Virus record (IMG/VR): IMGVR_UViG_3300025327_000065
Coordinates: 1 to 42,379 of that record
Length of the DNA: 42,379 nucleotides
Strand: one strand, 5' to 3'
Source of the DNA: a virus
Numbering within the stretch: the first letter of the stretch is position 1; every line of letters begins with the position of its first letter. The notes below the pieces were generated by a model. The model saw nothing but the letters and a program-made list of their open reading frames with translations. It had not been told where the DNA came from and searched no databases. Positions 1-42,379 of the stretch are shown piece by piece. A program made the position numbers and the translations under genes.

Positions 1-256
1 TAGGCCCACCAACCTCTACAGGAGTAGAGCTAGAAGCTCCTACAGAGGCCTTTGAGAGGCTCTTAATCTCATCACCATACTTACCTACCTCATAGGTAAT
101 AGTAACGCTGTCTCCGACCTCTACAGACGGTTTCTTAAATCCATGTTTATAGTAATTACCGTCGTCCAAAAGCAAGTCCCACACGTTCTTCTGACCAAAC
201 TTGGTTGTGACTGGCTTACTATACACACCTTTAACTACACCACTTACATTTAACAT
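1..256 (-). CDS. OB-fold-like N-terminal domain, cut by the window edge
   Basis: Eighty-five codons are visible from an ATG at 256-254, preceded by a good ribosome site (AGGAG, 8 nt upstream). The protein begins MLNVSGVVKGVYSKPVTTKF. It looks like a small beta-barrel: alternating hydrophobic strands with a GDSVTITYEVGKYGDEIKS stretch, then a Ser/Ala/Gly linker. I infer an OB-like, possibly single-stranded-DNA-binding domain, without a diagnostic motif. No stop is reached before base 1. If the molecule is circular the frame continues directly into the exonuclease at the right edge, so this would be that protein's N-terminal domain and not a separate gene. Confidence 0.6.
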   Translation of the reverse strand, partial: MLNVSGVVKGVYSKPVTTKFGQKNVWDLLLDDGNYYKHGFKKPSVEVGDSVTITYEVGKYGDEIKSLSKASVGASSSTPVEVGGP

Positions 257-279
257 ATTTTAATTCTCCTTTTAATTTA

Positions 280-615
280 CTATTGAAATAAAAACTTTTT
301 TCTTCCACCATTATGATTTTTTCTAGCTTTAATTATATCTTGATTAATAAATGTTTTTATTCTGTGGCAATTAGCACACCTGAGAACTGTGTTTTTGATT
401 TCTTTATCCAATAGAAAAATCCATTTCTCTTCCCCATGTATTGCTCTATTTATTAAGGTAGATATATTGTATTGTTTTTTGTTTAGATCAACGTGGTCAA
501 AGTCCATTGCTACAATATGGGGCATCTGTCCACAATCAACACACTTACCACCAAGTTGTTCTATCAATATTATTTTTAGTTTGTTCTTTTTGTCTTTTTG
601 TGAATTCTTATTCAT
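280..615 (-). CDS. HNH homing-type endonuclease
   Basis: A 111-aa protein with a compact HNH (beta-beta-alpha metal) nuclease layout. It has a CVDC zinc pair near residues 25-28, the DFDHVD motif around 38-43 with the catalytic His at 41, and a CANCH pair near 80-84. Freestanding HNH enzymes of this size are common mobile genes in phage DNA metabolism clusters, where they nick DNA and spread by recombination. It sits between the polymerase gene and the OB-like/exonuclease gene, is AT-rich, and has no Shine-Dalgarno site. A sigma70-like promoter (621-649) ends just upstream, so the transcript may be leaderless. The family call is firm; homing activity is inferred. Confidence 0.85.
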   Translation of the reverse strand: MNKNSQKDKKNKLKIILIEQLGGKCVDCGQMPHIVAMDFDHVDLNKKQYNISTLINRAIHGEEKWIFLLDKEIKNTVLRCANCHRIKTFINQDIIKARKNHNGGRKKFLFQ

Positions 616-620
616 AGAAA

Positions 621-649
621 ATTATAACACATTTACTATTAAATAGCAA
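621..649 (-). promoter_or_regulatory. Candidate sigma70 promoter for the HNH gene
   Basis: On the minus strand TTGCTA is followed after exactly 17 nt by a perfect TATAAT (621-626). The expected start of transcription is about 614-615, on the first base of the HNH start codon. The promoter overlaps the end of the polymerase gene. Confidence 0.45.
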
Positions 650-2708
650 CTACTTTTTGCTCTTTCCAGTTGTCTCCACAAGTAACTTTTACCTTAGTTG
701 GAAGACCTAAATAAATTCCATATATAGATTTCATATACTTAGGTGTGTCTTCTAATGTGGTTTTAATAAAGTGCATAGCTGTGTGTACTAAATCTTTTTT
801 ACAATCAAAGACTAATTCATCATGCACTAAGTTAACCATGAGACAGTCAGTAGAAAACTTACTATTACTTTGTAACATTCTCCAAAGAACACCAGTCATG
901 GTCAGTACCAAGTCACCAGTAGCAAATCCTTGTACTGGATAGTTCTTTATCTCTGTAGGTTTAAAGTTCACTTCTCCCCGCCTAAAAGGGTTGTCCTTTT
1001 CTTGGAAGGTGTATACTCGTCCAGTGGTGCTGTGTAAATATCCTGTACCAGAAGGATGTCCTGATGGGGTGTGTAGTATCCCATTGTATGACCTAGACAT
1101 ATTGACTTTATCTATGTTGTTATGTTGCCAAGTAGCAACTTTATTGTATCTACTATAGAAGGCATCAATAATCTTCTTGACTTCTTTTGCTGGTAGTCCT
1201 GATTGTGCTGCTAGACTGTTAGCTGTGCCTCCATAGATAAGACCAAAGTTTACTGTCTTTATTACTCGTCTTTCATCTTTGGTTATAACAGCTTTGCTTC
1301 TGCCATAGTATGCCCTACCAACTTCTTCATGTATATCCCGGCCATTTAGAATATCATCTATTAGTTGTGGGTCTTGGCTGAGATAAGCCAGAGCTATGAT
1401 TTCTATCTGTTTATAATCAGCAGATATAATCATGCCATCCTCTCCCCATCTACTAACAAAGAGTTTCTTTACATCACTATCCATATGTGCTGGTATGTTC
1501 TGACTATTTGGGTTGTCTGAAGATGGTCTGCCCGTTGCAGTAGAACACATATTAATATTGTGGTGTATAAGACCATCAGGGAATATCAACTCACTCAACC
1601 CTTCATAATAAGTATTGAGTTCTTTCTTTATCTTTTTACGTTTTAGAAGGTCTTTAATTATAGGAGACCATTGTAATTTATTACTCGAAATAATAGATAT
1701 TCTTTCTACTTTATTTAAAACTTCCTCATCTATTTTAAACCCGTTAGCATTTGGTTCTGAGAAAGATTCACCATCAAACTGTTGTGGAAGAGATACGTGT
1801 GTTTTAATATGTCTGTTTCTAGTCTTTCCATTCTTTAATGTAGTAGGTACTGTAGTATCAAAGTCAATGGCTCCACCAAACAATATACTTGATAACTGTT
1901 TATTACTATCTATATTAATAATATAGGCATTAAGTATAGGTAGTAACTTCTTGATTTCATTAACAACATCTATCTCAAGCATATCAACTTCTTGTTCTGC
2001 TTTTTGTTTTAGGTCTTTTAGAAGAGAAGGATCAATAGCCAAACCATTATATTCCATGTCAGCAACAGCTACTAAGGCATCCATCATAGATTCTATAAGA
2101 GGCAGTTTCTTTTTGTCGTAAGCTTCTTGCATTTGCTTAAATGCTATTGCTTCTGTGTTGGTTAGGTCTTGCTCAAGATATTCTTTTAAGATATCCTCAT
2201 CAATACCATCAGCCCCTATACCTTTTTTAAACATCTCTTTTACTTTGTCATCTTTTATAGGAAGCCCATACTTAATTGACATGGCATCTAAGCTTGCATA
2301 TTTATGGTCTTGTCCTGTAAGAAGATACTCCGCTAATTGTGTGTCCCATATTTTATTCTCAACTAACCAAGTTTGCAAAGGAATTTTATGAATAGTGGCG
2401 TTGGCTTTACGAACATGGTGTAAATCAAACTTAATGTTTTGTCCTATAACCACAGATACTTTTACTTTATATTCAGGGGTTATAACTATATTAAAGGTTT
2501 TGTTTAAATATTCATTTTTATTTGCTTTACTTGTAGTGATAATACTATTGGCTGTGACCGGAGAATTTGTGTAAGTGTACCCTTTTAATCCGGCCATAAC
2601 TATATAGTTATCAGGACAAAATGGTGAGGCTTTATTCTTTCCAATAGTGTTCTTCATAGTAGTCTCTACATCAAGAGTTACTATGGTATTAAATGTTTCT
2701 TTAGTCAT
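639..2708 (-). CDS. Family A (PolA/T7-type) DNA polymerase with 3'-5' exonuclease domain
   Basis: A 689-aa replicative polymerase. The N-terminal DnaQ-like proofreading domain shows Exo I at D13-V-E15, Exo II in NIKFDLHHV (D95) and Exo III near YLEQD (D181). The polymerase domain shows TATGRPSS (about 391-397), motif A with catalytic D431 in SADYKQIE, motif B RRVIKTVNFGLIYG (K484, F488, Y492) and motif C VHDE (H629-D630). The residue at the E. coli Pol I 762 position is Phe, not the Tyr of T7. There is no 5'-3' exonuclease domain and the length is close to T7 gp5. The ATG overlaps the helicase stop by one base (TAATG), which suggests coupled translation. Confidence 0.97.
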   Translation of the reverse strand: MTKETFNTIVTLDVETTMKNTIGKNKASPFCPDNYIVMAGLKGYTYTNSPVTANSIITTSKANKNEYLNKTFNIVITPEYKVKVSVVIGQNIKFDLHHVRKANATIHKIPLQTWLVENKIWDTQLAEYLLTGQDHKYASLDAMSIKYGLPIKDDKVKEMFKKGIGADGIDEDILKEYLEQDLTNTEAIAFKQMQEAYDKKKLPLIESMMDALVAVADMEYNGLAIDPSLLKDLKQKAEQEVDMLEIDVVNEIKKLLPILNAYIINIDSNKQLSSILFGGAIDFDTTVPTTLKNGKTRNRHIKTHVSLPQQFDGESFSEPNANGFKIDEEVLNKVERISIISSNKLQWSPIIKDLLKRKKIKKELNTYYEGLSELIFPDGLIHHNINMCSTATGRPSSDNPNSQNIPAHMDSDVKKLFVSRWGEDGMIISADYKQIEIIALAYLSQDPQLIDDILNGRDIHEEVGRAYYGRSKAVITKDERRVIKTVNFGLIYGGTANSLAAQSGLPAKEVKKIIDAFYSRYNKVATWQHNNIDKVNMSRSYNGILHTPSGHPSGTGYLHSTTGRVYTFQEKDNPFRRGEVNFKPTEIKNYPVQGFATGDLVLTMTGVLWRMLQSNSKFSTDCLMVNLVHDELVFDCKKDLVHTAMHFIKTTLEDTPKYMKSIYGIYLGLPTKVKVTCGDNWKEQKVVAI

Positions 2709-3973
2709 TATGGGCTTCCTTTTTTACTGTAAAACTGACATTTTTCTACATCAAAACCCACTTCAAAATACCCATGTCTTTTCTTAGGGTCAAATCTAGG
2801 GCCACCGGGTAACTTGTTCTTAGGGACATGGATGAATCTAGTATCCATAAATAGAGGGTTATTTACTGCGCCCATTGTTATAATCACATCTGCTTCTCCT
2901 TGAAGTCCTGTCTTACTGCCATAGAGTTGATCTTTGTATATCCACTTTTGGCCTTCTGCTGAACCATCTGCTTGAGCTATAGCAAACACCGGGCCATAAG
3001 TCTTAGCCAAACGTCTTGACCATTGGGCAAGCTTTCTAAACCTATCAACCTCTTTCTCCCCTTCAAACCCAACTAACTTATCAAGTACATTGATAACAAT
3101 TAGTTTAGGCTTTAGTTCTTTACAGATTCTATCTATATCATGTACAGATATAGAGGGGTCATCAACTATTTTAATACGATCTTCTTTGCCCATCTTCTTT
3201 ACATAGTCACTTGAAGACTTTGGTTCATCTTTTAGTATATCTTTCAGGTCAAGATTGAGTACACTTTGATACGCCCTGAGTATGATGCGTTCTCCTTGTT
3301 CTTCATTGTTTATCCAAAGAATAGTATCATCAACTGGTAGTTGTGTAGCCATGTGACAGGTCTGGTCTACAGCAAAAGATGTTTTACCTGTCTCTGGTCG
3401 TGCTCCTATTACTATGAAGTCCCCTTTGTGGAGAGGGCCAACTGATATGTTAAGTTCTTCAAGCTTCCATTCAAGCCCATCTTTACGGAAAGTCTTATCT
3501 ATAACTTCACTCAGTTTTGTCTTACTAAAATTATCTTGGCGTTTGGTCGCTCTCTCCACTTCATTTTCGTAAGCCCCCATAATGGTTGGTATTTCCGATA
3601 GATCGAGGGATTTTCCCGATATAAACTTGTTAGTACAATCAAGTAGTTGGGCTGCATAATCCAGAGCCACAAAATAATTAAGTATTTCTTTAGTGGATGC
3701 ACTTGTTGTTGCTCCTTGCAAGTTAGTAAATATCTTAGTGTATATATCTTGGTCAGCTTGTTTAAGACTAGAGTTCTTAACTAACTTAAACCATGTACCA
3801 AAGGTGTTCCAATCAAGGTCTAGTAAAGTAGGATTGACTTTGAAGTAAGTATCAATGTCTTTTATTATTTGTGATCCTTGGTTAGTAAGAGCATGCTCTT
3901 TAAGAAAGGGTTTAAACCTATAATAATTAGCTTTGTTCTTAAGGACATGGAGAAGATCAAGTTCGGTCAGCAT
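2708..3973 (-). CDS. DnaB-family replicative helicase
   Basis: A 421-aa RecA-fold hexameric helicase that should unwind the fork ahead of the polymerase. The Walker A motif is GARPETGKTS (about 190-199), followed by the H1a-like WINNEEQ (about 220-226), a LIVINVLDKL Walker B-like stretch, and a FAIAQADGSAEGQ region matching motif H3. The first ~150 residues are an alpha-helical N-terminal domain without a zinc ribbon or toprim domain. Primase is instead a separate gene upstream at 4792-5619, so the T7 gp4 functions are split here. The start overlaps the preceding small gene by 17 nt. Confidence 0.93.
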   Translation of the reverse strand: MLTELDLLHVLKNKANYYRFKPFLKEHALTNQGSQIIKDIDTYFKVNPTLLDLDWNTFGTWFKLVKNSSLKQADQDIYTKIFTNLQGATTSASTKEILNYFVALDYAAQLLDCTNKFISGKSLDLSEIPTIMGAYENEVERATKRQDNFSKTKLSEVIDKTFRKDGLEWKLEELNISVGPLHKGDFIVIGARPETGKTSFAVDQTCHMATQLPVDDTILWINNEEQGERIILRAYQSVLNLDLKDILKDEPKSSSDYVKKMGKEDRIKIVDDPSISVHDIDRICKELKPKLIVINVLDKLVGFEGEKEVDRFRKLAQWSRRLAKTYGPVFAIAQADGSAEGQKWIYKDQLYGSKTGLQGEADVIITMGAVNNPLFMDTRFIHVPKNKLPGGPRFDPKKRHGYFEVGFDVEKCQFYSKKGSP

Positions 3974-4250
3974 TTAGTTTTAGTTTTTCTAGTTCCTCTA
4001 TTAGATTTTTTATATTGAAAGATGTAATTTTTACACATTTTTTAAGTGTCTCTTCTAGTCCTTGGTATGACTCTTTGTGTCCTAGTCTGAACCCTTGAGT
4101 ATCAAAATACTGTGGTTTAGAATTACCACTGATCCAAACATATTTGAGATTTTTATTGTTTCCTTGTTGGTCTTGTACAATTAATATATACCAATTATTT
4201 CCATAACAAAGCAAATCTCCGGGTTTTACATCCTTTAGTTCAAGGGACAT
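3957..4250 (-). CDS. Small beta-barrel (SH3/KOW-like) protein
   Basis: A 97-aa hypothetical protein. The N-terminus reads LKDVKPGDLLCYGNNWYILIVQDQ, the strand-turn-strand pattern with a PGD turn seen in SH3-like or KOW barrels. A basic and acidic helical tail follows. It is the third of three consecutive small genes between primase and helicase that share the K/PxxGDV start and a similar length. Start: ATG with AAGGAGAA upstream. Function unknown; a relation to the two upstream genes is inferred from pattern only. Confidence 0.75.
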   Translation of the reverse strand: MSLELKDVKPGDLLCYGNNWYILIVQDQQGNNKNLKYVWISGNSKPQYFDTQGFRLGHKESYQGLEETLKKCVKITSFNIKNLIEELEKLKLNADRT

Positions 4251-4279
4251 TATTAAATTCTCCTTTCTTGTGTTTCTCT

Positions 4280-4534
4280 TTACTCATGTTCTATAACCTT
4301 TGAGATAAAGTCTTCAAGTACGCTACCATTAAGATTGCCAACGAAATCAAAATCCCTCTGTAGATGAATCAAGTCCCATTCATCCTCTTTGGTTAGAATA
4401 AAACTCCTATCTGATAGGGAAAAGAAAACCCTACTTAATGGTTCCTCTGGACTTCTGTGTCCTACTAAAAGTACAGACCAACCTAATGCTTTGTGTCTAA
4501 ACACATCCCCGGATGTTGGCTTCTCTTTACTCAT
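4280..4534 (-). CDS. Small beta-barrel-like hypothetical protein
   Basis: An 84-aa protein starting MSKEKPTSGDVFRHKALGWS. It has the same opening (MSKxxxPxSGDV) as the next gene upstream and the same ending pattern NLNGSVLEDFISKVIEHE versus NLNGKTLEKFILESVRENT, so the two are paralogues by local duplication. Its start codon overlaps the end of that paralogue in the string ATGAGTAA (4527-4534). Function unknown. The shared C-terminal NLNG-x-x-LE-x-FI motif is the most useful search handle. Confidence 0.75.
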   Translation of the reverse strand: MSKEKPTSGDVFRHKALGWSVLLVGHRSPEEPLSRVFFSLSDRSFILTKEDEWDLIHLQRDFDFVGNLNGSVLEDFISKVIEHE

Positions 4535-4799
4535 CAGTATTTTCTCTTACCGATTCAAGTATAAACTTTTCTAATGTCTTTCCATTGAGATTAAATAAGA
4601 ATTTTGAATCTTTTAATTCTTCTTCTACTGATTTAGTAAAGGAATCACCTAAGAAAAAGAAATCTTTTTGGGTATTAGCAAGCCAAGCTAACTGTAATCC
4701 ATCTTTATTTGAACAAACTATAACTAGGGCTTTATGTGAACCAACACCAAATGAATATAAATAAACATCCCCTGATTTTGGCTCATGCTTTTTACTCAT
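4527..4799 (-). CDS. Small beta-barrel-like hypothetical protein, paralogue of its neighbour
   Basis: A 90-aa protein starting MSKKHEPKSGDVYLYSFGVG, with strands rich in aliphatic and aromatic residues (ALVIVCSNKDGLQLAWLANT). It is followed by the NLNGKTLEKFI tail shared with the downstream gene. Its start overlaps the primase stop in the same 8-nt string (ATGAGTAA, 4792-4799) that forms its own downstream junction. This fits tandem duplication of a whole cassette. Function unknown. Confidence 0.75.
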   Translation of the reverse strand: MSKKHEPKSGDVYLYSFGVGSHKALVIVCSNKDGLQLAWLANTQKDFFFLGDSFTKSVEEELKDSKFLFNLNGKTLEKFILESVRENTDE

Positions 4800-5619
4800 A
4801 TTTTATATATCCTTTAATCTCATTATCTGAATGGTCTTTGGGGTCTTTACTAGTAAGTATAAGTTCTACTCTTCCAGACACTAACACTTTAAATAGACTA
4901 GCTAGTTTATTCTGTTGCTTAATTACTTCTGGTTTATCATTATCTAACCAGATGTATGTGTTCTTGTATCTATTGGCTATCCAGTTAATTACTTCGGGGG
5001 TTGGGTGTGATCCAAGGAGGGCGATTGCATCAGTCGTTCTTGATACTTTAATTGCCGAGATAATATCTTCAACAAGAACTGCTGTAGATGAATCAAGCCC
5101 ATGTTTATAAACGCCACAGTTCCCACTAGGATTATCAGAGTCCACTGTAGTAAGGTACTTAGGAACATCTCCGTCTTTAGCAAAAGAACGTCCTTGCCAA
5201 CCAACGTAATTGCCATCCATATAGATAGGAAACAAAAGCCTATCAACAGAAGGACTGTAAACGATACCATGATTCTTAATCTCCTTTTCAGTAATACCAT
5301 ACTTAAGAAGCCAAGCTCTAGCTGTTGTGGGCCATACAGATTGGTTGACTTCAGTATCAATAGGAAGTCTTAAATCTTTTGGGTCTTTAGCTATTGCTTG
5401 GATTCTATTCTTTGAGTGTATATTAGTTATCTTATCAGTATAATAACCAGACGAGCCACAGTGATGACAATAAGCAAGAACTGTATTGTCCGGCAATCTC
5501 TTAATATATAGTCTCTTTTTTCTATCAAGCCCTTCCGGGCACCCTTCGTGATTGATATGTACTTGGGCACCGTTTATAAGCGGTGCGTGTTCCATGAATT
5601 CAGAAGGATCAAGTCTCAT
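4792..5619 (-). CDS. DNA primase (zinc-binding and toprim domains)
   Basis: A 275-aa primase that would lay RNA primers for the lagging strand. The N-terminal zinc-binding part includes the CHHC cluster at about 51-54 with an earlier Cys/His-containing segment (INHEGC). The toprim domain has the conserved Glu in VLVEDIISA (E184) and the DxD in WLDNDKP (D226, D228). It corresponds to the N-terminal half of T7 gp4, here a separate gene from the helicase. I chose the ATG at 5619. The frame stays open to 5757, but that extension overlaps the zinc-ribbon gene and lacks primase-like sequence. The ribosome site is weak, so translation may be coupled to the gene ending at 5630. Confidence 0.9.
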   Translation of the reverse strand: MRLDPSEFMEHAPLINGAQVHINHEGCPEGLDRKKRLYIKRLPDNTVLAYCHHCGSSGYYTDKITNIHSKNRIQAIAKDPKDLRLPIDTEVNQSVWPTTARAWLLKYGITEKEIKNHGIVYSPSVDRLLFPIYMDGNYVGWQGRSFAKDGDVPKYLTTVDSDNPSGNCGVYKHGLDSSTAVLVEDIISAIKVSRTTDAIALLGSHPTPEVINWIANRYKNTYIWLDNDKPEVIKQQNKLASLFKVLVSGRVELILTSKDPKDHSDNEIKGYIKYE

Positions 5620-5629
5620 ATTTATAATT

Positions 5630-5839
5630 TTACCACACTTCACCCCTCTCGTCAAGAACTTTACTAGCTTCTTCAGAATCCTCAATGCTATCAATAGTTT
5701 CCTCAACCGGGTCAATGCTTGATTCACTACTGAATGAGGCTGATCTACATACACCACACAACTCTTCCAACTTGTTAGTCTTCTTATTAACGTACTCTTC
5801 TCTAGGTTTTAATATGTTATTGCACGCCTTACACCGCAT
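5630..5839 (-). CDS. Small zinc-ribbon protein
   Basis: A 69-aa protein with two CxxC knuckles (MRCKAC at 3-6 and LCGVC near 28-31) and an acidic, Ser-rich tail. Similar short treble-clef or zinc-ribbon proteins are frequent in phage early operons; their partners are unknown. It overlaps the upstream gene by 11 nt and lies just before primase. Confidence 0.8.
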   Translation of the reverse strand: MRCKACNNILKPREEYVNKKTNKLEELCGVCRSASFSSESSIDPVEETIDSIEDSEEASKVLDERGEVW

Positions 5840-6191
5840 CTTCTTCGTTCCTTATTTCCTCTATGATTTCATAAGGGAAAACGTACCCTGCATCTTTCAA
5901 CATTGTAAGAGTGTCAACAGTCTCTTGTTTAGTTTGTGGATAGTAAGATTCTCCATCGTAAGGCAAGCCAATCGGCCCTCTTGGTGCTGTTTTTAAAAAG
6001 TCCATTTGTTTGTTGTGGCGCTCAATATAGGAAACATAATCTTTATCTTCTGTCATTTGTTTCCAACCGTCAGAAGGCACATCACCAATTACTTTGTTAC
6101 CTGCCACATGAATAGCCCACCCTCCATCACAGTGGGCATATACATATAACATACATTTACAATCATCTGTACTAAATCTACAATAACTCAT
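5829..6191 (-). CDS. Conserved phage hypothetical protein (MSYCRFS family)
   Basis: A 120-aa protein beginning MSYCRFSTDDCKCMLYVYAH and continuing with GGWAIHVAG. This opening (MSYCRxSxDDxxC-YVY...GGW-HVA) recurs in many phage proteins of unknown function. The early Cys residues (4, 11, 13) and His 20 could bind metal. The start has GGAG upstream. It is the first protein gene after the three-tRNA cluster. Confidence 0.8.
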   Translation of the reverse strand: MSYCRFSTDDCKCMLYVYAHCDGGWAIHVAGNKVIGDVPSDGWKQMTEDKDYVSYIERHNKQMDFLKTAPRGPIGLPYDGESYYPQTKQETVDTLTMLKDAGYVFPYEIIEEIRNEEDAV

Positions 6192-6209
6192 GGTTTCTCC
6201 TTTAAAATA

Positions 6210-6287
6210 TGGCGCCCAACCGAGGACTCGAACCCCGCACCAACGGCTTACAAAACCGCTGCTCTACCAATGATGAGCTAGTCGGGC
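6210..6287 (-). tRNA. tRNA-Thr (anticodon UGU)
   Basis: Cloverleaf on the minus strand. The acceptor stem GCCCGAC/GTTGGGC has one G-U pair; then discriminator G and an encoded CCA. The anticodon loop is TTTGTAA with anticodon TGT, and the T-arm is CGGGG-TTCGAGT-CCTCG. It reads ACA codons. Only about 2 nt separate its 5' end from the discriminator position of the upstream tRNA-Gln. Confidence 0.92.
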
Positions 6288-6290
6288 GAT

Positions 6291-6360
6291 TACCTACTAT
6301 GACTCGAACGTAGATTCACAGCTTCAAAGGCTGCTGTCCTGCCAGATTAGACGATAGGTA
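6291..6360 (-). tRNA. tRNA-Gln (anticodon UUG)
   Basis: Cloverleaf on the minus strand: acceptor TACCTAT/GTAGGTA, anticodon arm GCAGC-CTTTGAA-GCTGT with anticodon TTG, and T-arm CTACG-TTCGAGT-CATAG with one mismatch. CCA is not encoded, so the end must be matured by a nucleotidyltransferase after cleavage from the adjoining tRNA-Thr. It reads CAA codons. Confidence 0.85.
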
Positions 6361-6370
6361 AGGAATAAAT

Positions 6371-6443
6371 GGGACTAGGTTGGAATCGAACCAACGACCA
6401 CCACCATGTCAAAGGTGGTGCTCTACCACTGAGCTACTAGTCA
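6371..6443 (-). tRNA. Val-like tRNA with an 8-nt anticodon loop
   Basis: The D-arm (TAGCTCAGTGGTAGAGCA) and T-arm (GTTGG-TTCGATT-CCAAC) are canonical, and the anticodon arm closely matches bacterial tRNA-Val(GAC). However, the loop between CCACC and GGTGG is TTTGACAT, eight nucleotides instead of seven. The acceptor stem TGACTAG/CTAGTCC has a mismatched first pair (T-C). Depending on loop packing it could present GAC (Val), UGA, or the four-base UGAC. Amino-acid identity is uncertain; a degenerate copy is possible. Confidence 0.7.
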
Positions 6444-6511
6444 CTACAAAAATAAAGCAAGAAAGAAGTATTAGATTTCAGTGCGTCCACCTAATTTGTA
6501 ATGCTCAGTCT

Positions 6512-6629
6512 TGCTGCTTAAAAATGGGAGTGGCTGTATCTTTGAGTGACCATCACTCTGCGATAAACCCTACAGCTAGGTGCACCCTATTGGTTAAAGG
6601 GGCGATAAGTCCCTAATGCTTTAGCAGCA
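6512..6629 (-). ncRNA. Candidate structured RNA upstream of the tRNA cluster
   Basis: The gene-free stretch 6444-6643 holds nested complementary segments. An outer helix pairs 6620-6629 with 6512-6522 (TGCTGCT/AGCAGCA plus three A-T pairs after a bulge). Inside it 6571-6576 pairs with 6533-6538 (GCTGTA/TACAGC), enclosing a perfect hairpin GAGTGA-CCA-TCACTC at 6544-6558. It lies directly upstream of three tRNAs in the same transcript. It may be a processed RNA or a folded leader. No match to a named family is claimed. Confidence 0.4.
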
Positions 6630-6643
6630 CTCTTTTCAATCAA

Positions 6644-6931
6644 TTAAAACGGTGTCGGATTCGGACAATAGTATTCTTTTAGTGCCCGTCCTATTGCTAC
6701 CATGCGTCCAACTTTCCTAGTCGGTACGTCTCTATCTGAGCAATAAGCTACACCCTCTGCTATCAAGTCACCATCCTCTTTTCTGAAGAGCTTGGCAATA
6801 GTAGCATACTTATGTCCCCTTCTGTCATGCGGTGTACTATTACCGTCATGCAGATGAGACACTCTTAACTTCAAGTGCTCTGGTACTGCTGATTCAATGA
6901 AGTTTTCTTTTGTCTGGAATGGTCGCGGCAT
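6644..6931 (-). CDS. Hypothetical protein
   Basis: A 95-aa protein, MPRPFQTKENFIESAVPEHL onward, mixed charged with several His and Arg residues and a DRDVPTRKVGRMVAIGRALKEYY C-terminal region. The VPTRKxGRxxAIGRA pattern resembles small phage proteins of unknown role. It overlaps the upstream gene by 38 nt. It is the last protein gene before the structured segment and tRNAs. Confidence 0.75.
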   Translation of the reverse strand: MPRPFQTKENFIESAVPEHLKLRVSHLHDGNSTPHDRRGHKYATIAKLFRKEDGDLIAEGVAYCSDRDVPTRKVGRMVAIGRALKEYYCPNPTPF

Positions 6932-7247
6932 CTTCTGTTTCCTCCAATATAGCGTTAAGTTTAGTTACGGAACTACTAATACCCATCTCTACTGCTCTTT
7001 CCAACTCCTTGCGTGTGTGTTCTACATCTAACTGTGGCATCCTTATCTTGTCAAACATGAGCTTGCCTTCTATTACCATACACCTGATGTTATAAGACTG
7101 GACTAATTCAATGGCAATCTGCGCGGCTAAGGGTGCTTCAGTCTTCTTTTCTTTTGGGGGACAAGGATCAAAGGTAATAGTAAGTACCATCTCCCCCTCT
7201 TTCCCTTCGATCTCGATTGTTGCTTTGGTTTTTTCAGTGGGTGTCAC
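6894..7247 (-). CDS. Hypothetical protein downstream of the MoxR-like ATPase
   Basis: A 117-aa protein from a GTG start with AAGGAG eight nt upstream. It has a beta-rich N-terminal half (KATIEIEGKEGEMVLTITFD) and an alpha-helical second half (LAAQIAIELVQSYN). No family recognised. It follows the ATPase by 20 nt in the same operon as the VWA protein, so it could serve that system, but nothing in the sequence proves this. Confidence 0.75.
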   Translation of the reverse strand: MTPTEKTKATIEIEGKEGEMVLTITFDPCPPKEKKTEAPLAAQIAIELVQSYNIRCMVIEGKLMFDKIRMPQLDVEHTRKELERAVEMGISSSVTKLNAILEETEDAATIPDKRKLH

Positions 7248-7267
7248 TACTTAGTCTCCTTTTGAAA

Positions 7268-8359
7268 TCACTTGATTTCTTTTCCATAGACTTTCATTAC
7301 AAACTCATTCACTACCTTACAGTCATCGTTGATGAGCTTATCAAACCAGCAGAGCTTGAGGGCTATTAAAGGTTCTCCCCAATATGCTGACTTCCTTGCC
7401 CAATTAATAAGGGTTCGAGGACTCATGGTGATACCAATGTTCTGCTTCTCGTAGCTGTCCCGAACCAAACTAGACAGAGTGAGCATATCCTTCACCCAAC
7501 CATCAGGAATCTCCGGGGCTACGTTCTTAAGAACCTTTCTTTCATGCTCCTTGTTAAGATAGTCATGCTTGATGACTGTCTGGAACCGATCAAGAGTAGC
7601 AGTATTCTGGACGTTAGTACCAGCATGGCGTCCAGTAGTATCTCCTTGCAGTTCCGTGTTATCAGTACATACAATCCTGAAGTGCTCATGTGGATTGATA
7701 ATACGTTCAGAGGCAGGGCCGGGATAGTCCGGTAAATAAATCTGGCCTTGATCTTCAAGAACATATTGAAGACTCATGGTAATATCTGAGTTGGCTGAAC
7801 TGAATTCATCCAAGCAAAGGACACCACCATAAGTACCAAGGATACCAATAGGGCCGTGCTCATATGTCATAGTACCACCAGTGATCTTAGGCATACCAAA
7901 CACCGCTGAGTATTCCACCTGATTGAAGAAGTTGATACGGATAAATGGTATGTTAAGAATAGCACACACATTCTTAATCAAGCTGGACTTGCCTGAACCA
8001 GTGGGGCCAATAATTAGTGTCTTATCCCCATTAAGAACAGCAGCCACCACCTTCTCCGTGTTCTCCTTCGGCCAGATATACAGAGGGTCTAACTTTGGAA
8101 TGAAACAACGCACCTCATCCGGCCAATCTTCCGGTTGGAACACCCTTAAAGCGTGTTCCCTTCCTGAAGGAGATTTAAACCCAAACATATCTTTAAAGAA
8201 CTTTTGCCCGGTGCCAACAACAACTTCCGGCACTTGATACTCAGGCTCCGGGGGTTCCGGTGTTGGTGTTTTAGGTGCTTCCTGTTCTCCCCGCATCTCA
8301 AGTATACGATTCATTACTTCTTGATTGAGGGATGATCCACTACCAGTAGTTGCTGGCAT
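7268..8359 (-). CDS. MoxR/CobS-type AAA+ ATPase
   Basis: A 363-aa AAA+ protein. After a Pro-rich N-terminal segment (about 28-45) it has Walker A GPTGSGKSS (118-126), Walker B in GVLCLDEFSSAN (D184, E185), a sensor 1-like IVCTDN and a C-terminal helical lid. MoxR-type ATPases partner with VWA proteins to remodel or load metal cofactors into clients; the best-known pair is cobaltochelatase CobS-CobT. The gene immediately upstream encodes such a VWA protein, so they form a two-component pair. Phage copies are often labelled CobS, but no other cobalamin synthesis gene is present, so chelation is not implied. Start ATG with GGAGAAGAG upstream. Confidence 0.9.
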   Translation of the reverse strand: MPATTGSGSSLNQEVMNRILEMRGEQEAPKTPTPEPPEPEYQVPEVVVGTGQKFFKDMFGFKSPSGREHALRVFQPEDWPDEVRCFIPKLDPLYIWPKENTEKVVAAVLNGDKTLIIGPTGSGKSSLIKNVCAILNIPFIRINFFNQVEYSAVFGMPKITGGTMTYEHGPIGILGTYGGVLCLDEFSSANSDITMSLQYVLEDQGQIYLPDYPGPASERIINPHEHFRIVCTDNTELQGDTTGRHAGTNVQNTATLDRFQTVIKHDYLNKEHERKVLKNVAPEIPDGWVKDMLTLSSLVRDSYEKQNIGITMSPRTLINWARKSAYWGEPLIALKLCWFDKLINDDCKVVNEFVMKVYGKEIK

Positions 8360-8377
8360 AATTACTCTTCTCCTTTT

Positions 8378-10339
8378 CTATTTGAATATGCTTCTCTTGA
8401 TTAACGTCAAGATCGCTGCTTCCAGTTCAGAAGCCCTGTTTATTACAACACTTTCACTGTAAATATCTTTTACATTGTCATTCATAATACCTACAGCATA
8501 TATCTCTGCAAAGCCCTCACCTTCTATCTGTGCTACAACCTTCTTGGTGAATTCATAAGCATCACCACTTCTACTTGCAGCAGGGGAGCCATCACTGATT
8601 ACTATGAGTATCTTACGCTTTTGTTTCTTATCTTTCAAGCGGTCATACGCCCAAAGAATAGCATCTCCATCTGCATTAGCTGACATAAAGGTTGATGCCC
8701 TTGCAAAGTTCTCTATAATCTTCTCATCATTGGACTGTTCATCATGTTCCTTTACTATGCCTATAAAGGTATCTTTTCCATACTCAGTAAAGGCAAGAAT
8801 TTCCACAGGTATCCTAAGACTTCTAGCTATTGAAGCATTAAGAAGTATGGAACTGTCTACAGCATTGAGTAACTTCATACCATTCATGCTGCCACTAAGA
8901 TCAGTAAGAACAGTTACGCAAGTATCAAGTGTGTCTGATGTAGTCTTAGTACGGAACACCCGTTCTTCATAAGAAGCTATACCTGTCCCTGCTTTATACA
9001 CATTCTTAAAGTGTAGTTTACCTTGTTTCTTTCCACCTTGATAGTGTGCTTGGCTTCTGATCTGTAGTAGCTGCCTGATCTTATTACCAAACCCTTTTCC
9101 CGGTATGCCTTCGGTACTGTGGTGATTTCTTATTTCATTTAATCTGTGGTTTTTGTTATAGGAATACTCATCTTCATGTTTTTTTAGATAGTTGTGTGAA
9201 TAAGTATTAGTTCTATACCTGATCCAATGAATGTTATCAGTAGGAATATAATCATTATTATATGCTTTCTTTCGATGCTCCGAGTAGTCCAACTGTATAC
9301 CAGTTCCCCCCGGTTCTCCGGGTTCTATGTGATCTGAGTGTACAAACACTTCATAGCTTACTATCTGTCCTATTGGGAGCTTGCATGTCTCTCCTTTAGC
9401 GTCAGGAGGTGCAAGTTTGTTTCCTTGATTAGCTGACTCACTTCCATCCCCTTTAGACCCATCTTTATTGTCACTTGATTTAGTGCCATTATCTTTGTCA
9501 CTTGGCTGTTCTCCGGCTTTAGCAGTTCCCTTGCCAGATTGTGTGCCACTTCCTTTATCCGTTCCGGGCTTACCTTGTCCTTGTTGCTCTTGCTTTCGCT
9601 CATCTTGTTTCTCTTTGATATGCTTTTCAGCATCTTCTTCCCATAAGAGTTCATAGGTTCTCTTTGCTAGATTAAGACTAGCTCTACTGCCGGGTCTACC
9701 TTCATGTAAGTTTTCAAGTTCTTCGGTCACTCCATTCTTATCAAGTTTGTCTACTAAATCTTTCACGCCGGGAGTCATGTGCTTCTCAAACAAGGCTTCC
9801 ATTTCTATAGCAGCAGGACTCCACTTAGTTCTAGCCTTGAGATTACAATACCAAGCCGCTGCCATCTTTTGCATCTCACCGTCAGCGTTTTTAAGAACGT
9901 GCTCAAGGTCTTTCTTGTTTTGTTCAAGAACAGTTCGCCACCCTTGATCCAAGATTAACTTGTCCCCTCTGTAATCCTTTGCTCCTGCTTTCTCAATGCG
10001 ATTATCTTCAAAGATGTTCCATATAGCAGCAAGAGGGCTGTGCCGAGCATCGAACCCTAGTTCCTTTTCTCCAATAGGAAAAGCCTCCGGGCCTTTAACA
10101 TGATGCAAGCACTCATGCAGTACCCACCATCTGAGTTTGTGTAAATCTTCTTGAGTCACATCCCCATTAAAGGCAGGTATGATTAAGGTATTCTTGCTTG
10201 TGCAAGGTGCTGTAGCGTTAGCGTCGAACCTTGCATTAAGTCCCGCATTACTTGTTACTGTCTCGATATACTTCTGAACGGTGGATATATCAAGTAACCC
10301 TGAGTCTCGTTTGAATAAACTCTTTAGCTTGCTTTTCAT
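8378..10339 (-). CDS. HExxH metallopeptidase-like and VWA-domain protein (CobT-like)
   Basis: A 653-aa two-part protein. The N-terminal domain has a zinc-protease signature HECLH (75-79) followed by IFEDNRIE (about 109-116), whose acidic residue could be a third ligand. A low-complexity hydrophilic linker rich in Lys, Gly, Ser and Asp spans about 238-310. The C-terminal von Willebrand A domain has the MIDAS motif DLSGS (480-484) and a late VISDGSP segment. It pairs with the MoxR-like ATPase 18 nt downstream. VWA/MoxR pairs act as cofactor-insertion or remodelling machines; an intact HExxH also raises proteolysis of a host or phage target, which is inference. The start overlaps the preceding stop (ATGA-type). 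Confidence 0.85.
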   Translation of the reverse strand: MKSKLKSLFKRDSGLLDISTVQKYIETVTSNAGLNARFDANATAPCTSKNTLIIPAFNGDVTQEDLHKLRWWVLHECLHHVKGPEAFPIGEKELGFDARHSPLAAIWNIFEDNRIEKAGAKDYRGDKLILDQGWRTVLEQNKKDLEHVLKNADGEMQKMAAAWYCNLKARTKWSPAAIEMEALFEKHMTPGVKDLVDKLDKNGVTEELENLHEGRPGSRASLNLAKRTYELLWEEDAEKHIKEKQDERKQEQQGQGKPGTDKGSGTQSGKGTAKAGEQPSDKDNGTKSSDNKDGSKGDGSESANQGNKLAPPDAKGETCKLPIGQIVSYEVFVHSDHIEPGEPGGTGIQLDYSEHRKKAYNNDYIPTDNIHWIRYRTNTYSHNYLKKHEDEYSYNKNHRLNEIRNHHSTEGIPGKGFGNKIRQLLQIRSQAHYQGGKKQGKLHFKNVYKAGTGIASYEERVFRTKTTSDTLDTCVTVLTDLSGSMNGMKLLNAVDSSILLNASIARSLRIPVEILAFTEYGKDTFIGIVKEHDEQSNDEKIIENFARASTFMSANADGDAILWAYDRLKDKKQKRKILIVISDGSPAASRSGDAYEFTKKVVAQIEGEGFAEIYAVGIMNDNVKDIYSESVVINRASELEAAILTLIKRSIFK

Positions 10340-10893
10340 AGTTTAGGAATCTCCGCTAATTGTTTCCTAATCACATCTCGTTCTAAACCAGTCAAAGTGT
10401 CTGCATTATTCTTTAAATAGTCAGCACACCAGAAACATTTCGCATACACAGAAGTTTCTTTCATGTCTGGATTACTTGTCACTTCTGCTAAAACTAACTC
10501 CATATAGTCATGTTTTACCTTTAAATAGTCATGTTTTACCTTTAAATCTCTTTCTACTTCAGTCTTCCCCCTTGGGTTGCCTTCAGTGTCAAGTAACCCA
10601 ATGTCAGCAGCCAAAGCCCTGCAAATAACAGACTTGGCAGACCTGTACTTACCCGGCATCTGTTTTAAGCCGTTCTTTTCTTTGAATTCTGATTCTAGTG
10701 TCTTCTTGTTTTCTTTATATAGAGGCACGTTAGTTTCCGGCGTGTTCACTTTAGCTGTTCTATATATTGAGTCTACAATAAAAGCTACTTCCTCCTTCCA
10801 ACAATCGTTTTCTACTACACTTGCAGCAAGGTATCCCACCATAATGTCTTCAGCGGGCTTTACCTTAATGCTTGGGTTCAGTTTTAATCTCAT
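10336..10893 (-). CDS. Hypothetical protein with a tandem 21-bp repeat
   Basis: A 185-aa charged, largely helical protein (MRLKLNPSIKVKPAEDIMVG onward). A perfect 21-bp tandem duplication at 10504-10545 encodes two copies of a LKVKHDY heptapeptide in frame. A CFWCADYL segment near the C-terminus contains paired Cys. It lies directly upstream of the VWA protein and overlaps it by 4 nt, so translation is likely coupled. No family recognised. Confidence 0.75.
   Translation of the reverse strand: MRLKLNPSIKVKPAEDIMVGYLAASVVENDCWKEEVAFIVDSIYRTAKVNTPETNVPLYKENKKTLESEFKEKNGLKQMPGKYRSAKSVICRALAADIGLLDTEGNPRGKTEVERDLKVKHDYLKVKHDYMELVLAEVTSNPDMKETSVYAKCFWCADYLKNNADTLTGLERDVIRKQLAEIPKL
10504..10545. 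repeat. Perfect 21-bp tandem repeat (two copies)
   Basis: The unit ATAGTCATGTTTTACCTTTAA occurs twice back to back within a coding region. As 21 is a multiple of three, the duplication adds seven residues without shifting the frame. Confidence 0.9.
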
Positions 10894-10894
10894 T

Positions 10895-11155
10895 TTATCT
10901 TTGGTTCCTTTTCATAGTAAAGATAGTTGCTTTCATCTGATCGAATCCTCTCCTGTCACACTCTCTCTCTGCCGCAAGGTGCGCTTCCTTTGCATCATTA
11001 TACAGGAAGTCGCTCGATACATAAAGCTTTATTTGTGGATAGTTCCCAACTCTTAGGCAATACTGATACCGCTTACCCGGAGGCACAGCCTTGCGATATG
11101 GGCTGAGTGATACTACTTTGTTGTTAAATACAGCTACATTCTTCAAGGCTTCCAA
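10895..11155 (-). CDS. Hypothetical basic protein
   Basis: About 86 aa from a TTG start at 11155, preceded at 7 nt by AGGAG. The frame stays open upstream to another TTG at 11236, giving 113 aa, but that start lacks a ribosome site and begins in a hairpin (11227-11241). The protein has a beta-rich centre (YQYCLRVGNYPQIKLYVSSDF) and a basic C-terminal helix. First gene after the AT-rich spacer. Function unknown. Confidence 0.6.
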   Translation of the reverse strand: MEALKNVAVFNNKVVSLSPYRKAVPPGKRYQYCLRVGNYPQIKLYVSSDFLYNDAKEAHLAAERECDRRGFDQMKATIFTMKRNQR

Positions 11156-11293
11156 TGACAATCTCCTGTTTAAAATTACAAGGTTATAACAACAACTTAA
11201 TGTTGTTTCGAGGGCACTCTCTCTCGGACTCTTCAAGAGTCAGATTGAGAAAAGGTATATTATATATAAGTTATATATATATATATATATAAT

Positions 11294-11315
11294 CTCTCTC
11301 CTTATAAGGAGAGAG
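11294..11315. repeat. Perfect 22-bp palindrome
   Basis: CTCTCTCC-TTATAA-GGAGAGAG, fully self-complementary, flanked on both sides by TA-rich tracts. It could be extruded as a cruciform or bound by a dimeric protein. Confidence 0.85.
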
Positions 11316-11379
11316 TATATATAGTATATAAGTATTATATATATAGTTATATGTACATAGACTAGCCCCTCACCTGATG

Positions 11380-11398
11380 CCCATGAGTTTATCATGGG
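11380..11398. other. Hairpin CCCATGA-GTTTA-TCATGGG
   Basis: A 7-bp perfect stem with a 5-nt loop, followed on the plus strand by TATTTT. It resembles a weak terminator for plus-strand transcription, although no plus-strand gene precedes it. Confidence 0.4.
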
Positions 11399-11460
11399 TA
11401 TTTTAACCCACAGCCATTAATAGTTATAATAATTTAGGCTTGGATAAGGACAAGAGCTAG

Positions 11461-11751
11461 TCATTTAATCATTAAATTATCTTTTGTTATAACAGAATTA
11501 GTTTTAAATATAGCATCTAATTTATAAATATCTATAATAATAGATGCAATATTAAATAAGAACTCAAATGGGGTTGCTCCTGTGTCTGTAATAATACACT
11601 GTGGTTCCATGACTACTCTTGATTCTTTTTTGCCATAATAACTAAATGGTGCTGAACTGAGAATCCAAATAAACTGTTTGTTGTTGAGGAACAAAGCAAA
11701 ACCACCCTTTTCTCCGCTCCTTACAACATCTCCGGGCTTAAAGTTGCTCAT
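11461..11751 (-). CDS. Small SH3-like hypothetical protein
   Basis: A 96-aa protein starting MSNFKPGDVVRSGEKGGFAL, with the KPGDVV turn typical of SH3/KOW-like barrels, then strands (FIWILSSAPF) and a helical C-terminus. AAGGAGG lies 12 nt upstream of the start. It resembles in plan the small proteins between primase and helicase. Function unknown. Confidence 0.7.
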   Translation of the reverse strand: MSNFKPGDVVRSGEKGGFALFLNNKQFIWILSSAPFSYYGKKESRVVMEPQCIITDTGATPFEFLFNIASIIIDIYKLDAIFKTNSVITKDNLMIK

Positions 11752-11846
11752 CTTATCTTAAACCTCCTTGAATCATAGTCCTTCTTGGGGTCAGCATCAG
11801 TTCCATGTACAACTGCTTTTTGGTTTTCATGACAGTAGTCTACCAT
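11748..11846 (-). CDS. Possible 32-aa protein
   Basis: A short frame MVDYCHENQKAVVHGTDADP... whose TGA overlaps the ATG of the next gene (ATGA junction), as in other couplings in this operon. The ribosome site is weak (AGAG). A promoter-like TTGACA-N17-TAGACT at 11837-11865 overlaps its start and, if used, would make this frame untranslated. Confidence 0.35.
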   Translation of the reverse strand: MVDYCHENQKAVVHGTDADPKKDYDSRRFKIR

Positions 11847-11865
11847 GAATTTAATACTCTGTCAA
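11837..11865 (-). promoter_or_regulatory. Candidate leftward sigma70 promoter
   Basis: A perfect -35 TTGACA with 17-nt spacing to TAGACT (four of six matches to TATAAT). It precedes the gene at 11461-11751. Confidence 0.35.
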
Positions 11866-11902
11866 CACAAACACAAGAGCTATGAATGTTCTTAAGAGCA
11901 TA

Positions 11903-12127
11903 TCATTTAACTCCACAGGCAGTTAAGAATTTGTCTGGTTTAAAAGAATCGTTGTCAGCAGCAAACTCTCTACAGAATACATCACAAGTAACTTCCCATT
12001 GGGCTTTTCTTGCTAAATCTTCAGACACACCAGAATCAAACGCATGTTGTGGATTAGTAACTACTGGCATCATTCTTCTCATTATTGCTGATACCCTTTC
12101 ATAGTGTCTCTTAGAGAAAGTAGCCAT
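11903..12127 (-). CDS. Hypothetical protein
   Basis: A 74-aa helical protein, MATFSKRHYERVSAIMRRMM..., ending DKFLTACGVK. Short phage proteins opening with a KRHYExxA helix and ending near FNxxKFLxAC are widespread and uncharacterised. I chose the internal ATG at 12127; the frame stays open upstream into the neighbouring gene. No strong ribosome site is visible. Confidence 0.65.
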   Translation of the reverse strand: MATFSKRHYERVSAIMRRMMPVVTNPQHAFDSGVSEDLARKAQWEVTCDVFCREFAADNDSFKPDKFLTACGVK

Positions 12128-12132
12128 AGTAA

Positions 12133-12405
12133 TTAAGTATCCGATAGTTTGTCGAGTATTGCAAGAGCACAAGTATCCCCTGAGTCATAATCATCTCTGG
12201 GGAATGTGGCTTTCATCAGTTCTGGACAATCCCAAACCTCAACCTCATTATTATTCTTTTCAATGATTTCATTAAGATTTTGTTCAGGGAAACTAAAGTA
12301 ATACAGGCATATAAATCTGTCTCCCAAGAATAGATATTTACCGTTTTGGACTCTTATAATAGAGCCAAAAGTTGTATCGTCAATGTTCTTTTTTACCCAA
12401 GCCAT
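12133..12405 (-). CDS. Hypothetical acidic protein
   Basis: A 90-aa protein, MAWVKKNIDDTTFGSIIRVQ..., with beta-strand pattern in the first half (GSIIRVQNGKYLFLGDRFICLYYF) and an acidic second half. The start has GAGGGG upstream. It could be another small barrel protein of the kind repeated in this genome. Function unknown. Confidence 0.7.
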   Translation of the reverse strand: MAWVKKNIDDTTFGSIIRVQNGKYLFLGDRFICLYYFSFPEQNLNEIIEKNNNEVEVWDCPELMKATFPRDDYDSGDTCALAILDKLSDT

Positions 12406-12420
12406 AAATTAATCCCCTCA

Positions 12421-12663
12421 CTATCGGTTCCAACCAAGCCAATGATTAGTTTTAACTAAATCTGGATACTTTTCAAATATATCCTTAAAAGTTGACCAAA
12501 TGTGTTGGCGGTATTGTTCAGTAGAAAGGTAATTACCTTTTCTTTCTGTGTCTGTCTCAAAAGGGAAATCAACATCAACCCTTGCTTTGTCTGGATAGGT
12601 GTTTGTAGGTAGAGTTCTTTCCGTGTAGAAATAAAACCCCCCCCCCTTCCACTTTGTAATCAT
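12421..12663 (-). CDS. Hypothetical protein containing a 10-G homopolymer
   Basis: An 80-aa protein, MITKWKGGGFYFYTERTLPT..., ending in helical KDIFEKYPDLVKTNHWLGWN. A run of ten G on the coding strand (12637-12646) encodes three glycines near the start. I chose the ATG at 12663, just after the upstream stop; the frame is open further upstream but overlaps that gene. If the run length varies or was mis-sequenced, the reading frame changes. Confidence 0.6.
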   Translation of the reverse strand: MITKWKGGGFYFYTERTLPTNTYPDKARVDVDFPFETDTERKGNYLSTEQYRQHIWSTFKDIFEKYPDLVKTNHWLGWNR

Positions 12664-12665
12664 GT

Positions 12666-12857
12666 CTAGTCTGCCTGTTTTTCTAACATGCAAAGACGTG
12701 TGAACGGCCAAGTGTCCGGGGGCATCTTTACATGCTCTGCCTCACAAACAAAGTCCCTGCCATCTCCTAAGACACCTTGGACTAGAAGAACATCCCCCTT
12801 GACATTCATGCTGATTACTTCAATCAACTGACCACCGGGGAGGATACAAGTTGACAT
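12666..12857 (-). CDS. Hypothetical small beta-rich protein
   Basis: A 63-aa protein, MSTCILPGGQLIEVISMNVK..., with alternating hydrophobic residues (GDVLLVQGVLGDGRDFVCEA). GGAGG lies nine nt upstream. It follows the tiny membrane protein gene by 7 nt, so the two are probably translated together. Unknown function. Confidence 0.7.
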   Translation of the reverse strand: MSTCILPGGQLIEVISMNVKGDVLLVQGVLGDGRDFVCEAEHVKMPPDTWPFTRLCMLEKQAD

Positions 12858-12864
12858 TGTGTAT

Positions 12865-12948
12865 TTACCTCCACTTAAAAAATAGATGAGCTATGATTGC
12901 AACAGCCAAAAGGATGATTCCAAGTAAAGCGTTAGCTTCAGGATGCAT
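12865..12948 (-). CDS. 27-aa single-pass membrane peptide
   Basis: ATG at 12948 preceded by a strong GGAGGTG site. The peptide MHPEANALLGIILLAVAIIA... has one hydrophobic segment of about 17 residues and a basic end (FFKWR). The stop is followed by the ribosome site of the next gene. The strong initiation signal and clean membrane profile argue that it is translated. It could be a small inner-membrane regulator; no family recognised. Confidence 0.65.
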   Translation of the reverse strand: MHPEANALLGIILLAVAIIAHLFFKWR

Positions 12949-12962
12949 AGTTTCACCTCCGA

Positions 12963-13124
12963 CTAATGCAAGTTATCCGAAGTTTCCAGAACCTCCGAGA
13001 CTTCCGTTCGTACTCCTTGGCCTTGCCAATAATTCAACTCATTGGCCGCGCCTTCGCGGTCGTCAATGAATACCTGTTCGGAAATCATATCCCCTGTGTA
13101 AATCTTTACGATGATAGTTTCCAT
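12963..13124 (-). CDS. Hypothetical 53-aa protein
   Basis: METIIVKIYTGDMISEQVFI..., an acidic protein that starts with a beta strand and contains a helix (REGAANELNYWQGQG). The ATG at 13124 has a strong AAGGAGG site. It is the first protein gene after tRNA-Tyr in the leftward transcript. Codon use is more GC-rich in the middle. Unknown function. Confidence 0.75.
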   Translation of the reverse strand: METIIVKIYTGDMISEQVFIDDREGAANELNYWQGQGVRTEVSEVLETSDNLH

Positions 13125-13166
13125 TGAAACCTCCTTAAAAGTCCTTAAAGAACATTTAAGAATAAG

Positions 13167-13255
13167 TGGTGGATTGGGAAGGATTTGAACCTTCGTCAAG
13201 TCTACACTTGGCTAGATTTACAGTCTAGTGGTTTTAGCCTCTCACCCACCAATCC
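13167..13255 (-). tRNA. tRNA-Tyr (anticodon GUA)
   Basis: Class II tRNA with acceptor GGATTGG/CCAATCC, discriminator A and encoded CCA. The anticodon arm is CTAGA-CTGTAAA-TCTAG (GTA), the variable arm includes CAAGTGTAGACTTG, and the T-arm is GAAGG-TTCAAAT-CCTTC. All features fit bacterial tRNA-Tyr. Confidence 0.95.
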
Positions 13256-13272
13256 AAAATAACTTGATCTAT

Positions 13273-13377
13273 CCGCTAAGATGTCGCACCAGCGATACAA
13301 GCCACCAGTCCACACCTTAACGGCTAGGTACAAGCTTTTACCTAACTATACAGGGCTATTCTCACCACGCCTAGCGG
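13273..13377 (-). ncRNA. Candidate structured RNA just upstream of tRNA-Tyr
   Basis: A gene-free stretch between the 159-aa gene and tRNA-Tyr. Closing helix 13372-13377 with 13273-13278 (CCGCTA/TAGCGG). Internal hairpins: 13325-13330 with 13339-13344 (TAGGTA/TACCTA) and TCGC-ACCA-GCGA at 13284-13295. A further 6-bp hairpin GCCTAA-TCCT-TTAGGC lies outside at 13402-13417, just after the protein stop codon. No open frame fills it. It may be a stable RNA processed together with the tRNA. Confidence 0.45.
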
Positions 13378-13423
13378 TTTCCTTCGCCCTTGTAGTATTT
13401 GGCCTAATCCTTTAGGCTATTTT

Positions 13424-13903
13424 TCACGCTACAAGAATAGCCACGGCATCGTTGAACTTCTTTGCCAGTTTCGGATTCTTGTGTTCCGCCGCTTTCAAGG
13501 CATTGGCTTCCAAAAGCTGAAGCATACGCTGAAGACTTTTACGAGCGTTCCACTCGACGCCTTCACTGGACTTACCCTCATAGAAAGGGGTTTCGATTGC
13601 CTTTTCCAAGTTGATCTTGGCTTTGGCGTTCTTGACGAACCGGGCCTCTTGGCCTTTGCCTTCCCACTTGACCGCACCGTAGGACTCGAACCACTGGATC
13701 AGGGAGTTTTTACGCATCCCTTTGCTCATGGCGTTGACCAGTTTGGTGCAGTAAGTGTTGTCGCCATGCTCCATGTTATGAGCGATAGCAGAACAACCGG
13801 CTTGATGAATGTCCCCATCCAGAATCTTGCCACGTTCAGCAATACTCTTGATAAGATCATCCAGCTTTGACTTCTCTTTGATGATAACAAAATCTTTGTT
13901 CAT
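13424..13903 (-). CDS. Hypothetical phage protein (early, GC-richer)
   Basis: A 159-aa protein, MNKDFVIIKEKSKLDDLIKS..., helical, with the pattern AERGKILDGDIHQAGCSAIAH...GDNTYCTKLVNAMSKGMRKNSLIQWF. Proteins with this central pattern occur in many phages without a known function. The ATG at 13903 has GAGGG upstream, and the palindromic element at 13936-13951 lies about 30 nt before it. Codon third positions are richer in G and C than in the rest of the operon. Confidence 0.8.
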   Translation of the reverse strand: MNKDFVIIKEKSKLDDLIKSIAERGKILDGDIHQAGCSAIAHNMEHGDNTYCTKLVNAMSKGMRKNSLIQWFESYGAVKWEGKGQEARFVKNAKAKINLEKAIETPFYEGKSSEGVEWNARKSLQRMLQLLEANALKAAEHKNPKLAKKFNDAVAILVA

Positions 13904-13935
13904 AATTAAATGCCCTCTGTTGGTTGAAAGCTGCA

Positions 13936-13951
13936 ATATAATTAATTATAT
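13936..13951. promoter_or_regulatory. Palindromic TATAAT-like element, copy A
   Basis: ATATAATTAATTATAT, a perfect 16-bp palindrome containing TATAAT on both strands, about 30 nt upstream of the 159-aa gene. An inverted repeat CCCTC/GAGGG (13959-13981) lies just upstream in the leftward sense. Confidence 0.6.
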
Positions 13952-13981
13952 ATCGCATCCCTCAACCATCTATAAAGAGGG

Positions 13982-14511
13982 AAATAAGGACTAGGTTGCC
14001 CCCCCAAGTACCAATGTTCCTAAGAACTCTTGGGATATTGCGGCCCTGTACCCGCTGTGACTAGCAAGTGTTTCACCACCTATCGGCCTAGATGTTTTTC
14101 CTAGCTGTGCAAGCACCCACCTATGGCCGTTTCTCAATTAAGCCAAATGGAAAACAGGATGTAAGGGGATAGATCACCTTTGGGGGCTAGTAACATCTTC
14201 GTACCTAGCTAATCCACCGATTGTAAGTGTATGCATAGAGCTTTTCAATAGTCTCACTTAATCGCTCGACTATCTACTTTACCCTGTAGCAGAAGCGCAC
14301 TTAATACTGTTCTTCGGCAAGTAATCCCTGATATTGTGTGCTTTGCGGTCTAGGGATTGATACTAGGCTTGTAATCGCCCGTGTACCCGGCCACTCTCAA
14401 CCCGAACTCATTTTCATTACGTTCGGCCAGCCACCGCTAACTACCCTTTGCTGTCTTTATCGTCCGTAGGTTTAGACGTTTACTATTGACATTGAGACAG
14501 TCAATAGGTTG
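13982..14511 (-). ncRNA. Candidate large structured non-coding RNA (~530 nt)
   Basis: A gene-free segment, GC-richer than its surroundings, bounded by a palindromic TATAAT element (14512-14527) and a CCCTC/GAGGG hairpin (13959-13981). Neither strand has a plausible gene, yet local helices abound: 14483-14490/14500-14507 (8 bp), 14402-14407/14421-14426 (CCGAAC/GTTCGG), 14323-14329/14352-14358 (7 bp) nested in 14318-14321/14368-14371, 14248-14253/14268-14273, 14186-14190/14205-14209, and 14003-14008/14029-14034 enclosing GTTC-CTAA-GAAC. Size and position near a phage tRNA gene recall the GOLLD and ROOL large RNA classes. I cannot show homology to either. Minus-strand orientation is inferred from neighbours. 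Confidence 0.45.
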
Positions 14512-14558
14512 ATATAATAAATTATATTCCCGTACCCTATTGACAATAAGAATGTCAA
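14484..14558. promoter_or_regulatory. Two TTGAC-type inverted repeats around element D
   Basis: TATTGAC-N9-GTCAATA (14484-14506) and TTGACA-N7-TGTCAA (14540-14558) flank the palindromic element at 14512-14527. The symmetric arrangement suggests an operator, a promoter bound from both sides, or hairpins at an RNA end. Confidence 0.5.
14512..14527. promoter_or_regulatory. Palindromic TATAAT-like element, copy D
   Basis: ATATAATAAATTATAT, one central change from the consensus ATATAATTAATTATAT. It precedes, in the leftward sense, the gene-free structured segment rather than a protein gene. Confidence 0.5.
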
Positions 14559-14615
14559 CTACTGCGTACTTCACATAGGGATACTATACGCTCTTAATAT
14601 CCCTAAGTCAAGCTA

Positions 14616-14726
14616 TCAGTTCAGCCTAGTCAGGCCACGCTTGATTGCTATTTCCAGCGCATCCCGGTATGACCGGGCTTTGACTTTGTAAACCCAACCA
14701 CGATATTGAATCTCATACCATTTCAT
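14616..14726 (-). CDS. 36-aa hypothetical protein
   Basis: MKWYEIQYRGWVYKVKARSY... followed by a helix (RDALEIAIKRGLTRLN). The ATG at 14726 has a strong CGGAGG site, and the palindromic element B lies 14 nt upstream. The beta-beta-alpha plan, with KVKARSYRDALEIA, resembles small bacterial and phage proteins that add one strand-helix unit. Function unknown. Confidence 0.7.
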   Translation of the reverse strand: MKWYEIQYRGWVYKVKARSYRDALEIAIKRGLTRLN

Positions 14727-14740
14727 AATGAAGCCTCCGA

Positions 14741-14756
14741 ATATAATTAATTATAA
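14741..14756. promoter_or_regulatory. Palindromic TATAAT-like element, copy B
   Basis: ATATAATTAATTATAA, 15 of 16 positions matching copies A and C. It lies upstream of the 36-aa gene, with a perfect 8-bp hairpin ATAAGAGC/GCTCTTAT (14773-14795) further upstream. Confidence 0.6.
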
Positions 14757-14828
14757 TTGCTCCGACCACCTAATAAGAGCATTTTACGCTCTTATACCTT
14801 TTAAGTCAACCACCTAGAAACAGACGCA

Positions 14829-14855
14829 CAAAAACCCCGCCCCTTTCGGGGCGGT
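14829..14855 (-). terminator. Rho-independent terminator
   Basis: In the leftward sense, CCGCCCC-GAAA-GGGGCGG is followed by a T run (TTTTTG). It lies about 25 nt after the stop of the 193-aa gene, so that gene is probably transcribed alone or with partial read-through. Confidence 0.9.
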
Positions 14856-14877
14856 GTAGTTGCGTTACTTACTTTCC

Positions 14878-15444
14878 TTACTTCTCATCCGTGTCATCGT
14901 CTGACAGCGGTTCACCATCCGGACCATTCCCGGTTATGGCGTCAGTCGCCATAACTATAACGTGCGCCTTTTGCGCTGGCGTCATGGTGCGGCAGAGGGT
15001 TGAAAGCGCGAAGTAGCAGTCTTGCAGAGTGACAGGCCGACTTGCCTTATCATTCTTATCCGCTTCAGTCTTGCCGCCAGTCTTGCGCTTCGCGCCTTCC
15101 TTCCGTGTCGTCAATTCCAGCGGGCCGTCCTTTGACAAAGCTTTGACCGTAGGAATCGCCGCAAGTTTGTGCGACTTCGCCATAGCTTGCAGATTGGCAC
15201 GCAAGAGCTTGATTAAAGCCCCTGACCGGCCGCCGCCGTCCTTTTCCGGCAACCCCTCAAGATAGCGGGCATGTGCCGTAACAGTCGCTGGACTTGTCTT
15301 GATTACACTAAACAGCATGTCAACATACTTTTGCTTTCCAGTGTACTGACCTACAGCCGCCGTATTAAGTGCGGCCAATTCCGACGCAAGTATTACTTCG
15401 GGTTTTCCCTTGCTTCCCTTGTTCACTGGGTTTTTGCTAGTCAT
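14878..15444 (-). CDS. GC-rich hypothetical protein, first leftward gene
   Basis: A 188-aa protein from the ATG at 15444 (GGAG nine nt upstream; a second in-frame ATG lies at 15459). Ala/Lys/Thr-rich, with a helical N-terminal half (YVDMLFSVIKTSPATVTAHARYL region), a basic linker (KEGAKRKTGGKTEADKND), a second helical part and an acidic C-terminus (SDDDTDEK). The gene is clearly GC-richer than the replication genes. Being first after the control region with its own terminator, it is a candidate early host-takeover protein. That role is inference from position only. Confidence 0.75.
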   Translation of the reverse strand: MTSKNPVNKGSKGKPEVILASELAALNTAAVGQYTGKQKYVDMLFSVIKTSPATVTAHARYLEGLPEKDGGGRSGALIKLLRANLQAMAKSHKLAAIPTVKALSKDGPLELTTRKEGAKRKTGGKTEADKNDKASRPVTLQDCYFALSTLCRTMTPAQKAHVIVMATDAITGNGPDGEPLSDDDTDEK

Positions 15445-15486
15445 TGTAGAATACTCCATTAAGTTACTAGGTTTATTGAGATACCA

Positions 15487-15502
15487 ATATAATTAATTAT
15501 AT
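15487..15502. promoter_or_regulatory. Palindromic TATAAT-like element, copy C
   Basis: ATATAATTAATTATAT, identical to copy A, about 41 nt upstream of the 188-aa gene. No TTGACA-like -35 is found at normal spacing, unlike the rightward promoter. Confidence 0.6.
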
Positions 15503-15592
15503 CAGTACCATTTTAGCAGCCGGACTTCCGGCTTGCTACCTAAGAGGGTTGATACCCTTGTTAGGCTGTCCCGGCATCAGGTCGGGCCTGAA

Positions 15593-15808
15593 TGGTGCAA
15601 GGTCGCGCAGCGTACCCCACCATTGGGCATTACTAAATGCAAGCTGCATGCCAACATTGATATTCAATATAATCAATGACTTAGGTATTAGACACGTTCT
15701 AATCACGCACCATCTTGGTGCACTAACTGATAATTATTATCATTTACCATGTAACCTGTTGATATTGATAGAGATTGTATGCACCAATAAAGACCATTGA
15801 GCGCACCA
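15593..15808. repeat. Five GCACCA motifs (iteron-like)
   Basis: GCACCA occurs at 15707-15712, 15781-15786 and 15803-15808, and inverted as TGGTGC at 15593-15598 and 15716-15721. The copies at 15707 and 15716 form a hairpin with a 3-nt loop. Confidence 0.5.
15728..15742. promoter_or_regulatory. Fur-box-like dyad 1
   Basis: TGATAAT-T-ATTATCA, a perfect dyad matching the 6-1-6 core (GATAAT-N-ATTATC) recognised by the iron regulator Fur. Local AT-richness means chance is possible. Confidence 0.35.
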
Positions 15809-16000
15809 AACAGGGGCAAAGCCGGGAATAGTTATACAGATCAATAACTAATATGTTACAGTATTAGTATATAGTTATATACTTATAGACATTAGTATCT
15901 GTATGGATACTATGTACTCTCATACATAATCATATAAGTATATTCTAATATACTAATATACACGGGGCCAGGTAATCCCATTACTTGAGAATAGTAATAC

Positions 16001-16015
16001 GAATGATAATCATTC
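16001..16015. promoter_or_regulatory. Fur-box-like dyad 2
   Basis: GAATGAT-A-ATCATTC contains ATGATAATCATT, the central 12 bp of the classical Fur consensus. It is nested in a larger inverted repeat TTGAGAAT/ATTCTCAA (15986-16020). Confidence 0.4.
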
Positions 16016-16339
16016 TCAATTAAGGTACCTCTGCAAGAACATAGGGGTATAGGGGCTGTGAAGATTGCGTGCGTGCGGCTAGACCCACACAGCCACAATA
16101 AAGAGGGTTTAAAAGAAAAGAAGAAAAAAGGGGGTCAAGGACTACTACTAAGAATACCCCTAGAAGGCTCTAGGAGCCTCTCTATTGAATGATAGAATAT
16201 ATACCAGCTAGAGGGGTAAAGGGGTGGGGGTGAGATCGTTTAACAGAAAGGATTACAGACTGTTCTAGTTTGTAAGTAGTTGATAATAAAGAAGAAAGAA
16301 TAATAAGAGTATGTTACATATCAAAGACTTATAAAAGAC

Positions 16340-16368
16340 TTGACATTTGTATATAAGTATGGTATAAT
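16340..16368 (+). promoter_or_regulatory. Late rightward sigma70 promoter
   Basis: Perfect consensus: TTGACA, 17-nt spacer, TATAAT. Expected transcription start is about 16375, some 23 nt before the first rightward gene. It is the only perfect consensus promoter I found and heads the structural operon, implying transcription by unmodified host RNA polymerase. Confidence 0.9.
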
Positions 16369-16397
16369 TATGACATGTTGTAAAAGTACAACAAAGA

Positions 16398-16631
16398 ATG
16401 AAAACAACCCTACTTATTTTAATGTGCTTTCTTCATCAGCCAGTAGCTTTGTTCTTAGGAACGGAGGTTGATTCTACAACAACTCCTTTCATCAGTGCTC
16501 CTATCAGTGCAGAAGCTAAACAGGCTGCTATTACTCTTTGTAAAGAAGATGAACCTAGTTTACCAGAAAACTTTAAGATTTGGCACTTAGATAAGATTAA
16601 TAAATATACTTTAACTTTAAAGGACAATTAA
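16398..16631 (+). CDS. Hypothetical protein with hydrophobic N-terminus
   Basis: A 77-aa protein, MKTTLLILMCFLHQPVALFL..., whose first ~20 residues form a hydrophobic segment after one Lys, possibly a signal peptide or anchor. The rest is polar. First gene behind the late promoter, 23 nt from the expected start. The ribosome site is weak. Unknown function. Confidence 0.6.
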   Translation: MKTTLLILMCFLHQPVALFLGTEVDSTTTPFISAPISAEAKQAAITLCKEDEPSLPENFKIWHLDKINKYTLTLKDN

Positions 16632-16634
16632 TTA

Positions 16635-16811
16635 ATGCAAGACAACAAAGATAAGAATAAAGATGGTACTCGCTGTATGACAGCTTCAGAATTAATTACT
16701 ATGATAGCCCACTATGAAGCCTACGCAATAGAAAAACAATCCAATGGAGAAGAGCCACTCTCAAAAGAAGCTTGGCTCAATAGCCAAGGGATGAGGAATT
16801 GTAGTAATTGA
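16635..16811 (+). CDS. 58-aa hypothetical protein
   Basis: MQDNKDKNKDGTRCMTASEL..., a polar N-terminus followed by a helix (ELITMIAHYEAYAIEKQ). The ATG lies 3 nt after the preceding stop, with no clear ribosome site, so translation would be coupled. Unknown function. Confidence 0.55.
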   Translation: MQDNKDKNKDGTRCMTASELITMIAHYEAYAIEKQSNGEEPLSKEAWLNSQGMRNCSN

Positions 16812-16818
16812 GGTCACT

Positions 16819-16884
16819 ATGGATGACTCAGAAGATGAGGATGAAGATGGTTCTTGGCAAAGCGGCCCATTAAAGAATAGATAA
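16819..16884 (+). CDS. Possible 21-aa acidic peptide
   Basis: MDDSEDEDEDGSWQSGPLKN..., with GAGGT just upstream and a stop overlapping the next start (TAATG). Its tight fit between neighbours favours translation, but it is very short. Confidence 0.4.
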   Translation: MDDSEDEDEDGSWQSGPLKNR

Positions 16885-17225
16885 TGCCTAAACAGATATT
16901 TAAACCGGGCCAGTCAGGAAACCCCGCTGGACGGCCCAAGGGCCGGGTAAGCAAGAAGGTCTTGATAAGAGATCAATTAATAGACGCTCTTGAAAAGGAT
17001 GCAGTACAGGTAGTCAGGATGATAGTAGACAAAGCCCTTAAAGGGGACATGGTAGCAGCAAAGATTATAATGGATCGGCTCATTCCACAGCAAAAAGCAA
17101 TAGTCAGTGGTGAAGAAGGAATGAGACAACCAGTAGTGAATATAGTAGTAGGCAGTTTGAGTGAGATGAATAAAAGTAACACAATAGATGTGACCCCAAT
17201 AAAAATACTTAGTGAGGATAAATAA
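16884..17225 (+). CDS. DUF5681-like protein, candidate small terminase subunit
   Basis: A 113-aa protein beginning MPKQIFKPGQSGNPAGRPKG, the FxPGQSGNPAGRPKGSRNK-type signature of DUF5681 proteins that often sit beside large terminase genes. A helical middle (LIRDQLIDALEKDAVQVVRM) is compatible with DNA-binding and oligomerisation helices. Here it is separated from the large terminase by the foreign-looking cassette. Packaging-site recognition is inferred from context. Confidence 0.7.
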   Translation: MPKQIFKPGQSGNPAGRPKGRVSKKVLIRDQLIDALEKDAVQVVRMIVDKALKGDMVAAKIIMDRLIPQQKAIVSGEEGMRQPVVNIVVGSLSEMNKSNTIDVTPIKILSEDK

Positions 17226-17231
17226 TTAAAA

Positions 17232-17777
17232 ATGGCGAAAGTTAAAATTCACACAGATGAACTTTATGAGGATACATCTACACATGATGTTTACCGAAGA
17301 TTACTTGATGGGACTTATGAATTAGTAAAGGTTTCCGGCGCGGCGCTGGTCACGATAGCTGATGCCGATGGCAGCGTTGTTGTTGGGGCACTAAGTTCAC
17401 GATTCATGCAGCCTGTCGTTCAAGCGTCTGCTGCCTCCGCTAATGCGGATGAATTCTATGCCGATGCCACGGGGGTAAAGTGGTGGAGAATGAAAAGCTC
17501 GGTGGCGATCACTTCAGCCGAAGCGATTGTTGCCGGACAAAGCACCGATAACGATGCTGCTGGAGTGAAAACCCTGATTGATGCGGTAACGACTGTAACC
17601 ACAGGGACGTGGGATGCCCCTACGGGAGCGGCACATCCGGGAATTGTCACGTTAACCTTGGGCGAAACCGTAACTCCGTGGCAGAAATGGGACGGTACGA
17701 ATCGCATCAAGACCATCGGTATCGAACTGACAGCGGCGATGGCAGGGCAAAATGTCGTATTGGAAACGGTAGGCTGA
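17232..17777 (+). CDS. Chimeric protein: phage-like N-terminus, GC-rich C-terminal domain
   Basis: A 181-aa protein. The first ~34 residues (MAKVKIHTDELYEDTSTHDV...) use the AT-rich codons of the phage. From about 17333 onward (GAALVTIADADGSVVVGALS...) codon use turns sharply GC-rich and the sequence becomes beta-rich and Ala/Thr/Val-rich, like virion surface or fiber-tip domains. The break suggests a recombination junction where a new distal module was joined to a conserved attachment peptide. The next gene starts 2 nt downstream. It may link the tailspike to the particle. Confidence 0.7.
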   Translation: MAKVKIHTDELYEDTSTHDVYRRLLDGTYELVKVSGAALVTIADADGSVVVGALSSRFMQPVVQASAASANADEFYADATGVKWWRMKSSVAITSAEAIVAGQSTDNDAAGVKTLIDAVTTVTTGTWDAPTGAAHPGIVTLTLGETVTPWQKWDGTNRIKTIGIELTAAMAGQNVVLETVG

Positions 17778-17778
17778 C

Positions 17779-19404
17779 ATGAGCTATATCCATTACGATC
17801 TGACCCCCACCAAGTTTTTCGACCCTGGCTCATCCGGTACATCGGATGGATCAGGAACGATTACCAACCCGTTCTACACCAATGCCCAAATCAATACTTG
17901 GGTTGCCAGCCTGACGGGAGCGATGGCGGGGCAGGTGTTGGGTTTCAAACGAGGCACGAAGTTTCGCGGATATATCGCGCCTGTGGCCTCAACAAATTAT
18001 GTTTACGGTACAGCAGCCTCTCCCTACTTCATCGTGCCCTATGGAAATGCTTTGGCCGCGCCCATTATCACTTCTTCCCTGCTTTATACTGACTGGGCGC
18101 GCTATACCGGATATACAAACGTATGGGTAAAGACGGGTTTCGCTAGTGAGCCTTCCATATTTGACACGGATAGCTGGAATCGGAACTGGAAAGTTACCGG
18201 GGCCGATCTCGCCGCAAAACTCGCCGCCTTGGTCGCGGCTGGCGCGGGATTCGGTTTCTATGACAGCGGCAGTTACTACATCATCCCCCTGTCTTCCACC
18301 CCGAATGACGGTTATCACGAAGTCATGCGGGCGGATAATTACGCGCTTAATGTCACAGCCAAAAACGTAGCGGATACAGGATATATCGTAGTTTCAGGGA
18401 TTGAAACCAGAGGCGGGGTAAATTGTGGCTTAGTGGTGGATTGCAGCGCTGCGACCATAGCCGCGTCTAATGTATATATTCTCGGCAACAGGGTATTTTT
18501 CGGCGGCGAGAATAAATCGGGTTCTTCGTTTGGCCGGAACGGAATTTACATAAACGGCCCCTCAGATTCGGTCAGATTAACTGCTTCAATGGTGGCCGAA
18601 AATCTGATCGATTTTGCGGAGAACAACACTTTTGAATATCAAAATACAAATGGCCTCATTTGTGAAAATAATCGTGGGTATAATTGTCATCTTGGAAACG
18701 CTATCGCCGAGTCGTGGCAATCTAACTCTAACGCCAAGGTCCGATACAACATCGGCGCGGGGAGATATGGTAAACCCGGAGATTCTGAAAATTCAAACGG
18801 TGTTTGGATAAACAGCCGGGGTCTTGCTGGAGCCACTTTGCCTGCCAGCAATACTGGAAATGAGGTTTACTATAATCTCATGTATGACATGGTGGGGCCG
18901 CTACAAAACGGGGGAGCAAATACTTTATTTTATCATAACACTTGTGTCGGTATTGAATCCGTAGCGACTGGCGCAAACACTCCGAATGTATGTGAAACCG
19001 CCGGTTCTTCGTGGGACGTAAGAAACAATTTATTCATTTCAGCGGTTACTCATGGCTCTGCATTTAGTTTTCGTACTGTGACGGGGACGTTGACGGCTTC
19101 GGCGGCTAATCACTTCATGCGCGATTCTTTCAGAAATTATGATGCGGGAACGACATATACCTCCCTCGCCACGTGGAACGCCCAAGCCTTTCAAGGGGGG
19201 TTGGATTCTCAGTTCAGCACCTACGCCGCCAGAGCCGCCGTTTTTGATGCAGGCTATAAACCTGTGGCTGGTTCTGTTCTGCTGAACGCCGGAGAGGTGA
19301 TCGCTGGATATCAGACAAGAGACTTGGTTGGCAATGCGATAGCCGGAGTTCCGACCATTGGGTGTTATCAACTGCTTCCGTCAATACCGCGCATCACGAT
19401 TTAA
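17779..19404 (+). CDS. Tailspike, right-handed beta-helix protein
   Basis: A 541-aa protein rich in Asn, Gly and beta-branched residues. It opens with an FDPGSSGTSDGSGTITNPF segment typical of polysaccharide-binding beta-helix tailspikes, then has repeated short strands (NVYILGNRVFFGG, NGLICENNRGYNC, YNIGAG, WINSRG, YNLMYDMVG). This coil pattern is that of pectate-lyase-like folds. Such spikes bind or degrade host capsule or lipopolysaccharide. No catalytic residues can be assigned. It is GC-rich and ends with a TAATG overlap into the lyase-like gene. The position before the large terminase is unusual for a receptor-binding gene. Confidence 0.8.
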   Translation: MSYIHYDLTPTKFFDPGSSGTSDGSGTITNPFYTNAQINTWVASLTGAMAGQVLGFKRGTKFRGYIAPVASTNYVYGTAASPYFIVPYGNALAAPIITSSLLYTDWARYTGYTNVWVKTGFASEPSIFDTDSWNRNWKVTGADLAAKLAALVAAGAGFGFYDSGSYYIIPLSSTPNDGYHEVMRADNYALNVTAKNVADTGYIVVSGIETRGGVNCGLVVDCSAATIAASNVYILGNRVFFGGENKSGSSFGRNGIYINGPSDSVRLTASMVAENLIDFAENNTFEYQNTNGLICENNRGYNCHLGNAIAESWQSNSNAKVRYNIGAGRYGKPGDSENSNGVWINSRGLAGATLPASNTGNEVYYNLMYDMVGPLQNGGANTLFYHNTCVGIESVATGANTPNVCETAGSSWDVRNNLFISAVTHGSAFSFRTVTGTLTASAANHFMRDSFRNYDAGTTYTSLATWNAQAFQGGLDSQFSTYAARAAVFDAGYKPVAGSVLLNAGEVIAGYQTRDLVGNAIAGVPTIGCYQLLPSIPRITI

Positions 19405-20039
19405 TGTTCACCCTCCACGCCTCCGGTCTGCCCGACTCGATCACCCCCGGTTATCGGCAGGGATTGGGATGTTGGGAGATGCTGGTCCGGCAAAGTGATC
19501 CGCGAGGGTTCTTTGGAGACACTCCGACCAATCTATGCCAGCGAGCGCAGTTCATTGACGAGTATCGCGCTCCGATAAATAGTACCCACGGTAATAAGTT
19601 TCGTATCCTGATTCCTGACGATTGGAAGAACGATCCATTTCCCGTGCATGTTGCGGGGTCTCATTCCGTTACGAAGTCCGTTGGCCCGTGGGCGCTGTGG
19701 GTATATGGAGATCACTTTGTATGGGAGGCGGCGGTCCCTGATCCGGCAAACGTTAGTAACAGCGGAAATGGTTTTCGCGTTGCGATTCATCGAGAGATTC
19801 CGATCATCAAGGAACGCTGGCATAACTTCACGCTTATCGAGCATATCTCGCAAGGGACAAATAACGGCTATTACGACCTGACGGTGGACGGGACGAAGCT
19901 GTGCAGTCCGAAGGATTACTATGGGGAGACGCTTCATGCCGACGATGTTGGGCCGCCCTACACGCAGTTCGGGCCTTATGTGTTTGATCACTGGCCAGTC
20001 GGGGTAACGTACCGGCGCGTGTTTATGGTGCTTGGATGA
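19404..20039 (+). CDS. Polysaccharide lyase-like (concanavalin-fold) protein
   Basis: A 211-aa protein beginning MFTLHASGLPDSITPGYRQG. The order of motifs (NKFRILIPDDW, GPWALWVYGDHF, GFRVAIHREIP, RWHNFTLIEHIS, GYYDLTVDGTKL) matches jelly-roll heparin-lyase-like polysaccharide lyases (PF14099 type). It has no signal peptide and is in the tailspike operon, so it is probably a virion depolymerase. I chose the ATG overlapping the tailspike stop; the frame is open 42 nt further upstream. Family call by motif pattern, substrate unknown. Confidence 0.65.
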   Translation: MFTLHASGLPDSITPGYRQGLGCWEMLVRQSDPRGFFGDTPTNLCQRAQFIDEYRAPINSTHGNKFRILIPDDWKNDPFPVHVAGSHSVTKSVGPWALWVYGDHFVWEAAVPDPANVSNSGNGFRVAIHREIPIIKERWHNFTLIEHISQGTNNGYYDLTVDGTKLCSPKDYYGETLHADDVGPPYTQFGPYVFDHWPVGVTYRRVFMVLG

Positions 20040-20308
20040 AAAAACTGATTCCGCTCTTGCTGTTGGTTTGCTCAAGCGCATGGGCGGCTTCGGTGGATAT
20101 GACCTCGGCCATGTGGCAGGTCACCGTGGATTCCAGTCACCCGCCCAAGGTGTATTTCATCTATACCGACACGAATGGGGAAAAAATGTGCCAATGGGCT
20201 GATCTGTCCAAGCCCGTCACTCCGATGCGGACTAATGGAGTGTTCTTCATGCTGAATCATTATCAAGGCGCGAACACGGCGGAAGATTGGAAGATTTGTT
20301 ATCCATGA
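20036..20308 (+). CDS. Small secreted protein with signal peptide
   Basis: A 90-aa protein with a textbook Sec signal: MKKLIP, a Leu-rich core, and a likely cleavage after SSAWA (about residue 17). The ~70-residue mature part (SVDMTSAMWQVTVDSSHPPK...) has two Cys that could form a disulfide. It overlaps the lyase-like gene by four bases (ATGA) and is GC-rich like the rest of the cassette. It would act in the periplasm or outside the cell, which is unusual inside a head/tail operon. Confidence 0.75.
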   Translation: MKKLIPLLLLVCSSAWAASVDMTSAMWQVTVDSSHPPKVYFIYTDTNGEKMCQWADLSKPVTPMRTNGVFFMLNHYQGANTAEDWKICYP

Positions 20309-20359
20309 CGAACCAGCCTACCGGCCAGCGTGACCGGATAGAAACATAAGGAAATATAA

Positions 20360-21631
20360 TTGGATTTACAGTTCAATCTTCACCAAGGACAACTTGAAGT
20401 TTTCAACAATTATAAGAGATTTAAAATTGTTGTGGCTGGTCGTAGGTGGGGTAAATCAAGACTTGCTTGTGTTACTCTTCTTATAGAAGGTCTTAAGAAC
20501 ACTAATGAGTTTGGATACAGTCTTGCTGGAAAAGAAGTATATTATATAGCCCCTACGTTTGAACAAGCTAAACGTATTATGTGGGGTTTGATTAAGCAAT
20601 TAGGAACCAAGGTCATTGCATCCGTCTATGAAAATACTGGTAGTATTACACTTATCAATGGACGAAAGATAGAGCTTAAAGGTGCGGATAGACCCGACAC
20701 TCTACGAGGCGTTGGCCTTGGTTATGTGGTCTTGGATGAGATTGCCGACATGAAACCTGAAGTTTGGGAACAGATCATACGGCCATCTCTTGCTGATGTC
20801 AAAGGTGGTGCTCTTTTTATTGGAACACCAAAAGGCAAAAACCACTTCTTTAATCTTGTGGAAGATGCACAGTTGGATGAAAAAGAGTGGGGTACATTCT
20901 CATTTAAGAGCATAGAGAACCCTACACTTGACAGTAAAGAAATAGAATCTTCACGAAAGAATATGTCTACAGAGTCCTTTCGTCAGGAGTTTGAGGCATC
21001 GTTTTCGTCATCTGGTTCGGGATTATTCAAAGAAGAATGGGTTAAGATAGACCCCAAAGAACCAGTTGACGGTTCTTATTACATAGCAGTAGACCTTGCA
21101 GGGTACTCGGAAGAGACTGGCAAGGCTGAAGCAAAGATAAAGAGACGGGATGAGCACGCTATTGCTATTGTAAAGCAACACAATGGTGGTTGGTGGGTAA
21201 AGGAAATAAAGACTGGTAGGTGGGGGGTTCGTGAAACTGCTCTTCAGATTATCAAGGCGGCAAAGGACAATCACGCTATTGTTACAGGGATTGAAAAAGG
21301 AGCTTTGATGAACGCGGTACTTCCGTATCTTGAAGATACAAAAAGACGTATTGGATGTTACCCACACATAGTTCCTCTTTCTCATGGTGGAAAGAGTAAA
21401 AATGACAGGGTGCTTTGGGGATTACAAGGTCGCTTTGAGCATGGAAAGATTCAATTAAATAAGGGGGCATGGAACCAGAAGTTTATAGAACAACTTATGG
21501 ATTTTCCCAACCCTCTTGCTCACGATGACATGATAGATGCACTTGCTTATATTGACCAGATGGCAATTCAAAGTTATGGAGAAATTGAAATCGACGAATG
21601 GGAGCCTTTAGACTCCTTCGTTGGTATTTAA
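20360..21631 (+). CDS. terL: Terminase large subunit
   Basis: A 423-aa packaging motor with both domains. The ATPase has Walker A AGRRWGKS (26-33), Walker B VVLDE (D126, E127) and the coupling-region FIGTPKGKN. The RNase H-like nuclease has its first acidic residue in YYIAVDLAG (D245) and a late HDDMIDALAY. It cuts and pumps DNA into proheads through the portal. The start is TTG at 20360 with AAGGAA upstream; sequence from the start matches the expected Q-motif region (NLHQGQLEV), so little is missing. AT-rich phage codon use resumes here after the GC-rich cassette. Confidence 0.95.
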   Translation: MDLQFNLHQGQLEVFNNYKRFKIVVAGRRWGKSRLACVTLLIEGLKNTNEFGYSLAGKEVYYIAPTFEQAKRIMWGLIKQLGTKVIASVYENTGSITLINGRKIELKGADRPDTLRGVGLGYVVLDEIADMKPEVWEQIIRPSLADVKGGALFIGTPKGKNHFFNLVEDAQLDEKEWGTFSFKSIENPTLDSKEIESSRKNMSTESFRQEFEASFSSSGSGLFKEEWVKIDPKEPVDGSYYIAVDLAGYSEETGKAEAKIKRRDEHAIAIVKQHNGGWWVKEIKTGRWGVRETALQIIKAAKDNHAIVTGIEKGALMNAVLPYLEDTKRRIGCYPHIVPLSHGGKSKNDRVLWGLQGRFEHGKIQLNKGAWNQKFIEQLMDFPNPLAHDDMIDALAYIDQMAIQSYGEIEIDEWEPLDSFVGI

Positions 21632-21634
21632 AAA

Positions 21635-23587
21635 ATGGCAATAGAAAAATATAGCAGCACTAATAAAATCGTAAAAGGCGATGATGAAGGTGATGAAGAC
21701 TCACCTACTACTGGTAATAATCACGCTGGTCGTGATGCTTTATCTCAATGGGTAATGAGGCACGTTGAAGATTGGGAACAATGGCGTGACCAGAATTATA
21801 AAGAACTGTGGAATGAATACTACAGGCTTTGGAGAGGGATTTGGATAAGTGAAGACAAGACTAGGGATAGTGAACGTAGTCGTTTAATTAATCCTTCTCT
21901 ACAGCAAGCAGTAGAGGCTGCTGTTGCTGAACAAGAAGAAGCTACCTTTGGAAAAGAGGCATGGTTCGATATAAGTGATGATGTAGCCGATCCTCAGAAA
22001 GAGGATATGCAAGTTGTTCGTGATCTCTTATTGGAGGATTTCAAAGAGCGTGGAATCAATGCCGCCATATCTGAAATCTATCTTAATGGTGCTTTATATG
22101 GCACAGGTATTGGAAAAATAACAGTTGAAAGTTATGAAGATAAAACTATTCAATCTAGAATAGATGGAGAAAACATAGTAGATGGTGTGTCTATTACTAA
22201 TAGTATAGCTGTTAAGCTTGAACCTATTAGTCCTGAGAATTTTGTTATAGACACAGCAGTTACTCGTCAAGGTAAAGAAGGTATTGATATGGCTTTGGGA
22301 TGTGCTTGCATAGTATCAATTCCTAGACACATCATTGAGGCCAAGCAGAATAATGAGAGTGGTGAAGGGGATGAGTATATTAGCCCAACATACTACCCCG
22401 GCACCATTGGTTCAAGAACTATTAATTCAGATGAAGCAGGAAAAGGAGAACCCACAAAGTCTCCTGAAGACGCTGGTGTTGAGGTTGTAGAGTATTATGG
22501 CAAAGTACCTAGAGAGTTACTTGAAGCGAGTGAGAGTGAGAGTTCAACAGAGACTATAGACACTAATGATATAGATGAATCTGACTTAGTTGAAGCGTAT
22601 GTTACTATTGCTAATAGGTCTTTTCTTCTCAGAGCCTATGAGAACCCAAATATTATGGGGGATCGTCCTATTGTAGCTTATGCCTTTGATGTAGTCCCTG
22701 ATAGATTTTGGGGTCGTGGTATAGCTGAGAAGGCGTACAATCCTCAGAAAGCTTTGGATGGTATCTTAAGGGCACAGATGGATGGCCTTGCTCTTACAGT
22801 ACATCCTATGATGGCTGCTGATGCTACACGACTTCCTAGGGGCCAGCAATTAGTAGTCAAACCGGGTAAGATGCTTCTTACCAATGGCAACCCTAGTGAG
22901 ATTTTAAAAGAGTTTAGATTCGGTTCTATTGATCCTATGAGTTACAATGCTACTGGTGATCTTGAACGGATGATTCAGATGGCGACTGGTGCTATGGATA
23001 GTGCTAGTCCACTTAAAACTAATAGACGTAATGAGACAGCTTCAGGAATGTCTATGATTATGGGTGGTACTCTTAAGCGGGCTAAGAGAACTCTTCAGAA
23101 CATTGAACGTAACTTTCTTGAGCCTCTTATTCACAAAGCTCTTTGGAGATACATGCAGTTTCTTCCAGAGAAATATACACCGGCTGACTATTCGTTTACA
23201 GTCCGTGGTACTTTGGGATTAATGGCAAGGGAAGTGGAGCAAAGACAATTTGTTGAATTGCTTTCCTACGTCCCACCTGAGACGCCTGTATTCTTTACTC
23301 TCTTGAAGGGTATTATAAATACTTCAAGTATTGAGAATAAGACTGAGATTATGGGCATGATAGACATGATGCTGCAACCACAGCAGCCTGACCCTGCACA
23401 AGAACAGCTTAAACAAGAAGCTGTAAAGCGTGAAGGTCTACAAAATGCTGAGATTGAAAGTCGTATAGTTCGTAACTACGCAAAGGTAAAAGAAGGAACC
23501 AACAAGACTTCTATGGACAGAGTTGGCATGAAAGTCAAGACCCTTCAAGCTATGCGTTCAGCAAATAAGATAGTTGGCAAAGGATGA
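21635..23587 (+). CDS. Portal protein
   Basis: A 650-aa protein directly after the large terminase. Features fit podoviral portals: an N-terminal WxxxRDQNYKELWNEYYRLWRGIW region, a central PISPENFVIDTAV segment, RPIVAYAFDVVPDRFWGRGIAE, and a long helical C-terminal barrel (PDPAQEQLKQEAVKREG). It forms the dodecameric DNA channel at one capsid vertex. The gene starts 3 nt after the terminase stop. Family identity rests on context plus these motifs. Confidence 0.88.
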   Translation: MAIEKYSSTNKIVKGDDEGDEDSPTTGNNHAGRDALSQWVMRHVEDWEQWRDQNYKELWNEYYRLWRGIWISEDKTRDSERSRLINPSLQQAVEAAVAEQEEATFGKEAWFDISDDVADPQKEDMQVVRDLLLEDFKERGINAAISEIYLNGALYGTGIGKITVESYEDKTIQSRIDGENIVDGVSITNSIAVKLEPISPENFVIDTAVTRQGKEGIDMALGCACIVSIPRHIIEAKQNNESGEGDEYISPTYYPGTIGSRTINSDEAGKGEPTKSPEDAGVEVVEYYGKVPRELLEASESESSTETIDTNDIDESDLVEAYVTIANRSFLLRAYENPNIMGDRPIVAYAFDVVPDRFWGRGIAEKAYNPQKALDGILRAQMDGLALTVHPMMAADATRLPRGQQLVVKPGKMLLTNGNPSEILKEFRFGSIDPMSYNATGDLERMIQMATGAMDSASPLKTNRRNETASGMSMIMGGTLKRAKRTLQNIERNFLEPLIHKALWRYMQFLPEKYTPADYSFTVRGTLGLMAREVEQRQFVELLSYVPPETPVFFTLLKGIINTSSIENKTEIMGMIDMMLQPQQPDPAQEQLKQEAVKREGLQNAEIESRIVRNYAKVKEGTNKTSMDRVGMKVKTLQAMRSANKIVGKG

Positions 23588-23588
23588 T

Positions 23589-23837
23589 ATGGACAAAGAA
23601 TTAGTTAAGTATTATGAAGATTATTTTGATTTGTTCAGTAGACCGGGCTGGAAGATATTTGAAGAAGAGTTTAAAGATTCATTAGAGTCTTTGAGAACTC
23701 AACTGGAAACAAGTGTTGATCCAGACACTTCTAGGATTCAAGGACAGATTAAAGAGCTAAAGATTCTATGTGGATTTAAAGATTTTATAGTTGCTTCTTA
23801 TGAGCAACTTAAAGAAGACGAAAAGGAACAACAGTAA
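23589..23837 (+). CDS. Hypothetical coiled protein after the portal
   Basis: An 82-aa acidic, helical protein, MDKELVKYYEDYFDLFSRPG.... A TTG 15 nt upstream (23574), inside the portal gene, is an alternative start, but AAAGGA sits correctly for the ATG. Similar small helical proteins follow portal genes in several podoviruses. Role unknown. Confidence 0.7.
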   Translation: MDKELVKYYEDYFDLFSRPGWKIFEEEFKDSLESLRTQLETSVDPDTSRIQGQIKELKILCGFKDFIVASYEQLKEDEKEQQ

Positions 23838-23841
23838 CTCA

Positions 23842-24057
23842 ATGCCTATATATGATTTCAAATGTGATAAGTGTAATACTGTTGTAGAAAGATTAACTTT
23901 TTATAGTGAGCGTGATCTCCCCTGCGCTTGCAGTAAAGAAGGATGCGATGGTGAAAGCCATTTCATTATGAGTGCCTCCCATTTTTTCTTAGAGGGCATA
24001 ACCGGAGAATTCCCCGGAGCCGCTATGAAGTGGGATAAAAGACACTCCCAAACTTAA
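23842..24057 (+). CDS. FmdB-like zinc-ribbon protein
   Basis: A 71-aa protein starting MPIYDFKCDKCNTVVERLTF, the standard opening of FmdB-family putative regulatory zinc ribbons. It has CDKC as the first knuckle and CACSKEGC as the second. Such proteins often appear between portal and scaffold genes in phages; their role is unclear. I chose the internal ATG because the family always begins M-P-x-Y-x-F/Y-x-C. Confidence 0.8.
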   Translation: MPIYDFKCDKCNTVVERLTFYSERDLPCACSKEGCDGESHFIMSASHFFLEGITGEFPGAAMKWDKRHSQT

Positions 24058-24082
24058 AGGGGGCAAAGGAGATTTATCTATT

Positions 24083-24943
24083 ATGACTACTGTAAACCGT
24101 ATTGCCAGTATTAACAAGACTGACAAAGACCTAAAGAGTGACAACGCCGAAGATTTCCAAGAGGACGAAAGCCTTGAGGACAAAGATGAAGGCGCACTTG
24201 ATGAAGGAAATAACCAAGAAGAGTCGGAGGATGTGACTGATAAAGAAGCATCCAGTACACTTGAGGTTCTTCCACGATTCAAAGGAAAAACACCTGCTGA
24301 AATTTCAAGGGCTTATGAGGAACTTGAGACTTTACACGGAAGGTTAGCCAATGAAGTTGGAGATTACCGAAAGATGGCTCGTGAATGGTTGTTTAATGAA
24401 CAGGAGAATAGTTCAAAAGGTAAAGGAAAGGCTACAAAGGAACTGACGGATGAGGACTTTATAGACAAGCCCGCTGATTCAGTCTCTACTTTAGTCTCGG
24501 ATAAAATTGATCCTGTAACAAAGAGGCTTGACAAGATGCAGGTTGACTTGCAAGTTGCTGAGTTCCAGAGAAAGAATCCAGACTACATGGAGATTGTGTC
24601 TAATCCTGAATTTTCTGAATGGGTGAAGGCGTCTCCCTACCGGACACGACTTTATCAGAAGGCTGATGCTATGGATTTAGAAGCTGGCACCGAACTCCTG
24701 CAAGGGTTTCGAGAAGTGCGACAGGCTTCAAAACAAAGCAAGGAAGCCAAAGATAAAGGCTTGGACAAAGAGAAACAACTTCGGAAGATTTCTTCCGAGA
24801 AAGGTGGTTCTAGTGGCGGAAGTGGGAAAAAGAAAATATGGAGTTCAGCGTACTTGATTAACCTTAAAATCACAAACCCTGACAAGTACAACTCTATTCA
24901 GCCGGAAGTCATGGAGGCCTATAAAGAAGGGCGCGTGAAATAA
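24083..24943 (+). CDS. Capsid scaffolding-like protein
   Basis: A 286-aa highly charged protein immediately upstream of the major capsid gene. The N-terminus is very acidic (about 15-60), the middle is helical, and the C-terminus is basic with a Gly/Ser linker (GGSSGGSGKKK). It starts after AAAGGAG. Length, charge pattern and position match podoviral scaffolding proteins that guide prohead assembly and are then expelled. Confidence 0.8.
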   Translation: MTTVNRIASINKTDKDLKSDNAEDFQEDESLEDKDEGALDEGNNQEESEDVTDKEASSTLEVLPRFKGKTPAEISRAYEELETLHGRLANEVGDYRKMAREWLFNEQENSSKGKGKATKELTDEDFIDKPADSVSTLVSDKIDPVTKRLDKMQVDLQVAEFQRKNPDYMEIVSNPEFSEWVKASPYRTRLYQKADAMDLEAGTELLQGFREVRQASKQSKEAKDKGLDKEKQLRKISSEKGGSSGGSGKKKIWSSAYLINLKITNPDKYNSIQPEVMEAYKEGRVK

Positions 24944-24972
24944 TAAATAAATTTCTTGGAGGAAATTAAACA

Positions 24973-26010
24973 ATGGCTTTAGGTACAAATCACAATACGA
25001 TCACAACGGGTGCAAATTATATCCCTGAGTTGTGGTCGAACGAGGTCATCGCCGCGTATAAACGCGCTACGGTAATGCGTAATCTCGTTACCATGATTAA
25101 TCATAATGGTAAGAAAGGCGATACAATTCATATCCCCAATTTCACAAGGGGTACTGCAAGTGTCAAGGCAGCTTCTACTCAGGTCACTCTGAATACAGCT
25201 ACGCATGGTGTCACTAATATTTCAATTAATAAACACTATGAGTATTCACGCTTGATTGAGGACTTACTTGATGTGCAAGGTCTTCCTACACTTCGTCAGC
25301 AATACACTGACGATGCGGGTTATGCTCTTGCTAAACAGGTAGACTCTGATTTGCATTATTTGGGTGCTACACTTCAGGCGGGTGCTATTGCTGCGGCCAC
25401 TCTTTACGAGACGGCTGTTATTGGTTCAGACGGTTCTACTACATTTAGTGGTGCTGCCAATGCTGGTACAGGCAACGGTTCTGCTCTTTCGGACGTTGGC
25501 CTTCGCCAGATGATCCAGACTCTTGACGATCAGGATGTTCCTGAAGACGGTAGGGCATTAATTGTCCCTCCGGCTGAACGGAAGAACTTGATGGGTATTC
25601 CCCGCTTTACGGAGCAAGCGTACCGGGGAGAAGGTACTACTCTCAAGACTGGTTTGATCGGTGATCTTTATGGTATTCCGGTCTTTATCAGCACAAACTG
25701 TCCTTGGGTGCATGTAGCGTCTGCTTCTAGCACACAGTTGGCGAACTTTTCTTCTACAACTCTGTCTGGTGCGGCTGATGCCAACTATGATGCGGGCTAT
25801 ACTATTGACTTCTCGGCTTCTACCGACACAAAATATCGTGTGGGCATGTTGCTTCACAAGTCAGCTATTTGCCTTGCTGAACAGATGGGTGTCCGTTCTC
25901 AGACTCAGTACAAGCAAGAATACTTGGGTGATCTCTTCACCGCCGATACCATTTATGGTACTGGTGAGTTACGTGATACCTCTGGTATTTGCTTCGTGCT
26001 GCCAGCCTAA
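24973..26010 (+). CDS. Major capsid protein
   Basis: A 345-aa HK97-fold-type coat protein. It begins with a WSNEVIAAYKRATVMRNLVT region, then GDTIHIPNF and a TLNTATHGVTNISINKHYEYS segment typical of E-loop/P-domain sequences, and later ALIVPPAERKNLM and GDLYGIPVFIST. It has the strongest ribosome site in the late operon (GGAGG) and is the only late gene directly followed by a strong hairpin, both consistent with very high expression. Confidence 0.92.
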   Translation: MALGTNHNTITTGANYIPELWSNEVIAAYKRATVMRNLVTMINHNGKKGDTIHIPNFTRGTASVKAASTQVTLNTATHGVTNISINKHYEYSRLIEDLLDVQGLPTLRQQYTDDAGYALAKQVDSDLHYLGATLQAGAIAAATLYETAVIGSDGSTTFSGAANAGTGNGSALSDVGLRQMIQTLDDQDVPEDGRALIVPPAERKNLMGIPRFTEQAYRGEGTTLKTGLIGDLYGIPVFISTNCPWVHVASASSTQLANFSSTTLSGAADANYDAGYTIDFSASTDTKYRVGMLLHKSAICLAEQMGVRSQTQYKQEYLGDLFTADTIYGTGELRDTSGICFVLPA

Positions 26011-26027
26011 GTAGGTAATTAGGGATA

Positions 26028-26047
26028 CCGCCCCTTAATTGGGGCGG
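26028..26047 (+). terminator. Terminator-like hairpin after the capsid gene
   Basis: CCGCCCC-TTAATT-GGGGCGG, a perfect 7-bp GC-rich stem, followed by a weak T tract and a GTTCTTAAGAAC dyad. Same place as the partial terminator after T7 gene 10; read-through must occur because tail genes follow without a visible promoter. Confidence 0.75.
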
Positions 26048-26086
26048 GTTCTTAAGAACAAATAAATATAGGAGATATGATAAAAT

Positions 26087-26446
26087 ATGGCTAATACAGT
26101 TACAGTTACGAGTACAAAACGCCAACGTATGCAGTTTACTGGCTTGTTCTCGGAGATGTGGGCGTGTATTGCTACTTGGACAGATCAGGATGCGGTAGCT
26201 GATGATGTCTCGGTGACAGTATCGTTGACAGTTCCGGGGGTTGCTCTTGGTGATACTATCATAGTCCAACCGACTATGAATGTTTCTCTGTTGAGTACAG
26301 GACAGGTTGACTTGTATGCTTGGGTAGATTCAGCAAACACAGTCAAAGTTAAATTGACTAATGTTGATGAGACTACTAATGCCCTAGCTGCTGATGCGTT
26401 CAATGGCAAGACCATGAAGTTTGTTGTTGGCCGTCCGGCTTGGTAA
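26087..26446 (+). CDS. Hypothetical head protein
   Basis: A 119-aa beta-rich protein, MANTVTVTSTKRQRMQFTGL..., with alternating Val/Thr strands (DDVSVTVSLTVPGVALGDTI). Position just behind the major capsid protein and low charge suggest a capsid decoration or head-closure protein. No family recognised. GGAG lies about 15 nt upstream. Confidence 0.7.
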   Translation: MANTVTVTSTKRQRMQFTGLFSEMWACIATWTDQDAVADDVSVTVSLTVPGVALGDTIIVQPTMNVSLLSTGQVDLYAWVDSANTVKVKLTNVDETTNALAADAFNGKTMKFVVGRPAW

Positions 26447-26521
26447 TAAAGTAAAAAATAGGTGCCGGGGGTTTGGCCTATAAGCAACATCCCCCAACTA
26501 ATTTAAGATAAAAGGACATAA

Positions 26522-26746
26522 ATGATAAAGGTGAGAAGCATACTTCATAAAGATGAAGTGATAGAAGTATCAGAAAACCACTACTATGATGTTCTGGTTA
26601 GAAGTAAAACATGGGAACTGGTTGAACCAGAAAAGGTTGTTAAGCCCACAGTAGTTGAAGATGACAAAGAAGACCAACCTACTGTGGTGCCAATTCTTAA
26701 GAAAAAGGCTGGTCGTCCTAAACAAATCAAACCCATTGAGGAATAA
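26522..26746 (+). CDS. Hypothetical protein with AT-hook-like C-terminus
   Basis: A 74-aa protein, MIKVRSILHKDEVIEVSENH..., with a central VVKPTVVEDDKEDQPTVVPI repeat-like segment and a C-terminal KKKAGRPKQIK that matches the AT-hook core (GRP flanked by basic residues). Small proteins with this plan often lie between capsid and tail-adaptor genes. DNA binding is inferred from the motif only. Confidence 0.65.
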   Translation: MIKVRSILHKDEVIEVSENHYYDVLVRSKTWELVEPEKVVKPTVVEDDKEDQPTVVPILKKKAGRPKQIKPIEE

Positions 26747-26749
26747 TAA

Positions 26750-27475
26750 ATGGCTATAGAACGCGGCGCAAGTGAAGCTAGTGCAAGTGGTTCTCAAACA
26801 ACCACGTTTCTTGCTTGTGTAAATTATGTCTTGCGAAGACTCCGTGAGGATGAAGTAACAACATACAATGAAACTGCCTATTCTACTTTAATAGCCGACT
26901 TTGTTAATCAGGCTAAACGTGAAGTAGAAGATGCTTGGAACTGGTCTAGACTTAGAACTACAATTCCTATCACTACTGTTGCTGGTACATATAGATATGT
27001 ACTCACAGGTGCAGGAGAACGCTTCAGGATTATGCAAGACCCTTTTGATGGGTCTTATGATGTTCTTAATAACACACAAGATTATAGATTACAAATGGCA
27101 CCTAGTTCGCAGTTTATGACTACTAGGTTTTTATTGGGAGCAAGTCAACAAGGGGCACCTAATTTCTTTGACCTTAATGGTTTTGATGCTAATGGTGATC
27201 CTTATGTGAATCTGTGGCCTATACCCAATGGTATTAATGTTATTAATTTTCAAGTGGTTGTACCACAACCGGACTTGTATACAGAAGCAACTAAGATTAC
27301 AGTACCCATACATCCGATCCAACTGAGAGCGTATGCTCTTGCTATCAATGAGCGTGGAGAAGACCAAGGGACTATTAGTAACAAAGAAGATGTTATAGCG
27401 AATCAAGCTTTGGCTGATGCTGTAAGCAGAGATTCTGGTTATACTCAGAATGAGTTGACCTTTTTGGTACAATAA
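26750..27475 (+). CDS. Tail tubular protein A-like adaptor (T7 gp11-like)
   Basis: A 241-aa protein with CVNYVLRRLREDEVTTYN near the N-terminus and VNQAKREVEDAWNWSRLRTT, a pattern characteristic of podoviral gp11-type adaptors that join the portal to the nozzle. A beta-rich middle is followed by a helical end. Position directly before the gp12-like nozzle gene supports this. Confidence 0.82.
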   Translation: MAIERGASEASASGSQTTTFLACVNYVLRRLREDEVTTYNETAYSTLIADFVNQAKREVEDAWNWSRLRTTIPITTVAGTYRYVLTGAGERFRIMQDPFDGSYDVLNNTQDYRLQMAPSSQFMTTRFLLGASQQGAPNFFDLNGFDANGDPYVNLWPIPNGINVINFQVVVPQPDLYTEATKITVPIHPIQLRAYALAINERGEDQGTISNKEDVIANQALADAVSRDSGYTQNELTFLVQ

Positions 27476-27477
27476 CT

Positions 27478-29004
27478 ATGGCAGTAGCTCGTCTTATACC
27501 ACTAAATATTATAACACCGGGAAAGTTTGGTTTGAATACACAACAAGCCGAACAGTCCTTGGGACTTGAGTGGGCTACAGAAGCTACTAATTGTATAGTA
27601 GATGATAGTGGCAGGTTGTCTGCACGAAAAGGGTGGGAGGCTGTAACTACATCAGCTATTAGTGGTAATCCAAGTATTGAATCTTTAGGTGAGTACATAA
27701 GTATTGCTGGTACTTCAGCTATTATAAGTGCAGCCGCTAATAAAATATATAGTGGTACTAGTGCCTTAACTGAAAGAACAGGTACTATCACTCCCCCCAC
27801 TGATGATAATTGGAAGTTTATGAACTTCAATAATAAGGTCATTGGTATGCAAGCTGACCACACACCTATAGTCGGGGCTGGTGGTGCATTTGCAGATATA
27901 GTAGCTGGTACTGGAACACTTCCTACAGGCCATGCTTGTCTTTCGGCCTTTGGCCGGTTGTGGGCTACTAAATCCACAACAGACAAGACTACATTAGTTT
28001 ATTGTAGTCTTTTAGATGAGACTCTTTGGGGGTCTGGTTCTGCTGGAAGTCTTGATCTCAAGACCGTATGGGCGCACGGTATTGACGAGATAACTGCTCT
28101 TGCTGAATTTCAAGGGAAACTTCTCATATTTGGAAAAAGGTCTGTACTTATTTATACAGGGGCTTCTACACCATCAACTATGACTCTTGCGGACCATATC
28201 ACAGGAGTAGGTTGTATAGCAAGAGACAGTGTTCAGGATGTAGGTACTGATATATTCTTTCTTTCTGATAGTGGTTTAAGAAGTTTAGTTCGTACTGTGC
28301 AGAATGAAACTGCTCCTATTAATGACATAACTTTTAATATCCGTGATTATTTCAGATCATTAGTTGGTGCTGAAACTGTTGCCCTTATACGATCTGTCTA
28401 TCACGAAATAGATGGATTTTATCTTATAAGTTTACCAACAGCAGGTCTTGTGTTTTGTGTTAATTTAAAACAACAAACAGACAATTCTTTGCCAGTGGTT
28501 ACTTTGTGGGATGGTATGAATCCAAAGGCTTTTCTTTCTGCTAGAAATGGCAGTTTATACATAGGCAGGAATGGTGTTGTAGGTAAAATAACTAATGTAT
28601 ATAGAGATAACACTAGCACATATAATTGGTCTTGTGCTTTTGCTTGGACAGACTTTGGAGAAATGGTTGCTTCTAGAATAAAGATACCAAAGAAGATGAT
28701 TCTTACTCTTGCTGGTGGGTACGGATATACCATAACTGCAAGATGGGCATATGATTTTAATAGTTTTTATACCACACAATCTAATAATGTAAATACCACA
28801 TCTGGTGGTGGCACTTTGTCTGAATATAACATAGCAGAGTATGGCATAGCAGAGTATGGTAGTAGTGATGACACTTTTTCAAACAGCACAAGTTACCTTA
28901 CTAAGAGTGGAAAGAACCTTAAGTTTGGGTACTCTGCTATAATAGATCAGCAACCACTAAAGATTCAACGAATTGAGATTCTAGCAAAGCTAGGGAGATT
29001 ATAA
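27478..29004 (+). CDS. Tail tubular protein B-like nozzle (T7 gp12-like)
   Basis: A 508-aa beta-rich protein. It opens with LIPLNIITPGKFGLNTQQAE and NCIVDDSGRLSARKGWE, the conserved start of podoviral nozzle/stabilisation proteins, then beta-propeller-like repeats (GKLLIFGKRSVLIYTG, GTDIFFLSDSGLRSL, GFYLISLPTAG). It forms the tail tube tip through which DNA passes. A tandem YNIAEYGIAEYG peptide lies near the C-terminus. Confidence 0.85.
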   Translation: MAVARLIPLNIITPGKFGLNTQQAEQSLGLEWATEATNCIVDDSGRLSARKGWEAVTTSAISGNPSIESLGEYISIAGTSAIISAAANKIYSGTSALTERTGTITPPTDDNWKFMNFNNKVIGMQADHTPIVGAGGAFADIVAGTGTLPTGHACLSAFGRLWATKSTTDKTTLVYCSLLDETLWGSGSAGSLDLKTVWAHGIDEITALAEFQGKLLIFGKRSVLIYTGASTPSTMTLADHITGVGCIARDSVQDVGTDIFFLSDSGLRSLVRTVQNETAPINDITFNIRDYFRSLVGAETVALIRSVYHEIDGFYLISLPTAGLVFCVNLKQQTDNSLPVVTLWDGMNPKAFLSARNGSLYIGRNGVVGKITNVYRDNTSTYNWSCAFAWTDFGEMVASRIKIPKKMILTLAGGYGYTITARWAYDFNSFYTTQSNNVNTTSGGGTLSEYNIAEYGIAEYGSSDDTFSNSTSYLTKSGKNLKFGYSAIIDQQPLKIQRIEILAKLGRL

Positions 29005-29007
29005 TAG

Positions 29008-30036
29008 ATGTCTGATTACACGAAGACTACAAATTTTACAGCCAAGGATAGTTTAGTAACTGGTGATCCTTCTAAAAAGGTTTTAGGTTCTGAACATGAC
29101 GCTGAGTATACAGCCATAGCCACAGCCATAGCAACTAAAGCTGATGATGATGCTGTAGTCCATGATACAGGGAATGAGGCAGTTGCAGGGAACAAGACTC
29201 TTTCTGGCACACTTACTATGTCTGGTAAGTCTATAGTAGATGCTAATGCTTCTGTTGCTGCCCACGCCACTACATCTGATATTTGGTCTGCTGGTAACTA
29301 TGTTACTCTTACCGGGGCAGTACTTACATTTACAGACTTTGCTGATGCGCCTCAAGCTGGTGCTGAAGTAGAACTTTATTGCAATGATGCTCATGTATTT
29401 ACTCACAACGCCAATCTACTCATAGATGGGGCAGTTAATTTTACTGCTGCTGCTGGTGACAGGGTTAGAGTCAGAGCTAAAAGCACTTCTGTATTCACAC
29501 TACACCCTGTATTGATAGCAGGGTTTACTGCGTCTCAAGGGGCTTCACTAGTGTTGCTAGATGCACAGACTATAGCTGCTGCGGCATCTGTGTCAGTAAC
29601 AAGTAAAATAACTTCTGTCTATGATGATTATTTGTGGATTGGGGAGAATATCATATTTACCAATGATAATAACACTTTAACATTTGCAGTTTCAACAGAT
29701 AATAATGCAACGCAAGACGCCCAAAATAAATATTGGTCTGGTGTCCCTAATGCCGCTATGTCAGGGCCAACTACTACCTATACTAAATCAGGATTAAATA
29801 ATAGTACAACCATTCCCATGTCTTTCACAATGCAATTTTTTAATCCTATGAGCACGACAGTATCTAAACAATGGAATTGGAAAGGCAGGGTTCCATTAAC
29901 AGTCACAGGAGTAGTGAATACTTTCGATCAAGACGGAATGTGGAATGTTCCGGGTACTGCGGTAAATGCTTTTAAATTAACCTCTGATACTACCATGTCA
30001 GGTACATTCAAATTATACGGTATCAGAAAGGCGTAA
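29008..30036 (+). CDS. Tail fiber or collar-like structural protein
   Basis: A 342-aa protein beginning MSDYTKTTNFTAKDSLVTGD, the short N-terminal module (DYTKxTNFxAKDxLxxGDPxK) that many phages place at the start of tail appendage proteins. Ala/Thr-rich segments with repeated TAIATAIATKADDDAV and beta-rich C-terminal parts follow. It probably attaches to the nozzle. It lacks an obvious enzymatic domain; the receptor-degrading role may belong to the 17.3-20.3 kb cassette. Confidence 0.75.
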   Translation: MSDYTKTTNFTAKDSLVTGDPSKKVLGSEHDAEYTAIATAIATKADDDAVVHDTGNEAVAGNKTLSGTLTMSGKSIVDANASVAAHATTSDIWSAGNYVTLTGAVLTFTDFADAPQAGAEVELYCNDAHVFTHNANLLIDGAVNFTAAAGDRVRVRAKSTSVFTLHPVLIAGFTASQGASLVLLDAQTIAAAASVSVTSKITSVYDDYLWIGENIIFTNDNNTLTFAVSTDNNATQDAQNKYWSGVPNAAMSGPTTTYTKSGLNNSTTIPMSFTMQFFNPMSTTVSKQWNWKGRVPLTVTGVVNTFDQDGMWNVPGTAVNAFKLTSDTTMSGTFKLYGIRKA

Positions 30037-30041
30037 GCCTA

Positions 30042-30239
30042 ATGCCTAAAACAATACATACTACTTGGGAGACAATGAAACACACGATTGATTGGACAGC
30101 CTTTCTTACGGCTATGGGGTATTGCGTTGGGTGGGTAGCTTCACATTTCTTGGCTATCTTATCTGGTACATGGTTGTTTCTTCAGATATTTTCTTGGTTT
30201 AAAAATAAGAAATGGAAAAATTCAACAGGAGATAAATAA
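30042..30239 (+). CDS. Small membrane protein, holin-like
   Basis: A 65-aa protein with one or two hydrophobic segments between residues 19 and 51 (AFLTAMGYCVGWVASHFLAI, WLFLQIFSWF) and a basic C-terminus (KNKKWKNSTGDK). Size and topology fit a pinholin or holin, yet it lies amid virion genes, 4 kb before the lysozyme. The stop overlaps the next start by one base (TAATG). Confidence 0.6.
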   Translation: MPKTIHTTWETMKHTIDWTAFLTAMGYCVGWVASHFLAILSGTWLFLQIFSWFKNKKWKNSTGDK

Positions 30240-30973
30240 TGGGGGTCTTAAGTAAAGGTTGGAATAGTGTCACTGGTAATCTTATAGGTAATAAAGGTTA
30301 TGATGACGCTTCGGCCAATATCAATTTCAAACCCTTTAATATTAGAACAGGCATGGGAAATCTTGACTGGTCTAGTGGAAATGGTGTATTCACTCTTAGC
30401 CCTGAATACCAAGATATACGAAACAGTGTACTAGATAGTTCAAAAGGATTCTTTTCACAAGCAAAAACCTTTGATCCTAACCAAGCCTCATCTAATGCTT
30501 ATGAATTGATGCAACGAATAGCTGGCCCACAACGAGAACGAGACATAGCCAATCTCAGAAGTTCTCTATTTGGTATGGGCACGTTGGGTGCTGCCGATGC
30601 TACTGGGGGAAACCCTGAGTTGCGGGCCTACTATGAAGCACAAAATAAAGCAGACCTAGAGGCACAGTTACAGTCTATAGGTCTAGGTCAAAGCTTAATA
30701 GATTCTCTAATTAATAGAGGCCAGTCTTTATTGGGCACAGGACAGTCCCTTGATGAGTCTGGTAATAAACTCTTTACTCCTAGTATACAAACCGGAATAG
30801 CGGACACTGCTGCTGATGTAGCACAGTCTAAGTATATAGCAGAAGGAGGCAAAGCAAAATCAATATTCTGGAACAGGATGGCTACTGCTGGTGTGAGTGG
30901 TGGTTCACAATCTGAGGGTGGCAAGGTAGACATGGGCATGTTTGGTGCTTTGATGTCAATGTTCGGAGGGTAA
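30239..30973 (+). CDS. Internal virion-type protein
   Basis: A 244-aa protein, Gly/Ser-rich N-terminus (MGVLSKGWNSVTGNLIGNKG...), a helical middle (QRERDIANLRSSLFGMGTLG, LEAQLQSIGLGQSLIDSLIN) and a Met/Gly-rich end (MGMFGALMSMFGG). Such terminal glycine-methionine stretches are seen in ejected core proteins of short-tailed phages. The assignment is by position and composition. Confidence 0.65.
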   Translation: MGVLSKGWNSVTGNLIGNKGYDDASANINFKPFNIRTGMGNLDWSSGNGVFTLSPEYQDIRNSVLDSSKGFFSQAKTFDPNQASSNAYELMQRIAGPQRERDIANLRSSLFGMGTLGAADATGGNPELRAYYEAQNKADLEAQLQSIGLGQSLIDSLINRGQSLLGTGQSLDESGNKLFTPSIQTGIADTAADVAQSKYIAEGGKAKSIFWNRMATAGVSGGSQSEGGKVDMGMFGALMSMFGG

Positions 30974-30979
30974 TAAAAG

Positions 30980-31918
30980 ATGCCAAATATCAATCAACAA
31001 GGTGGGTTTTTTAGTGGTTCTTCTGGTATGTCACCTGAAGATACAGAGGCTTTGTTAGACGCTGAACTACGCAAGAATCGTGGTGGTGTGGGTGCTGCCC
31101 TTGCTAAGCAAGGTATAGGATTCAATACAGAGAATGTAGTAAATAACTTTGCTGGTGATCCTAGAATGATCCGTGCTTTGAAGATCAAAGACCTGCAACA
31201 GAAAGTTGGAGAAAAGGCACAAGAGTTAGGTATGGATATTTCTGATCCTGAGAAGTATTCCAAGTTGGTCTTCTCAACTGCTATTGAAAATAACATGCCT
31301 GATGTGGCTTTTGAAGCTATTAAATTAGGTCGTGACATGGAACTGGATAGACGTAAAGTAGAAGCAGACGAAGAGCGTAATAGAGTCTTGGATGATTATT
31401 ATAAGACTGTAGGCAAGAATAAAGGAAAAGACAAAAAGAAATTTGTTCTTCCCAACACTACTGATGTGAAGAATATCCAAGCCACTCTCTCCGGTCGTGA
31501 AGACTTGGCGGGAATGGAACCAAAGCAGATGGCTAATCTAGCTATTCGTATGGCTGCTCGCATCAAAGAACTCAAGAATGATGATCCTGATGTAGAGTTT
31601 GGAGATGCTTTTGATGCTGCTTATCAAGAGTTCTCTGATAAGATTAAACCTGCAAAGAAACGTGGGCCATATGACACAGATTTTGCTTCTAGTAATTGGA
31701 AAGATATAATTAATCCTTTTGATGAGAAGGCGTCTTATGATGATTCGGGTGATCCAATAACAAGTAAAGATGTTGAAGAGAGTGCCCCTGCTAAAATAAA
31801 ACCCCTTGTTAAAAAGGGAACTAGAATTGTAGTTATAGATAAGAATGGAAAAGAGTTTACTATTCCATCTGAACAGGTTGAGCAAGCTAAAAAACAAGGA
31901 TATAAAGTAAAGCAATAA
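30980..31918 (+). CDS. Internal virion-type protein
   Basis: A 312-aa protein, starting with a Gly/Ser-rich stretch (INQQGGFFSGSSGMSPEDTE) and continuing as charged helices with RKVEADEERNRVLDDYY in the middle. The final ~40 residues form a small basic SH3-like unit (GTRIVVIDKNGKEFTIPSEQVEQA). It lies between two other putative ejected proteins and precedes the giant core protein by 1 nt. Confidence 0.65.
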   Translation: MPNINQQGGFFSGSSGMSPEDTEALLDAELRKNRGGVGAALAKQGIGFNTENVVNNFAGDPRMIRALKIKDLQQKVGEKAQELGMDISDPEKYSKLVFSTAIENNMPDVAFEAIKLGRDMELDRRKVEADEERNRVLDDYYKTVGKNKGKDKKKFVLPNTTDVKNIQATLSGREDLAGMEPKQMANLAIRMAARIKELKNDDPDVEFGDAFDAAYQEFSDKIKPAKKRGPYDTDFASSNWKDIINPFDEKASYDDSGDPITSKDVEESAPAKIKPLVKKGTRIVVIDKNGKEFTIPSEQVEQAKKQGYKVKQ

Positions 31919-31919
31919 C

Positions 31920-34628
31920 ATGGCCGAACTGGACTTACAACCAGTACCTATTAAGAATAAGTACGGGGAAGTTCCTAAGAACATCTTGGTTGATCCTGAC
32001 TCACCAGAGGCTATGTTACGTCCTGATGAACTAGAAGATGTGTCTCTTGCTGAGATGGATGAGTCCCAACCCAATCAAAAGCTAGACCTACAACCACTAG
32101 ACCTTCAGCCGGTGTCTGGTGTCTATGTTAATAAAGAAGCTCCTCTCGATCTACAAGAACTTGATATACAACCTGTTGAACCTTCTTGGCTTGATGAAGT
32201 AAAGACCGATTGGAGTAAAGCCAAGGAAGAGGACAGTGGCCTTGGTATTCTTCCAGCGTTCCTCAGAGAACGACTTGAACGTGGTGTAAAAAATATAGGT
32301 TCTGGTATAAGAGAATATCAAGACCTCAATCTAAAAGTTGCTGATTTAAAAGCTAAACAACGTCGCGGTATTGCTACACCAGAAGAACTACAATCTTTGG
32401 ATGAACTTGATAAAAAATTACAAGAGGAAAGTGTAAACATAGCTTTAAACTTTGGGCCACTTCCAATAGTTGCCAGTGGCAGGGTTGGTAGAATAAAAGA
32501 TTTATTCAAAGAGTTGTGGGAACAAGACAAATTGGATGTGCCTAGAAGTGTTCTAAAGAAAGCAGAGACTCTTTTAGATGAGTATGAAACTAGACTGGCT
32601 AAGAAAGCTTCTCTTGGTATGCCAGCCCATGAAGCTATGCAAGTAGTAGAACGTGATATGTCTCGTACTGCTACTGAGATAGATGATCTGTTATTCCTGA
32701 CCAAAAGAGAACTACAGTACCCAACCAAAGAAGAGGCACAAGCAGGTATAGCTGCCTCTAGACAAGCCTCTGTTCTTGATAGAGAAGTTACTCAAGGCAA
32801 TCTTATATCTGATATACTAAAGCCTATCAGCACTCGTATTAAAGATATGAGTGAGGAAGTCTTTGGGGCCATGCGGGAATTTGAATTCAAGATTCGTACT
32901 GGATACCATGAAGGGTTCGGTGCTGCTGAACCTTTCCTAGAGTCTGTAGAAAAGATGGGCAAGAGTAACCAGCGTCTTATCAAACGTGCTTTATATCAAG
33001 GAGATTTTGATATAATCAAGCGTATGCTTGGTAGAGACTCGAAGGCTCTCAAGAGTTTTGAAGACTCAAGAGATGTTCTTAAGGACATATTCAAGAGACA
33101 GAAAGAAGTAGGTTTGAAAGCTAATGAAGTAGAGAATTACTTTCCTCGCGCCTTCCTTGACACCAAGAAAGCTCTTAAAGCTTTGAGTGTTAATGAGAAA
33201 TCTGCTGTTATGAAAGCTTTTCAAATAAAAGAGAAGCAATTAGGCAGGGATTTATCTGACTTGGAAAAGAGTGAAGTGCTGCACAAGACTTTGTTTGGTC
33301 GTGGTAAAACTACTATTGCTCCCGGTCATTTGAAGAGTCGTAAGTTTGATAGAATACCAGACAAGTATTTAGACTTGTATGCTTCTCCTAGACAGTCCCT
33401 ACATTACTATATGAGGGACTCTATCCTTGATTTAGAGAAAAGAAACTTTCTTGGAAAGCAACTAACCAGACGTAGAGGCACACAATCTATTGATTGGGAA
33501 TCTTCTTTATCGAAGATACTAAAGAATCAGTATAAGATTATGGAAGACTCTTCTCAGTTCAATGAGTTGAAGAAACTTCTACAGGCCCGTATGTTTGAAG
33601 GAGAAGCCAGCCCAAGTAAGATCATACAAGTTGCCCGTAACCTCACATACACTGGAACCTTGGGCAATCCCCTATCTGCTATCACTCAGTTACAGGATAT
33701 AGGTCTTGCTTTTCAGAAGTTTGGTGTTATGACTACCCTAAGAAGTATAGTTGGAAAAAAACACATAAGAGCTATGGACTTGGGTTTAAGGGATGCTTCT
33801 ATTGAGTTGCTACATTCTCCATCATCTACTGCCAGATGGATGGAACGAGCCTTAAAGTATTCTGGCTTCTCTCGTATGGATCAACTAGGTAAAGAAACAC
33901 AACTAAATTCCGCTATCAGAAAGAATTGGAGACTTGCCCAAACAGAGAAGGGGCGGGATATGATTGCTAAGAAATGGGAGAAGACTTTAGGGGAAGTAGA
34001 GATGGCAAGAACTCTTCAAGACCTGAAAGATAAGAAGATGACAGACAATGTAAAGCTTCTCTTATGGAATGAGTTGTCAGACATTCAACCTATATCACTT
34101 CTTGAGATGCCCTTAAAGTATCTACAGAATCCTAATGGTCGTTTGTTTTATGCCTTGAAGTCTTTTACTCTGAGGCAGATAGACCTGATGCTCAATGATA
34201 CTATAAGGATGATGAAAAAAGGAGACGTGTACCAAGGCGCAAAGAACCTTGCGGGATATGCTGTGTTTCTTTCAGCCCTAGGTGTTGGTACAGACTCTCT
34301 TAAGAAATTCCTTACAGGTCAAGAAGTTACTGTAGATGATCTTCCTGATGCTGCTGTATCTTCTATGCTTAAGGTGTTTGGTGGGTCAGAGTTCATAGTA
34401 AGTTTGGGTGCTTCTGGTTTGGCTGGTAGTGCCTTAACAAAAGCAATAACACCAGCCCCTATAAGTATTATTGATAGTATAGGGTCTGATGTTGTTCAAC
34501 AGTTTACTAAAGAAGATGCCAATATAAAGTCTATGCAATATGTACCCATAGTTGGCAAGTTTGCCTATTGGTGGTTAGGGCCGGGACTTGACAGAATAGC
34601 AGCTAAAGAAAAGGAAAAGAATAAATAA
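31920..34628 (+). CDS. Large internal virion protein with repeated LDLQP motifs
   Basis: A 902-aa protein, the largest in the genome, probably ejected with the DNA. The N-terminal ~85 residues carry repeated short motifs (LDLQPV, LDLQPLDLQPV, LDLQELDIQPV) in a disordered acidic context. The rest is almost entirely charged helix with DKRK-rich segments. Near the C-terminus are more hydrophobic stretches (YAVFLSALGVGTDSL, FIVSLGASGLAGSALTKAI) that could form membrane segments. It is comparable in position to T7 gp15/gp16. No transglycosylase motif was found. Confidence 0.75.
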   Translation: MAELDLQPVPIKNKYGEVPKNILVDPDSPEAMLRPDELEDVSLAEMDESQPNQKLDLQPLDLQPVSGVYVNKEAPLDLQELDIQPVEPSWLDEVKTDWSKAKEEDSGLGILPAFLRERLERGVKNIGSGIREYQDLNLKVADLKAKQRRGIATPEELQSLDELDKKLQEESVNIALNFGPLPIVASGRVGRIKDLFKELWEQDKLDVPRSVLKKAETLLDEYETRLAKKASLGMPAHEAMQVVERDMSRTATEIDDLLFLTKRELQYPTKEEAQAGIAASRQASVLDREVTQGNLISDILKPISTRIKDMSEEVFGAMREFEFKIRTGYHEGFGAAEPFLESVEKMGKSNQRLIKRALYQGDFDIIKRMLGRDSKALKSFEDSRDVLKDIFKRQKEVGLKANEVENYFPRAFLDTKKALKALSVNEKSAVMKAFQIKEKQLGRDLSDLEKSEVLHKTLFGRGKTTIAPGHLKSRKFDRIPDKYLDLYASPRQSLHYYMRDSILDLEKRNFLGKQLTRRRGTQSIDWESSLSKILKNQYKIMEDSSQFNELKKLLQARMFEGEASPSKIIQVARNLTYTGTLGNPLSAITQLQDIGLAFQKFGVMTTLRSIVGKKHIRAMDLGLRDASIELLHSPSSTARWMERALKYSGFSRMDQLGKETQLNSAIRKNWRLAQTEKGRDMIAKKWEKTLGEVEMARTLQDLKDKKMTDNVKLLLWNELSDIQPISLLEMPLKYLQNPNGRLFYALKSFTLRQIDLMLNDTIRMMKKGDVYQGAKNLAGYAVFLSALGVGTDSLKKFLTGQEVTVDDLPDAAVSSMLKVFGGSEFIVSLGASGLAGSALTKAITPAPISIIDSIGSDVVQQFTKEDANIKSMQYVPIVGKFAYWWLGPGLDRIAAKEKEKNK

Positions 34629-34630
34629 AC

Positions 34631-35083
34631 ATGGATTTAGAACGATTGCAGAAACAACTTGAAGTTGAGGAAGGAAAAAAGAATATTGCTTATAAGGATA
34701 GTAAAAGTATATGGACAGTTGGGATAGGACATAATATTCAAGAGCGTCCTATTAGTGATCTTGCTATCAAGATAATCTTTGAAGAAGATGTAGATACTGT
34801 GGTTAAATTGTTAAATAAATATCTTCCTTGGTGGAAGAATCTAGATACAGTACGACAAAATGCTTTGGTAGATTTAGGATTTAATTTAGGAGTGGGGCCA
34901 AGTGTGGAAGATTCAACAGGCAAGTTATTGGAATTCAAGAACTCTCTTAAGAGTCTTGAGTGTGGTGATTATATTAAGTCTGGTGATGGCTTCAGTAACA
35001 GCCTATGGTATAGGCAAGTTGGTGTTCGTGGTAAAAGAGTTGTTGAAATGATAAAAACAGGGGAGTGGCCTAGTGATATTTAA
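34631..35083 (+). CDS. Endolysin, T4-type lysozyme (GH24)
   Basis: A 150-aa muramidase. The catalytic triad aligns with T4 lysozyme: E14 in VEEGKK, D23 in AYKDSK and T29 in WTVGIGHN. Further family signatures are QNALVDLGFNLG and a late WYRQVGVRGKRVVEMIKTGEW. No signal peptide, so release depends on a holin. The gene follows the giant virion protein by 2 nt and overlaps the next gene by 11 nt. Confidence 0.93.
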   Translation: MDLERLQKQLEVEEGKKNIAYKDSKSIWTVGIGHNIQERPISDLAIKIIFEEDVDTVVKLLNKYLPWWKNLDTVRQNALVDLGFNLGVGPSVEDSTGKLLEFKNSLKSLECGDYIKSGDGFSNSLWYRQVGVRGKRVVEMIKTGEWPSDI

Positions 35084-35381
35084 AGATGCACCAACTGAAC
35101 TATTGTTTCAGTGGTACAAAGGAGTGATGTGGCTTAAGGGTAGAAAGGACAATCTTACCAATATTCAAAAGGTGGTTGGGTATCCTTTTGTTGTTGTAGG
35201 ATTCTTTTTAGATATACTTTATAACTTGACTTATGCGACATATAAGTTCAGGGACTTACCTAGAGAATTACTATTCACCTCAAGGCTCATCAGATACAAA
35301 GCTGGCCCTACTGGTTGGCGTAAAACTAAAGCAACTGAGATATGTAAAGTCTTAAATGAATATGACAAGGAGCATTGTTAA
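35073..35381 (+). CDS. Lysis-region conserved protein of unknown function
   Basis: A 102-aa protein with a hydrophobic segment (VVGYPFVVVGFFLDILYNLT, about 31-50) and the C-terminal pattern DLPRELLFTSRLIRYKAGPTGWRK ... LNEYDKEHC. The same pattern (PRELxxTxRLxRY...GWR...DxxHC) appears in many podo- and siphophage genes next to endolysins. Membrane association and position suggest a lysis role, not proven. Confidence 0.75.
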   Translation: MIFKDAPTELLFQWYKGVMWLKGRKDNLTNIQKVVGYPFVVVGFFLDILYNLTYATYKFRDLPRELLFTSRLIRYKAGPTGWRKTKATEICKVLNEYDKEHC

Positions 35382-35385
35382 TTCT

Positions 35386-35802
35386 ATGAGCTTTTTTACA
35401 AAGGTATTAGGGTTGTTTGGTGTTGGTACTAATGGTACTAATGTTATTAAACAAGTAACTGATGTAGTAGACAACTACAAACCCGGTAAAGTTACTACTC
35501 ACAACATGGATATAGAAACAACAAAGGTTGAAGATGCCTCCCAAGACTCTGCTCGTAAATTCGATGCACCAGCTATGGATGACACATTCAACCGGATTGT
35601 AAATGGTCTTAACAGATTACCTAGACCCCTTTTTGCCTTATGGTCTTTTGGGGTTCTTGTTGGGTTGTTTCCTATCCCTTCAGTCCTAGCAACAGCCCCG
35701 GCTTTAGTCCTTAATATTATATGGACTGTTGTAGGCTTCTTCTTTGGAATAAGAACCATATCAAATGATTTACCTAACTTAGTTAAAGCTTTTAAATCTT
35801 AA
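35386..35802 (+). CDS. Holin-like membrane protein
   Basis: A 138-aa protein from the ATG at 35386 (5 nt after the preceding stop); an in-frame ATG at 35356 would overlap the upstream gene. The C-terminal half has two close hydrophobic segments (PLFALWSFGVLVGLF and VLATAPALVLNIIWTVVGFF), preceded by a polar domain. This fits the three-transmembrane holin-like family found beside endolysins. Last late gene; its stop overlaps that of the convergent gene. Confidence 0.7.
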   Translation: MSFFTKVLGLFGVGTNGTNVIKQVTDVVDNYKPGKVTTHNMDIETTKVEDASQDSARKFDAPAMDDTFNRIVNGLNRLPRPLFALWSFGVLVGLFPIPSVLATAPALVLNIIWTVVGFFFGIRTISNDLPNLVKAFKS

Positions 35803-36074
35803 CGTACAGCAGCTTTCAAAGCCTCAGTTTTGTGTTCTTTTACTAAATCAATAAGTGTTTGAATCTCATCAACAAGATTCTGTAACTTTGCTATGTCCTC
35901 ATTACAGTCTTTCTTGTTTACAAAATAAACACCAAAGAATAATATGCTACTACCATCGCTGATTGTAACATTGGCTTCTGGATAGGAAGAATCAGTATCA
36001 AAAGTTGTAGCAACTACATCCAATCTTTCCATATCTGAACTCAAGAACTTTCTTGTCTTCACATTAATAGACAT
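35799..36074 (-). CDS. Hypothetical protein, end of the leftward unit
   Basis: A 91-aa protein, MSINVKTRKFLSSDMERLDV..., beta-rich with a SILFFGVYFVNKKDC segment, then a helix (DIAKLQNLVDEIQTLIDLVK). A TTG start 12 nt upstream is possible. It is the last gene of the leftward transcript if the genome is circular. Unknown function. Confidence 0.7.
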   Translation of the reverse strand: MSINVKTRKFLSSDMERLDVVATTFDTDSSYPEANVTISDGSSILFFGVYFVNKKDCNEDIAKLQNLVDEIQTLIDLVKEHKTEALKAAVR

Positions 36075-36078
36075 TGTT

Positions 36079-36300
36079 TTAATCAACCCCCGTTAATTTA
36101 ATTTTCACCTTCTTCGGATCAACCTTCTTTCCACCTACAGTGACTTCTATTGTGTCAGAAGTAATATCAAAGGTGAAGTTGTTCTCATTATCACCCTTTA
36201 CATCAAACTCCCAACCATCCAATGCATCTAAGCACTCACTGAGAGCAACTCTTACACCAATAGGTTTCTTCACAGATTTGTAAATCACTTCATGTTCCAC
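36079..36300 (-). CDS. Hypothetical small beta-rich protein
   Basis: A 73-aa protein from a GTG start with AAAGGAG ten nt upstream. Acidic N-terminal helix (ALSECLDALDGWEFD) and a beta-rich second half (NNFTFDITSDTIEVTVGGKK). Unknown function; 4 nt before the next leftward gene. Confidence 0.7.
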   Translation of the reverse strand: MEHEVIYKSVKKPIGVRVALSECLDALDGWEFDVKGDNENNFTFDITSDTIEVTVGGKKVDPKKVKIKLTGVD

Positions 36301-36326
36301 TTTTTTATTTCTCCTTTAATTTAAGA

Positions 36327-36551
36327 TTAAACATCAAACACTTTCTGAATATTCTTTGCTACTTTAAGGGCACGATCCCGTACAACAGTTTCGTTCAAGC
36401 CCTCTTGTTCAAGAGTACCAATCGCTTCATCAATCTCTACAATACGAATATCTGATCTTGTGGCAATAGCCTCAAGCCTCTGGCGAAGATTGCTGAACTG
36501 CTCAAGAACTCTGTCTACAGAATCAATCCTACTCATAAATTTACTGAACAT
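36327..36551 (-). CDS. Small coiled-coil protein
   Basis: A 74-aa, almost wholly helical protein (SRIDSVDRVLEQFSNLRQRL ... ATRSDIRIVEIDEAIGTLEQ) with heptad-like leucines. An alternative start at 36536 drops five residues. GGAG lies upstream. It overlaps the next upstream gene by 19 nt. Unknown function. Confidence 0.7.
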   Translation of the reverse strand: MFSKFMSRIDSVDRVLEQFSNLRQRLEAIATRSDIRIVEIDEAIGTLEQEGLNETVVRDRALKVAKNIQKVFDV

Positions 36552-36739
36552 GTTTCTCTTTCTCCTTTCTCCTTTAGTTTAGTTTGATTTGTTACTGGCA
36601 TATATTTACTTCTACTCATTGGAATCTCTCGTATGGGCATCTTAATACCCGGTGCTAGTTGTTCACAGATGACTACTGAATCATGTCTATGCTGAATTAT
36701 AAATATCTTTCCATCTGCTACTAGTTTTTCCTCTTTCAT
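36533..36739 (-). CDS. Hypothetical basic protein
   Basis: A 68-aa protein, MKEEKLVADGKIFIIQHRHD..., with strand pattern DGKIFIIQHRHDSVVICEQL and a basic tail. GGAGAAG precedes the ATG. Short, strand-rich plan like other small proteins of this genome. The start overlaps the upstream gene by 4 nt. Confidence 0.65.
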   Translation of the reverse strand: MKEEKLVADGKIFIIQHRHDSVVICEQLAPGIKMPIREIPMSRSKYMPVTNQTKLKEKGERETCSVNL

Positions 36740-36930
36740 ATCTTCTCCAAGTCCTCGTCCTTGATGGCAAAGGAAAAACCATCCTTATCAAGTGATACTC
36801 TATACCAACCAAGGGGGCTATAGGTAACACTATCTATAATCCCTGTGTCACCATCCATAGCAGACCCCGGTAAAGTCATATCGGGGTTTTTCTTTTTGAT
36901 CCGTACAAACTCATAAATATTATACCTCAC
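36736..36930 (-). CDS. Small SH3-like hypothetical protein
   Basis: A 64-aa protein from a GTG start with GGAGG six nt upstream. Sequence MRYNIYEFVRIKKKNPDMTL ... AMDGDTGIIDSVTYSPLGWY resembles an SH3/KOW-like barrel, where a G-D-x-G-x-I turn is followed by a strand carrying W/Y. Start overlaps the ribonucleotide reductase stop by 11 nt. Confidence 0.7.
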   Translation of the reverse strand: MRYNIYEFVRIKKKNPDMTLPGSAMDGDTGIIDSVTYSPLGWYRVSLDKDGFSFAIKDEDLEKI

Positions 36931-38896
36931 AACTGCCTCCGGTGCAAGCTAATTCCTGACTTGCTGTAGTATTATCATCTTTCTCATAGTTAGAAAATTT
37001 ACTCCAATCTATTTTGGGCATCTTTGATACCGCCTCTTCATACTCTTCTTTAGTACATTCAGTGTAGGGGGCTTGTTTATAGATGTGGTCTGAATGTGGT
37101 AAAAATGAGACACCACTCATAATATCAAAGTTCTTGTACACCCAAGCTGCCACTTCCAACCATTCAGATTCTCGTACATAAATAGTAACACTAGGCTTGT
37201 GCTCACACCAATGTTCGGCGTATACTTTCCACAGTTCTAATTGCTCTATAGCTGTAATATCGTTCCTAAGAACACTGGATTCTGGTGCTTGCATCGGAAA
37301 AGAGAATATATCTACGGCCCCCGGTTTTGTTGCATCCCCCTCGCAAGGAACTCCTTGAGCCTTGAGGAAGTCCGATAGTGGGTCTTTGGCATCCGATCTA
37401 ACACGTCTGATATAATAACTAGAGTATCTAGGGTGTATGCCACTACTAGAATCCACCAACTGAGAGACAGTACCGGAAGGCTTAACACAAGTGATAGCAA
37501 CAGAAGGTTGAATACCAAGTTTCGCAGCCCACTCTTTATTTGTTTCAATCGCTACCTCCTTAAGACGTTTTAAAACATAAGCAGTTGATCGTGGAAAATG
37601 TCCTGCATTATATCTATCTTCTAACTCTTGCATGAAAGATTCATCATTCCGGCCCCACTCAGATTCATAATAATCATCTCTATCTTGTATCTTAGATAGG
37701 ATTGGATGGTCACTTATACCCGTCAGACTCACACCTAACAAGCGGTCCTCCTCACAGTTCTCCTTCCACTTACTACTCAAATACCTAAAGTCTGTTAAGG
37801 TACTTTGGAGAGTTCCAAGTATAGTCGCAATTCGTACTTTCCTTTTGAGGTCTTCAAGGGTATCATCCGGTCGAACGACCACTTCTGTAAGATTGCAGAA
37901 CTGTCTGTCTCGCAACAGTATTTCAGAGCATGGGTTACAGCCCCAATCAAATTCTGGATTTCGTCTGCCGAGTCTTTCAATATGTTTCCTTGCTGCGATC
38001 CTTGAGAAGATACCTCTTTCTCCTGCTTTGCTTTCATATAATGCCCTCCATTCCTTCAAGAACGCTGCAACATCAGGGAACTCAGTATAACATACGCTAT
38101 TGTTGGCAAGAGCACGTTCAGGGCTATCAGTGTACCAAGCACCGGACTTGGCATGGCGCATCCGCTCATCAGTAAGGTTGCTAAGACTAATGAGAGCGGA
38201 ACGACGAACGCCGCCCACAACAACCACATCAGCAATTTTACAAACAATGTCATGCACCTCCAATGAATTTAATTTACGTCCACATGCTTTCTTAAACGTA
38301 TTAATAGTAAAATCAAACAAAGCTAGTAAAGGGTCAGGGCCAGAAGACCTACCCCCAAAAGTAACCAGCCTTGCACCAGCAGGGCGAAGCTTGCTAAGAT
38401 CGAACTTAGGTATAAGACCAGAATAGAGCAGACTGACCAATTCACGATACGCTTTAGCCCAACCCACTTTGCTATCTGCAACAACCAGCGTTGTATCTGT
38501 TTCATGTAACTCCTTTGGAACCTCCGGTAAGTCATTGATATATTGACGCTCTACACTAAACCCTACACCTGTGCCACACATAAGGATATAAAGTATCTCA
38601 TCAAAGGCTCGTACTCTGTTCATAGCAAGATAAGCACAGTTATATCCTGCTACATTGTCCTTGTCTAGAGCTTTTCCTGCTGTCATCAAAGCCCGCATAC
38701 TTGGCATAACTTCAAGATTGAGTATAGCATTTTCTAGTTCACTAAGAACATCTGTATCAGTTATAATCTTTCTGTCAAACCAGTAGTCCATGTAACGCAT
38801 AACTGTCTCTTTCCAAGTCTCACGTCTCTTTAGTTTGTCATCCCACCTAGCGTAACGACTGGTGTGTATGTACCTAGAATAATCAGTAGGTAACAT
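36920..38896 (-). CDS. Class II (adenosylcobalamin) ribonucleotide reductase
   Basis: A 658-aa monomeric RTPR-type enzyme that reduces ribonucleotides to deoxyribonucleotides for phage DNA synthesis. The redox pair is C87 (GYNCAYL) and C333 (QFCNL); the thiyl radical Cys is C322 in NPCSEI. The 11-residue spacing between the last two equals that of the Lactobacillus leichmannii enzyme (C408/C419). The C-terminal reducing pair is C651/C656 in ACTGGSCEV. I chose the ATG at 38896 (GGGGA upstream); an in-frame ATG at 38932 would add 12 residues unlike the family. It depends on host-supplied B12. It overlaps the preceding gene by 14 nt. Confidence 0.95.
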   Translation of the reverse strand: MLPTDYSRYIHTSRYARWDDKLKRRETWKETVMRYMDYWFDRKIITDTDVLSELENAILNLEVMPSMRALMTAGKALDKDNVAGYNCAYLAMNRVRAFDEILYILMCGTGVGFSVERQYINDLPEVPKELHETDTTLVVADSKVGWAKAYRELVSLLYSGLIPKFDLSKLRPAGARLVTFGGRSSGPDPLLALFDFTINTFKKACGRKLNSLEVHDIVCKIADVVVVGGVRRSALISLSNLTDERMRHAKSGAWYTDSPERALANNSVCYTEFPDVAAFLKEWRALYESKAGERGIFSRIAARKHIERLGRRNPEFDWGCNPCSEILLRDRQFCNLTEVVVRPDDTLEDLKRKVRIATILGTLQSTLTDFRYLSSKWKENCEEDRLLGVSLTGISDHPILSKIQDRDDYYESEWGRNDESFMQELEDRYNAGHFPRSTAYVLKRLKEVAIETNKEWAAKLGIQPSVAITCVKPSGTVSQLVDSSSGIHPRYSSYYIRRVRSDAKDPLSDFLKAQGVPCEGDATKPGAVDIFSFPMQAPESSVLRNDITAIEQLELWKVYAEHWCEHKPSVTIYVRESEWLEVAAWVYKNFDIMSGVSFLPHSDHIYKQAPYTECTKEEYEEAVSKMPKIDWSKFSNYEKDDNTTASQELACTGGSCEV

Positions 38897-39113
38897 TGTT
38901 TTTATTCCCCAAGGCTTCAAACACTGTAGCAAACACCTGAAGTTTTAAATGTACTGGAACACTACTATCTAGTACACGTTGTACATTTTTCAACATGGTT
39001 GTCTCCATTGAGAACAAATCATGTTCACTTATTGAGATAGACACATATAGATTTATTGACATATCATCCATTCTTTTTTTCCATCCTAAATTGCACTTAG
39101 TTTCTTGTTTCAT
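38883..39113 (-). CDS. Hypothetical protein
   Basis: A 76-aa protein, MKQETKCNLGWKKRMDDMSI..., mixed strand then helix (MLKNVQRVLDSSVPVHLKLQ). The ATG overlaps the previous stop (ATGA) with GAGAGG upstream. A later in-frame ATG (MDDMSINLYV...) is an alternative start. Unknown function. Confidence 0.65.
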   Translation of the reverse strand: MKQETKCNLGWKKRMDDMSINLYVSISISEHDLFSMETTMLKNVQRVLDSSVPVHLKLQVFATVFEALGNKNNVTY

Positions 39114-39289
39114 TCATCCTCTCTTGAACAAGGTTCTATCCGATCATACTCCAACTCAAACTTCTCAACTACCTTCTCAGGGAACATATCAATCAAATTC
39201 TCAGAACTGATAGAAAGAATATCTACCAGTTCATCTGGATCATACAACTCTTTCAGTTGTTCTTTATATTCCGCCAGAGTTATTAACAT
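39110..39289 (-). CDS. Conserved phage hypothetical protein (YDPDELVDIL family)
   Basis: A 59-aa acidic helical protein, MLITLAEYKEQLKELYDPDE... then LVDILSISSENLIDMFPEKV. Short proteins with the EYKExLxELYDPDELVDxLxISSExLI pattern are common near phage ligase and reductase genes; role unknown. The internal ATG at 39289 was chosen because the family begins there. It overlaps the zinc-knuckle gene by 26 nt. Confidence 0.75.
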   Translation of the reverse strand: MLITLAEYKEQLKELYDPDELVDILSISSENLIDMFPEKVVEKFELEYDRIEPCSREDE

Positions 39290-39470
39290 CACCCGGTTCC
39301 GGTAAATCAAATTGGGTCTGACCACTATCAGGCCCACGGACAACACCCTTTACAATATCAAGCATCACAGGATCATCATATAATACTTTCCTATTGAGAC
39401 CAGTACATACGTGATTACCCATAAACGTCATCTCACAACTTGTACAGAATTTACTTTTCTTTCGTGCCAT
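39264..39470 (-). CDS. Small zinc-knuckle protein
   Basis: A 68-aa protein starting MARKKSKFCTSCEMTFMGNH, with CxxC (9-12) followed by H20 and C22, a probable zinc site, then a polar tail. AAAGGAG precedes the start. It lies directly downstream of the ligase in the leftward operon. Unknown function. Confidence 0.7.
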   Translation of the reverse strand: MARKKSKFCTSCEMTFMGNHVCTGLNRKVLYDDPVMLDIVKGVVRGPDSGQTQFDLPEPGDVNNSGGI

Positions 39471-39483
39471 CTTCTATCTCCTT

Positions 39484-40110
39484 TTATTTGTCGTATCTCA
39501 CCCTAACAAATCTAGGGTGTCTAAATTTACCATTTGGTGTTAGCTGCATTGATTCTACTTCAATAATAGTCCCTATGTCAATAGTTAATAAACCCACTCT
39601 GTCTTTGTCTGTAAATCCTGTGCCTACTTTACCCATATCAGTGACTAAAGCTCCAACTTTTCCTACGTATTTTCCAGTCCCCATTTGTATGCCTATAACT
39701 GGTACATCATGTGTTATGGTGGGTTTTACTTTGAGTCTAACATCTCCTTGTCTTAGAACAAGTCCTTCATAACCTATAGACACAGCTTTTAGCATGTCTC
39801 TTTTTATAATTTCTTTTGGTGGATTGAGATATTTTCCACAATGCAATCTTTTATCTATAGGATCAAGACTATATATTTCAGTGTCCTTTATAATAGTAGC
39901 ATCTCTGGTTCTTGTGGCACTTATGCTGCCTTCCCACGTCCCTAAGAACACCTCATAATCCCCATCAAGTAGTTTGGGCACATTGTATAGGGGTTTTCCT
40001 GCCCTGCTTAAAGCCTTTCCATCTTTAATCACAACTCTGACACCATCAATCTTTAAAGACACTTCCCAAATACCAATTAAATCAGAACCATCCCATGTTT
40101 TAAATTTCAT
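39484..40110 (-). CDS. Small ATP-dependent DNA ligase
   Basis: A 208-aa ligase that would seal nicks during phage DNA synthesis. Nucleotidyltransferase motif I is KIDGVR with the adenylated Lys at 20. LSRAGKP, then YEVFLGTWEG (motif III-like), GYEGLVLR (motif IV) and DVRLKVKP (motif V) follow. A ~75-residue OB domain completes it (VIGIQMGTGKYVGKVGALVT onward). It lacks a DNA-binding N-terminal domain and is shorter than T7 ligase (359 aa). The start at 40110 overlaps the preceding stop (ATGA); an in-frame ATG at 40146 is possible but lies inside the neighbouring gene. Confidence 0.9.
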   Translation of the reverse strand: MKFKTWDGSDLIGIWEVSLKIDGVRVVIKDGKALSRAGKPLYNVPKLLDGDYEVFLGTWEGSISATRTRDATIIKDTEIYSLDPIDKRLHCGKYLNPPKEIIKRDMLKAVSIGYEGLVLRQGDVRLKVKPTITHDVPVIGIQMGTGKYVGKVGALVTDMGKVGTGFTDKDRVGLLTIDIGTIIEVESMQLTPNGKFRHPRFVRVRYDK

Positions 40111-40880
40111 TTTCCATACACTCGTTTCAATCGCCCCATACTCCACTGTTCAATGTCTGCTCTATTAGTGTCATAGTGATCTAGTAACAACACACCACGC
40201 CAATAGTTAGTCATAGAACCTTGGGCGTACTCATCAATGTGCTCAAAGAAACAACCACAATTAATAGCTTGTTGTAGGCTGGTGCTATTCTTTCTATGCA
40301 CAGCAGCCACATCAAAGTTGTGGGTATGCCCAAAGCACACACTATTAGAGTACACTTCAAGGGCTTTGTTGGTAGCATACTTACCACCAACAGGTTTCCC
40401 ATTAGCCATTATAGGCACATGGGTAAAACTCATACCTTTATGGATGTAGTCTTCCTTGTATTTAATTACTTTGAACCCACGTTCAAACAACTTCATATCC
40501 TTTTCTACTGAATGAAGACCATCAAAGGTTGGGTCAATATCTATGTACCTATCAAGCCACTCTTCATGGTTTCCCTTCAAGAAGATTAAATCAGGTTGAT
40601 CCAAGTCATTTATATCTTGAGTGCCTTTCAATAAATAATCAAGTGCTTGGTTTGCTGCATCAATATCCTTCTCATATCTACGTCCTTCTATCTTACGCCT
40701 CTTGTCTTTGTCCCAAGCAGACAGGCTAGAGAAAGAAGTAAAGTCTCCCATTATTATAATCCTATTAGGAGCTTTGTCAAATATTAATTTATTAAGCCAC
40801 CTGAATCGCCTCAAGCCATCATTCTTTAATTGGCTTGGGTCAGTGTGGCAATCTCCTATGACTAAACTCACGTCAGCCAT
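40107..40880 (-). CDS. Calcineurin-like metallophosphoesterase
   Basis: A 257-aa two-metal phosphoesterase. Motifs in order: GDCH (D10, H12), MGDF (D46), GNHE (103-106), FTHVP (H154) and GHTH (184-187). In phages such enzymes may act as polynucleotide or cyclic-nucleotide phosphatases or repair DNA ends; next to ligase, a 3'-end or nick-processing role is attractive but inferred. Start with GGAGAAAGGAG; the start codon overlaps the stop of the endonuclease VII-like frame (TAATG). Confidence 0.9.
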   Translation of the reverse strand: MADVSLVIGDCHTDPSQLKNDGLRRFRWLNKLIFDKAPNRIIIMGDFTSFSSLSAWDKDKRRKIEGRRYEKDIDAANQALDYLLKGTQDINDLDQPDLIFLKGNHEEWLDRYIDIDPTFDGLHSVEKDMKLFERGFKVIKYKEDYIHKGMSFTHVPIMANGKPVGGKYATNKALEVYSNSVCFGHTHNFDVAAVHRKNSTSLQQAINCGCFFEHIDEYAQGSMTNYWRGVLLLDHYDTNRADIEQWSMGRLKRVYGK

Positions 40881-41086
40881 TACTTTCTCCTTTCTCCTTT
40901 CTCTAAATAATTTAGAGCTTTTTGTAGAAGCTCTTTACTATCTTTAAATTTACCTAAACCAAAGTTACACTCTGTACACAATAGTCCTCTGATCTTTCCA
41001 ATATTATGACAATGGTCTACTTGAAAATTGTTTAATCCTCTAGCTTCACTAAAACCTCCAGACTTGGTTGTACCACAAATGGCGCA
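40880..41086 (-). pseudogene. Second (-1 frame) half of an endonuclease VII-like gene
   Basis: In the -1 frame relative to 41032-41268, 68 codons continue the endonuclease: CAICGTTKSGGFSEA, then FQVDHCHNIGKIRGLLC and TECNFGLGKF, carrying both zinc CxxC pairs and the DHCH catalytic motif of recombination endonuclease VII/HNH enzymes. There is no stop until TAA overlapping the next start. It has no own start codon or ribosome site, so it is expressed only by frameshifting at A-AAA-AAT (41086-41092) or not at all. All active-site residues are intact. Confidence 0.75.
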
Positions 41087-41268
41087 TTTTTTCCGTCTTG
41101 GTTAATAACCAGTTTATTATAGTCTTCTACAGTCATTCCATAATTTCTAGTCAAATGATAATGTCTCATTGTTTTGATTCCTTTTACAGAACTATCGTAT
41201 TTCTTTTTTGCCTTTTTACGTTCTTCTGATTTCCTGTATAACAATTCAGATTCTTTTTTTCTTGGCAT
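41032..41268 (-). CDS. Endonuclease VII-like protein, N-terminal frame
   Basis: A 78-aa zero-frame product. The first 60 residues match the N-terminal part of recombination endonuclease VII domains (RHYHLTRNYGMTVEDYNKLV). After DGKN the frame departs from the family and ends 18 residues later. The catalytic zinc/HNH half lies in the -1 frame, and together they would give about 129 aa. Either an indel in the A6 run broke the gene, or the run is a programmed slippery site. The start lies 2 nt after the endonuclease I stop. Confidence 0.75.
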   Translation of the reverse strand: MPRKKESELLYRKSEERKKAKKKYDSSVKGIKTMRHYHLTRNYGMTVEDYNKLVINQDGKNAPFVVQPSLEVLVKLED

Positions 41269-41269
41269 A

Positions 41270-41644
41270 TTAGCCTAACCAACTTTTAGGAATCTCCTTT
41301 ATACAATATCTAATCATCCTTGCTTCACACCAGTCACTATACTTAGTATTACTTCCCTTATATAAATAATTATCCCGCATAAAGCACAGTCTTATATCTA
41401 GTTCAGGATGTTCCTCAATGACCTGTTCCATCTTAGTCCTGTCACTTGAAGTGAACCTTCCCTTTGTTTCAATGAAGATGCCTTTCTTAGTTAGGTAGAA
41501 GTCTGGTGTATAGAAGTGTGTCTTAGTGTATGCTACACGTCTAGGTTCATATTGAAAAGCTACCAGTTGTGTCCTTAAAAACTCTGCTGTAGCCCTTTCA
41601 AACTTACTACGATACTTAGACTTCTTGGAGTTTCTCTTCTTCAT
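41270..41644 (-). CDS. T7 endonuclease I-like Holliday junction resolvase
   Basis: A 124-aa PD-(D/E)xK nuclease. An N-terminal basic segment leads to YRSKFERATAEFL (E16), then YTPDFYL (D48) and IFIETKG (E59, K61), the catalytic order of T7 gp3. Fourfold junctions and branched DNA are the expected substrates, during packaging or host DNA breakdown. Length is slightly less than T7 gp3 (149 aa). Its start overlaps the exonuclease gene by 29 nt. Confidence 0.92.
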   Translation of the reverse strand: MKKRNSKKSKYRSKFERATAEFLRTQLVAFQYEPRRVAYTKTHFYTPDFYLTKKGIFIETKGRFTSSDRTKMEQVIEEHPELDIRLCFMRDNYLYKGSNTKYSDWCEARMIRYCIKEIPKSWLG

Positions 41645-42379
41645 CTCTCTTTAACTCCACCATATCAGGTACTTTCTTGATCTTTACAAGGTGGACTGGC
41701 TTACGACTATATACAAAGGTTCTAATACCCTTTCCACCATTAGCATCCTTCCAACACTCATGCTTCCAGTGACAGTAAGAGCACTCAAGACCCAAGGACT
41801 CATTACCATAGGATGTGGCTACTGAATTGAACTGCCTAGGTGGAGGGTTACTAGCCTCAAGAGTTGCAGTTAAATCTTGCAAGTCTTTCTTAGACTTGAT
41901 CTGACTATCTACCTTGTGCTCGTCTCTTACAATATTACCAGTAGTCTTATCAATAGCAATAAAGGATGTAGTCTCTCCGGCTGTTACATCAGCCGCTACA
42001 TTATAACTTTGTAGTTGTGGTATATAACCAAAGGGATCATTGGTTCTGTCTACACCTTTAGTGAACTTAACAAAGGATTGAGTAGAAGCAGACTTTACAT
42101 CTACTATCTCACCATCTATCTTTGCATCAATCCTTCCACGCAACACCCACCCATTAGGCAACTTCATCTCAAGGCTTTTCTGCTTATCAGTTACTTCATG
42201 GCCGGATAGTTCACAAAGAATAAGAACTAACTCTTCAAGGATGTCACCATATAAGAACTTGACAATGGCGTTAGCTGGCAACTTCTCTACATCAAAGGTG
42301 TTGGTGTCCCTGTTCACTTCATACCACAACTGTCTACGGCAGGGCTTCCCTACCTCTGACATATAAAGAGTTTTAGGAG
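41616..42379 (-). CDS. RecB/Cas4-like PD-(D/E)xK exonuclease, cut by the window edge
   Basis: At least 254 residues; no start is proven inside the window. The frame continues upstream of the ATG at 42362 as PKTLY to the edge without a stop, and crosses to position 1 in frame. Features: an early Cys (KPCRRQLWYE, C8 from the ATG), a GRIDA ... EIVDVKSAS core (D79, D88, K90), QLQSY helix (Gln for motif QxxxY) and a C-terminal ECSYCHWKHEC cluster. These Cys probably bind a 4Fe-4S cluster as in Cas4 and AddB. Phage members process double-stranded DNA ends in replication and recombination. Confidence 0.88.
   Translation of the reverse strand, partial: PKTLYMSEVGKPCRRQLWYEVNRDTNTFDVEKLPANAIVKFLYGDILEELVLILCELSGHEVTDKQKSLEMKLPNGWVLRGRIDAKIDGEIVDVKSASTQSFVKFTKGVDRTNDPFGYIPQLQSYNVAADVTAGETTSFIAIDKTTGNIVRDEHKVDSQIKSKKDLQDLTATLEASNPPPRQFNSVATSYGNESLGLECSYCHWKHECWKDANGGKGIRTFVYSRKPVHLVKIKKVPDMVELKRDEEEKLQEV

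Follow-up and report, generated by a model that had tools for sequence, protein, structure and literature searches.

A conserved RNA with a covarying pseudoknotted core, unannotated in the genomes that carry it, lies downstream of the last early promoter and ahead of the first gene in phiKMV, LKD16, phikF77, Friunavirus, Ahphunavirus, Vicosavirus and Vibrio phage KIT05, and a gene-free segment at the same place relative to phrog_1448 in an IMG/VR virus record has about an even chance of encoding a minus-strand, non-coding early RNA of its own, of about 0.5 kb and freed by hairpin processing. The early-leader family is the more solid finding of the two. The segment is a plausible analogue of that family, in which its membership is unproven.

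The record and the surroundings of the segment

The window analysed here is the whole IMG/VR virus record, with a length of 42,379 bases, and its early gene order (CobT, CobS, primase, helicase and DNA polymerase A) is like that of Zobellviridae such as Vibrio phage ICP2. The best identity of its terminase with those of other IMG/VR contigs is 53%, and a search of IMG/VR for close relatives by means of CobT, the phrog_1448 protein, a 193-aa protein and the terminase returned none besides one contig (L082), which is 100% identical to the record and covers 381-11291 only. Comparison of the segment with phages by blastn gave no match, and no close homologue that could serve for a covariation test was found in phages or in IMG/VR.

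The early gene downstream of the segment (13424-13903, minus strand) encodes a 159-aa protein of phrog_1448 (E 2.4e-34), a group with unassigned function that has relatives in 542 phage records according to tblastn. In the related phages examined, this gene opens the early region or is one of its first genes, and it comes after an ORF-free leader, which often ends in a helix of 9-45 bp before the first gene. Further on, a strongly structured non-coding spacer (13256-13423, minus; z -3.8, 0 of 200 shuffles) separates it from the gene for tRNA-Tyr (gta) at 13167-13255 on the same strand. Part of this spacer (13265-13282) shows an 18-nt complementarity, at 83%, to 14159-14176 within the segment. 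Elsewhere in the record, at 6210-6444 on the minus strand, tRNA-Thr and two adjacent tRNA-Gln, both with anticodon ttg, are encoded in tandem. The original prediction described the genome around the segment as otherwise packed with genes, which is not quite so, given that the spacer and the region 15503-15850 are further non-coding stretches. The latter, on the minus strand upstream of the gene for the 193-aa protein, is strongly structured (z -3.5, 0 of 100 shuffles).

Coding capacity and catalogued RNAs

That neither strand of the segment holds a plausible gene, as originally proposed, is borne out by frame length, by a codon model and by PHROG and Pfam searches, all of which agree. Between 13955 and 14512 the longest stop-to-stop frame has 48 codons, which is the lowest value among 450 stretches of 558 nt in the record and is as short in just 8 of 500 shuffles. 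With a codon model that had been trained on the genes of the record, no sustained coding signal is detected on either strand, and the small frames of the segment retrieve no PHROG family and, in Pfam, nothing better than a chance match with E 0.37. The presence of one or several very short protein genes that escaped annotation, for which a 48-codon TTG frame at 13991-14137 could be adduced, is very improbable: this frame has no clear ribosome site and no family, the coding score is weak and local, and the frame length is within chance. The higher GC content noticed in the segment with respect to its surroundings was also confirmed (0.46, against 0.41 for the record, in the top 10% of stretches). 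Its minus strand is rich in purines (0.55 overall and 0.58 in the 5' half), and so is the corresponding strand in 28 of 30 leaders of related phages (0.54-0.59).

The body of the proposed non-coding RNA (13976-14480), which would be transcribed from the minus strand, contains no frame with a family, nor does it match any Rfam model. Its size and the nearby tRNA gene had raised the idea that it is a GOLLD, ROOL or HEARO RNA, but the Rfam models of these three gave no match, either at gathering score or at E 10, and a search against Rfam with permissive filters and E values up to 10 produced chance matches exclusively. Within the sensitivity of the Rfam models this refutes the idea, and an assignment of the segment to these or to any other catalogued large RNA is scarcely credible. 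A group I intron and a tRNA remnant were also considered and discarded, as neither Rfam nor ARAGORN gave a match in the segment.

Regarding the fold, the many helices initially described can be found (the 8-bp helix at 14483/14500 was confirmed and the others are readable in the sequence), but the segment taken as a whole is no more structured than expected by chance. The body shows no fold excess over shuffled sequence, with z -1.1 for the minus strand and -1.2 for the plus strand, and these values do not bear out a “large ornate” fold. A low value of this kind is compatible with a functional RNA, since the fold z of 30 early leaders from related phages ranges from -5.3 to -0.2, and two of the loci that carry the proven conserved core, L083 (z -0.2) and L174 (z -0.8), score equally low.

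Promoters, palindromes and bracketing hairpins

Upstream of the segment there is a sigma70-like promoter on the minus strand (TTGACT-17-TATAGT, 10/12; 14583-14611), at which the RNA is proposed to start. A near copy of it (TTGACT-17-TAAAAT; 14781-14809, minus) stands ahead of a 36-codon frame (14616-14726, minus) with a good ribosome site (CGGAGG) and no family match. Read from 14611 to 14583 and from 14809 to 14781, the two have TTGACTTA...TAAGAGCGTA in common, and the promoter repeat TTGACTTA-N5-TATAAGAGCGTA appears twice in the record and nowhere else. The first promoter is overlapped by a hairpin of 11 bp plus extensions (14565-14615, minus; z -5.2, 0 of 200 shuffles). On the plus strand, a 12/12 sigma70 promoter with an extended -10 box is found at 16340-16368, directed to the rightward genes.

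The AT palindrome TATAATTAATTATA has five matches in the record when up to two mismatches are allowed (0.6 expected, 0 of 100 shuffles), and the four copies in the early region, at 13937, 14513, 14742 and 15488, lie ahead of three genes and of the segment. The claim of an upstream element common to three genes holds as far as the copies are concerned, but at least some of what was taken for such an element probably represents the tips of RNA hairpins and not simply a promoter. Two copies form the apices of long RNA hairpins that were overlooked in the original prediction and that bracket the body. The hairpin on the 3' side (13915-13975, minus) has 19 bp with one 1x1 mismatch and -24 kcal/mol (z -7.25, 0 of 200 shuffles), carries the palindrome 13937-13950 as its apex and is located just upstream of the phrog_1448 gene. 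The one on the 5' side (14481-14561, minus) is made of two helices of 9 bp each, separated by a 6x6 internal loop (z -4.1, 0 of 200 shuffles), the palindrome 14513-14526 sitting in its apex. In both of them, complementarity runs past the palindrome to an extent matched by 0.3% of random centres, which is expected of an RNA hairpin but not of a simple DNA operator. Around the copy at 15488-15501, ahead of the gene for the 193-aa protein, there is a 13-bp hairpin (15478-15512, minus; z -4.7), and at 14742 the hairpin is not outstanding.

Could these elements act as DNA instead? Two 19-bp dyads of the form TTGAC-N9-GTCAA (14486-14504 and 14540-14558), near-identical and the only ones in the record against 0.05 expected, constitute the arms in the region of the 5' hairpin and flank the palindrome. 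They may therefore also have a role in DNA, and could be operators of an early repressor, just as the bracketing palindromes could be DNA sites. Taken further, the whole segment might be regulatory DNA, in which palindromes and dyads serve as operators or promoters, the remainder being spacer or a decayed gene; the excess of dyads, the palindrome copies ahead of several genes and a body devoid of fold excess are in line with this. It is, however, an unlikely explanation, considering that half a kilobase is long for a spacer in a 42-kb phage, that the arms of the hairpins extend far beyond the palindrome and that no remnant of a protein was detected with PHROG or Pfam.

A covarying early-leader RNA family

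The conserved RNA of the related phages was seen by reading their leaders side by side. Its core consists of two hairpins, P4 and P6, in that order. The loop of P4 (consensus ~GYYRAG-NNNN) forms a pseudoknot with the bases that immediately precede GAGCG, and P6 comes after this motif. Among other loci, the core is located at 744-819 in L084, 1332-1406 in L088, 1356-1447 in L173, 1448-1528 in L176 and 1004-1081 in L083. In the alignment used for covariation, which comprises 12 segments (11 distinct rows), 98% of the pseudoknot cells are paired and all five pseudoknot pairs have changed on both sides, and the covariation score of the whole structure amounts to 0.575, versus 0.251 in shuffles (0 of 500) and at most 0.184 with slid partners. 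A hand-registered table of 11 rows gives an even neater picture, in which P4, pseudoknot and P6 are paired throughout (147 of 147 cells), almost every position shows between two and four types of pair and 0 of 2000 permutations pair as well, but its registration was made by eye, so that the 12-segment alignment is the stricter test.

With a covariance model, the core is detected at E values no higher than 2.1e-8 in 26 of the 50 loci: phikF77 and RS1 (Phikmvvirus relatives), SnaR1, 18 Friunavirus, LAh3, UFV-P2, NV1, KIT05 and one metagenomic contig. phiKMV (9.8-17.1 bits) and LKD16 gave weak matches, with E 0.013 and 0.032, respectively, in a smaller search, and have kept the pairing. No significant match to the core was obtained in the leaders of MKPT02, Strit, Bf7, Bjorn, JG068, L087, L090-L093, ICP2 and more, which may hold other types; for the ICP2 leader the model returned no hit. 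MKPT02 and Strit (L085 and L185) have another conserved type of leader, GTACCCTGACGAYATGGGCAACGA...AACGTGGCTAGGCGG, which lacks the GAGCG core. Conservation of the Friunavirus leaders extends over 157 records. None of the families in Rfam (release 15) matches the 15 leader loci scanned, and no description of this family was found in the open-access literature searched.

If right, this means that infection by lytic podophages, among them the model phage phiKMV and many Friunavirus, yields a conserved structured RNA before any other product, from a region annotated merely with promoters or hypothetical genes. It would provide a testable early factor besides the early proteins, and it would explain why around half a kilobase of non-coding DNA is kept after the last early promoter in compact genomes.

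Relationship between the segment and the family

Is the segment a divergent member of this family, working likewise? Its location in a non-coding early region upstream of phrog_1448, the sigma70-like promoter ahead and, at the 3' end, a 19-bp hairpin (13915-13975) immediately before the next early gene are what would be expected from a member. In addition, the best match of the record to one of the leader-RNA models (R1) falls within the segment and on the expected strand (14240-14302, minus), at a AGAUAGUCGAGCGAUU motif, with 10.7 bits for R1 and 11.8 bits for a second model (R2). The R1 match is weak (E 0.029 in 3.8 kb and 0.32 in the whole record); over the record the E values of the covariance models are 0.32-0.39, and R2 yields a chance match of 12.3 bits at an unrelated place. 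GAGCG is present within the matched stretch, where the model skips P6, and neither the model nor a descriptor search recovered P4, pseudoknot and P6 in the segment. The score of the segment with the P4-pseudoknot descriptor is equalled by 39 of 100 shuffles, whereas for seven of eight core-bearing members used as controls this happens in 0-3 of 100, and for the remaining one (L171) in 11 of 100. A candidate proposed manually in the 3' part, AGGTG(GTGAAA)CACTT with GTGA/TCAC before AGCGGG, was dropped, as the descriptor search gives it no support.

At the level of the sequence, the full-length similarity of the segment to 30 leaders (z 1.5) is within the range of coding controls, compared with z 3.6-31 for six left-out leaders, and homology to the leaders is accordingly not claimed. 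Shorter coincidences point in the other direction. AGATAGYCGAGCGRTT is common to the segment and KIT05, and AAACATCTAGGCCGATAGG (14079-14097, minus) agrees in 18 of 19 positions with the leader, early and non-coding, of Pseudomonas phage Bjorn and is followed by CAATATCCC at nearly equal spacing (P ~0.003 as a single comparison, ~0.1 after correction). Scans for window-like motifs retrieved KIT05-like and Bjorn records, the rest being chance. All in all, membership with a similar way of working is doubtful. The wider proposal, according to which the segment would be a far-diverged representative of a widespread, uncatalogued pseudoknot leader family, excised by RNase III when infection begins, with which many podophages (phiKMV, Friunavirus, LAh3, KIT05 and others) would seize an RNA or protein machine of the host, is more doubtful still.

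Proposed function and comparison with known systems

A minus-strand early RNA is the best reading of the segment because of the lack of a frame, the promoter-like sequence, the bracketing hairpins, the purine-rich strand and a position like that of a proven RNA family; against it, the body folds no better than shuffles and the pseudoknot core was not found. The initial observation is partly confirmed, and its interpretation as a structured RNA partly supported. According to this early-RNA reading, transcription by the host RNA polymerase would begin from the sigma70-like promoter (14611-14583), cross the segment and reach the phrog_1448 gene and, probably, the gene for tRNA-Tyr. By cutting the hairpins 14481-14561 and 13915-13975, host RNase III may then detach the RNA body (14480 to 13976) from the mRNA and provide the following gene with a clean 5' end. 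Once released, and if stable, this RNA might act on the host machinery, or else in cis on the elongating polymerase, during the early take-over.

The segment resembles the early-leader family in its early position near phrog_1448, its sigma70-like promoter, its purine-rich strand and the long hairpin before the next gene, and differs from it in having no detectable P4/pseudoknot-GAGCG/P6 core, in its own 5' bracketing hairpin and in following two earlier frames. The early mRNA of T7 has hairpins between early genes that are cut by host RNase III. The bracketing hairpins of the window, of the T7 type (~20 bp, with or without an internal loop, between early genes), are likewise long, imperfect and directly upstream of early genes, one of them with an internal loop, but they bracket a non-coding body of ~0.5 kb, and their cleavage is predicted. 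GOLLD and ROOL, which are distinct large RNAs often near tRNA islands (PMC12286853), have in common with the segment that they are large non-coding phage RNAs with a tRNA nearby, whereas the segment has a single tRNA in its vicinity, belongs to the early region and gives no sign of an ornate fold. Finally, the put RNA of HK022 exerts its effect in cis, on the nascent elongation complex, and causes antitermination (PMC9378689), and the segment would be similar to it, in the position that was compared, as a leader RNA placed after an early host-type promoter and before the early genes.
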